A stretch of 38,419 nucleotides of DNA, from contig JAQTZZ010000035.1 in the NCBI GenBank assembly GCA_028687545.1, positions 1 through 38,419 of the forward strand, given 5' to 3'. The notes under the pieces were generated by a model. It saw nothing but the letters and a program-made list of their open reading frames with translations. It ran no database searches and was not told the DNA's origin. Position 1 is the stretch's first letter, and every line of letters begins with the position of its first letter. A program made the translations under genes and the position numbers. Shown piece after piece: positions 1 through 38,419 of this stretch. The DNA is from Candidatus Wallbacteria bacterium. GTDB taxonomy: Bacteria > Muiribacteriota > JAQTZZ01.

Positions 1-1
1 A

Positions 2-583
2 GGCCTGTCACCTGACTATCTGCGGCGCTATCCCAAAGAGCTCTCTGGCGGGCAGCAGCAGCGTGTCTGCATTGCGCGGGCACTGATTTTAAGGCCGGAA
101 TTCATCATCGCCGACGAACCTGTGAGCCTGCTGGACGTGTCAGTGCAGTCGCAGATCATCAACCTGCTGAATGATCTGAAGAAAGAAATGAATCTGACCA
201 TGCTCTTCATTTCGCACGACTTATCGGTGATCAGGCAGACTGCGGACAGGGTGGCTGTGATGTACGGCGGCCAGATCCTGGAAAACGCGCCTGCAGACGA
301 ACTTTTCGATAACCCCTTGCATCCGTATACTCAGCTCCTCTTGAAATGCGCGCCTGTAATCAAAGAGGAATCAGGCAGATTCATGAAATGGGAAATCCCG
401 CTCAGGCATACCAATCTGGAACAGATCCCGCAGGCAGGCTGCCCCTTCCGCACCAAATGCTCGATCGAACCGATCCAGGTCTGCGAGCAGATGATCCCGC
501 CTCTCGCCATGGCCACAGCCGGCCATCAGGTGGCCTGCCACAAGGTGACCGGTACCAGAAGAGGGGTTGAAAAAGCACGCTAA
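2..583 (+). CDS. Oligopeptide/dipeptide ABC transporter ATP-binding protein (5' truncated)
   Basis: This is the C-terminal 193 residues of an ATPase that would power peptide or nickel import as one of the paired NBDs of an Opp/Dpp-type transporter. The reading frame is open at the window edge. Visible motifs are the ABC signature LSGGQQQR (about residues 15-22), the Walker B segment FIIADEP (about 35-41), and the switch histidine in LFISHDLS. The C-terminus is the oligo_HPY extension typical of OppD/OppF proteins, with PLHPYT and CPFRTKC. Walker A and the Q-loop lie outside the window. The phrase ADEPVSLLDVSVQ is closer to OppF/DppF than to OppD, but I cannot settle which subunit it is. It ends 98 nt before the tRNA. 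An imperfect hairpin (640-663) follows it, without a clear T tract. Confidence 0.93.
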   Translation, partial: GLSPDYLRRYPKELSGGQQQRVCIARALILRPEFIIADEPVSLLDVSVQSQIINLLNDLKKEMNLTMLFISHDLSVIRQTADRVAVMYGGQILENAPADELFDNPLHPYTQLLLKCAPVIKEESGRFMKWEIPLRHTNLEQIPQAGCPFRTKCSIEPIQVCEQMIPPLAMATAGHQVACHKVTGTRRGVEKAR

Positions 584-681
584 ACAATTTAGCATTGTTC
601 TACCTCCCGGGCATGGTCTTTGCAGACTCTGTCCGGACCTTGAAAAAAGCTCAGGCTTTTCAAAGGCAATCTCCAAACGTA

Positions 682-766
<85 letters not shown>

Positions 767-773
767 CCTAACC

Positions 774-801
774 AAAGGCCCGCTTAACGGCGGGCCTTTT
801 T
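774..801 (+). terminator. Rho-independent terminator after tRNA-Leu
   Basis: A perfect 10-bp stem AAAGGCCCGC / GCGGGCCTTT with a 6-nt loop (784-789), ending in five T residues. It lies 8 nt after the tRNA CCA end, on the tRNA transcript. Confidence 0.9.
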
Positions 802-819
802 CATTGCCTGCGACACAGG

Positions 820-842
820 TGATAACCCAAATTGATAACCCA
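820..842. promoter_or_regulatory. Possible integrase arm-type repeats (two TGATAACCCA boxes)
   Basis: TGATAACCCA occurs twice in tandem (820-829 and 833-842), 13 nt apart. The same box occurs once after the right core at 5184-5193. The gap from core to first box is 53 nt on the left and 51 nt on the right. This arrangement fits arm-binding sites of a tyrosine integrase in a P' arm. The repeats and distances are seen; the role is inference. An inverted partial copy (TGGGTTAT) is at 974-981. Confidence 0.4.
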
Positions 843-919
843 TGTTTAAAATTCCCCCGTGAACCTGACATTAAACGAATCATCAAGGATTTTGATGAAA
901 GTTGGATAAGATTTTTCAT

Positions 920-948
920 TTGACTTTGAAATTGATAATTAATATTAT
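920..948 (+). promoter_or_regulatory. Sigma-70-type promoter of the abiE operon
   Basis: The -35 box TTGACT (920-925) is separated by exactly 17 nt from the -10 box TATTAT (943-948). Each differs from the consensus at one position. Transcription would begin near 955, about 35 nt before the AbiEi start, and read through the three-gene operon. No strong Shine-Dalgarno precedes the AbiEi ATG. Confidence 0.7.
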
Positions 949-949
949 A

Positions 950-975
950 CATCCCAGATATCATTAACCGGGATG
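950..975. promoter_or_regulatory. Inverted repeat between promoter and abiEi, possible AbiEi operator
   Basis: CATCCC (950-955) and GGGATG (970-975) form a perfect 6-bp inverted repeat with 14 nt between them, directly downstream of the -10 box and over the expected transcription start. Characterised AbiEi antitoxins repress their own promoter by binding inverted repeats, so this is the natural operator candidate. Its use here is inferred. Confidence 0.45.
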
Positions 976-988
976 GGTTATTTTAATT

Positions 989-1600
989 ATGAAAATTCCA
1001 AATACTGATTTTAAGCTTGAAGTCTCTGCATTCAAAGCCAGCAAAGGCATGCTGACGACCGGAGAAGCGAAGCAACAGGGGATATCCATCTACACCCTGA
1101 AAAGAATGACATCCTGCGGGCTTATTATTCGCCTTGGAAGGGGCTTTTATCGACTGGCTGAACTTCCGCCGCTTGAAAACTCTGACCTGACCCTGGTTTC
1201 ATTGAGAGCGCCTGAAGCTGTTATCTGCCTGATTTCAGCACTGGACTTCCATCACCTCACGACCAGGATTCCTCACTACATATATCTTGCAGTGGAAAGG
1301 GGGCGGAACCGCCCCAGAATTTCATACCCGCGGACCAGGATATTTCAATTTGCAGGCAAGTCATTCAGCGAAGGCATAGAAAAGCACCAATTTGACAATC
1401 AACTGGTTCGGATTTATTCAGTCGAAAAAACCCTGGCTGATTGCTTCAAATATCGCAACAAAATCGGAATGGATGTAATTCTGGAAGCACTGAAAAACTA
1501 CAGGCAGTCGAAAAAATTCAATGTGGAAAAGGTCCTCTACTATGCCGATCTTTGCCGAGTCGAGAGCGTAATAAGTCCCTATCTGGAGACACTGCTTTGA
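989..1600 (+). CDS. abiEi: AbiEi-type antitoxin / transcriptional regulator (type IV TA)
   Basis: A 203-residue protein of the AbiEi antitoxin family. The N-terminal part (about residues 17-60) reads as the winged-helix domain, with LTTGEAKQQGIS and a GLIIRLGRGFYRL wing. The C-terminal part contains the conserved SVEKTLADCFKYRNKIG segment (about 148-164). In known systems AbiEi neutralises the AbiEii toxin without stable complex formation and represses the operon. An operator-like inverted repeat lies just upstream. Its TGA stop overlaps the TTG start of AbiEii in the tetranucleotide TTGA (1597-1600), indicating translational coupling. Family assignment is from the conserved motifs and the partner gene. 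Confidence 0.9.
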   Translation: MKIPNTDFKLEVSAFKASKGMLTTGEAKQQGISIYTLKRMTSCGLIIRLGRGFYRLAELPPLENSDLTLVSLRAPEAVICLISALDFHHLTTRIPHYIYLAVERGRNRPRISYPRTRIFQFAGKSFSEGIEKHQFDNQLVRIYSVEKTLADCFKYRNKIGMDVILEALKNYRQSKKFNVEKVLYYADLCRVESVISPYLETLL

Positions 1601-2508
1601 AAAAGGAAATCAAAAATATTCAGGCTTCAATCAATAGAAGGCTTTCAAACCTATCAGTTGAAACAAATAGACCCTTTAACGATCTGCTGAGAAATTACGG
1701 AATAGAGCGCTTCTTATACAGACTCTCAGCTTCCCCTCATAGAGATTGTTTTGTACTGAAAGGGGCACTGATGCTTCAGATCTGGAAACTCGGTCCGACC
1801 AGGCCGACGATGGACATTGATCTGCTAGGTAGGACTGACAATACTCTTGAGAATATCATGACAATGATAAAGGAAATCTGTTCGAGCCCTGTGGAACCGG
1901 ATGGACTGGATTTCGACAGCAACAGCGTCACGGTTGAGAACATCACAGCAAACATGGAATACGTTGGTGTCAGAGTAAAGCTGCTCGCCAGATTGAGCAA
2001 TGTGCGAATTCACATGCAGATTGACATCGGCTTTGGTGATAAGATTATTCCCTGCGATCAAATGATCGACTACCCCACACTTCTGGATTTCCCGGCACCC
2101 AGAATCCATGGTTATTCCAGAGAAAGCGCTATTGCCGAGAAATTTCATGCCATGGTGCAGCATGGCAGGCTGAACAGCAGGATGAAGGATTTTTACGATA
2201 TCTGGTTCCTGACGCAAAACTTGGACTTTGAACTATCCATCATATCCACAGCCATCAGAACTGTTTTTGAAAGTCGGGATACCAGAGCTCCCTTGAGTTC
2301 AACTGATTTACTGAGGATGCTTGCTGGAGATCCAGTGAAATCAGCTCAATGGAAAGGTTTCATCAACAATATTTTCTTTCAGGATTTAAAAATCGGATTC
2401 CCGGAAATCGCGGAGATGCTGATTATATTTTTTAATCCAGTTCTGGAAGCCATACACAGTGGTAATTCCAGCTATACTACCTGGAAACATCCAGGGCCAT
2501 GGCTCTGA
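1597..2508 (+). CDS. abiEii: AbiEii/AbiGii-type nucleotidyltransferase toxin
   Basis: A 303-residue DNA polymerase beta-like nucleotidyltransferase. The KGALML motif (about residue 55) is followed by the metal-binding MDIDLL (Asp73 and Asp75). The family signature ESAIAEKFHAM (about 176) and RMKDFYDIW (about 196) follow. Related toxins transfer nucleotides to tRNA acceptor ends and cause abortive infection or stasis. The start is taken as TTG at 1597, overlapping the AbiEi stop. The open frame extends further upstream, but that part lies inside AbiEi and is not homologous. The next gene begins only 6 nt after its stop, so the trio is probably one transcript. Confidence 0.9.
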   Translation: MKKEIKNIQASINRRLSNLSVETNRPFNDLLRNYGIERFLYRLSASPHRDCFVLKGALMLQIWKLGPTRPTMDIDLLGRTDNTLENIMTMIKEICSSPVEPDGLDFDSNSVTVENITANMEYVGVRVKLLARLSNVRIHMQIDIGFGDKIIPCDQMIDYPTLLDFPAPRIHGYSRESAIAEKFHAMVQHGRLNSRMKDFYDIWFLTQNLDFELSIISTAIRTVFESRDTRAPLSSTDLLRMLAGDPVKSAQWKGFINNIFFQDLKIGFPEIAEMLIIFFNPVLEAIHSGNSSYTTWKHPGPWL

Positions 2509-2514
2509 GAGATC

Positions 2515-4977
2515 ATGGCAGAAAACAATGATCTCTCTTTCTGGCTGAACAGGCTTGTGGAAATCGAGCAGAATATCTCAAATTTGATCGAAGAAAAAAA
2601 CAAGGTCAGACTGGAGATAGCCAGACTTAAAGAAAAGCCAGTTATTCTTCCCACAATTCTTGGGAAACCCGCATCTGACAAAGTTCCGGAAACTCCGGAT
2701 GAAAAGATTGCTTTATTCCTCAAACTTTTCCGATGTCGCGAAGACATCTACCCTAAGTATTGGGAAAATCAGTCAAAAGGAACAAAAGGTTATTCTCCGG
2801 TCTGCAGGAATGAATGGGTAAAAGCGTTTTGCAGTAAGCCTTCCATTAAATGCACTGAATGCAAGAACCGTGCTTTTGAGGCTCTGAACGAAACCGCTGT
2901 AAAATCTCATCTTGAAGGCAGACTGGTTATTGGAACCTATGCCATCCGGGAGAATGACACCTGCACTTTTCTGGCAGTAGATTTTGATGATGAGTCATGG
3001 CTGGAAGACTCGGAAGCATACAGAAAGTCAGCCAGGGAATTCGGCATTGAAACCGGGCTCGAACGTTCAAGGTCAGGTAACGGTGCCCATGCCTGGATCT
3101 TTTTCTCTGAGCCGGTACCGGCCTGCCTTGCCAGACGTCTCGGCACTCTGATCCTTTCCCAGGCATCAGTCGCAAGAGCTTTACTGTCACTTGCCAGCTA
3201 CGACAGGTTTTTTCCCAGCCAGGATTATCTTCCTAAAGGCGGCTTCGGCAATCTGATCGCTCTTCCCTTGCAGAAATCCGCCAGAGAAAATGGCAATACA
3301 GAATTTCTGGATGAAAAATTTATTCCTTATGAGAACCAATGGCAATTCCTTGCCAGATGCAGGATGATCTCTTGCCGTGAAATAGAGACACTACTTAACT
3401 CTCAGAACATAGTATCTGACTCATCTGCTGCCTATGAGGAACATGAATTGATGCTTGATGAAAAGACGCTCAAGTCTTCTGCCAGGCATAAGCTGAAAGG
3501 CTGTTACCCCGGACAAGTGGTAATTGCAATTGACTCTCAAATCAGGATCAATCTGGAAGGTCTGCCGCAGAACCTGATCAATGCCTTGAAGAATACTGCG
3601 GTATTCGCCAATCCTAAGTTTTACGAGCTGCAACGGTTAAGATTTTCCACTTGGAAAACACCCAGATATATCTTTTGTGGAGAATTGTTGAGTAAGACGC
3701 TTCTCCTGCCCAGGGGAGTTCTCGACACATGCCTGGAGTTGCTTGGTATTGCAACTGCTAAAGTCAGTTGCACCGACAATCGGGAAAACAGAAAGAAAAT
3801 CAAAGTTAAGTTTCTGGGAAAACTGCTGCCTGAACAGAAATCTGCCTGTGCAGGCATCTGTGAATACGAAACAGGAGTGCTTGTTGCTCCGCCAGGAGCT
3901 GGTAAGACCGTAATTGCCTGTCAGATGATCGGAACGAGAAAACTGCCGACACTTATCCTAACCCATAGATCCCAACTTCTGGAACAGTGGAGACAGCAGC
4001 TCAAGATTTTCCTGAGCATAAAATCCGACAAAATTGGAGCTATCAGGGGCAGCAAGAAGAAAGCCACAGGTTTTATCGACCTGGCTATGCTGCAGACGAT
4101 CTCAAAACTGGAAGACACCGATTTTCTAAGCCAGTATGGGCAGGTGATTGTGGATGAATGTCACCACATTCCTGCATTCAGCTTCGAATCTGTCATGAAG
4201 AAAATCCCTGCAAAATTCGTATTAGGCCTTACAGCTACTCCATACCGAAAGGATGGTCATCAACCGATCATTCATATGCAGTGCGGTCCGGTCAGGTATG
4301 AAATGAAGGAGCTTTCAGGCCAGAAATTCGAGAAAAAAGCGATCGTAAAAAAGACTGGCGTGGCCTTTCCTGCCGATCCGGACCAGGAACTGATGATTCA
4401 GGAATTCTATGAGATAATCGTCAATGACCGGAAACGCCTGGAGTTGATTGCTGATGATGTGGCTGGAGTGATTGCAGACGGAGGGTTCCCTCTCGTCCTT
4501 TCAGAACGGAAAGAACACCTGAACCTGCTGTCAGTTTCAATCAGGGATAGAACCAAGTTCCCTGTAAAAGAGTTTATTCTGGCGGGCAGTCTTAACAAAC
4601 GTACCCGGGAACAGGTCAATGCGGAAATCAGCGAATGCCTGTCCAAAGGCTCTCGCCCATTTATACTGGCCACAGGCCAGCTGATCGGGGAAGGATTCAA
4701 CCTGCCGGTACTGGACACATTGTTTTTGGCAATGCCCTTTTCATTCAAAGGTAAGCTCGTGCAGTATGCGGGGAGAATTCAGCGGGATAGTGCAGGAAAA
4801 AAGACAATTATCATCTATGATTACCTTGACGAAGCCTCTCCACTGGCTCTATCGATGTTTCGGAAACGCAGATCAACCTATCGGAAACTTGGATACAAGA
4901 TAATCGTACCTGGAGAGCACGATCATTCTTTCATTGATAATGATCAGCTGAAACTACCACCTGCTGGCGCGAAATGA
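2515..4977 (+). CDS. TOTE-like primase-helicase (archaeo-eukaryotic primase + superfamily 2 helicase)
   Basis: An 820-residue two-enzyme protein. Residues about 8-45 form a short coiled coil (LNRLVEIEQNISNLIEEKNK). Residues about 60-300 match the primase domain of TOTE conflict systems: FLAVDFDDE (about 153-161) supplies the catalytic acids and GNGAHAWIFF (about 187-196) the sxH-type motif. A Cys pair, KCTEC, lies near 110. A superfamily 2 helicase follows: Walker A APPGAGKT (about 458-465), VIVDECHH (Walker B, about 543-550), LTATPYR, and a motif VI-like QYAGRIQRD. No extra nuclease domain is visible at the C-terminus. Family proteins are thought to copy or unwind invading nucleic acid in counter-invader defence. 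The physical link to AbiE is unusual and suggests a joint module. Confidence 0.85.
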   Translation: MAENNDLSFWLNRLVEIEQNISNLIEEKNKVRLEIARLKEKPVILPTILGKPASDKVPETPDEKIALFLKLFRCREDIYPKYWENQSKGTKGYSPVCRNEWVKAFCSKPSIKCTECKNRAFEALNETAVKSHLEGRLVIGTYAIRENDTCTFLAVDFDDESWLEDSEAYRKSAREFGIETGLERSRSGNGAHAWIFFSEPVPACLARRLGTLILSQASVARALLSLASYDRFFPSQDYLPKGGFGNLIALPLQKSARENGNTEFLDEKFIPYENQWQFLARCRMISCREIETLLNSQNIVSDSSAAYEEHELMLDEKTLKSSARHKLKGCYPGQVVIAIDSQIRINLEGLPQNLINALKNTAVFANPKFYELQRLRFSTWKTPRYIFCGELLSKTLLLPRGVLDTCLELLGIATAKVSCTDNRENRKKIKVKFLGKLLPEQKSACAGICEYETGVLVAPPGAGKTVIACQMIGTRKLPTLILTHRSQLLEQWRQQLKIFLSIKSDKIGAIRGSKKKATGFIDLAMLQTISKLEDTDFLSQYGQVIVDECHHIPAFSFESVMKKIPAKFVLGLTATPYRKDGHQPIIHMQCGPVRYEMKELSGQKFEKKAIVKKTGVAFPADPDQELMIQEFYEIIVNDRKRLELIADDVAGVIADGGFPLVLSERKEHLNLLSVSIRDRTKFPVKEFILAGSLNKRTREQVNAEISECLSKGSRPFILATGQLIGEGFNLPVLDTLFLAMPFSFKGKLVQYAGRIQRDSAGKKTIIIYDYLDEASPLALSMFRKRRSTYRKLGYKIIVPGEHDHSFIDNDQLKLPPAGAK

Positions 4978-5115
4978 TTGATTCAAAACAGCTACAAGGA
5001 AATCTCAGATTACATATTTCCGGTATTACTCAACTTACCAATTCCCCACCTAGTCAATTAGTCGTTTATAGTTGTGCCACATCGTTAATCTACTGTTCTC
5101 ACGCCATCAATCAGC

Positions 5116-5132
5116 TCTCGTCCCCGGCACCA
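5116..5132 (+). other. Attachment-site core, right copy
   Basis: An exact 17-nt copy of the tRNA-Leu 3' end including CCA. The preceding bases are unrelated to the tRNA body, so this is not a second tRNA. It closes the island opened at the tRNA gene. The 4978-5115 stretch before it has no recognisable gene. Confidence 0.75.
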
Positions 5133-5137
5133 AAAGC

Positions 5138-5167
5138 AAAAAGGCCTCTTTAAAGGGGCCTTTTTTT
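5138..5167 (+). terminator. Rho-independent terminator after the right core
   Basis: Stem AAAAAGGCC (5138-5146) / GGCCTTTTT (5157-5165) with a 10-nt loop and a run of seven T. It stands in the same position relative to the core as the terminator after tRNA-Leu, but its sequence differs. Confidence 0.8.
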
Positions 5168-5183
5168 AATACCAACGGCACAG

Positions 5184-5193
5184 TGATAACCCA
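5184..5193. promoter_or_regulatory. TGATAACCCA box after the right core
   Basis: The same 10-nt box as at 820 and 833, preceded by CACAG as on the left (CACAGG there). It starts 52 nt after the last base of the core, against 54 nt on the left. Possible integrase arm site; inference. Confidence 0.35.
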
Positions 5194-5299
5194 ATGATGC
5201 TCAGACAGAAAATTGAGGCTGATCAGGTTGATTCATGCCAGTAGCTGGTTGTTGCCGAAAGATTTATTGACTTGTCTGTTTTTCGATAAAATGTCTTGT

Positions 5300-5349
5300 C
5301 TTATTAAAAATATTGATGTAATCTTTTAATATGGAAAAACTTATTAAAA
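5300..5349. promoter_or_regulatory. Three-box operator-like element overlapping the fic start
   Basis: Three 10-nt boxes: CTTATTAAAA (5300-5309), TTTTAATATG (5324-5333) and CTTATTAAAA (5340-5349). The middle box is an inverted copy of the outer ones with one mismatch. The ATG of fic is the end of the middle box, and the third box lies in codons 4-7. The same three boxes recur downstream of the gene with identical 24- and 16-nt start-to-start spacings. A weak promoter (TTGACT at 5267, TAAAAT at 5287, short 14-nt spacer) lies just upstream. The Fic protein ends in a winged helix, so autorepression is plausible. Confidence 0.6.
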
Positions 5350-6488
5350 CTTCTGAAGATTTGACTGGATTTGTTGCAGGGACCAATAAACAGCAGTTTC
5401 AGTACAAAAGCTTCAGTCCTTCCTTGATCAACAGGCCTTGGGAATTCAATGACAGGAAAATGATTCTGAATCTTGAAGATGCTATACGGCTTGTGGGTGA
5501 GCTGAACGCTTATTCTTCCCTTGTTCCAGACATAGATTTTTTCATCAGGATGCACGTTGTTAAAGAAGCCACCACTTCCAGCAGGATCGAAGGCACCAGA
5601 ACTGAGATCGATGAAGCTGTGATGAAAGAGGAAGAAATCACGCCTGAGCGTCGGGATGATTGGCTGGAAGTCCAGAACTACATCAAAGCCATGAATTCCG
5701 CTATAGAAGAACTTGACAGGCTGCCTCTTTCAATGAGACTGTTGAAAAACACTCATTCCATTCTGATGTCCGGAGCTAGAGGCAGCAACAAGTACCCTGG
5801 AGAAATCAGGAAATCTCAGAACTGGATTGGCGGATCAAACCTGAGCAACGCATTTTTCGTCCCTCCTCATCCTGATGAATTGCCTGATCTTCTATCTGAT
5901 TTGGAAAAATTCTGGCACAACGATGATCTGGAAATACCTTTCCTGGTCAAAGTGGCAGTCAGCCATTATCAGTTCGAGACCATTCATCCATTTCTTGATG
6001 GGAATGGGAGAATTGGCCGGTTACTGACTATGCTGCAACTCGTGGACAGGAAACTTTTAAGCAAGCCCACACTTTACCTGTCCGACTTTTTTGCTAGGAA
6101 TAAAGGTTCATACTATGATTCCCTGACTATTGTTAGAACCGGCAACGATATCGAGCAATGGATCAGGTTTTTTTTGGCCGGTGTGAAAGAAACTGCTCAA
6201 AATGGTATCGATACATTCAAAAAAATCATTAAATTAAGAGAATCAGTAGAAAAGAACTTGTTATCCCTGGGCAGGAGAACAGATAAAGGTCTGGAGCTGC
6301 TGAAATTTCTGTTTTCTCAACCAATTGTAACAGTCAATCAAATTTCCGAGGAATTGAAGATTTCTTTTCCGACAGCCAATTCACTATCCAAAGACTTTAT
6401 CAGACTGGGTATTTTTCATGAAATAACAGGTTTTGCTAGAAACAGGCTGTATTCATTCGGAGAATATTTAACTCTGTTCAGGAAGTAA
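5331..6488 (+). CDS. Fic family protein with C-terminal winged helix
   Basis: A 385-residue Fic enzyme that would transfer AMP (or a related group) to a target hydroxyl. The active-site loop is [12 protein letters not shown] (residues 219-230), complete with catalytic His and the phosphate-binding GNGR. The autoinhibitory helix motif S-x3-E-G is present as SSRIEG (83-88), making it a class II Fic with the inhibitory segment in its own N-terminal domain. Residues about 25-95 match the Fic_N domain. Residues about 315-380 ([12 protein letters not shown], then [11 protein letters not shown]) form a winged helix-turn-helix. It stands alone, without a separate antitoxin, after the right core of the island. 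The AT-rich start region carries the three-box element, which probably determines its regulation. The target is unknown. Confidence 0.92.
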
Positions 6489-6506
6489 AGTAACACAGAT
6501 AAGTCT

Positions 6507-6556
6507 CTTATTAAGAGTTTCGCCATTATGCTTTAATATGATTTTTCTTATTAAAG
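6507..6556. promoter_or_regulatory. Second copy of the three-box element, downstream of fic
   Basis: Boxes CTTATTAAGA (6507), CTTTAATATG (6531) and CTTATTAAAG (6547) each match the upstream boxes at 9 of 10 positions and keep the 24- and 16-nt spacing exactly. The spacers do not match (0 of 6 in the second). An ATG sits in the same relative place (6538) and opens a 23-codon frame ending at 6609, resembling a vestigial fic start (M-x2-LIK). Confidence 0.55.
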
Positions 6557-6603
6557 GTTCTCCCTTTTCCAAATCAGCAATTCATCAGCAAAGGGAGTTT
6601 TCT

Positions 6604-7512
6604 TCATGACAGAATCGCACCCAGATTGCGGGTCAGGACTGCCATGAATTCCAGCAGACCCAGCCGCTCAAGCTTTGCTCTGGCTGCAGCAGAAAGCCGG
6701 TCGGCCGTGGTACCGGACAGGATCTGGGCGGTTTCTTCCTCTGAGAATTCTTCATTGCCATCAAACTTGTCCAACTGTTCTCTGTTTTCCGGGCAGCACT
6801 GCTGGCAGAGCATGCAGCCGACCAGGGAATTATGCCATTCTCTGTTTATCCAGGCCGGGAAAGCATGTTCAGGGGGTTTTTCGTTATGAAAAGTCAGGCA
6901 GCGCTCGGCACGGATCAGGAAACGCTCAGCTGTGATCGCGCCTGTGGGGCAGCTGCTCAGGCAGGCCCGGCAGTCCCGGCATCTGTCCATTACGCGCATT
7001 TCATTCCAGGTATCTTCCCGGCAGGGCAGATCCGAGAAGAACGCCAGGATCTGGAAAAAGCTTCCCATGCCCGCCACATAGGCGATATTGTTCCTGCCAT
7101 ATTGCGCGATCCCGCTCCTGACTGCCAGCAGTTTCCTGGGGATTCTGGCTGAGGCCGCACTGTACCCTTTCCGGGCCAGCCAGTCCTTTAGATTTTTTTC
7201 CGCGTTCCGCGCTGTGTCTGCAATGCTTGAGAATGTAAGTGGATGGACTTTTCCCCTGTATGTGAAGCTGACTCTGGTCTGCGGCCTCGGCATTGCCATC
7301 ACGATCAGGGATTCAGCTGCAGGCAATGAATCCGGAGCCAGGAAAGAGAAAAACGACATTCCTTCCTGATACAGCGCTTCATCCAGCTCTCCTCCGGACC
7401 TGCGGCCTGCGATCTCTTCCTTAAGTTCCTGCAGCCGCCTGATGGACACGACCCTTCCCTTCAGGCCACATTCTTCAAACATTACCTGCAAATCATCCAT
7501 GGCTGCTTTCAT
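6604..7512 (-). CDS. QueG-like 4Fe-4S double-cluster protein
   Basis: A 302-residue protein resembling epoxyqueuosine reductase and related corrinoid/Fe-S reductases. About residues 60-165 show the DUF1730-like region (SLIVMAMPRPQ, then SGIAQYGRNNIAYV). Two ferredoxin-type clusters follow: CRDCRACLSSCP and, after a lone Cys in ERCLTFH, CMLCQQCCPEN. QueG proteins usually exceed 350 residues and often end in HEAT-like helices; this one stops soon after the clusters, so it may be a different family member. I chose the ATG at 7512 because GGAG stands 8 nt upstream. An in-frame ATG at 7596 would add 28 residues but has no good binding site. The substrate is uncertain. Confidence 0.75.
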   Translation of the reverse strand: MKAAMDDLQVMFEECGLKGRVVSIRRLQELKEEIAGRRSGGELDEALYQEGMSFFSFLAPDSLPAAESLIVMAMPRPQTRVSFTYRGKVHPLTFSSIADTARNAEKNLKDWLARKGYSAASARIPRKLLAVRSGIAQYGRNNIAYVAGMGSFFQILAFFSDLPCREDTWNEMRVMDRCRDCRACLSSCPTGAITAERFLIRAERCLTFHNEKPPEHAFPAWINREWHNSLVGCMLCQQCCPENREQLDKFDGNEEFSEEETAQILSGTTADRLSAAARAKLERLGLLEFMAVLTRNLGAILS

Positions 7513-7733
7513 TCCAGTTTCTCCGTTCTGACTTCTGCTGACAGGAAAATTGTAATCAACAGGACAGTCACAGTCAACGGGGATAAAGGGACGCATTTAG
7601 GACTTTCTCTGACTTCAGTATCCTGCAGTTTAAAAACAGTGGTTCAGGGCTGTTGAAAAAGGACTCGCTGGTGATGGGACTCCAACTCACTGAACATCTC
7701 ATAACAGGATACTGTTCCTGTCTGTCTCCCAGG

Positions 7734-8294
7734 TCAGGTGAAAAGGTACATTTTTTTAGACTGCACTTCGATCTCGCGGAATTTCTCCCTCTCCGGCGCA
7801 GGCAGCGCCTGGTGAAAATCCGCGGACACGACGAACCCGTTGAACAGCTCCTTATTGTCGGATGAATCAACCAGAAAGATGCAGTACCCGATCAGGTTCA
7901 GCACATCGCCGCTGACGTCGATGCTCTTTTTCTCCCTGCCGCCAAGCATCCCGATGTTGCCATTTCCGATGTGGGCCAGTACATGCAGGCCGCAGGGGAA
8001 TCCCTTGTCCCTGAAATACCCGTCAACAGAGCTCTTGATTTTGTGGAGCAGGTCAGGCAGTTTTTCCAGCCGGGACGAGTCGAACAGCACCATCGTGTTG
8101 TCGCCGATGAAGCGGATGCAGAAACCGTCCTCAACGGCCACCAGGTCGCAGATTGTCTCGTGCATGCGGTTCAGCTCCTGATAAATCCCGGTGCAGTCAA
8201 AGTTCTTCTCTATGTATGAGAATTTCCGCAGATCAAAGTAAACGAGTATCACCCTTTGGGAAAACGGTGCGGCGATGCTTTTGAAATCCGGCAT
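7734..8294 (-). CDS. Single-domain class III nucleotidyl cyclase-like protein
   Basis: A 186-residue protein consisting of one adenylate/guanylate cyclase catalytic fold. The two metal-binding aspartates are present: VYFDLRKFS (about residues 18-26) and IRFIGDNTMVLF (about 60-71). The later GNGNIGMLGG and DVSGDVLNLIGY correspond to the G..vG..G and viGd.VN segments. The transition-state Asn is there, but the Arg normally four residues after it is replaced (LNLIGYC), so activity is doubtful. No sensor or membrane domain is attached. A strong GAGGAGG lies 5 nt before the start. It lies head to tail with the M28 peptidase gene (18 nt gap) and may be co-transcribed. Confidence 0.7.
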   Translation of the reverse strand: MPDFKSIAAPFSQRVILVYFDLRKFSYIEKNFDCTGIYQELNRMHETICDLVAVEDGFCIRFIGDNTMVLFDSSRLEKLPDLLHKIKSSVDGYFRDKGFPCGLHVLAHIGNGNIGMLGGREKKSIDVSGDVLNLIGYCIFLVDSSDNKELFNGFVVSADFHQALPAPEREKFREIEVQSKKMYLFT

Positions 8295-8312
8295 GGAATC
8301 CTCCTCTGCTTT

Positions 8313-9098
8313 TCATTTACCAGAAGCGCTGGCCAGGGCTTCCACTGCAGCCAATGCCCACTGCAGGACTGTCTGCATCGATTTCTCTTTCACTGTATTT
8401 ATCGAATCTCGCGGGCCGTTGTGCATTGTTTCGATTATGGGAGGCCTGACTGAAGGTGTTTTGCCCTTCTGCATGGCAGGAACAAAACCTGCCAGTATCT
8501 CAGCTTCATTCTCAGGAATTATGCAGACCGAGAGATTTGGGATCCCCTTTTTTTCAAAGGAAGCTTCGTCGCCATGAGGCAGGGCTTTCACAACCCGGAC
8601 AGGATGGCTTCTGATTGTTTTCCTGAGCATGGCCCTGAATATCAAGCCTGAACTCCTGCCCTGCGCAACCAGAATCAGATCCCCGGTTCCGCAGATGTCC
8701 AGATTGATCATGGCCTTGATGTCCTGTTTTCTGACCCGCTCCAGATATGCCCTGCTTCCCACTCCGTGGCCTTCCTCAAGGTCGAAGAAGACGAGATCGA
8801 GTGGAATCCCCGGGTCATTCTTCAGGTAATACTCAGCCATCCTGAGCAGAATGCTGACAGCAGCGGCATTGTCGTTAGCTCCTGTGCTGCCTCTGACGCT
8901 GTCGTAATGAGCCCCGAGCACAAGCCTTGGCCTGCCCGGATTAAAGGATAAGACTATATTTTCAAACCAGACACCATTTAAATTGTCCCGATAAAGGATA
9001 TAGGGACAGCCGGTTTCCCGGAGTATCCTGAGAAGCTCTCTGCGCCTTACTCTCTGACTTGCCGAGGCAATGCGGCTGACCCATTTTTTCAGGCTCAT
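8313..9098 (-). CDS. M28-family zinc aminopeptidase
   Basis: A 261-residue metallopeptidase that would release N-terminal amino acids. Metal ligands and catalytic residues are recognisable: GAHYDS (His64), GANDNAAA (Asp76, bridging), DLEEG (Glu108 and Glu109), NLDICG (Asp134), and a C-terminal His in ETMHNG (about 225). No signal peptide is evident, so it may be cytoplasmic. The ATG at 9098 has GGAGG 7 nt upstream. The longer frame from 9164 would overlap the kelch gene and was rejected. It lies 49 nt downstream of the kelch gene and could share its transcript. Confidence 0.9.
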   Translation of the reverse strand: MSLKKWVSRIASASQRVRRRELLRILRETGCPYILYRDNLNGVWFENIVLSFNPGRPRLVLGAHYDSVRGSTGANDNAAAVSILLRMAEYYLKNDPGIPLDLVFFDLEEGHGVGSRAYLERVRKQDIKAMINLDICGTGDLILVAQGRSSGLIFRAMLRKTIRSHPVRVVKALPHGDEASFEKKGIPNLSVCIIPENEAEILAGFVPAMQKGKTPSVRPPIIETMHNGPRDSINTVKEKSMQTVLQWALAAVEALASASGK

Positions 9099-9147
9099 CT
9101 TCAAACCTCCATTCAGAAACTTCTCCTGGCCAGTTCCACCATGAATT

Positions 9148-10341
9148 TCACTGATTTCCGGCACTGCGTTTGATGTTGAGCATTATGCCTATGGATATGG
9201 CCACGAAAATCAGGACAATGAATGACCCAAAGAACTTTCTGATGCCCATCGGCGCAGAGCACCAGACATCATTAAAGGTATGATTATCCTCGTCAGAGCC
9301 GCCGATTATCCAGATCCTGTCCTTGAAAACAACGCTCGATTGCGAAAATCTCGGGCTGAATCCCGCATTCTTTCTCGGATGCCCCCAGTTTGCCCCGTCT
9401 TTGGAAAACCAGATGTCATTCAGGCATGTTTTCTCACATTCGCCGCCTGTTATCCAGATTTTCCCCTGATATTCCAGGGCTGAATGCAGGGCGCGCTTGC
9501 CAAAGCCGCCATGCTGAGTGACAAGCTGCCAGTCAATGCCGTTTCTGGAAGACCAGACATCGTCCAAGTATGATATTCCATCAGCGAAAGCCATGCCTCC
9601 GATCATCCACAGGCAGTCGTTATGCACCACCAGGGCAGTAGAGTCTCTCAGATTGAAAGACGCTGCAGGCACCTCAAGCTTCCATTTCACTCCATCAGCA
9701 GAAGAAAAGACTGAGTTTTTGCTTTTATCCTCAAAACTCTTTATCAGCCAGATCCTGTCCTTAAAAAGAACGCATCCTGCCAGGTTTTTATAGAAATCAG
9801 CGGAATTGAAAATCTGTGTCCACTTTACTCCATCATTGCTGTTCCAGACCATCAACTGATGATCATATCCGTTTCTGGAGATTACCCACATCTTATCCTG
9901 GAAAATAAAACCTGAAAGCAGATAACCGCCAAAAGTATTGCAGTCAGAAATCACTTCCTTCCAGATGGTTCCGTCTGCTGAGTTCCAGACGTCTCCACCA
10001 CCTTTTACTGCCGGATTGCCTCCACCGATAACCCAGATTTTATCCTGAAAGACCAGGCTCAGGTGAGAAGCGCGCGGGCTGAATCCTGCGTCCGCGGTTT
10101 TCTGGATCCAGCCATTGACCCTCACTTTGCCGGATTTTTGTACAGAAGCTGCAGGCATTTCAAGCGTCGGCGCAGGCGCTGGAGTGGCCGCAGGTGTAAG
10201 CGTAACAATTCTCAGTTCAGGCGTTGCGGCTGTTTGCACAGGCTGGCCCTGGGAAATCCTTTGAGCAATTGCACCAGCGGCAATGCAATGAAAAAGGATC
10301 AGCGAAATCAGTAAACCTGCAAAGATATTACCTTTTTTCAT
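9148..10341 (-). CDS. Exported, membrane-anchored six-bladed kelch-type propeller protein
   Basis: A 397-residue protein with a signal peptide (residues 1-27, MKKGNIFAGLL...AIAQ) and a low-complexity Pro/Ala/Thr linker. Six kelch-like blades follow, each built as V-F-x-D-x-[IL]-W-[VI]-I-G-G then D-V-W-x-S-x-D-G-x-x-W. It ends in a C-terminal transmembrane helix (FIVLIFVAISIGIMLNI) and a short basic tail. It would display a beta-propeller outside the cytoplasmic membrane. The blade motif is the same as in the giant protein at 30803-38419. The ATG at 10341 has GGAG 5 nt upstream; the frame from 10389 has no ribosome site. Binding partner unknown. Confidence 0.88.
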   Translation of the reverse strand: MKKGNIFAGLLISLILFHCIAAGAIAQRISQGQPVQTAATPELRIVTLTPAATPAPAPTLEMPAASVQKSGKVRVNGWIQKTADAGFSPRASHLSLVFQDKIWVIGGGNPAVKGGGDVWNSADGTIWKEVISDCNTFGGYLLSGFIFQDKMWVISRNGYDHQLMVWNSNDGVKWTQIFNSADFYKNLAGCVLFKDRIWLIKSFEDKSKNSVFSSADGVKWKLEVPAASFNLRDSTALVVHNDCLWMIGGMAFADGISYLDDVWSSRNGIDWQLVTQHGGFGKRALHSALEYQGKIWITGGECEKTCLNDIWFSKDGANWGHPRKNAGFSPRFSQSSVVFKDRIWIIGGSDEDNHTFNDVWCSAPMGIRKFFGSFIVLIFVAISIGIMLNIKRSAGNQ

Positions 10342-10363
10342 AAATACTCCACCTGTTTTAGAT

Positions 10364-10372
10364 ATGATACCA
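10364..10372 (-). promoter_or_regulatory. Extended -10 promoter of the kelch gene
   Basis: On the minus strand TGGTATCAT (extended -10 TGn plus a TATAAT-like box). A nearly identical segment precedes the GNAT gene at 11444-11452. No -35 at standard spacing, which extended -10 promoters tolerate. Confidence 0.4.
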
Positions 10373-10417
10373 GAATGGAAATTTTCCATCGAGTCAACGC
10401 AGAAGCGCTGGTAGAAC

Positions 10418-10942
10418 TCATCTTTTCAGCTCCATCACTGTCATGAAACTGCCGATCATCAAAAGCCTGTCGCTGTGGCTCTGCATCTGCGGGTTGATTT
10501 CATTCGGTCTGAGACCCGGGATCAGCTTCCTGCCGATATTCTCGCTCATCTGTTCCACCAGTTCCGAGCAGAACCATCTGTCAGGATCCTGACCGAACGT
10601 CTGCGAGGCATAGCCGATGATCCCCTGCCAGTCGTATTTCCGTCCGACCTGGGTGTTGAGCCAGGCCCAGCCGGCCTCGCTTTCGCCGGCGGTCAAATCC
10701 CTGATTTCATAGACATCGGCAGTGCAGATGCAGGTCATCTCATTCCAGTTGATCAGCTGCACGCCTTTTCCGGGTTCAGACTCGATCTTTTCGGCATTCC
10801 TGATCACTGCCACATGGCTGTATCTGTCCTCAGGCTTCTGCCGCAGCTTCGGCCAGTATCTGACAACCAGGTCCGGCAGGCCGTTTCCCTGGTAATACAC
10901 GACCCTGATCAATGAGTCTATGATTGGCTTGAACTCGTTCAT
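10418..10942 (-). CDS. YiiX-like permuted papain-fold hydrolase
   Basis: A 174-residue protein of the NlpC/P60-related permuted papain-like group. The catalytic His is in RYSHVAVI (His43) and the Cys in WFCSELVE (Cys125), in the circularly permuted order His-then-Cys. GRKYDWQGI is the conserved central segment. Relatives cleave amide or lipid-linked bonds, sometimes in cell-wall or phage contexts. No signal peptide is seen. GGAGG lies just before the ATG. The downstream neighbour on the same strand is the kelch gene; upstream is a GNAT gene 25 nt away, so a small operon is possible. Confidence 0.75.
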   Translation of the reverse strand: MNEFKPIIDSLIRVVYYQGNGLPDLVVRYWPKLRQKPEDRYSHVAVIRNAEKIESEPGKGVQLINWNEMTCICTADVYEIRDLTAGESEAGWAWLNTQVGRKYDWQGIIGYASQTFGQDPDRWFCSELVEQMSENIGRKLIPGLRPNEINPQMQSHSDRLLMIGSFMTVMELKR

Positions 10943-10967
10943 CTGCCCTCCAGATTCGGGGACTGTG

Positions 10968-11411
10968 CTAGGAAAGCTTCAGCGTAAACTTGAAATGCGA
11001 TCCTGCAAACCCCTGCTGTTCGTAAAATCTGTGGGATTCAAATCTGCCCCTGTCGCAGCTTACTTCCAGAATGGCACAGCCGGATTCCAGAGCTTTCTCT
11101 TTCAGTTTTCGAACTATTTGCCCGCCCAGTCCCCGGCATCTGTATTCAGGGACAACGTACAATTCCTGGATTTCCGCGACAGGCCCGCAATGATGCAGCA
11201 GAGTCTGGATCTGGAGGCTCCCGAAAGCGATGACTCTATTATTCACCAAAGCAGCCTGATAGAACACATCAGGATTCTGCAGGTTTTTCGAATATGCTTT
11301 TTCGAATTCCTGATATTCAAAAGTCTGTTCTTCCAGAGCGCAGATCAGGCTGTGTATGTCCTGCAGATCGCTGATTGCAGCAGGACGGAGGAAATACCCG
11401 TTCAATTGCAT
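10968..11411 (-). CDS. GNAT N-acetyltransferase
   Basis: A 147-residue acetyl-CoA-dependent transferase. Motif A is ELYVVPEYRCRGLGGQIV (about residues 90-107), with the R-G-x-G-G pyrophosphate-binding turn. The C-terminal FYEQQGF segment is motif B. It resembles PhnO or small amine acetyltransferases, but the substrate cannot be read from sequence. AAAGG lies 8 nt before the ATG, and an extended -10 promoter about 32 nt upstream of the start. Confidence 0.88.
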   Translation of the reverse strand: MQLNGYFLRPAAISDLQDIHSLICALEEQTFEYQEFEKAYSKNLQNPDVFYQAALVNNRVIAFGSLQIQTLLHHCGPVAEIQELYVVPEYRCRGLGGQIVRKLKEKALESGCAILEVSCDRGRFESHRFYEQQGFAGSHFKFTLKLS

Positions 11412-11443
11412 GTGATTAACCTTTTATTCCATGTGTTTAAAAT

Positions 11444-11452
11444 ATGATACCA
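11444..11452 (-). promoter_or_regulatory. Extended -10 promoter of the GNAT gene
   Basis: Minus-strand TGGTATCAT, followed by AT and an A/T-rich stretch ending in AAACA, as before the kelch gene at 10364. Inferred from the shared sequence and position before two unrelated starts. Confidence 0.4.
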
Positions 11453-11526
11453 GATGGATAAAATTATCGGGTAACAGCCGCCTTGCTTATCTCCGTCAAG
11501 GATTGGCTTGAATGCAGATACCCGGT

Positions 11527-13299
11527 TTACTTTGCTGTTCTGAATGTCAGGCGCACAGGCTTCAGGTAAAATCCGTTCTGATCGCAGAAACCTAGGAATC
11601 TGAGCGTATTCAGCGAGTAACTATACTGCCTGCCGGGTTCCAGCTTCACAGGGATCGTCAGCACTGTGAACGAGCCGTCATAGGACAGCTTGCCCGCAGT
11701 TTTCGGGAGATCCGCGCCGCCGCAGAATGACCAGTTGCCGTCAATCATGGGCCGGTCGAATTTCACAGTGATCCTGTCCAGCCTGCTGTCTACATTGTCA
11801 GCTCCACCGGCAGGCGTGACAGAAACTATCTTCGGCCTGCCGGCTCCGTCTTCGGATGTCATAAAGGCGACTTCCACAGGCATGAGGGGATTGCCGTCCC
11901 TGTCCATGAATGTCATGTAATTATCAGAATTCAGCTGGAAATGATAACACCAGTTCGGCTTGAGCTTGACCGGGATAGTGAGGATCTTTCCTGTACCATC
12001 GTAAGTCAGTGTGCCCATTTCAGGAAAGTCATCCCCTTCTCCGATAACAGCCCAGGCCTTGTCCTTCATGGGCCGGTCGAATTCAACCGTGATCCTGTCG
12101 CATCTGAAGTCCACGTCCAGTCCCTGGTTGGCAGGCTCCATTCTCACTATTTTCGGGGCTTTCAGTTCCAGTTCCTTCCGCTCTTTCTCCCACCTGGCAC
12201 TGAAATCCGCCAGATGCCTGTCCGCCTGCTTCGCGAAACTGCTCACATAGCTGATGACAGCCGGGAAAGCCGCTTCCAGCGATCCACGACTGTTTTTTTT
12301 CTGAAAGGCCTTCCACATGATATCCGAGATGCCTCTGGTCATGATGAAATAGCGGCGCTCTTCACTGTCGATCTTTTTCTCAGCTGCCTGATCGCCGAAA
12401 GTCTTTCTCAGGTAGCACACCTCAGAGGCCCTGACACAGCTTTCGTAAAGGAAGGTCTTCCATTCCCCGTATGCCTGTTCCGCCATTTTTTCTCTGACAA
12501 GTTTGAAAATCTTCTCTCCGCCACTGCCAAACTTAAGGCTGTTCGCATCCACCAGAGGATTGACATAGGAATGGGAAAATTCGTGGATTATCGTATCCAG
12601 GACATCCTCGTCGAAATCCGGCCTGCCATGATCATCAGTCTGCCAGATGCCCAGAATCGAGAAACATTCCTCAATGGAGTCAGGCAGCAGGATTTGCGCG
12701 CCGTAACAGCAGGGTCCATTGAGAAATGCAGGTACCAGTATGAAACGGTGCCCGGCATTATCGCCGAAAAAGGCCTGCAGGAAAGGAATGATGTCATTCC
12801 TGCCGAGCAGTGTCTTGAGCCTCTGCCCGGAAAGAGCCAGCAGCGAAGCGTGCTGTTTCATGAACTCAGGAAAACTGCTGTCCCTGACGAAAGACTCCAG
12901 CGCCTGCCTGAACTTCACGGCATCGTCTCTCTGCCATCTCTTGTCCTTGAGAATGGACCTGTAATCATCCCTGATCCGCATGCTGTCTATACTGTCCAGG
13001 CTGGCCGCGAATCTCATCACTGCATCGTATCCGACTCCATGGTCCTGATAAAGATTCCGGGCCATGGCCACTGCCTCATGCTCCCTGAATGGCCCGAAAA
13101 ATCTGTCTGCGTCCTTGGCAAACCCGCTGATCATGCATTCCTGGTATTCAGGATTGCCGGCCAGCCTGAAAACCAGGCTCAGAAGTTCGAACCTCGGATC
13201 AGTCTGGATGACAATCTGCCTGAATTCGCCTGTCCAGCCAATGGCGCATTGTATTGTAAGAGCCGTGAAAACCAGGATCAGAAAAATTCTCCTCTGCAT
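11527..13299 (-). CDS. Secreted DUF4932-type metalloprotease-like protein with two Ig-like domains
   Basis: A 590-residue exported protein. Residues 1-21 form a signal peptide. Residues about 25-375 match the DUF4932 type, including the zinc-protease helix IIHEFSHSYVNP with HEFSH at 239-243. Two SbsA-like Ig domains follow (about 388-480 and 490-590), each opening PKIV-x-[MV]-x-P and containing FDRPM and LTIPVKL. Such domains mediate extracellular adhesion or spacing. The HExxH motif supports zinc binding, but proteolysis is not shown. GGAGG lies 5 nt before the ATG. A 467-codon frame on the opposite strand (11941-13344) is an antisense shadow. Confidence 0.82.
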   Translation of the reverse strand: MQRRIFLILVFTALTIQCAIGWTGEFRQIVIQTDPRFELLSLVFRLAGNPEYQECMISGFAKDADRFFGPFREHEAVAMARNLYQDHGVGYDAVMRFAASLDSIDSMRIRDDYRSILKDKRWQRDDAVKFRQALESFVRDSSFPEFMKQHASLLALSGQRLKTLLGRNDIIPFLQAFFGDNAGHRFILVPAFLNGPCCYGAQILLPDSIEECFSILGIWQTDDHGRPDFDEDVLDTIIHEFSHSYVNPLVDANSLKFGSGGEKIFKLVREKMAEQAYGEWKTFLYESCVRASEVCYLRKTFGDQAAEKKIDSEERRYFIMTRGISDIMWKAFQKKNSRGSLEAAFPAVISYVSSFAKQADRHLADFSARWEKERKELELKAPKIVRMEPANQGLDVDFRCDRITVEFDRPMKDKAWAVIGEGDDFPEMGTLTYDGTGKILTIPVKLKPNWCYHFQLNSDNYMTFMDRDGNPLMPVEVAFMTSEDGAGRPKIVSVTPAGGADNVDSRLDRITVKFDRPMIDGNWSFCGGADLPKTAGKLSYDGSFTVLTIPVKLEPGRQYSYSLNTLRFLGFCDQNGFYLKPVRLTFRTAK

Positions 13300-13533
13300 G
13301 TTATCCTCCAGAATTTACCTGATTGCATAGCGCCGACTAACTGACATCTGCAATCCATTGAATACAGAATAATACATGACTGGCAGGATTGTAAAGCCCC
13401 AGGATACATGATACAGGGACGATGCATTATTATTTTACTTTTCCAGGTGTTTAATTCTGGTCTTCCCTTTCATTTATCCTGCAGAATCATTAAAATTACT
13501 GAAGCAGCAAGACGAAATTCTGCGGAGGACATA

Positions 13534-14451
13534 ATGAAAAAGGAAACATCCCAGCATGGGGTCAAAGTTGAATCAACCGGAACCTATCCGAATGAGACAA
13601 TCTGGCGGCTCTGCGAACGCGGGAGCTGCCGCAGCTTTTCCAATAAATTGGTCGCTTCAGACGTGCAGGAGCTGTTGTTTAAGGCAGCTACGCACGCTCC
13701 TACAGGCGGGAATCTCCAGCCTTTTTCCATCATCAAGATCGAAGACCGGAAAGTCTCGGCAAGACTCAGCGAGCTTGTCGAAGGACAGGCCTTTGTAGCA
13801 GAGGCTCCGCTCAACCTGCTCTTCTGCCTGGACTGGCACAGGTTGCGGCGCTGGGCTGAGCTTGAATCCGCGCCATTTTCCGCTCATCACAGTTTCAGGC
13901 ATTTCTGGATCTCGATTCAGGACACTGCCATGTCTGCCCAGAATCTGTGCACAGCAGCCGATTCAATGGGACTGGGATCAGTGTATATCGGAACAGTGCT
14001 GGAATGTTTCAGCGAACTGAAAGTTCTGTTTGACCTGCCTGAGCTGGTTTTCCCTGTAGTGCTGCTGTCTCTTGGATATCCCAAGTTTAAACCTTCTGTC
14101 CGCAAAAAGCTTGCTGCTTCTGTAATCGTACATACCGAAAAGTACAGGGAAATGACTGACCTGGAATTGCGGCAGGCATTTGAGGAAAAATATCCTGATG
14201 TAAAGATAGAAGCGACTACAGAGCGGATTGAACAGATGGCCAAAGTCTGCCGGGCCGTAGAAGGCGATGAATTCGCAGAGAAATGCCTGGGATCGATCAG
14301 GGAGCATGGATATATCAACGCAGTCCAGCGCTATTTCGGGTTGCATTATGTGGCTGACGAGATGGCTCTAGGAAATGCGAAGTTCCTGGAAACATTCAGG
14401 GAATTCGGATTCGGCTGGTTCGACGAATATGAGAAACTGGTGAAAAAGTGA
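13534..14451 (+). CDS. Nitroreductase family flavoprotein
   Basis: A 305-residue FMN-dependent NAD(P)H oxidoreductase. The N-terminal RGSCRSFSNK region (about residues 28-37) and ATHAPTGGNLQPF (about 51-63) bind FMN phosphate. IQDTAMSAQNLCTAADSMGLGSVYIG (split over about 127-152) is the conserved central helix. LLSLGYPKFKP completes the fold. Beyond the family core lies a C-terminal extension of about 90 residues with IEQMAKVCRAV. GGAGG 5 nt before ATG 13534 fixes the start; the frame upstream to 13408 is untranslated leader. A decayed copy lies at 15901-16038. Substrate unknown. Confidence 0.9.
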   Translation: MKKETSQHGVKVESTGTYPNETIWRLCERGSCRSFSNKLVASDVQELLFKAATHAPTGGNLQPFSIIKIEDRKVSARLSELVEGQAFVAEAPLNLLFCLDWHRLRRWAELESAPFSAHHSFRHFWISIQDTAMSAQNLCTAADSMGLGSVYIGTVLECFSELKVLFDLPELVFPVVLLSLGYPKFKPSVRKKLAASVIVHTEKYREMTDLELRQAFEEKYPDVKIEATTERIEQMAKVCRAVEGDEFAEKCLGSIREHGYINAVQRYFGLHYVADEMALGNAKFLETFREFGFGWFDEYEKLVKK

Positions 14452-14568
14452 TTCCTGGCTGCCATGCATCTGCCTGATGCCGAAATCCGGCAATTTGAAG
14501 GCTGCGGATTTCCAGTATATGATAGATGGATCTGATTTGAGCCGGAATTCTGTTACAAAGGATTGAGT

Positions 14569-15033
14569 TTGTTTAACATTTCAAGTCTGATTTCAGAAAA
14601 TACCCGCTGGGCGATCACCATTCTGTTTACAGGAGCTATTTTTTCTTTCTACGGCATTGAGGATCTGCATGAATATTTTGGCACCAGGAACTGGCTCCCA
14701 GCTGAAGCTCAGATAACAAGCTCAGAGCTTAAAACAAGGCACATCGGCGGTAAGCGTCCGCATGATGTTCAATATCTGGATGTGACCTATGCTTACACTG
14801 CAGGAGATGCGAAGTGCGAAGGCAGGCAGTACAGGCTTGGAGATGTGGAATTCCCATGGAAAGAAGAATACTCAGTGTCTAAAGTCATACAGATCTATTT
14901 TGACCCCGAAGCTCCCGGCTGTTCAGTGGCCCGCCGCTCATCAGATATGTGGTTTTCAGTCGGGATTCTGTGCTTTGGGGCAGTCATGATACTCTGTGGA
15001 ATAGGGATGTTCATTCAGGACCGATCCCCATAA
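14569..15033 (+). CDS. DUF3592-type membrane protein
   Basis: A 154-residue protein with two transmembrane helices flanking an exported-looking beta domain (WAITILFTGAIFSFYGI near the start, FSVGILCFGAVMILCGIGMF near the end). The middle contains YLDVTYAYTAG and IYFDPEAPGCSV, the pattern of the DUF3592 family. Function of the family is unknown. The start is TTG at 14569, with AAAGGA 6 nt upstream; an alternative TTG at 14563 would sit on top of that site. Confidence 0.75.
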   Translation: MFNISSLISENTRWAITILFTGAIFSFYGIEDLHEYFGTRNWLPAEAQITSSELKTRHIGGKRPHDVQYLDVTYAYTAGDAKCEGRQYRLGDVEFPWKEEYSVSKVIQIYFDPEAPGCSVARRSSDMWFSVGILCFGAVMILCGIGMFIQDRSP

Positions 15034-15327
15034 CCGGACATTATTACTCTGTCTAATATTTTTCAATCCCCGCTTAATTCTAATCAATATCTCCTGAGAG
15101 TCATTGCAGAAGCCCAGAATCAATCACGATCATATTTTCATCAAAGAACTTTTATCAATGTCCGGATAAATTCAATTTACGCAATTTTGCAGTTGTCCCT
15201 CTCATGTCTCGCATATCATTCGCAGGCCTGAAAAACGCCTTTTCCAGGGAGATACAGGGGACACCATAACTGAGTAACGGGACTGGCTCGGTTTGAAGGA
15301 TTCAAGACTCTGCGATATTCTGTCACA
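15034..15327. other. Intergenic stretch with no gene seen
   Basis: 294 nt with stops in all useful frames. The only structure seen is a weak short stem (AGGC...GCCTTTT) near 15225-15242. I see no RNA gene or clear promoter. Confidence 0.5.
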
Positions 15328-15879
15328 ATGATCAGGATACAGCCTTTGACGGAAATCAATGCAGACGATCTGGTGCGCCTCGTTTCAGGCTACACTTCAA
15401 ATGAATTGTTCCGGGTCAGCAGAACAGAAACTGACGGAAATTTTACGCTTAAGCTGGAACTCACGGAATCAGCCGGACCCTATCACAAGCGTTTCAATCC
15501 GGAACAGGATCTGGAGCATTACCTGAAACTCCCGGAGCTTGGTTTTTCTTTCGGAGCATTTGAGAACGAGCTCCTGGTTGGTCTGGCACTGGCCGAACCC
15601 AGGCAGTGGAACAGAAGCCTGATGGTGTGGGAACTGCATGTTGCGGAAGATCACCGCGGCTGCGGGATCGGAAGGATGCTTGTGGACTCATTGTCCGGCA
15701 GGGCGGCAGAAGCAGGGCTCAGGACTCTGGTTGCAGAAACTCAGAATACCAATCTGCCTGCCATCCGCTTTTACCGCAGCGTGGGCTTCAGGATCGAAGG
15801 CATCGATCTGTCACTTTACTCCAACGCCGACTTTCCGGACGGGGAAATCGCGCTTTTCATGAAAAAGATCATCGGGTAA
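15328..15879 (+). CDS. GNAT N-acetyltransferase (streptothricin-acetyltransferase-like)
   Basis: A 183-residue acetyltransferase. Motif A is LHVAEDHRGCGIGRMLVDSL (about residues 98-117) and motif B NLPAIRFYRSVGFR (about 141-154), followed by YSNADFPDGEIALFMKK. That C-terminal pattern is shared with Sat-type streptothricin acetyltransferases, but resistance cannot be claimed. No ribosome binding site is visible before the ATG. A nitroreductase remnant starts 21 nt after the stop. Confidence 0.88.
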   Translation: MIRIQPLTEINADDLVRLVSGYTSNELFRVSRTETDGNFTLKLELTESAGPYHKRFNPEQDLEHYLKLPELGFSFGAFENELLVGLALAEPRQWNRSLMVWELHVAEDHRGCGIGRMLVDSLSGRAAEAGLRTLVAETQNTNLPAIRFYRSVGFRIEGIDLSLYSNADFPDGEIALFMKKIIG

Positions 15880-15900
15880 CAACTGAATCCGGAGGGTTTG

Positions 15901-16038
15901 ATGAAAAAAAAGGAAATTTCACATCACGGTGTCAAAATAGAAATTACGCCTGAGCGGCTTAAATAGATGGCCAAAGTCTGCCAGGTTAGTGCTGATGCGC
16001 GAAGTGATCGGGCTCTGGCGATAAGAAAAATCGCCTGA
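15901..16038 (+). pseudogene. Decayed, internally deleted nitroreductase copy
   Basis: A 46-codon frame with one internal TAG (15964-15966). Its start (MKKKEISHHGVKIE) matches the start of the nitroreductase at 13534 (MKKETSQHGVKVE). It then jumps to the equivalent of residues about 230-240 of that protein (PERLK-stop-MAKVC against TERIEQMAKVC). The TAG stands where the intact gene has CAG, a single C-to-T change. About 200 codons are missing between the two matching parts. A strong GGAGGG remains before the ATG. Reading past the TAG, similarity ends after MAKVC. Confidence 0.7.
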
Positions 16039-16062
16039 CGCGTTCTCCGCTGCCAGGCGATT
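16024..16062 (-). terminator. Terminator of the secreted-protein gene
   Basis: A perfect 9-bp stem AATCGCCTG / CAGGCGATT with a 16-nt loop. On the minus strand the second arm runs into TTTTTCTT, 24 nt beyond the stop at 16086. The plus strand has no T run, so it serves the minus-strand gene. Confidence 0.75.
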
Positions 16063-16085
16063 CGATTGCCTTTCTGAGCAGAACT

Positions 16086-16619
16086 TCAGTTGTCGCTGCC
16101 GAAATTGCTGTTCATCGTGTAGATGATCTCGTCGGTCTTGGGATCGGCGATGGCCACGATATAGGCCATCGTGTTGTTGCCTGATCCGGTGCCGATATAA
16201 ACCCAGAGGCCATTGCTGGCCGCTTCGGCCAGGATGGCGGACGCCTGGTCGGCCTGATACTGTTCGACATCGATGTAGAGGGTGCCCATGAGCTTGACAA
16301 GGTCCTTGGCTGTGATCTGACCCTTGACAAGTTTGAAGCTGTATCCGCCGTCATCACCTGTGATCGGATAATCCCTGTGCAGTGCATACCTGATCACGCG
16401 CTCCATGGTCTGCTCCTTTGATTCGCCCGCATTGACAGGCGAGACCTTTTCAATCTTGTAAGCGCTCATGACGAACCAGTCGTTGCACAAAGGCTTGGCA
16501 TAGTCGATGAACTTGTTCATCGTGGCGTCGGTGGCCCTGCCGATCGGCTTGAGGGTGTGCGCGCTGAGACTGAGACAGAAACCGAGTGCGATCACCATGG
16601 CGGTCAGTGCTTTCTTCAT
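16086..16619 (-). CDS. Secreted protein of unknown function
   Basis: A 177-residue protein with a clear signal peptide (residues 1-20, MKKALTAMVIALGFCLSLSA). The mature part is a compact alpha/beta domain without recognised motifs. ITGDDGGYSFKLVKG and GLWVYIGTGSGNNTMAYIV are its most ordered-looking stretches. It has its own good promoter (16660-16687) and terminator (16024-16062), so it is a single-gene unit. AGGGG lies about 6 nt before the ATG. I do not recognise the family. Confidence 0.8.
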   Translation of the reverse strand: MKKALTAMVIALGFCLSLSAHTLKPIGRATDATMNKFIDYAKPLCNDWFVMSAYKIEKVSPVNAGESKEQTMERVIRYALHRDYPITGDDGGYSFKLVKGQITAKDLVKLMGTLYIDVEQYQADQASAILAEAASNGLWVYIGTGSGNNTMAYIVAIADPKTDEIIYTMNSNFGSDN

Positions 16620-16659
16620 GTAGTCCCCTTCTGTTTTTTTCTCTTTCGAGGTTTAATTA

Positions 16660-16687
16660 ATCTTATCCGGAAAATGTGCCCCGTCAA
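16660..16687 (-). promoter_or_regulatory. Sigma-70-type promoter of the secreted-protein gene
   Basis: Minus strand: TTGACG (16687-16682), 16-nt spacer, TAAGAT (16665-16660). The -10 context CCGGATAAGATTAATTAA closely matches the promoter at 25725-25752 before another secreted protein. Confidence 0.7.
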
Positions 16688-16778
16688 GGTAATTGTTTGT
16701 GAATCAGTGTGAATCTTTTGAGATCAGTGACATCCCGTTGATCTCTGGCAGTAATTATCTGCATTCGATCATTAAAGC

Positions 16779-16808
16779 AAAGAGGCCGCCCTTGCGGACA
16801 GCCCCTTT
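16779..16808 (-). terminator. Hairpin with GCAA tetraloop (probable minus-strand terminator)
   Basis: As minus-strand RNA, AAAGGGGCUGUCC pairs with GGGCGGCCUCUUU over 13 positions (three G-U) around a GCAA loop. As plus-strand RNA three of these positions would be A-C mismatches, so the minus strand is the likelier transcript. A run of six T also follows on the plus strand. Confidence 0.5.
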
Positions 16809-16837
16809 TTTCGTATCTTTCACAAGGCACTGCTGCC

Positions 16838-16867
16838 TTATGAGCGATTCACCTCATTGCCGATCAT
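16838..16867 (-). CDS. Nine-codon mini-ORF with consensus ribosome site
   Basis: Minus strand AAGGAGGT followed by 5 nt and ATG, encoding MIGNEVNRS and a TAA, then a strong hairpin 30 nt later (16779-16808). The layout is that of a leader peptide or a tiny independent transcript. Translation is not shown; it could also be the remnant start of a lost gene. Confidence 0.3.
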   Translation of the reverse strand: MIGNEVNRS

Positions 16868-17045
16868 TTTACACCTCCTTGCTTTTGATGGCGGCCGCCG
16901 GAGTATGCAGGAGCGTACTCTATATATAAGACGGATGAAAAAAGAAAATTGCTCAGGAATTTTCAACATGATTGCCCAATTGTTGTTGCGAACATCCTGA
17001 TCATGGCTTATCATGAATTCATCAATCTGAAAGGAGGATGACGAA

Positions 17046-17099
17046 ATGAACAACAAAGCACATACAGCCGCGCTCATTCTCCTGAGGTCTGAACCTTAA
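17046..17099 (+). CDS. Seventeen-codon mini-ORF with consensus ribosome site
   Basis: AAAGGAGG stands 8 nt before ATG 17046. The frame encodes MNNKAHTAALILLRSEP and ends at TAA 17097-17099, 23 nt before a strong terminator. It may be a leader peptide, a small protein or the truncated start of a lost exported protein; the sequence does not decide. Confidence 0.35.
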   Translation: MNNKAHTAALILLRSEP

Positions 17100-17122
17100 C
17101 CGAAACAGACGCAAGTTTCCAG

Positions 17123-17149
17123 AAGGCCATCCTTAGGGTGGCCTTTTTT
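17123..17149 (+). terminator. Rho-independent terminator after the mini-ORF
   Basis: Stem AAGGCCATCC / GGGTGGCCTT (10 bp, one T-G pair) with a 3-nt loop and six T. Confidence 0.8.
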
Positions 17150-17150
17150 A

Positions 17151-17192
17151 GTTGCTGTTGAAATCTGAGTTCACGAAGATTTCTACAGCAAC
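17151..17192 (+). repeat. Long inverted repeat (14 bp, one mismatch)
   Basis: GTTGCTGT-T-GAAATC pairs with GATTTC-T-ACAGCAAC across a 12-nt loop. It starts 2 nt after the preceding T run and is followed by a second stem, ATCCCC/GGGGAT (17195-17219), with five T. The tandem hairpins lie in the leader of the sigma-factor gene and could be an attenuator, but no antiterminator pairing is evident. Confidence 0.55.
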
Positions 17193-17329
17193 TTATCCCC
17201 GAAGCGCAGCGAAGGGGATTTTTCCTATCAAAGGAGGAAAATTGATTTCAATAATTTTGTTTCTGACTTTTTCGTTAACCGGTTTCGCAATACTCAATGA
17301 CTGTTCTATATCAATGAGGAAAATGATTC

Positions 17330-17788
17330 ATGATCGAAACAATATATCTTACCCACAGGCATTCCCTGTACAGATTCGCCCTGTCCCTGACCCGCGACAA
17401 GGAGCTGTCGCAGGATCTGGTGTCAGATACAATCCTGACCGCGCTCAGGCACATGGACCTGCTCGCCACATTCCCTGAACAAAGGCTCAAGTCCTGACTC
17501 TTCAGGGTGCTGAAAAACCGTTTTCTGGACGGATTGAGACAAAAGCCTGTCCTGCAACTCGATCAAATCCCAGAGCCAGGATATTCAAAGGATATGGACC
17601 AGGCCATTGACTGCAGGAACCTGCTGGCAGGGCTGGACCAGAAAAAGCGGCTGCTGCTGACCCTGAAATACCTGCACGAGCTGACCAGCAGCGAAATCGC
17701 TGAACAGGTGCGCAGGCCGGCCTCGACAGTGCGCCGCGAGATCGCAGAAGCGCTGGAGGAGCTGAGATGCAATTCCGGCTTTCCCTGA
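17330..17788 (+). pseudogene. ECF-like sigma factor interrupted by an in-frame TGA
   Basis: A 152-codon frame reading as a short sigma-70 family factor. Region 2 is residues about 5-70 (HSLYRFALSLTRDKELSQDL) and region 4 about 95-148 (ELTSSEIAEQVRRPASTVRR, the helix-turn-helix). Codon 56 is TGA (17495-17497), in KS-stop-LFRVLKNRFLD. ECF factors have a conserved Trp there (W-L-f-x-I-x-N), so a single TGG-to-TGA change explains it. GAGG lies 10 nt before the ATG. No anti-sigma gene follows. Every other gene here uses TGA as a normal stop, so a pseudogene or sequencing error is likelier than recoding. Confidence 0.75.
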
Positions 17789-17832
17789 TTTGGGTTTTAC
17801 CTGCATTTATGCCGCGGATGGCTTTGCACTCG

Positions 17833-18291
17833 TCATTTTTTTCCCTTCAGCTGCCGGACCAGGAAGCTGTCGAGCTTATCTGCGAAAGCCAGGCAGTCTT
17901 TTTTGCCAAAAGCGGGTGGCCCGCCGGCCGGCATGCCCTCGTCACGCAGGCTGCTCAGCAGATTGCGCACAGCCAGGCAGTTCTTGACATTCGCCTCAGT
18001 GTAGAGCTTGCCTCTGGGGTCCAGAGCGCATGCGCCTTTAGATACGACCCTGTCTGCGAGCGGAATATCGCCTGTTATCACAAGATCCCCGGATTCAGCC
18101 AGTTCAGCGATACGGTCATCCGCAATGTCCGGCCCCTCTGGAACCAGGACATAGGTGAACAGGCTGGACTGCTCATGCCTGAATGGCTTGTTGGCAACGA
18201 AAACAACTGATACCTGATGCCGTATTGCAGCACGGATCAGAATCTCTTTTACTGCTTTTGGAAACCCGTCTGCATCGACATATATCTTCAT
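17833..18291 (-). CDS. YaiI/YqxD (UPF0178, DUF188) family protein
   Basis: A 152-residue protein typical in length for the family. Landmarks are MKIYVDADGFPKAVK (residues 1-15), VFVANKP (about 30), GPDIADDRIAEL, LVITGDIPLADRV and ARGxxY-like DPRGKLYTEAN. The conserved aspartates fit a PIN-like nuclease fold, but the cellular role is not established. AAGGA lies upstream of the ATG. Its end lies 44 nt from the convergent sigma-factor frame. Confidence 0.92.
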   Translation of the reverse strand: MKIYVDADGFPKAVKEILIRAAIRHQVSVVFVANKPFRHEQSSLFTYVLVPEGPDIADDRIAELAESGDLVITGDIPLADRVVSKGACALDPRGKLYTEANVKNCLAVRNLLSSLRDEGMPAGGPPAFGKKDCLAFADKLDSFLVRQLKGKK

Positions 18292-18316
18292 GGATCGTCC
18301 TTTTATTCCATGTATT

Positions 18317-19099
18317 TCAGATATGACCCAGTATCGCAGCCCTTAAATCTTCGGACTTCCAGGGATTTCCATACTCCCTGAATGGAGCATTGTTCAAAAG
18401 CACTGCATCGTCGATCCCGTGTGATAAAAGATTGGCCCTGTCTGAGGTGTCTATCTCCTGATAGTCCACATTTTCAAGCCCTGCCACTGCACTCCTGGCA
18501 GACAGGCAGTTGGCGCAGTCCACGCTGCACCAGCCGGTTGTGAACACAGTGACTTTCACTTTTTCAGGGTCTGGTAGAGGCAGAGGCACCAGGACAGGCA
18601 TTGCCGGAGGTCTGGCGCTCCTCTTGAACTTCTTCCACATCAGAACCAGCGGCCCCCTGGTTTCCACCCTGGAATATCCCATGTGTTCAAAAAACGGAGC
18701 GCTGCTCCATTGCGGATAATCAGGCAGCTGGTCTGCCCTGGCAGCAATCCCTTTGGCGCCTGCCGCCCTTGCGTCCTGTTCGATGCAGTCCAGCATGAAT
18801 CTGCCATAGCCTTTTCCCTGCTGATTGCCTACCAGGTGTTCGTATCCATGCACAGCTATGCAGAGAATCACGAACAGATCCCTGCCAGTAAGCGGAGAAT
18901 GTTCCACAGGCAGATACTGGGTCAAGCCTACAACCCTGCCGTCTTCGCGCAGCAACACTTTGGTGCGCAGGCCTTTATCCTTGAAACGGGCGTACCAGCT
19001 GCGGCGCAGAGAGATCACTTCCGGGTTTTCCGGCCGCTCGTCATGCATACAGCGGAAAAAGGTAGGTTCAGTGTTCCTGTCTATGTCTGCCAGTTTCAT
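18317..19099 (-). CDS. GNAT acetyltransferase fused to a YoaP-like thioredoxin-fold domain
   Basis: A 260-residue protein. Residues about 1-150 are a GNAT domain (GNQQGKGYGRFMLDCIEQDA, acetyl-CoA binding; FFEHMGYSRVE, motif B). After a Pro-rich linker, residues about 183-260 form a thioredoxin-like domain with the Cys cluster TTGWCSVDCANC. This architecture is that of Bacillus YoaP. The cysteines could carry a redox or acceptor role; the substrate is unknown. GGAG lies 8 nt before the ATG. The YaiI gene follows 25 nt downstream on the same strand. Confidence 0.82.
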   Translation of the reverse strand: MKLADIDRNTEPTFFRCMHDERPENPEVISLRRSWYARFKDKGLRTKVLLREDGRVVGLTQYLPVEHSPLTGRDLFVILCIAVHGYEHLVGNQQGKGYGRFMLDCIEQDARAAGAKGIAARADQLPDYPQWSSAPFFEHMGYSRVETRGPLVLMWKKFKRSARPPAMPVLVPLPLPDPEKVKVTVFTTGWCSVDCANCLSARSAVAGLENVDYQEIDTSDRANLLSHGIDDAVLLNNAPFREYGNPWKSEDLRAAILGHI

Positions 19100-19165
19100 T
19101 GTGCCTGCTCCTTTTCAATTACTTCCTGAAATACGGGTGAAAGGATGCTGCAGATATTATCAATC

Positions 19166-19203
19166 CTAAAAGAAACTGCCTGCAATCTGAAGATTGAGGC
19201 AGT
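19166..19203 (-). terminator. Terminator of the SH3-3D gene
   Basis: Minus strand: ACTGCCT-CAATC ... GATTG-(bulge)-AGGCAGT (12 bp, one bulge) followed by TTTCTTTT. It lies 28 nt past the stop at 19231. Confidence 0.7.
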
Positions 19204-19230
19204 CAAGAGCATGATCAGGATTTTCACTGT

Positions 19231-20691
19231 TTACTTACCGAGAAACTGCTTGTATTTTGCGTATACCTGTTCTTTGGTTGCATTGTCAACGCGCCAGACT
19301 TCGAGCGGTTTCAGGGAACCGACCAGGTTCGATTCCATCCAGTTGACCCATTTCCTCTGGTCTGTGTACATGTCGATACGGTTGTGGGCGCTCGTAAAAG
19401 CGCCGCCAGTATCATGGGCGAACCAGTAGCCGTCATGGGTTTCGCCGTTCGGCATTTTCATGCCTCTGGTTTTCGGGATGTAATAAACGCCTCCGAAAGG
19501 TAATTCCTTTTTATTGACTGCGAGGGTATGGAAAGTCACCACCCATTTGCCGCTTGCTGTGATGCCTTTGCAGCCCGCGGGAGCGACCTGGAACTTGTAA
19601 TTGGCCACCCAGGACACGCAACGGTTGTCATTGAGGATTCCGCTGCCTTCCATGCAGAGATCTTTATAGAACTTGCCGCAGACAGTGGCAATCACTTTGC
19701 CTGAGGTGGACATGATCTGCTTGCTGCCCCCGCCTGAAAATTCAGCCTCTCTGGCAGTGCAGTAATAAGTCGGCTTCTGATTGTCGATCTTTTTGAAAGC
19801 CCCGAGATTCGGGGGAATGTCCCCGCCAGGTACAACATCGTTATTGTTGTTATCTGGAACATTGTTGTCAGGAACATTGTTATCTGTAATCTTGATGTAA
19901 TTGCCTGCAGCCCAGCCTGTTTTTCCATTGGGTGCATTGACCTTGTGCCAGCCGCTCTGGGTTTCAAGGATTGTGACAACTGTACCGTTACTGAGGCTGC
20001 AGACAATGGCGTACTGAGTGCCCGGACCCTTCCTGACATTCAGGCTGGAAGCTGTCACAGTGCCTGTCTGTCCTCTATATCCTTTATCTACCAGGAAAGC
20101 GGCTTCATCTGATCCGGCAGCCAGCTGGCTTTCATGGATGAACCCTGTAGCGCCATTGACAGATACACGGTAGAAACTGCCTGAAACTCCGGTCACTGTA
20201 AGTTTGTCTCCGCTCCTGGCAAAGGTCTTTGTGGATGCGAAGTCAGGGTCAGTAAAGATGCAGGCACCGCCTGCAGTGGCATATCCTTCAAACGGATTGT
20301 CGAATTCTTCAAGCTGCGCTTCTTTTACTCTCTCAGAGGCCAGTTCAAACAGGCGCTCGCCTTTTTGATTTCCCACTGCGAAAAAGCGCTTGTAGATCTG
20401 AAGCTGGGAACGGGTGGAACCTGCCACCAGGTAGCGATAAACTTCCTGAGCCACATCGCTGTCCTGCTTGAGCAGCTCTTCAATTTCGCGGCCCAGATTT
20501 TCTTCAGCCTGATAAAGTTCAGCGAGGTCAGCCTCATTGGCCAGACCCTGCTCGACTGCTGCCTGCATCGCGATTCTAGCTCCAGAGACTGATGCGTATT
20601 CTGTCAGCATGGACTGGATGCCACCTGCAGCAAGGGATGTTGCTGTGAAAATGATGACCAGGAGAACGATGAACAGCTGATTAGATTTCAT
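19231..20691 (-). CDS. Secreted SH3-domain and 3D-domain cell-wall protein
   Basis: A 486-residue exported protein. Residues 1-22 are a signal peptide. A helical region follows (about 25-125). Two bacterial SH3 domains come next (about 143-195, and 210-270 with VTASSLNVRKGPGTQY), then an Asn/Asp-rich linker repeating DNNVP. The C-terminal half ends in a 3D domain (about 375-450): GYWFAHDTGGAF and HNRIDMYTD carry the three conserved Asp, the active-site type of MltA/Rpf-like lytic transglycosylases. It probably binds and cleaves peptidoglycan. GGGGGAG precedes the ATG. It has its own promoter and terminator. Confidence 0.87.
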   Translation of the reverse strand: MKSNQLFIVLLVIIFTATSLAAGGIQSMLTEYASVSGARIAMQAAVEQGLANEADLAELYQAEENLGREIEELLKQDSDVAQEVYRYLVAGSTRSQLQIYKRFFAVGNQKGERLFELASERVKEAQLEEFDNPFEGYATAGGACIFTDPDFASTKTFARSGDKLTVTGVSGSFYRVSVNGATGFIHESQLAAGSDEAAFLVDKGYRGQTGTVTASSLNVRKGPGTQYAIVCSLSNGTVVTILETQSGWHKVNAPNGKTGWAAGNYIKITDNNVPDNNVPDNNNNDVVPGGDIPPNLGAFKKIDNQKPTYYCTAREAEFSGGGSKQIMSTSGKVIATVCGKFYKDLCMEGSGILNDNRCVSWVANYKFQVAPAGCKGITASGKWVVTFHTLAVNKKELPFGGVYYIPKTRGMKMPNGETHDGYWFAHDTGGAFTSAHNRIDMYTDQRKWVNWMESNLVGSLKPLEVWRVDNATKEQVYAKYKQFLGK

Positions 20692-20748
20692 ACTCCCCCC
20701 ATACTCTTGTTGCTCTTATACTTTTATTTTTATGCTTTTACAATTTTA

Positions 20749-20754
20749 ATTATA
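20749..20754 (-). promoter_or_regulatory. -10 box of the SH3-3D gene
   Basis: Minus strand TATAAT in the context CCGGGTATAATTAAAATTG, resembling the -10 contexts at 16660 and 25725. The best -35 (TTGCTG, 19-nt spacer) is weak. Confidence 0.45.
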
Positions 20755-20865
20755 CCCGGAAAATTAAAACCCGCAGCAACTTTCTGCTCTGACTTTCAGA
20801 CAGCCTCAACCACAGCCAGTATCCACTGCAGTATTGTTCTGCAGGAAAGAATTGTGAATTTTTTG

Positions 20866-20871
20866 TATAAT
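20866..20871 (+). promoter_or_regulatory. -10 box of the hexosaminidase gene
   Basis: A perfect TATAAT about 67 nt before the start, in a T-rich context. No convincing -35 at 16-18 nt. Confidence 0.4.
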
Positions 20872-20937
20872 ACAATCATTTCCAGCAAATCAGAAGATTT
20901 GTGCTCAACATATTGAATGGTTCGAATTGGAGGCAGC

Positions 20938-22959
20938 ATGAGATCCGGAATACCTGGAATCGGAATTTTAGTTGTAATGGCAAGCATTTTGACTTTTTCC
21001 CTGTCTGCCAACAATCTGATGCCTGTACCTGACCAGCAGAAATCCGGAAGCGGTAAGTTCAGGCTGAGTCAGGGGTTCACAGTCGCTCCTAGCGGTGCTG
21101 CAGGAGAGATAGTCTCTGAGGGAGTAAAGCGAATGCTCGCCCGTCTCTCAGGCAGAACCGGATTTGCCTTTTCAGGCTCTCCTGCAGTCAATTCCGTTTT
21201 CAACATTACCTGCGATCAGCCTGGCAAACTTGAACTGTTTGAGGACGAATCATACAGCCTGACTGTCAATCCAGGTAAAATCATACTCCAGAGCCCGACT
21301 GAACTGGGAGCTCTGCATGGGCTGGAAACCCTGCTCCAGCTTCTCGCATCCGACGAACAGGATTACTATTTTCCTGAAATTACCATCAATGACAAACCCC
21401 GGTTTCCCTGGAGAGGCCTGTTGATAGATGTGAGCAGGCATTTCATGCCTCTGGAAGTGCTGAAGCGCAATCTGGATGCCATGGCTTCCCTCAAACTGAA
21501 TGTGCTGCACCTGCACCTAAGCGATGATCAGGGCTTCAGGGTGGAATGCCTGACTCTGCCTGAACTGCATCGTTTATGTTCTGACGGCAATTACTACACC
21601 CAGGATCAGATCAGGGATCTGATCAGCTATGCTGCCATGAGAGGGATCAGGGTGATCCCTGAATTCGACCTGCCAGGTCATTCCACCAGCTGGCTGGTTG
21701 CTCATCCTGAGCTCGCGAGTGCACCTGGTCCATATGCGATAGAGAGGAAATGGGGAGTCTTTAACCCGACTTTCAACCCCAGCCTGGAAGAAACTTATGC
21801 TTTTTTTGATAAATTTTTCGCGGAAATGTCAGCGCTGTTTCCTGATCAGTATCTGCACATCGGAGGAGATGAAAATAATGGCAGGCAATGGGCAGCGAAT
21901 CAGCAGATCCAGGATTTCATGGTTAAAAATCAGCTCAAGGATAGGCATAGCCTTCAAGCCTATTTCAACAAACGCCTGCTCGCGATTTTAACTAAATACG
22001 GCAAAAAAATGATCGGCTGGGACGAGATTTTCCAGCCTGACCTTCCGAAAACCATAGTTGTCCAGTCCTGGCGCGGCCAGAAATCCCTTGCAGAATCAGC
22101 AAAACTTGGTTATTACAGCCTGCTGTCCAACGGGTATTACATAGACCTGATCCAGTCTGCTGAATTTCATTATCTGAATGATCCGGCTCCAGCAAGCCTG
22201 ACTCTGACTGATGAAGAAAAGAAGTTCATTTTAGGCGGCGAAGCCACGATGTGGAGCGAACTGGTATCTCCTGACAACATAGATTCCAGGATCTGGCCCA
22301 GAACTGCCGCGATTGCCGAGCGATTCTGGTCCCCTCAAAATGTCCGCGATCTGGCTGAAATGTATCGCAGACTCGAGATTGTCAGCCTGCAGCTGGAAGA
22401 AATCGGTTTGACTCACCGGAAAAACCAGGAAATGTTCATGCGCAGGCTCTGTGGTGGAGCCGAAACCGCTAATCTGAAAGTGCTGATCGACGTGATTGAG
22501 CCTGTCAAGGAATACAAGCGGCATTCTCTTGGTACTAAATACAGCAGCACTACTCCATTGACCAGGGTTGTGGACACCGCAGTCCCTGACGCTCCTGCAG
22601 CCAGAAAGTTCAGGAATGAGGTAGACCACTTCCTGAAAAGCAAAGATCAGGCTCTGGCTTTGGAAATCACGGATAGTTTCAAACTCTGGGCTGAAAACCA
22701 CGCTCTGCTCCTGCCTGTGATTAATAAAAACCCGGTTCTCCGGGAAATCAAACCTTTATCAGAAAGCTTGCGAAAAATTTCCCTGATCGGGTTAGATGCC
22801 TTGAAAATGATCGCATCCAATGAAAATTGCAGCCAATCCTGGCTCAAAGTACGCCGGAAAACCCTGAATGAATCTAAAAAACCGAGAGGTGAAGCTGAAC
22901 TGATGATAGTATCAGCGATTGAAAAGCTGGTGGAATCCATTCCAGCAGACAAGCATTGA
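20938..22959 (+). CDS. Exported GH20 beta-N-acetylhexosaminidase
   Basis: A 673-residue glycosidase that removes terminal GlcNAc or GalNAc from chitin, peptidoglycan or glycans. Residues 1-29 look like a signal peptide. Residues about 40-155 form the GH20b domain. The TIM barrel contains HLHLSDDQGFRVE (about 191-203), EFDLPGHS, YLHIGGDENN with the catalytic Asp-Glu pair (about 308-309), VQSWRG and LGGEATMWSE. The C-terminal 180 residues are helical. ATG 20938 has GGAGG 4 nt upstream. It is divergent from the SH3-3D gene, both probably acting on the envelope. Confidence 0.93.
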   Translation: MRSGIPGIGILVVMASILTFSLSANNLMPVPDQQKSGSGKFRLSQGFTVAPSGAAGEIVSEGVKRMLARLSGRTGFAFSGSPAVNSVFNITCDQPGKLELFEDESYSLTVNPGKIILQSPTELGALHGLETLLQLLASDEQDYYFPEITINDKPRFPWRGLLIDVSRHFMPLEVLKRNLDAMASLKLNVLHLHLSDDQGFRVECLTLPELHRLCSDGNYYTQDQIRDLISYAAMRGIRVIPEFDLPGHSTSWLVAHPELASAPGPYAIERKWGVFNPTFNPSLEETYAFFDKFFAEMSALFPDQYLHIGGDENNGRQWAANQQIQDFMVKNQLKDRHSLQAYFNKRLLAILTKYGKKMIGWDEIFQPDLPKTIVVQSWRGQKSLAESAKLGYYSLLSNGYYIDLIQSAEFHYLNDPAPASLTLTDEEKKFILGGEATMWSELVSPDNIDSRIWPRTAAIAERFWSPQNVRDLAEMYRRLEIVSLQLEEIGLTHRKNQEMFMRRLCGGAETANLKVLIDVIEPVKEYKRHSLGTKYSSTTPLTRVVDTAVPDAPAARKFRNEVDHFLKSKDQALALEITDSFKLWAENHALLLPVINKNPVLREIKPLSESLRKISLIGLDALKMIASNENCSQSWLKVRRKTLNESKKPRGEAELMIVSAIEKLVESIPADKH

Positions 22960-23023
22960 GGCATTCTGATCTGATGGGCTGTCTACTCCCAAGCCGGATT
23001 CTGGAAGATATCTGAAACTGAAT

Positions 23024-24487
23024 TCAGCTCTTCTTTGGGATATTCTTCAAAGTTTCTATCAGCAGATCCCAGAACTTCCCGACTGACTCGATTTCCACAC
23101 TCTCATCAGGCGAGTGCGGGGAATGGATCGAGGGTCCGAAGGAAATCATGTCCCAGTGCGGATAAACGGATTTGAACAGCCCGCATTCCAGGCCTGCGTG
23201 AATCGCAGCTACGCCAGGTTCTGTGCCATACATCTTCTTGAAGACTTTTTTCATCAGATCCAGGATTTCAGAATTCAGATCCGGTTTCCAGCCAGGGTAA
23301 GAACTGCTGCTGTCATACTTAGCGCCAGCCTGATCCAGCACGCTTGCGATCATGAAAGCTATATCGTCCTTCTGCGAATCCACAGAGCTTCTCTGCAGTG
23401 TGGCAATCTGAAACTCACCTTTTTCCGCTTTGACCATCGCGAGATTATTCGAAGTTTCCACCAGCCCTTCCATCTCGGAGCTCATTCTGAACACGCCGTT
23501 CGGGCAGGAGTAAAGGGCATTCAGGATCTTCTTCTGGCTGACTTTTACTATCACATTGTCAGGCATTGGGGCCGGCTCCATCGTGATGCTGACGCCAGGG
23601 TCGACAGCAGCCAGTTCCAGGGCGGCTGTATCCGCGAATCTGGAGACGAATTCTGAAAAACCCTTCTGCATTTCAGCTGGTACAGCGACCAGGGCGAACG
23701 CCTCACGTGGGATCGCGTTACGCAGAGTGCCGCCTTTCAGCTCTGTGATCCTGATACCAAAATCCCTGGCAGCATTCCAGAGCACCCGGGTGATGAGCTT
23801 GATCGCATTGCCGCGGCCCAGGTGGATGTCCACTCCTGAATGGCCGCCTTTCAAGCCTTTGACAGCGAGGTGGAATGCCTTCATGTTGCTGCCTGCAGAC
23901 TCTACCTTGTATCTGATCCTGCCTGTGGTGTTCTGCCCGCCTGCGCAGCCGATGAAAAGCTCCCCATGAGCTTCAGAGTCAAGGTTCAATAAAATTTTGC
24001 CTTTCAAGCTTCCGCTTTCCAGTTTCAAGGCGCCTGTCAGGCCTGATTCTTCGTCAAATGTCATCAGGCATTCCAGCGGGCCATGGTTGATGTTCTTCGA
24101 GGCCATCAGGGCAAGCGAAGCGGCGATGCCGATCCCGTTGTCAGCGCCGAGAGTAGTGCCTGTAGCTTTGACAAACCTGCCTTCAATTCTCGGTACAATC
24201 GGGTCCTTGTAAAAATCATGGCTGGAATCGCTGTTTTTCTGGGGTACCATGTCCAGATGACTTTGCAGAATCACGCCTTTCAGTTTTTCCATACCTGGAG
24301 CTGCAGGTTTCCGCATAATTACATTCCCGCTTTTTTCCTGGAATGCTTCGATCTGATGCTCTTTTGCAAACTCCAGAATGAATTTAATCAGTTTCTCCTC
24401 ATGTTTGGACGGATGCGGCACCTTGCAGATTGATTCGAAAATATCCCAGAGCGGCTGCGGTTTCAGGCTGCCCAGTATCTTAGCCAT
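23024..24487 (-). CDS. pepD: Aminoacyl-histidine dipeptidase (Xaa-His dipeptidase)
   Basis: A 487-residue cytosolic zinc dipeptidase of family M20, full length for PepD. Ligands and catalytic residues are QSHLDM (His77, Asp79), GADNGIG (Asp116), FDEESG (Glu146 and Glu147), NLDSE (Asp170), and a distal His in AIHAGLECG (about residue 438). It hydrolyses dipeptides such as carnosine and Xaa-His. AAGGAG lies 7 nt before the ATG and a perfect TATAAT about 40 nt upstream of it. Confidence 0.95.
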   Translation of the reverse strand: MAKILGSLKPQPLWDIFESICKVPHPSKHEEKLIKFILEFAKEHQIEAFQEKSGNVIMRKPAAPGMEKLKGVILQSHLDMVPQKNSDSSHDFYKDPIVPRIEGRFVKATGTTLGADNGIGIAASLALMASKNINHGPLECLMTFDEESGLTGALKLESGSLKGKILLNLDSEAHGELFIGCAGGQNTTGRIRYKVESAGSNMKAFHLAVKGLKGGHSGVDIHLGRGNAIKLITRVLWNAARDFGIRITELKGGTLRNAIPREAFALVAVPAEMQKGFSEFVSRFADTAALELAAVDPGVSITMEPAPMPDNVIVKVSQKKILNALYSCPNGVFRMSSEMEGLVETSNNLAMVKAEKGEFQIATLQRSSVDSQKDDIAFMIASVLDQAGAKYDSSSSYPGWKPDLNSEILDLMKKVFKKMYGTEPGVAAIHAGLECGLFKSVYPHWDMISFGPSIHSPHSPDESVEIESVGKFWDLLIETLKNIPKKS

Positions 24488-24525
24488 GATTGAACTCCTT
24501 TTCCGGTCTTAGCTTGATTACAGGT

Positions 24526-24531
24526 ATTATA
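24526..24531 (-). promoter_or_regulatory. -10 box of pepD
   Basis: Minus strand TATAAT in GGGATATAATACC, 38 nt before the start. No clear -35. Confidence 0.4.
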
Positions 24532-24689
24532 TCCCTAGTAACGCAAAACTGCACATTTATGTCAGCAATCGGTTGTCTGAGATACTCAGATTGACGATGA
24601 ATCCGGTAAATTTCAAATCAGGAGCAGCAAAAGGGATTTGAGCTGATTAGAGCACAAATCCCCTGTTTACCAGACTTACAAACTTAATG

Positions 24690-25673
24690 TCAGTTGATCA
24701 TGATGCCGGCTGTCAGAGAACCCTGGCTGAGCTGAACTGTAGTCAGCCCTGCCTTGAGTTTGCCTGGCAGCTTGATCAGGCCATCGAGCTTTCCGACTAT
24801 TTTCAGGCCTTCCAGACTGAAGGCGGACTGGGAACCTGGATTCTGGCCAAGTGTGATCAGAGCATTCACAAAATCCGGGGCGTTCTTGAGTATCTGCTCT
24901 GCGTCAGCCTGCGGGTCAAGTCCTGAGGCAGTCAGCTCCAGGCGATTCTGATCAGGCACAGCCACTGCGAAATTGATCTTGACTTTTTTGCTGTCTTTGG
25001 TTGTGATTTCAGTTTTCACTTGCGCAGGGTCGATTACCAGTTTCAGGGCTGAGAGATTGCCTGCCGAGAGCTGAGGAATCACTGCAGAGAGCGCTTTATT
25101 GATCAAAGTCTCGCTGACCGTATATTCGATATCAGCTCCCTTGGGTGTTCCATTAATCTCACTGTCAGACAGCATCAGGTAGCCATCAATAATTTTTGCC
25201 TGCTTTAAAGTTGCGACTTGAACCGGAGATGCAGCCATCACCAGTTTGACTGCTCCCTTACACCCTGATGCAGTTACCTGCTCCACCTGGTACTTGGCGC
25301 CTGATTCCTGGGCGATCCGGTTGGTTTCAGACACCAGCTGTTTCATGGCGATTTTCATCTGCACCGGGCCGAGCTGGGTTCCATTGCTGAGAAACTGCGA
25401 GAATCTGATGGTCAGAGAGCCGTCGCTGTTAACCACGATATCACCGGAGATCTTCATGGCCCGCTCGCCGAGCATATTGGCTGTAAATTCATAATCAAAA
25501 GTTCCGTTCTGCAGGAAAGTGATCTTAGGGTCTTTAGCTGTTCCATTGTATTGAATGCAGGATTCACTCATGATGGACGTGACTGCTGAGTCGGAAATTC
25601 CCAGCCTGAATCCTTCGGCATAGGCAGAGATTGTGAATAGAGCGATCAGGATTGCGATGATGATTTTTGACAT
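24690..25673 (-). CDS. Secreted protein of unknown function, possibly lipid-binding (DUF2993/LmeA-like)
   Basis: A 327-residue protein with a signal peptide (residues 1-19). The mature part alternates long beta strands and helices. Two parts begin with similar helix-starting segments: LGISDSAVTSIM near residue 25 and YTVSETLINKALSAVI near 185. ADIEYTVSETLINKAL, then beta strands ending in LELTASGL, recalls the LmeA/DUF2993 fold, but the match is loose. Its promoter is almost identical in layout to that of the 177-residue secreted protein. GGGGGA precedes the ATG. Function unknown. Confidence 0.7.
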   Translation of the reverse strand: MSKIIIAILIALFTISAYAEGFRLGISDSAVTSIMSESCIQYNGTAKDPKITFLQNGTFDYEFTANMLGERAMKISGDIVVNSDGSLTIRFSQFLSNGTQLGPVQMKIAMKQLVSETNRIAQESGAKYQVEQVTASGCKGAVKLVMAASPVQVATLKQAKIIDGYLMLSDSEINGTPKGADIEYTVSETLINKALSAVIPQLSAGNLSALKLVIDPAQVKTEITTKDSKKVKINFAVAVPDQNRLELTASGLDPQADAEQILKNAPDFVNALITLGQNPGSQSAFSLEGLKIVGKLDGLIKLPGKLKAGLTTVQLSQGSLTAGIMIN

Positions 25674-25724
25674 ACAGTCCCCCTTATACTTTTGCTTTTC
25701 CAGAGGTCTTTGCCCCTTAATTTA

Positions 25725-25752
25725 ATCTTATCCGCGAATCGACTTATGTCAA
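25725..25752 (-). promoter_or_regulatory. Sigma-70-type promoter of the secreted-protein gene
   Basis: Minus strand: perfect TTGACA (25752-25747), 16-nt spacer, TAAGAT (25730-25725), in context CGCGGATAAGATTAAATTAA. Confidence 0.75.
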
Positions 25753-25812
25753 TGCGTCAACCCCGCCTTTCAAGCGGCATCTTGTTCCATTTTGCAGAAA
25801 CGTCAGAACTCT

Positions 25813-26109
25813 TTATTTCCGCACTCCGCAATCCTGTTTTTCCCTGCCTTTTTCATTGATCCCGGAAATCCTGTAAAGGCTGGTTCCGATTCCAGCGATA
25901 AGAAGGAGCATCAGGCAGATCAGAAGCGGCTTGTCCTGCACAACCCTGTCCACTGCAGTCAGCATGATTTCAGAGGTAGGTGGCTCAAGAGCGGATTCAG
26001 AAGTCGATGTGACATTCCGGCAGCTCCCTGCCACATTCACAGATTCCCGGCTGCCTGCAGCCAGAGGCCACAGGCAGCAGAGAATCAGAATCGCAAGCAG
26101 CCTGATCAT
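25813..26109 (-). CDS. Small exported or membrane protein coupled to the DUF2339 gene
   Basis: A 98-residue protein with a signal peptide or first membrane helix (MIRLLAILILCCLWPLAAG), a short Ser/Thr-rich exported loop and a second helix (LLICLMLLLIAGIGTSLY). It ends in a charged tail. Its ATG overlaps the TGA of the upstream gene (ATGA, 26106-26109), with GGAG 6 nt before it, indicating translational coupling. The frame from 26121 would start 12 nt earlier without a ribosome site. Probably a partner of the DUF2339 protein; function unknown. Confidence 0.65.
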   Translation of the reverse strand: MIRLLAILILCCLWPLAAGSRESVNVAGSCRNVTSTSESALEPPTSEIMLTAVDRVVQDKPLLICLMLLLIAGIGTSLYRISGINEKGREKQDCGVRK

Positions 26110-27830
26110 GTTTCGCTCCATGGCATTTTAGGCATGATCTTTTTTTCAAAAGCAGTGTACAGGTAAGAAGAGACTATCAGTACCAGGCCCAGAGTGATGA
26201 AAGACAGAATCCTGAACGGAGTGCTGATGTGCGAAATGTCGATCAGAAAAACTTTGATCAGGGTCAGCATCAGAATCGCGAGAGAGACCCTGCGCAGAAT
26301 CACGACATCCTGTAAAATCCCGTAAAGCATCAGTCCTGCGGCATACAGGGACCAGACTACTGAAAAGGCTGTGACTCTGCCTGCAGACATGAAATCGTGG
26401 AACCAGGCCGAGGTCTCGATATTGAGAACAGCGAACAGTACCAGGCAGAATACAGTGAAGAAAGCGGAGTATCCGCTGTACAGCTGTTCAGGGTTACCGG
26501 CCTGGACGTCCTCATGATGGAAAGAGCGTAAAAATCCGGCGAACTGATAGAGCACAAATAAAAGCAGGCCAGAGGTGCAGAAGCGCTCTCCAAACTGCTG
26601 CATGTATCCGTCAGTGAAGCACAGGTCAGTGGGCTGCAGCCGGAAAATCTCGCTGTAATCGTATGTGAAGAACTGGAAGAGCGTGAAAACAAGAAGCGCA
26701 TGTGCGCTGACCACGTATCCGGGCAGAGAAAGCTGTCTTCCTAGATACAGAAGCACCAGAGCCTGTGCAGAGAAAAAAATAGTGACCCAGTGGCTGGAAA
26801 ATACGACAGGAACGGCTATCAGCAGATACAGTGCGCAGTTGGCTGTGAAATTGGCGAAAGCAGCGCTGTTTTTCAAGCCTGAAGAATATGAGTGCAGAGC
26901 CATCAGGAAAAATGTCATGGCATAGAGCAGACAAACTATGCCGACGTATTCCAGCTGCAGAAAATTGCTGATCATGTAATAGTTGTAACCGAAAGCGAGG
27001 AACGAGTTGGTCATGATCAAGCCTGTGCCTGCAGCTTTTTCCTTACTTCCCAGAATGAATTCGTTCAGGTATGGCGAAACACTGTAAATCAGATAGTAAA
27101 CATTCAGAAACAGGACAGTGAGCCAGAAATCCTCAGGACCATAATTATTCATAAACCAGATCGAGAAAAGCAGATAAGTTGAGATGAACCCGATCGTGTT
27201 CAGACTGCCCCATCGCTTGTAAAATGCGATCCCGAGAATTCCAAGATTCAAAATCGCGAGATAAGCAAGGTTTGCAGCGTAGTAATCACTGTCTGAATAG
27301 AGCATCACTGGAGTGAAAAAACCACCCAGGAAACCAAGCAAAGCCAGGCCATAACTGTCATATGCAACTGCCAGGCCGGTGACCAGGGCTGTTGTAACTG
27401 CCATCAGCAGATATGACAGCCCTGCCGGGAAAAGATGATAAATATGGAATCCGGCATAGGTCGCAAAATAGAGCACAACTGATCCTGCTGCGACGATCAG
27501 TTGTCCGTAAGCACTCATTCCTCTGCTCCTGAAAAAGTTGCCTGCAATTACAAATGCCAGCCCCCAGAAGTAAGTCAGCGCGATTCTTCCTTCAGGAGGG
27601 ATCCAGCCCTGTTCGATCGAATATTTCAGAAAAAACCCGATACCGAAAATCATTGTCACAATGCCGATGATCAGAAGCCATTTCTGGCCCAGTGCTATTT
27701 CCAGCTTGAAATCATCCATTTCATACTCGCTCCTGAGCTTTTTGATAAACTCAGAGTCAAAGCTTCGTCCGCAGGATAGGCAGCGCTCTGTGTAAATTTC
27801 GATCGTTTTTCCGCAGAATGGGCAGTTCAT
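26106..27830 (-). CDS. DUF2339-type polytopic membrane protein with N-terminal zinc ribbon
   Basis: A 574-residue protein. Residues 3-21 are a zinc ribbon (CPFC then CLSC). A charged stretch and GQKWLLIIGIVTMIFGIGFFLKYS (the DUF2339 entry, split about 49-72) follow. About sixteen transmembrane helices run to the C-terminus. A conserved loop reads GFLGGFFTPV (about 168-177). The family's function is unknown. GGAGGG lies 4 nt before the ATG. It forms a two-gene operon with the small membrane protein. Confidence 0.88.
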   Translation of the reverse strand: MNCPFCGKTIEIYTERCLSCGRSFDSEFIKKLRSEYEMDDFKLEIALGQKWLLIIGIVTMIFGIGFFLKYSIEQGWIPPEGRIALTYFWGLAFVIAGNFFRSRGMSAYGQLIVAAGSVVLYFATYAGFHIYHLFPAGLSYLLMAVTTALVTGLAVAYDSYGLALLGFLGGFFTPVMLYSDSDYYAANLAYLAILNLGILGIAFYKRWGSLNTIGFISTYLLFSIWFMNNYGPEDFWLTVLFLNVYYLIYSVSPYLNEFILGSKEKAAGTGLIMTNSFLAFGYNYYMISNFLQLEYVGIVCLLYAMTFFLMALHSYSSGLKNSAAFANFTANCALYLLIAVPVVFSSHWVTIFFSAQALVLLYLGRQLSLPGYVVSAHALLVFTLFQFFTYDYSEIFRLQPTDLCFTDGYMQQFGERFCTSGLLLFVLYQFAGFLRSFHHEDVQAGNPEQLYSGYSAFFTVFCLVLFAVLNIETSAWFHDFMSAGRVTAFSVVWSLYAAGLMLYGILQDVVILRRVSLAILMLTLIKVFLIDISHISTPFRILSFITLGLVLIVSSYLYTAFEKKIMPKMPWSET

Positions 27831-27926
27831 GTTACCCTCCTCTTCAGAAAATAAGACATTGTCACAAGCAGATCTGACATGATCATGCTTTCTGAACCAA
27901 AGGCATTCACCCCCTTTTTTATTGAA

Positions 27927-27936
27927 TGAACGCTCA
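27927..27936. promoter_or_regulatory. Near-palindrome resembling a TetR-family operator half
   Basis: TGAACGCTCA (one mismatched pair) sits between the divergent DUF2339 and phosphoesterase-GIY genes in an AT-rich stretch. No TetR gene is in the window. Weak. Confidence 0.2.
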
Positions 27937-28054
27937 CTTATTTATATTATTACTCTAAAAGAGAAAGATGTCAAGCAGCACCGGGAGACCCAGTGGTTCG
28001 CCACTAGATTAATTTTAAATTAACATTTTCTCTGATCATGGTTATCATTTGTAC

Positions 28055-29998
28055 ATGCCTGCAAACAGCCTGCTCAGAATCGCCTTTTTATCAGATACGC
28101 ACCTTGGCTTTGACTATCCTGTCAGGTCTGAAAACCACCAGGGCCGCAGGGGCAAGGATTTTTTCGATAACTTCGAACTTGCCCTGCAGATTTCGGTTGA
28201 CAGATCAGCAGACTTGATCATTCATGGCGGCGACTTCTTTTTTAGAAGTAAAATTTCCAATAAAATCGAACAGATGGCCTTTTCAATGCTTTCGCGTTTC
28301 ATGAGGCACAGGATTCCATTTCTGATCATTCCAGGCAATCATGAACGCTCCCGCCTGCCTCTCTCTCTCCTGCTGCAGCATCCTGATCTGCATGTGTTTT
28401 CTGCTCCTGAGTCAATCAGGCTGAAGATCAGAAATCTAAGCCTCAGGATTGACGGGATTCCTTTCATTGGGAACGGGGTCAGAGACAAGTTCAGCGGAAT
28501 CATTGCAGCTTTCAAACAGGATCAGGTCAAGGCTGACTTCAATCTGCTCTGCCTGCATGAATCAATTGAAGGAGCGCAGGTCGGACCTTCAAACTTTACC
28601 TTCAGGTATGGACCGGATGTGATCAGAGCCTGCGATCTGCCTGACGGATATGACTGCATTCTGGCAGGCCACATCCACAGGTCTCAAGTGCTTGCGCATC
28701 AGTCAGGCGACAGGCTGATCCCTGTGATTTATGCCGGATCAATAGAACGCACTTCATTTGCTGAAAAAAACGAGCAGAAAGGATTTTACCTGTTGGAACT
28801 GGAGCAGGAGAAACTCCCAAGCCTGAAATACGAATTCAGTCCTCTGCCTGCCAGGGAAATGATCAGTCTGGATCTGAATAGCTCTGACCCGGTTGATCTC
28901 AAATCCAGGTTTAAGCAGATGTTCGAAAGTCTCCCCTGCCGCTCGATAGTGCGGATATCATGCGAAAATATCCCGGATTCCGGAATCATCAAAGAAGCTG
29001 CGCCTGATCAGATGATAATCCAGCTCAATCGCAAAATCTACTATAAAAAAGGCATCCAGAGCGATGGCTGTGTTCTGCCTGAATCTGAAAAACTTCCCGC
29101 TTTACCCGAACTACCTGGTGTCTATATCTTCTACGGAAATACAGATAAAATAATTTATATTGGGAAATCCGTGAATCTGAAGAACAGGGTACGCAGTTAT
29201 TTCAGCACACCCAGGGATAAAACAGTCGCACAGAAGAAGAAGATCAAAGTCAGCCGGATCGAAACAATCACCGTTGAATGCGAACTTGAAGCCTTGCTGC
29301 TTGAGGATTCCCTGATCAAGAAGCATCGTCCGCTTTACAACATCAAACAGAAGAACTGCTCAGAATATGTTTATCTTGCAATGACTTGCGGATCATTTCC
29401 ATGTCTCCGCATCATAGGATTGAATGATGCAGGGAATTACGCTGAGTATTTCGGCCCCTTTAAGGACAGGTTCCTGGCTGAACAGATCCGGGAAATCTGC
29501 TCTGCTAATCTGAAATTCAGGAACTGCGTCAGCGATGTCCCGGCAAACAGATGTTTTTATTATGGGATCGGGAAATGCTCAGGTCCCTGTTTTCAAAAGA
29601 TCAGCAGAGAGCAGTATCAGGAAATCAGCAGCCAGGCGACCGATTTTTTAAATGGCAGCTCCGGGTTGATCCGCAGCAGGATTGAAGAGAGGATGCAGGC
29701 CCATTCGGAAAAGCAGGAATTCGAACTGGCAGAGAAGCTGAAACAATTGTCTGAATTCTGCGAAAGATTCTGCCAGGCCCAGGTCTTTATCCGGAATTTC
29801 AGGCAGCAGAACCTGGAAATCAGATTTGCTGATTTCAGCCTGCTGTTCGAACACGGCAGATTCACAGGCAGGCGGAATGATTCTGAGGCTAAATCCCTGC
29901 AAGCCGAAGACCCCAGATTCATGCTGGAGCGGGCTCTGATTGTAAAAAACTGGGTCACAGCCCACAAAGACCTCTGCACCTGCATTTTTTCCGGATGA
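28055..29998 (+). CDS. SbcD/Mre11-like phosphoesterase fused to a UvrC N-terminal (GIY-YIG) module
   Basis: A 647-residue fusion. Residues 8-270 are a metallophosphoesterase with all five SbcD/Mre11-type motifs: SDTH (Asp14, His16), HGGD (Asp60), PGNHE (Asn95, His96), CLHES (His168), GHIH (His206, His208). From 352 a UvrC-like GIY-YIG nuclease follows: LPGVYIFY, IIYIGKS (368-370), NLKNRVR and Glu417. The UvrC Cys cluster comes next (Cys491, 500, 508, 512, in GKCSGPC), then a UVR motif (about 542-566). The RNase H-like and HhH parts of UvrC are absent, as is the Mre11 capping partner SbcC/Rad50 nearby. Probably a two-nuclease DNA repair or defence enzyme. ATG 28055 lacks a clear ribosome site; TTG 28049 is an alternative. 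Confidence 0.85.
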   Translation: MPANSLLRIAFLSDTHLGFDYPVRSENHQGRRGKDFFDNFELALQISVDRSADLIIHGGDFFFRSKISNKIEQMAFSMLSRFMRHRIPFLIIPGNHERSRLPLSLLLQHPDLHVFSAPESIRLKIRNLSLRIDGIPFIGNGVRDKFSGIIAAFKQDQVKADFNLLCLHESIEGAQVGPSNFTFRYGPDVIRACDLPDGYDCILAGHIHRSQVLAHQSGDRLIPVIYAGSIERTSFAEKNEQKGFYLLELEQEKLPSLKYEFSPLPAREMISLDLNSSDPVDLKSRFKQMFESLPCRSIVRISCENIPDSGIIKEAAPDQMIIQLNRKIYYKKGIQSDGCVLPESEKLPALPELPGVYIFYGNTDKIIYIGKSVNLKNRVRSYFSTPRDKTVAQKKKIKVSRIETITVECELEALLLEDSLIKKHRPLYNIKQKNCSEYVYLAMTCGSFPCLRIIGLNDAGNYAEYFGPFKDRFLAEQIREICSANLKFRNCVSDVPANRCFYYGIGKCSGPCFQKISREQYQEISSQATDFLNGSSGLIRSRIEERMQAHSEKQEFELAEKLKQLSEFCERFCQAQVFIRNFRQQNLEIRFADFSLLFEHGRFTGRRNDSEAKSLQAEDPRFMLERALIVKNWVTAHKDLCTCIFSG

Positions 29999-30008
29999 CT
30001 GAAATATC

Positions 30009-30806
30009 TTACGGAGTATAGACAAGGCGCAGGCCGAGGTCATCGCATTTTCCAGTAGGTACGAGCGAATCGCGGAAAGCTGATCTGCAGCACCGTGCGA
30101 AGCTGCGCCAGGAACCGCCCCTGATCACCCGGTTGTCGTCCAGGTATTGGCCTGGAGGATCGTTTTTCGGGCTGCCTGAGTAATATTCAGGGGAATAGCA
30201 GTCAGCACACCATTCCCTGACGCTGCCGCTCATGTCGTAGAGACCCCATCCGTTTGGCAGCTTCTGCCCTACATCCTGGGTTTCATCAAAATTCAAGTCA
30301 CTGAACAGACAGTAATCCCCCTTGATCTTATCTCCCCAGTAATACAATGTATTGCTGCCAGAGCGGCAGGCAAATTCCCATTCCGCTTCAGTGGGCAGAC
30401 GATAAGTTCCCTTTCCAGCCAGATTCAGGGCTTTGATGAATTCCTGACAGTCAGCCCATGAGACCAGTTCGACCGGCTTCTGCATCCCCTCGAAACAGGA
30501 TGGATTTGATCCAAGCACCGCAGTCCACTGGGCCTGGGTCACCTCATATTTCCCGATCCAGAAGCTTTTCGTGATGTTTACTTCATGGCTGGGATGTTCG
30601 TCGTTCTCTCCCTGTCCGGCAGGGCTTCCCATCCAGAATTTCCCCGCAGGTATGAAGCAGAACTCCATCTTCACCTCAGGCGTTATTTCAACGGCCATTC
30701 CGGTTCCTGCTTCGGCTGTTGAGACAGTCACTTGCCTGGCTGCGGTTTCAGAGCCTGCATAAACCGAAGTGACAGCTGCAAAAAATAATAAAATCCAGAT
30801 CTTCAA
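30009..30806 (-). CDS. Secreted formylglycine-generating-enzyme-like (SUMF1) protein
   Basis: A 265-residue exported protein. The signal peptide is residues 1-17 (MKIWILLFFAAVTSVYA). The FGE-sulfatase fold spans about 45-265: FIPAGKFWMGS, YEVTQAQW, RLPTEAEWEFACRSG, GLYDMSGSVREWC, RVIRGGSW, and a C-terminal ARCCRSAFRD. True FGEs oxidise a sulfatase Cys, but many secreted relatives are binding or non-enzymatic. No sulfatase is in the window. The start is TTG at 30806, overlapping the stop of the giant gene as TTGA, so translation is probably coupled. It ends 10 nt from the convergent fusion gene. Confidence 0.85.
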   Translation of the reverse strand: MKIWILLFFAAVTSVYAGSETAARQVTVSTAEAGTGMAVEITPEVKMEFCFIPAGKFWMGSPAGQGENDEHPSHEVNITKSFWIGKYEVTQAQWTAVLGSNPSCFEGMQKPVELVSWADCQEFIKALNLAGKGTYRLPTEAEWEFACRSGSNTLYYWGDKIKGDYCLFSDLNFDETQDVGQKLPNGWGLYDMSGSVREWCADCYSPEYYSGSPKNDPPGQYLDDNRVIRGGSWRSFARCCRSAFRDSLVPTGKCDDLGLRLVYTP

Positions 30807-31410
30807 TTCTGTATCCTGTAACTGTAATCAAGGGTTCCGTTCCCGATCATGAAAATCCAGTAACCCTGGCAGGGAGTCAGGGAATTCAAGGTGGAAAACC
30901 CGATGCTGCCGGTGTTCATGAAAGTGCGGAATCCTTCAGGCCCGTCAACTGTTGTGCGATAAAAACCCATGATGTATCTGGCGCTTGCTCCATTCACCAG
31001 CGGAGCATTGAAGATCGAATCGATCACAGTGTAGGTCTGGCTGAGCTGCTGTGGAAGAGGTTTTTTATCGATCCAGTAGCCAGCCAGATTCCAGCCGGCA
31101 AACAGGTTGATCCGGCTGTCCGTCTGGATCGGAACCCCTGAAACTTCCAGGGTCTCGTCTCCTGTCATGTAGATCCAGTAGCCGTGATATCCGTCCATGG
31201 TGAGCAGAGTGCTGAACTGCCTGAGATTATCGATGTTCATATAAGTCTTGAAACCTTCGTTTTGAAGGTCAGTCGGGTTACGCATGAATCCCATCACATA
31301 TCTCAGCCTGGTCAGATCACGGAAAATCACCTCTATGCTTCCCTGCTGAGGGGTCAGGCCCAGAGAAATCAGATTCCAGCCGGATTTCAGGGGGATCTGA
31401 TTCGAAGAAG
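30803..31410 (-). repeat. Duplicated C-terminal GWNL domain
   Basis: Two copies of about 100 residues, opening SGWNLISLGL and AGWNLAGYWI, each containing RY[VI]MGF and F-[KR]-T-[YF]-M-N, and ending GYWI-[YF]-M. A putative secretion or attachment domain; role inferred from position only. Confidence 0.65.
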
Positions 31411-34400
31411 CGCCCTGCTCTGCTGCTGTTTTGAAATACCAGACATCGGATCTGGCTCCTGTGCTGCCTGTGTCTCCCCCGCCGATCACCCAGATGTATC
31501 CTCCGAAGGCAATTGCAGTCTGGCCGGTCCTTGGGCTGAACCCGGCGTTTTCCTGATATTTAACCCAGTTCGCTCCATCCGTGGAATACCAGATGTCGTT
31601 GAGAGGAGTGCTCGAGTCAGGCCCGCCGCCGATCAGCCAGATCCTGTCATTGTATACTACACAGGAATGACCTGTCCTGACTCCAAACGGAGCGGAGAGC
31701 ACAGCCTGTGTCCAGTATATGCCGTCAGCCGAGCTCCAGACATCAGCACAGCCGTCTCCACCGATCACCCAGATCCTGTTGTTGAAGACTACGCTGGCAT
31801 GCCCGACCCTGTGTCCGAACTGGGCTGTGATGGTGGCTGAATTCCAGAGTACTCCTTCTGAAGAATACCAGACCCTGGAATCATTGTTTTCACCGCCGAT
31901 GATCCACATTTTCCCGTTAAAAACCACGCTGGAATGATAGCCTACATTGCCGCTCAGCATATTGGAGGTGGATAGATTCCAGGTCCTGCCGTCAACAGAA
32001 CTCCAGACATCCTTGAAGCCGCTGCCGCCGATCACCCACAGCCTGCCGTTAAAAACCAGGCAGGTGTGCCCGTTCCGGACCCCGAACTGTGCGCTCGAGG
32101 TTTCGCAGGTCCAGCTCCAGCCGTCAGCCGAACTCCAGACGTCGCTCGTCGAGCTGCCGCCGACCACCCACAGCTTGTTGTTGAAAGCCGAACCTGCAGC
32201 CCTGATCCTTGGACTGAAGCCCGGATCCTCCCTGGCGCTGATCCAGTCGGATCCCTGGCTCAAAATGTGCACAGTCAGGGTCCGGGCTGCGGTTACAGAA
32301 TTGAAGGTATATCCGGCTGTCAGCTCCGCGTTCCCGGGGATTCCGGGTGCAAAGTAAGATCCGCTGCCGATGGTCCCGTATCCTGACTTGATCGACCAGT
32401 TCAGGCTGCAGACCGATCTGGAGCCGTCGATAAAAATGACTTCAGTAGTGGGTTCAAGGAGGCAGGACTGATTGGTACAAAGGGTGATTTCCGTTGTTTT
32501 CAGGCTGAATGAGGCAGGCACTTTCACCCTGGTATATACTGCCAGGCTGCGTCTGAAGGTCTCTGTCTGGTAAGTGTAGGCCGCTGAAAGCTCAGCTGTC
32601 GCGCAGCTGCCCGGTGCTGAGTATATGAAGCCGTTGAGGTCGCCGCTGCCGTGTTCGAGCGACCATGAAAGATCTCCGCTGAGGTGAGAACCATCGCTGA
32701 AATAGATTTCAGCAGTCTGCTGGAGGGATAAAGACTGGCTTTCAGACAGAGTGACTTCAGTGGTGGAAAGAACGGTGTTCACAGGAAATCTCAGTGTGTC
32801 TTTAAACAGGCTGGGGGATTGCCAGACTTCGCTGGTGTCGATATCCTGGTCAGTGTGCCCCGCAATCGCCAGGATCCTGCCCTGGAATGCCACGCAGCAC
32901 AGCTCAGTGCGGGGTGAAAATCCGCTGGCTGTTTCTTCGATCCAGCTGATTCCATCGCTGGAATGCCAGAAGTCGTTCTTCGGATTTCCGTAAATATCAT
33001 TGCCACCGATCACCCACAGCAGATCGTCGAATGCTATCCCTGCGTGTCCGCCCCTGATTTCAGTCCTCCTGGGAAGGCCGTTATTCATCTGCATTGTCCA
33101 GAGACAGCCGTCAGCGGAATTCCAGAGATCCTGGTTCGCATCCCCGCCGTACAGCCAGATTTTATTTTTATAGACTGCGCAGGAATGCTTCTTATGGCTG
33201 TCGAACTGGCCTGAGACGACGGCTGTTTCCCAGTTTTTCCCGTCAGCCGAGCAATAGACCCGGCTGCCGTTGCCGTCACCGCCGATCAGCCAGAGCTTGT
33301 TGTTGAAGACAACAGCGGCATGATCCTTGATCACTCCGGAAGGAAGGTTCCGGCACTTCTGAACCCAGTTTCTGCCGTCTTCTGAAGCCCAGACATCACT
33401 GCAGCCTTCGCCGCCGATCACAAAGAGCTGGTTATCGAAAGCAAGGCAGACATGCCCGGTTCTCGGGCCGAATGGAGCGCCCGCCACTTCGCAGGTCCAG
33501 GCAGATCCGTCGCCTGAGCTCCAGACATCGCTCGCCGAGCTGCCGCCGATCAGCCAGACCCTGTCGTTGAACACAGCGCAGGCTGATTGTGACCTTGGAG
33601 AAAACCCAGGATTCAGCGTCAGCCTGTTCCATGCCCTGAAGTATTTGAAGATCCAGTTCTGGTTATTGCCTGAATCCAGGCTGGACTCTGCAATGATGCC
33701 GTTGACTGCCGCGCAATCCGCTACATCAGCCAGAGACACTTCTTCGCTGCCGTTATCCTGGAACGTGAATCTTGAACCAGGGACAGAACTTCTCAATTTA
33801 ACCAGGCTGTCCGCTGAGCCTGCGATGGAGAGAGTTCCATTCAGGCCGTATGTCTTGCCTGAGAGAAAATTGAGCTGGCTGCCTGGAGTCAGGCAGGAGA
33901 GCGAATAAAACCCGATCCCAGCGGTCCCGTTAAAAGTAGCGCTGCCTCTGCAGATCACAGAACCGGAAGCAGGAGTCACGAAACAGGCGTTATTGGTGAT
34001 TGCAGCATTGGGTTCAAGAATCAGATCAGCTCCATGCGGGCTGAAAGCTCCGCTGGTCAATGTCAGACGGTTTTCCACAGTGATCCCGACTGGCAGCTCG
34101 AATGTGGCATTCCCCAGAGAGGAGAATTCCAGATTGTAATAATTCCTGAGCCCGGGAATCACAATATTCCCGCCGGTTCCGATAAATTTAACCAGGCCTG
34201 AGTTGAAATCATTGTCCAGTGTCACTGATTCAGTTCCAAACGCTTGTAGAGTACCCTGATTTTCAAAAGCTCCGCTGACGGTAAAATTTTTCCCGCCCAG
34301 GCTTAACACTGCACCTGTCTCGATCGTGAGGCTGCTGACAGTCGTATTGCTGGAAAGCACAGGATCGTTTGCTGCAGCCGGGATCTCAACCTTATCGTTG

Positions 34401-37400
34401 ACATTCGGTACATAGCCGAAACTCCAGTTGCCTCCTGTTCCCCAGTCGGTTCCCAGCGCTCCGTTCCAGGTCAGGCCGGTCGAAACAAAAGTCCAGCCGG
34501 AATTATTGCCTGAATCCTTGCTGGTGTAAGCTGTGATTCCATTGACAGCAGTGCAGTCCCGCAGATCCACGAAATTTATCTCTTCAGTCCCTGAATCGCC
34601 GAGATAGAATCTGCCACCAGGACTGGTGGAGAGAATCCTGATCAGATGGCCAGCAGTGCCGGTGATTCTCAGGCCACCCCCGATATTGTAAGTCCTGCCT
34701 GCCTGAAAAATCAGACTGCTGCCGGCTGTTGCGGCAGTCAGATCATGAAAACTGATGTCGCAAGCTCCCAGGAAACTCGCGTTTCCCAGGCAGTTTAAAT
34801 TTCCCGACATGGCGATGAAACTGGAGTCATTCTCTACTGTTCCGCCGGCTGCAAGCGTGATCTGCCTGCCATTCTGGTTGAGCAACCCGGACTGCACTTC
34901 CAGGGTTGAATTGACAACGATATCTGCAGGAAGCCTGAATTCGGCGTCGCCGGCAGATGCGAAGACCAGATGATGATAATTCGCAAGATCCTTGATCGTG
35001 ATAGTTCCAGTATCCTTCACAAATCTGGTCTTCCCAGAATCAGCATCATTGCCTGTGGCGAAATGGACGGACCCTTCATCGCCGTTCAGTTCCAGGGTAC
35101 CGTTATTATGGAATCCCTCAGTGACCTCAAGTGAATTGCCGTTCAGTATCAGGCTGGCTCCAGCCTGGATCTCCAGGCTGTCGATTTCAACCTCAGCGGT
35201 AAGTTTCGGCTGATTCGCAGCCGGCTGGATCACGACCCTGTCTGTCATGTTGGGAAGATAGCCAAGATCCCAGTTGGACGGCTCGAACCACCCGTCAGAA
35301 GCAGTGCCGTTCCAGGTCAGCGTGGAAATAGAGAAGGTCCAGTTGCTGTTGTGGCCTGAATCCCTGCTGTGATGCGCTGTAATTCCGTTGACTGCAGAGC
35401 AGTCTGATACATCGGAATAGGAAATTTCCTCTGTACCGCAATCATTGATGCTGAAACTTACTCCCAGGCTCGAGCTCCGCAGGCGGATCAGATTGGCATT
35501 ACCGCCGACAATCTTGAGCGCTCCAGCCATCCCGTATGTGCAGCCGGCCTGGAAAAGCAAAGTCTTTGCCGGGACAGTACAAACGAAGTTATTGAAATCA
35601 AAACTGCCGTTCAGCGTGAAATTCCCGGCCCCTGCCGCTTCCACTGTCCCGCTGTTATGACTGAACGTGCCGCAGTTCGCAGCAGTGACTTCGCCTGTGA
35701 AAACTGTACTGGCAGCTGCAGTGTATGTCCCGCTGTTCGTCCAGTTCCCGTAAAACAGGTGACTGCAGGCTCCGCCGCTGAAACTCCCTGCATTGCTGAA
35801 ATCCCCGCTGACCTCAAGATTGAACAGGCCTGTGCTGAGAGTGCCTGAGGCAATTTCGAAAGTTTCCGCGACCCTGAGATCAGCGCTGAGCTGGAACGGT
35901 CCGGCAGAGCAGAGCTCCAGTTTACGGTATCCCCAGTGATTGAGGTTACCGCTGCCGCCTGTATATCTGACTTCAGCGCCAGGGTTGAGCGTTGGTTCGG
36001 TAACTGACTGGCCTGCGCTGACTTCCAGGGTGCCGTTGTCGATAAAGGATGCTTTTCCTGAACTGACTGTGAAAGCGTGGTCCCCTGTCCGCAGGGTGGC
36101 GCCTGCAGCGATGGACAGGCTTGATACAGAAGCTGAGGCGGACAGCACAGGCCTGGCCAGGGCTGAGAGCGCTGCATTGTCGAAACTAGAGGGCACAAAT
36201 CCGTCGCACCAGTTGCCTGGATTTGCCCAGTCTGTGTCGGATGCGCCGGTCCAGGAACTGACAATCCCTGAAAAATCCCAGCCCGAACTGTCACCCAGCA
36301 GCGAAGAATGGACAGGCACAATCAAGTCCCCGGTGTTCATGGAATCCTTGACAAAGACATAGCTGACTGCAGCCGCTGCAACGCTGATCTCTGCCGAATC
36401 TCCTTCAATGGTGGAAAAAAGACTGATCAGGCTTCCCACAGCTCCGGTGAGAGTCAGGGAATCAAAAGACTGCAGCTTCGAGTCGGCTGCATCAAAGCGG
36501 ATGATTCTGCCCGGCACATCGCAGTTAAAGCTATGGAAGGCGGTGGAACCAGTGAATGAAGTGGAATTGCCTGCTGATCCGGTAAGTATTACTGCGCCCT
36601 GATTGTGGTGATAGATGTTCTGCTGATTCCAGCTTTCCCCTGCCCCGACCACTTCGGTAGTTCCGGCTGTGGCAGTATAAACACCGGTATTGGTCCAGCT
36701 TCCGGAGAAATAGTGCCTCCCGCTGCTGCCCAGAAAACATCCGCTGGAGTTGAAGTCCCCGTTGAATCTCAAATCAGTCCCGTTTTCCCGCAGCGTTCCA
36801 CTGATGATTGTTTCGCCTGTGATTGTGACAGTCTGGCCGGCTCTGGTTTCCAGCGTAGTATCTGTCTCAACCACAAGGCCGCCGGCTACGTTGAGGGGAG
36901 CGGCCGGAGCTGTATAGCTGCTTCCGGGACCGGTGAGTTTGAGGCATTGATAGGGCCAGTTGTATAGAGTGCCTGACCCGCCGGAATACTTGATGGTAGC
37001 GCCTGGAAGGATTGAAGGCTGTGTAATGCCTGCATCGATGATGGAGCCCGAGATTTCCAGTGTGCCTGCTGTTACAAAACCTGAGGTCGCTTCCAGGGTT
37101 TTCCCGTTCGCATGGAGTGTGGCACCGACTTCGATGGTCAGGCTGCTGATCCTCGTATTTCCTGCAAATACAGGCTGCCTTGCTGTGAGCGGCACAGTCA
37201 CATTGTCGTATTCGGTCGGGACAGATCCAAGATTCCAGTTTCCCCCGGCATTCCAGGCTGAAGAGACGCTGCCGTTCCAGGAGACGACGCTGTTTGAGAA
37301 AATCCATCCTGAGTTGTTCCCGAGATTGGAAGAAACTGTTGGGTAAATCTGTGTGCCTGTATTGTTGGAGTCTTTGACCAGCACACATTCCGCTGTCCCT

Positions 37401-38419
37401 GTTGAAACGATGATCCGGGCGGCATTGTTGTCCAAAGAGGAGACAATCTTGATCGGATTTCCACTCGCGCCCTGCAGAACCAGGGATCCGACAGTCTGAA
37501 TCCCGGCAGCGTCAAAGTTGATCGTCTTCCCGCCGCTGAAGCAGGCCAGCCGGTTGAAGGTATTGGTGCCGCGAAGATTAAAAATGCCTGTTCCCTTAAT
37601 CTCAAAAACTCCGCCGTTATGGCTGTATGAACCGCCTGCCGTGTTGAGAGTCTTGCCTGTTCCAGTCACTTCCAGAGTTCCGCTCGTGGCATTGAATGTG
37701 CCGCTGGAAATCGTGAGATTTCCGCCAAAAGTGTTTTTCCCGCTCCCGCCGTTGTAAGTTCCGCTCGTCATTGAAAAATCGCCATTATCAGTAATGATGC
37801 CTGTGCCTGAACCGATAGATCCGCTGAGAGCCAGGCTGCTGAAAGTAAGGTTTGCGCTGCCTGGATTCAGCGTGCCTGCAATTCCGGTCGCGCCTGTTAC
37901 ACTAAGGTTGTGATTTTGAGTGTCCAGGATTGCGCTTTCCACTGTCAGGTTGCCGCCTACAGAAAAATCGACCAGCTGCCTGAATGTGTCTTTGCTTGTA
38001 CCATCTTCAGCTCCTGAGATGATCAGGTGATTATAAAACCAGCTTTTAAGATTATAGGTGTCTGCTGTGTCATTATGCGTACCATGGTAAATCACTGTGG
38101 AAGTGGGATTGTTGGTAGTGATGCCACCGGTGAAAGCGATGCTCTCACCGCCCTGCAGTTCGATTGTGCCGCTGTTATCAGTAGCGCTTGAAACTGAAAT
38201 GCTCTGCCCGTTCAGATTGAGAGTGGAACCGCTCTGGATGGTCAGGGAAAGCAGTTGTGTCGCTCCAGCCAAAACCGGCTGCCTTGCGGCATTGGCGATC
38301 ACAGCTTTGTCGTACTGACCCAGGGTTACACCGCTATCCCAGTTGCCAGCTGTTGCGAAACTGGTGTCAGAGGCTCCGGTCCAGGTGATGCTGCCGAAAA
38401 TCCAGTTGGGATTATTGTA
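30803..38419 (-). CDS. Giant surface-type repeat protein with kelch propellers (N-terminus outside window)
   Basis: 2538 residues are visible and the frame stays open to the window edge, so the true start is upstream; the GTG at 38302 lies inside a repeat unit and is not the start. From N to C: five tandem beta-rich units (SWNG/TWTG at each start, GNW-x-G-x-[VL]-P, SL-x-I-x-GA-x-L, DSGNNSGW at each end), a six-bladed kelch block, two Ig-like repeats, a second six-bladed kelch block and a duplicated domain opening [SA]GWNL. No LPxTG, autotransporter barrel or C-terminal helix is seen, so the anchoring route is unclear. Probably a cell-surface adhesin or recognition protein. It is coupled to the FGE-like gene. 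Confidence 0.85.
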   Translation of the reverse strand, partial: YNNPNWIFGSITWTGASDTSFATAGNWDSGVTLGQYDKAVIANAARQPVLAGATQLLSLTIQSGSTLNLNGQSISVSSATDNSGTIELQGGESIAFTGGITTNNPTSTVIYHGTHNDTADTYNLKSWFYNHLIISGAEDGTSKDTFRQLVDFSVGGNLTVESAILDTQNHNLSVTGATGIAGTLNPGSANLTFSSLALSGSIGSGTGIITDNGDFSMTSGTYNGGSGKNTFGGNLTISSGTFNATSGTLEVTGTGKTLNTAGGSYSHNGGVFEIKGTGIFNLRGTNTFNRLACFSGGKTINFDAAGIQTVGSLVLQGASGNPIKIVSSLDNNAARIIVSTGTAECVLVKDSNNTGTQIYPTVSSNLGNNSGWIFSNSVVSWNGSVSSAWNAGGNWNLGSVPTEYDNVTVPLTARQPVFAGNTRISSLTIEVGATLHANGKTLEATSGFVTAGTLEISGSIIDAGITQPSILPGATIKYSGGSGTLYNWPYQCLKLTGPGSSYTAPAAPLNVAGGLVVETDTTLETRAGQTVTITGETIISGTLRENGTDLRFNGDFNSSGCFLGSSGRHYFSGSWTNTGVYTATAGTTEVVGAGESWNQQNIYHHNQGAVILTGSAGNSTSFTGSTAFHSFNCDVPGRIIRFDAADSKLQSFDSLTLTGAVGSLISLFSTIEGDSAEISVAAAAVSYVFVKDSMNTGDLIVPVHSSLLGDSSGWDFSGIVSSWTGASDTDWANPGNWCDGFVPSSFDNAALSALARPVLSASASVSSLSIAAGATLRTGDHAFTVSSGKASFIDNGTLEVSAGQSVTEPTLNPGAEVRYTGGSGNLNHWGYRKLELCSAGPFQLSADLRVAETFEIASGTLSTGLFNLEVSGDFSNAGSFSGGACSHLFYGNWTNSGTYTAAASTVFTGEVTAANCGTFSHNSGTVEAAGAGNFTLNGSFDFNNFVCTVPAKTLLFQAGCTYGMAGALKIVGGNANLIRLRSSSLGVSFSINDCGTEEISYSDVSDCSAVNGITAHHSRDSGHNSNWTFSISTLTWNGTASDGWFEPSNWDLGYLPNMTDRVVIQPAANQPKLTAEVEIDSLEIQAGASLILNGNSLEVTEGFHNNGTLELNGDEGSVHFATGNDADSGKTRFVKDTGTITIKDLANYHHLVFASAGDAEFRLPADIVVNSTLEVQSGLLNQNGRQITLAAGGTVENDSSFIAMSGNLNCLGNASFLGACDISFHDLTAATAGSSLIFQAGRTYNIGGGLRITGTAGHLIRILSTSPGGRFYLGDSGTEEINFVDLRDCTAVNGITAYTSKDSGNNSGWTFVSTGLTWNGALGTDWGTGGNWSFGYVPNVNDKVEIPAAANDPVLSSNTTVSSLTIETGAVLSLGGKNFTVSGAFENQGTLQAFGTESVTLDNDFNSGLVKFIGTGGNIVIPGLRNYYNLEFSSLGNATFELPVGITVENRLTLTSGAFSPHGADLILEPNAAITNNACFVTPASGSVICRGSATFNGTAGIGFYSLSCLTPGSQLNFLSGKTYGLNGTLSIAGSADSLVKLRSSVPGSRFTFQDNGSEEVSLADVADCAAVNGIIAESSLDSGNNQNWIFKYFRAWNRLTLNPGFSPRSQSACAVFNDRVWLIGGSSASDVWSSGDGSAWTCEVAGAPFGPRTGHVCLAFDNQLFVIGGEGCSDVWASEDGRNWVQKCRNLPSGVIKDHAAVVFNNKLWLIGGDGNGSRVYCSADGKNWETAVVSGQFDSHKKHSCAVYKNKIWLYGGDANQDLWNSADGCLWTMQMNNGLPRRTEIRGGHAGIAFDDLLWVIGGNDIYGNPKNDFWHSSDGISWIEETASGFSPRTELCCVAFQGRILAIAGHTDQDIDTSEVWQSPSLFKDTLRFPVNTVLSTTEVTLSESQSLSLQQTAEIYFSDGSHLSGDLSWSLEHGSGDLNGFIYSAPGSCATAELSAAYTYQTETFRRSLAVYTRVKVPASFSLKTTEITLCTNQSCLLEPTTEVIFIDGSRSVCSLNWSIKSGYGTIGSGSYFAPGIPGNAELTAGYTFNSVTAARTLTVHILSQGSDWISAREDPGFSPRIRAAGSAFNNKLWVVGGSSTSDVWSSADGWSWTCETSSAQFGVRNGHTCLVFNGRLWVIGGSGFKDVWSSVDGRTWNLSTSNMLSGNVGYHSSVVFNGKMWIIGGENNDSRVWYSSEGVLWNSATITAQFGHRVGHASVVFNNRIWVIGGDGCADVWSSADGIYWTQAVLSAPFGVRTGHSCVVYNDRIWLIGGGPDSSTPLNDIWYSTDGANWVKYQENAGFSPRTGQTAIAFGGYIWVIGGGDTGSTGARSDVWYFKTAAEQGASSNQIPLKSGWNLISLGLTPQQGSIEVIFRDLTRLRYVMGFMRNPTDLQNEGFKTYMNIDNLRQFSTLLTMDGYHGYWIYMTGDETLEVSGVPIQTDSRINLFAGWNLAGYWIDKKPLPQQLSQTYTVIDSIFNAPLVNGASARYIMGFYRTTVDGPEGFRTFMNTGSIGFSTLNSLTPCQGYWIFMIGNGTLDYSYRIQN
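31430..32245 (-). repeat. Second six-bladed kelch block
   Basis: Six blades with V-F-N-x-[KR]-[LMI]-W-[VI]-I-G-G and DVWSS-[AV]-DG, again opened by PGFSPR. Very similar blade sequence to the first block and to the protein at 9148. Confidence 0.75.
32250..32815 (-). repeat. Two Ig-like repeats
   Basis: Two copies of a domain of about 90 residues with [ST]-TE-[VI]-TL near the start, IYFSDGS or IFIDGS in the middle and AELSAAYTY or AELTAGYTF near the end. They separate the two kelch blocks. Confidence 0.65.
32818..33636 (-). repeat. First six-bladed kelch block
   Basis: Six repeats of F-N-x-[KR]-[VL]-W-L-I-G-G followed by [DR]-[VLF]-[WY]-x-S-x-D-G-x-x-W, starting at PGFSPR. Six blades would close one propeller. 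Confidence 0.75.
33640..38419 (-). repeat. Five tandem beta-rich units of the giant protein
   Basis: Conserved Trp codons marking unit starts are near 38381, 37278, 36252, 35313 and 34467. Units end in DSG-x-N-x-x-W. Lengths fall from about 368 to 342, 313, 282 and about 270 codons. The first unit is seen from its start with its upstream neighbour's end at the window edge. Protein similarity is clear; DNA identity is low, so the duplications are old. Confidence 0.75.

Follow-up and report, generated by a model that had tools for sequence, protein, structure and literature searches.

An Mre11-like phosphoesterase and a Cho-like GIY-YIG nuclease recur as a fused or neighbouring pair in little-studied bacterial phyla

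A single reading frame in a contig assigned to Candidatus Wallbacteria (38,419 nucleotides, analysed at its full length and referred to here as the window) encodes an Mre11-like phosphoesterase joined to a Cho-like GIY-YIG nuclease, and we regard it as virtually certain that both domains are correctly identified and that the fusion is real. Because the same pair recurs, fused or in adjacent genes, across several little-studied bacterial phyla, it looks like an uncharacterised DNA-repair module.

Architecture of the fused protein

Inspection of the open reading frames in the window identified the gene at 28055-29998 of the plus strand, with an ATG start and 647 codons uninterrupted by stops; translation could also begin at an in-frame TTG at 28049. 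As the initial annotation had read from the letters alone, a phosphoesterase, a GIY-YIG nuclease, a four-cysteine cluster and a UVR motif lie in this one frame, the first two matching the Pfam families Metallophos and GIY-YIG, the UVR motif matching Pfam below threshold and the cysteines being read from the sequence. The features of the gene are as follows:

28020..28048, plus strand: promoter-like TTAACA-17-TATCAT (consensus scan; count not clearly above shuffles)
28055..29998, plus strand: whole gene, Mre11-like phosphoesterase / Cho-like GIY-YIG nuclease fusion, 647 aa (ORF, Pfam and profile matches, L037 homologue, AlphaFold model)
28073..29044, plus strand: Mre11/SbcD-type phosphoesterase and capping region, approximately residues 7-330 (Pfam Metallophos; PDB Mre11 by sequence and fold)
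29045..29077, plus strand: linker between the nuclease halves, approximately residues 331-341 (pLDDT; gene boundary of split homologues nearby)
29087..29341, plus strand: GIY-YIG nuclease domain, residues 345-429, with Y357, Y368, K371, R378, E417 and N429 (Pfam; UvrC structures 1yd6 and 1ycz)
29525..29590, plus strand: UvrC/Cho-type four-cysteine cluster C491, C500, C508, C512 (read from the sequence)
29663..29806, plus strand: UVR (UvrB-binding-type) helical hairpin, Pfam match at residues 542-563 (sub-threshold Pfam; FE.A core kept; modelled helices)
29810..29995, plus strand: C-terminal intermediate region, residues 586-647 (hhalign to UvrC; R..DRA.IV..W conserved in the partner alignment)

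The promoter-like site ends 7 nt 5' of the ATG, and a clear ribosome-binding site was not seen at 28020-28055; this hints weakly at a transcript with no leader or almost none. An AlphaFold model of the fusion based on 54 homologues has a mean pLDDT of 87.7, with residues 330-341 forming a low-confidence linker (pLDDT <50), and the phosphoesterase and GIY-YIG halves are similar in G+C content.

The N-terminal half matches Pfam Metallophos at residues 7-209 (E=5e-15) and archaeal Mre11 models at residues 8-273; all SbcD/Mre11 models score far below their cut-offs on it. In sequence, the closest solved relatives of the phosphoesterase region are archaeal Mre11 structures, 1ii7 and 4hd0 among them, and the top PDB fold matches of the AlphaFold model are again Mre11 structures. 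A calcineurin-like fold with Mre11 active-site residues is present, and the phosphoesterase motifs that had been called intact are so: all 39 aligned members have the same eight active-site residues (D14, H16, D60, N95, H96, H168, H206 and H208). Enzymes of the Mre11/SbcD type act as Mn-dependent 3'->5' exonucleases and endonucleases. The fusion shares their fold, active-site residues and capping region, and differs from them in its below-cut-off model scores, in the lack of a detectable SbcC in its genome and in a C-terminus that runs on into the GIY-YIG half.

The C-terminal half carries a GIY-YIG domain at residues 355-429 (Pfam, E=9e-11), and its closest solved relatives are the UvrC GIY-YIG structures 1yd6 and 1ycz. 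Residues R378, E417 and N429 of this domain, and three of the four cysteines (C491, C508 and C512), are kept in all 20 aligned C-halves. At residues 542-563 the UVR match is sub-threshold (Pfam, E=0.003; 17.7 bits against a gathering cut-off of 21.5 bits); its core residues are conserved, the AlphaFold model places helices at residues 537-552 and 556-584, and the genome encodes UvrB. The half is matched by TIGR00194 (uvrC) at residues 345-579 (E=2e-56; 191.9 bits against a cut-off of 285.45), by NF005906 (PRK07883-type) at residues 345-582 (E=4e-44) and by NF007833 (Cho; E=1.6e-22). With hhalign it aligns to columns 31-367 of the 640 of UvrC, ending before the RNase H-like nuclease, and residues 586-647 are common to the partner proteins and UvrC up to but excluding that nuclease. 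Pfam gave no match in the fusion to the RNase H-like nuclease or the HhH domain of UvrC, which bears out the suggestion that the second UvrC nuclease is absent.

In a tree of the shared region, whose several long branches limit finer conclusions, 45 of 45 UvrC proteins, including that of this genome, lie on one side of a 97/97 branch, and the fusion C-half groups opposite them with Mre11-linked partner proteins and DEDD-exonuclease-GIY-YIG proteins. Because it falls outside the UvrC clade at this support, the C-half is, as judged from its sequence, a Cho-like paralogue homologous to the N-terminal half of UvrC and not a truncated or degraded UvrC. The earlier description of a fusion to half of UvrC is thus right as to homology and wrong as to UvrC proper, of which the genome retains a full-length copy.

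The N-terminal half of UvrC, including its GIY-YIG, four-cysteine, UVR and intermediate regions, matches the C-half, whereas the RNase H-like 5' nuclease and HhH domain of UvrC are missing. E. coli Cho resembles the C-half as a one-incision type of nuclease with GIY-YIG and four-cysteine regions; unlike Cho, the fusion has a UVR-type and a UvrC-like intermediate region and an N-terminal phosphoesterase. The Cho-like+exonuclease proteins (DEDD exonuclease-GIY-YIG, NCBIfam PRK07883; 'Cho+Exo' and 'Cho-like+Exo' of PMC1564403) likewise consist of an N-terminal nuclease and a GIY-YIG, four-cysteine and UvrB-binding-type region without the UvrC RNase H and HhH domains, but their N-terminal nuclease is a DEDD (DnaQ-like) exonuclease where the fusion has an Mre11-type phosphoesterase. 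PMC1564403 does not list a phosphoesterase version among its families.

Fused and adjacent pairs across phyla

A full-length homologue of the fusion is encoded in a Calditrichaceae MAG (L037) with 41% identity, and more divergent fusions of 677-704 aa occur in three genomes of the WOR-3 phylum, the phylum of record L051. In a Riflebacteria genome (G020) the two halves are separate genes that overlap by 17 nt, and the gene boundary of split homologues falls near the linker of the fusion. The GIY-YIG partner is an adjacent separate gene in 20 further Mre11-like loci, that of the Riflebacteria genome included. In 19 of them the two genes run in the same direction, with -65 to +191 nt between them, and in the remaining one (L070) they converge. 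Thirteen of these loci form one Marinimicrobia cluster, so the 20 are not 20 independent events. The Calditrichaceae homologue, the three other fusions and the adjacent split pairs nevertheless indicate that the frame is no chance join and that an assembly artefact is very unlikely as its origin. Two separate genes in related genomes had been proposed as the sign of a false fusion. The Riflebacteria genome does have them, but because the fusion recurs in other phyla we take the split copies to be operonic relatives and no proof of fusion error. An artefactual fusion, produced by a frameshift or an assembly error, or a UvrC paralogue in decay could point to those overlapping genes, yet the recurrence in other phyla, once with identity over the full length, the retention of every active-site residue and the like G+C of both halves leave such an origin with a negligible chance.

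The Mre11-like family is patchily distributed, being found in 4 of 40 genomes of the Calditrichota group, 18 of 199 Marinimicrobia, 2 of 80 Latescibacterota and 6 of 147 genomes of the WOR-3 phylum; the Gemmatimonadota sample is one genome, from which no frequency can be derived. Of 57 distinct Mre11-like loci, 26 lack a neighbouring GIY-YIG gene, and some of these 26 lie at contig ends. As to a single origin of the fusion, the C-half tree needs three changes, at least two of them forced by starred branches, and an AU test does not reject one clade (p=0.094).

Searches with single full-length protein patterns gave no match in genome or viral contigs, and an alignment of the Mre11-like halves of the window and Riflebacteria proteins found relatives in genome contigs and none in viral contigs. 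Plasmid and phage records held only separate UvrC-like or SbcD-like matches, and a viral fold search returned only generic SbcD-like ones. Both neighbours of the fusion gene, encoding a DUF2339 membrane protein and an FGE-sulfatase-type (SUMF1-type) protein, are on the opposite strand, and the gene therefore stands alone. The patchy spread across phyla would suit an anti-phage or mobile-element nuclease; we consider this highly improbable, given that relatives are absent from viral contigs, that none in phage or plasmid records spans most of the protein, that the flanking genes are ordinary and that PADLOC, with which a defence role was checked and found unsupported, gives marginal matches only.

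Repair genes in carrier genomes

Family searches of the source genome, a MAG that is 97% complete, detected full-length UvrC (500 bits) and UvrB (1002 bits). SbcC was not detectable in this genome, where a small gap in completeness remains and only weak P-loop matches of ~20 bits were obtained, and it was likewise undetected, with similarly weak P-loop matches (~20 bits), in most carriers checked, including three single-chromosome assemblies. Of the co-occurring genes that the initial annotation had singled out, the UvrB and UvrC side is present and SbcC is undetected, and we therefore do not read the SbcD-type half as a component of SbcCD.

These data bear on a reading in which the protein acts on blocked ends or branched DNA independently of nucleotide excision repair: the Mre11-like domain would trim AP sites or ends blocked by a protein or a hairpin, and flaps or branches would be cut by the GIY-YIG domain. 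The closeness of the fold to Mre11 nuclease structures is in keeping with such a role, as is the frequent occurrence of the Mre11-like protein without a GIY-YIG neighbour, and with no detectable SbcC in the genome an SbcCD-like role may be vacant. However, the C-half has Cho-like relatives and still carries the four-cysteine, UVR-type and intermediate regions that UvrC-like proteins have, and we judge end processing to be rather unlikely; with helicase-coupled excision, it is one of the main rivals to the nick-and-resect mechanism set out below.

In six loci the Mre11-like gene adjoins a DEDD-exonuclease-GIY-YIG gene, with an XPD-type helicase upstream in five. The order in WOR-3 and Aminicenantes loci is XPD/Rad3-type helicase, DEDD-exonuclease-GIY-YIG and Mre11-like gene, and in runs of these three genes (L048:1917-7041; also L044, L051, L054 and L065) the helicase has a weak N-terminal PD-(D/E)XK match. 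In Neomarinimicrobiota (L052:6001-9443, L064:5989-9417 and L125) the Mre11-like gene is directly followed by an XPD-type helicase, without a GIY-YIG gene. The split partner in the Riflebacteria genome matches DEDD-exonuclease-Cho models no less well than UvrC models, and does so along a longer stretch (to profile position 534).

Such runs could reflect a joint repair unit: the helicase would stand in for UvrAB in opening the damaged strand, which the GIY-YIG and exonuclease domains would then excise. Consistent with this, an XPD-type helicase stands in the Mre11-like gene run at L044, L048, L051, L052, L054, L064, L065 and L125, and the genome of the fusion encodes a 47% identical helicase. 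The latter is unlinked, however (contig C24), a relative (G001) has the helicase though no Mre11-like match was found there, and close homologues of it are lacking in several genomes that carry the pair; we regard a joint unit of this kind as unlikely.

A proposed nick-and-resect mechanism

We favour, while stopping short of calling it probable, a nick-and-resect mechanism in which a Cho-like excision-repair nuclease has a Rad50-independent Mre11-family enzyme as its accessory nuclease. GIY-YIG domains of UvrC and Cho cut 3' of the lesion. That of the fusion, possibly recruited through the UVR hairpin to a lesion opened by UvrB or a helicase, would make a single nick 3' of the damage. The Mre11-like domain would then take the new 3' end and degrade 3'->5', a direction carried over from characterised Mre11/SbcD proteins, or nick again, through the lesion. 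A 3'-OH gap would be left for repair synthesis, so that 5' incision by the UvrC RNase H domain would not be needed. The order of cuts, the substrates and the contact with UvrB are what we infer here; the intact active sites, the recurrent fused or operonic pair, the distinctness of the C-half from UvrC, the coexistence of UvrB and UvrC and the undetected SbcC all support the mechanism.

A 2006 survey of GIY-YIG proteins described Cho-like domains fused to a DnaQ-type exonuclease (PMC1564403), and Van Houten, Eisen and Hanawalt proposed in 2002, as cited in that survey, that the exonuclease starts at the GIY-YIG nick and digests the DNA through the lesion. The fusion follows the same plan with an Mre11-type nuclease instead, and it is by this analogy that nick-and-resect is favoured. 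Counting against it, the UVR match falls short of the Pfam threshold, the 26 of 57 loci without an adjacent GIY-YIG gene imply that the Mre11-like protein functions outside the pairing or acts at a distance, and the two domains could have separate substrates, with co-regulation the only reason for their fusion.

A search of open-access journal articles returned no description of a phosphoesterase-GIY-YIG fusion or pair. More speculatively, the pair may represent a bacterial excision module that has so far gone undescribed: a Cho-like GIY-YIG nuclease would have a Rad50-independent enzyme of the Mre11 family as its dedicated exonuclease, in some cases together with an XPD-type helicase, and the module would remove lesions, beside UvrABC, through a single 3' nick and subsequent 3'->5' resection. 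The fusion physically joins two families of repair nuclease that belong to different lines of study, the processing of double-strand ends and nucleotide excision, and this linkage occurs in bacteria without a detectable form of the usual Mre11 partner. Its recurrence as a fused or operonic pair yields a concrete, testable prediction of joint action, and the old proposal for Cho with an exonuclease gains a second, unrelated type of nuclease on which it can be tested.

Other genes in the window

More than 20 kb from the fusion, at 989-6488, AbiEi/AbiEii-type genes, an AEP-TOTE primase-helicase and a Fic-family gene stand in a row and resemble a conflict or defence island. On the minus strand, 30803-38302 encodes a 2499-aa repetitive protein with repeated 'WVIGG...VWSSADG' motifs, and 9148-10389 encodes a 413-aa Kelch-repeat protein with motifs similar to those of the larger one; both are probably surface or secreted proteins.
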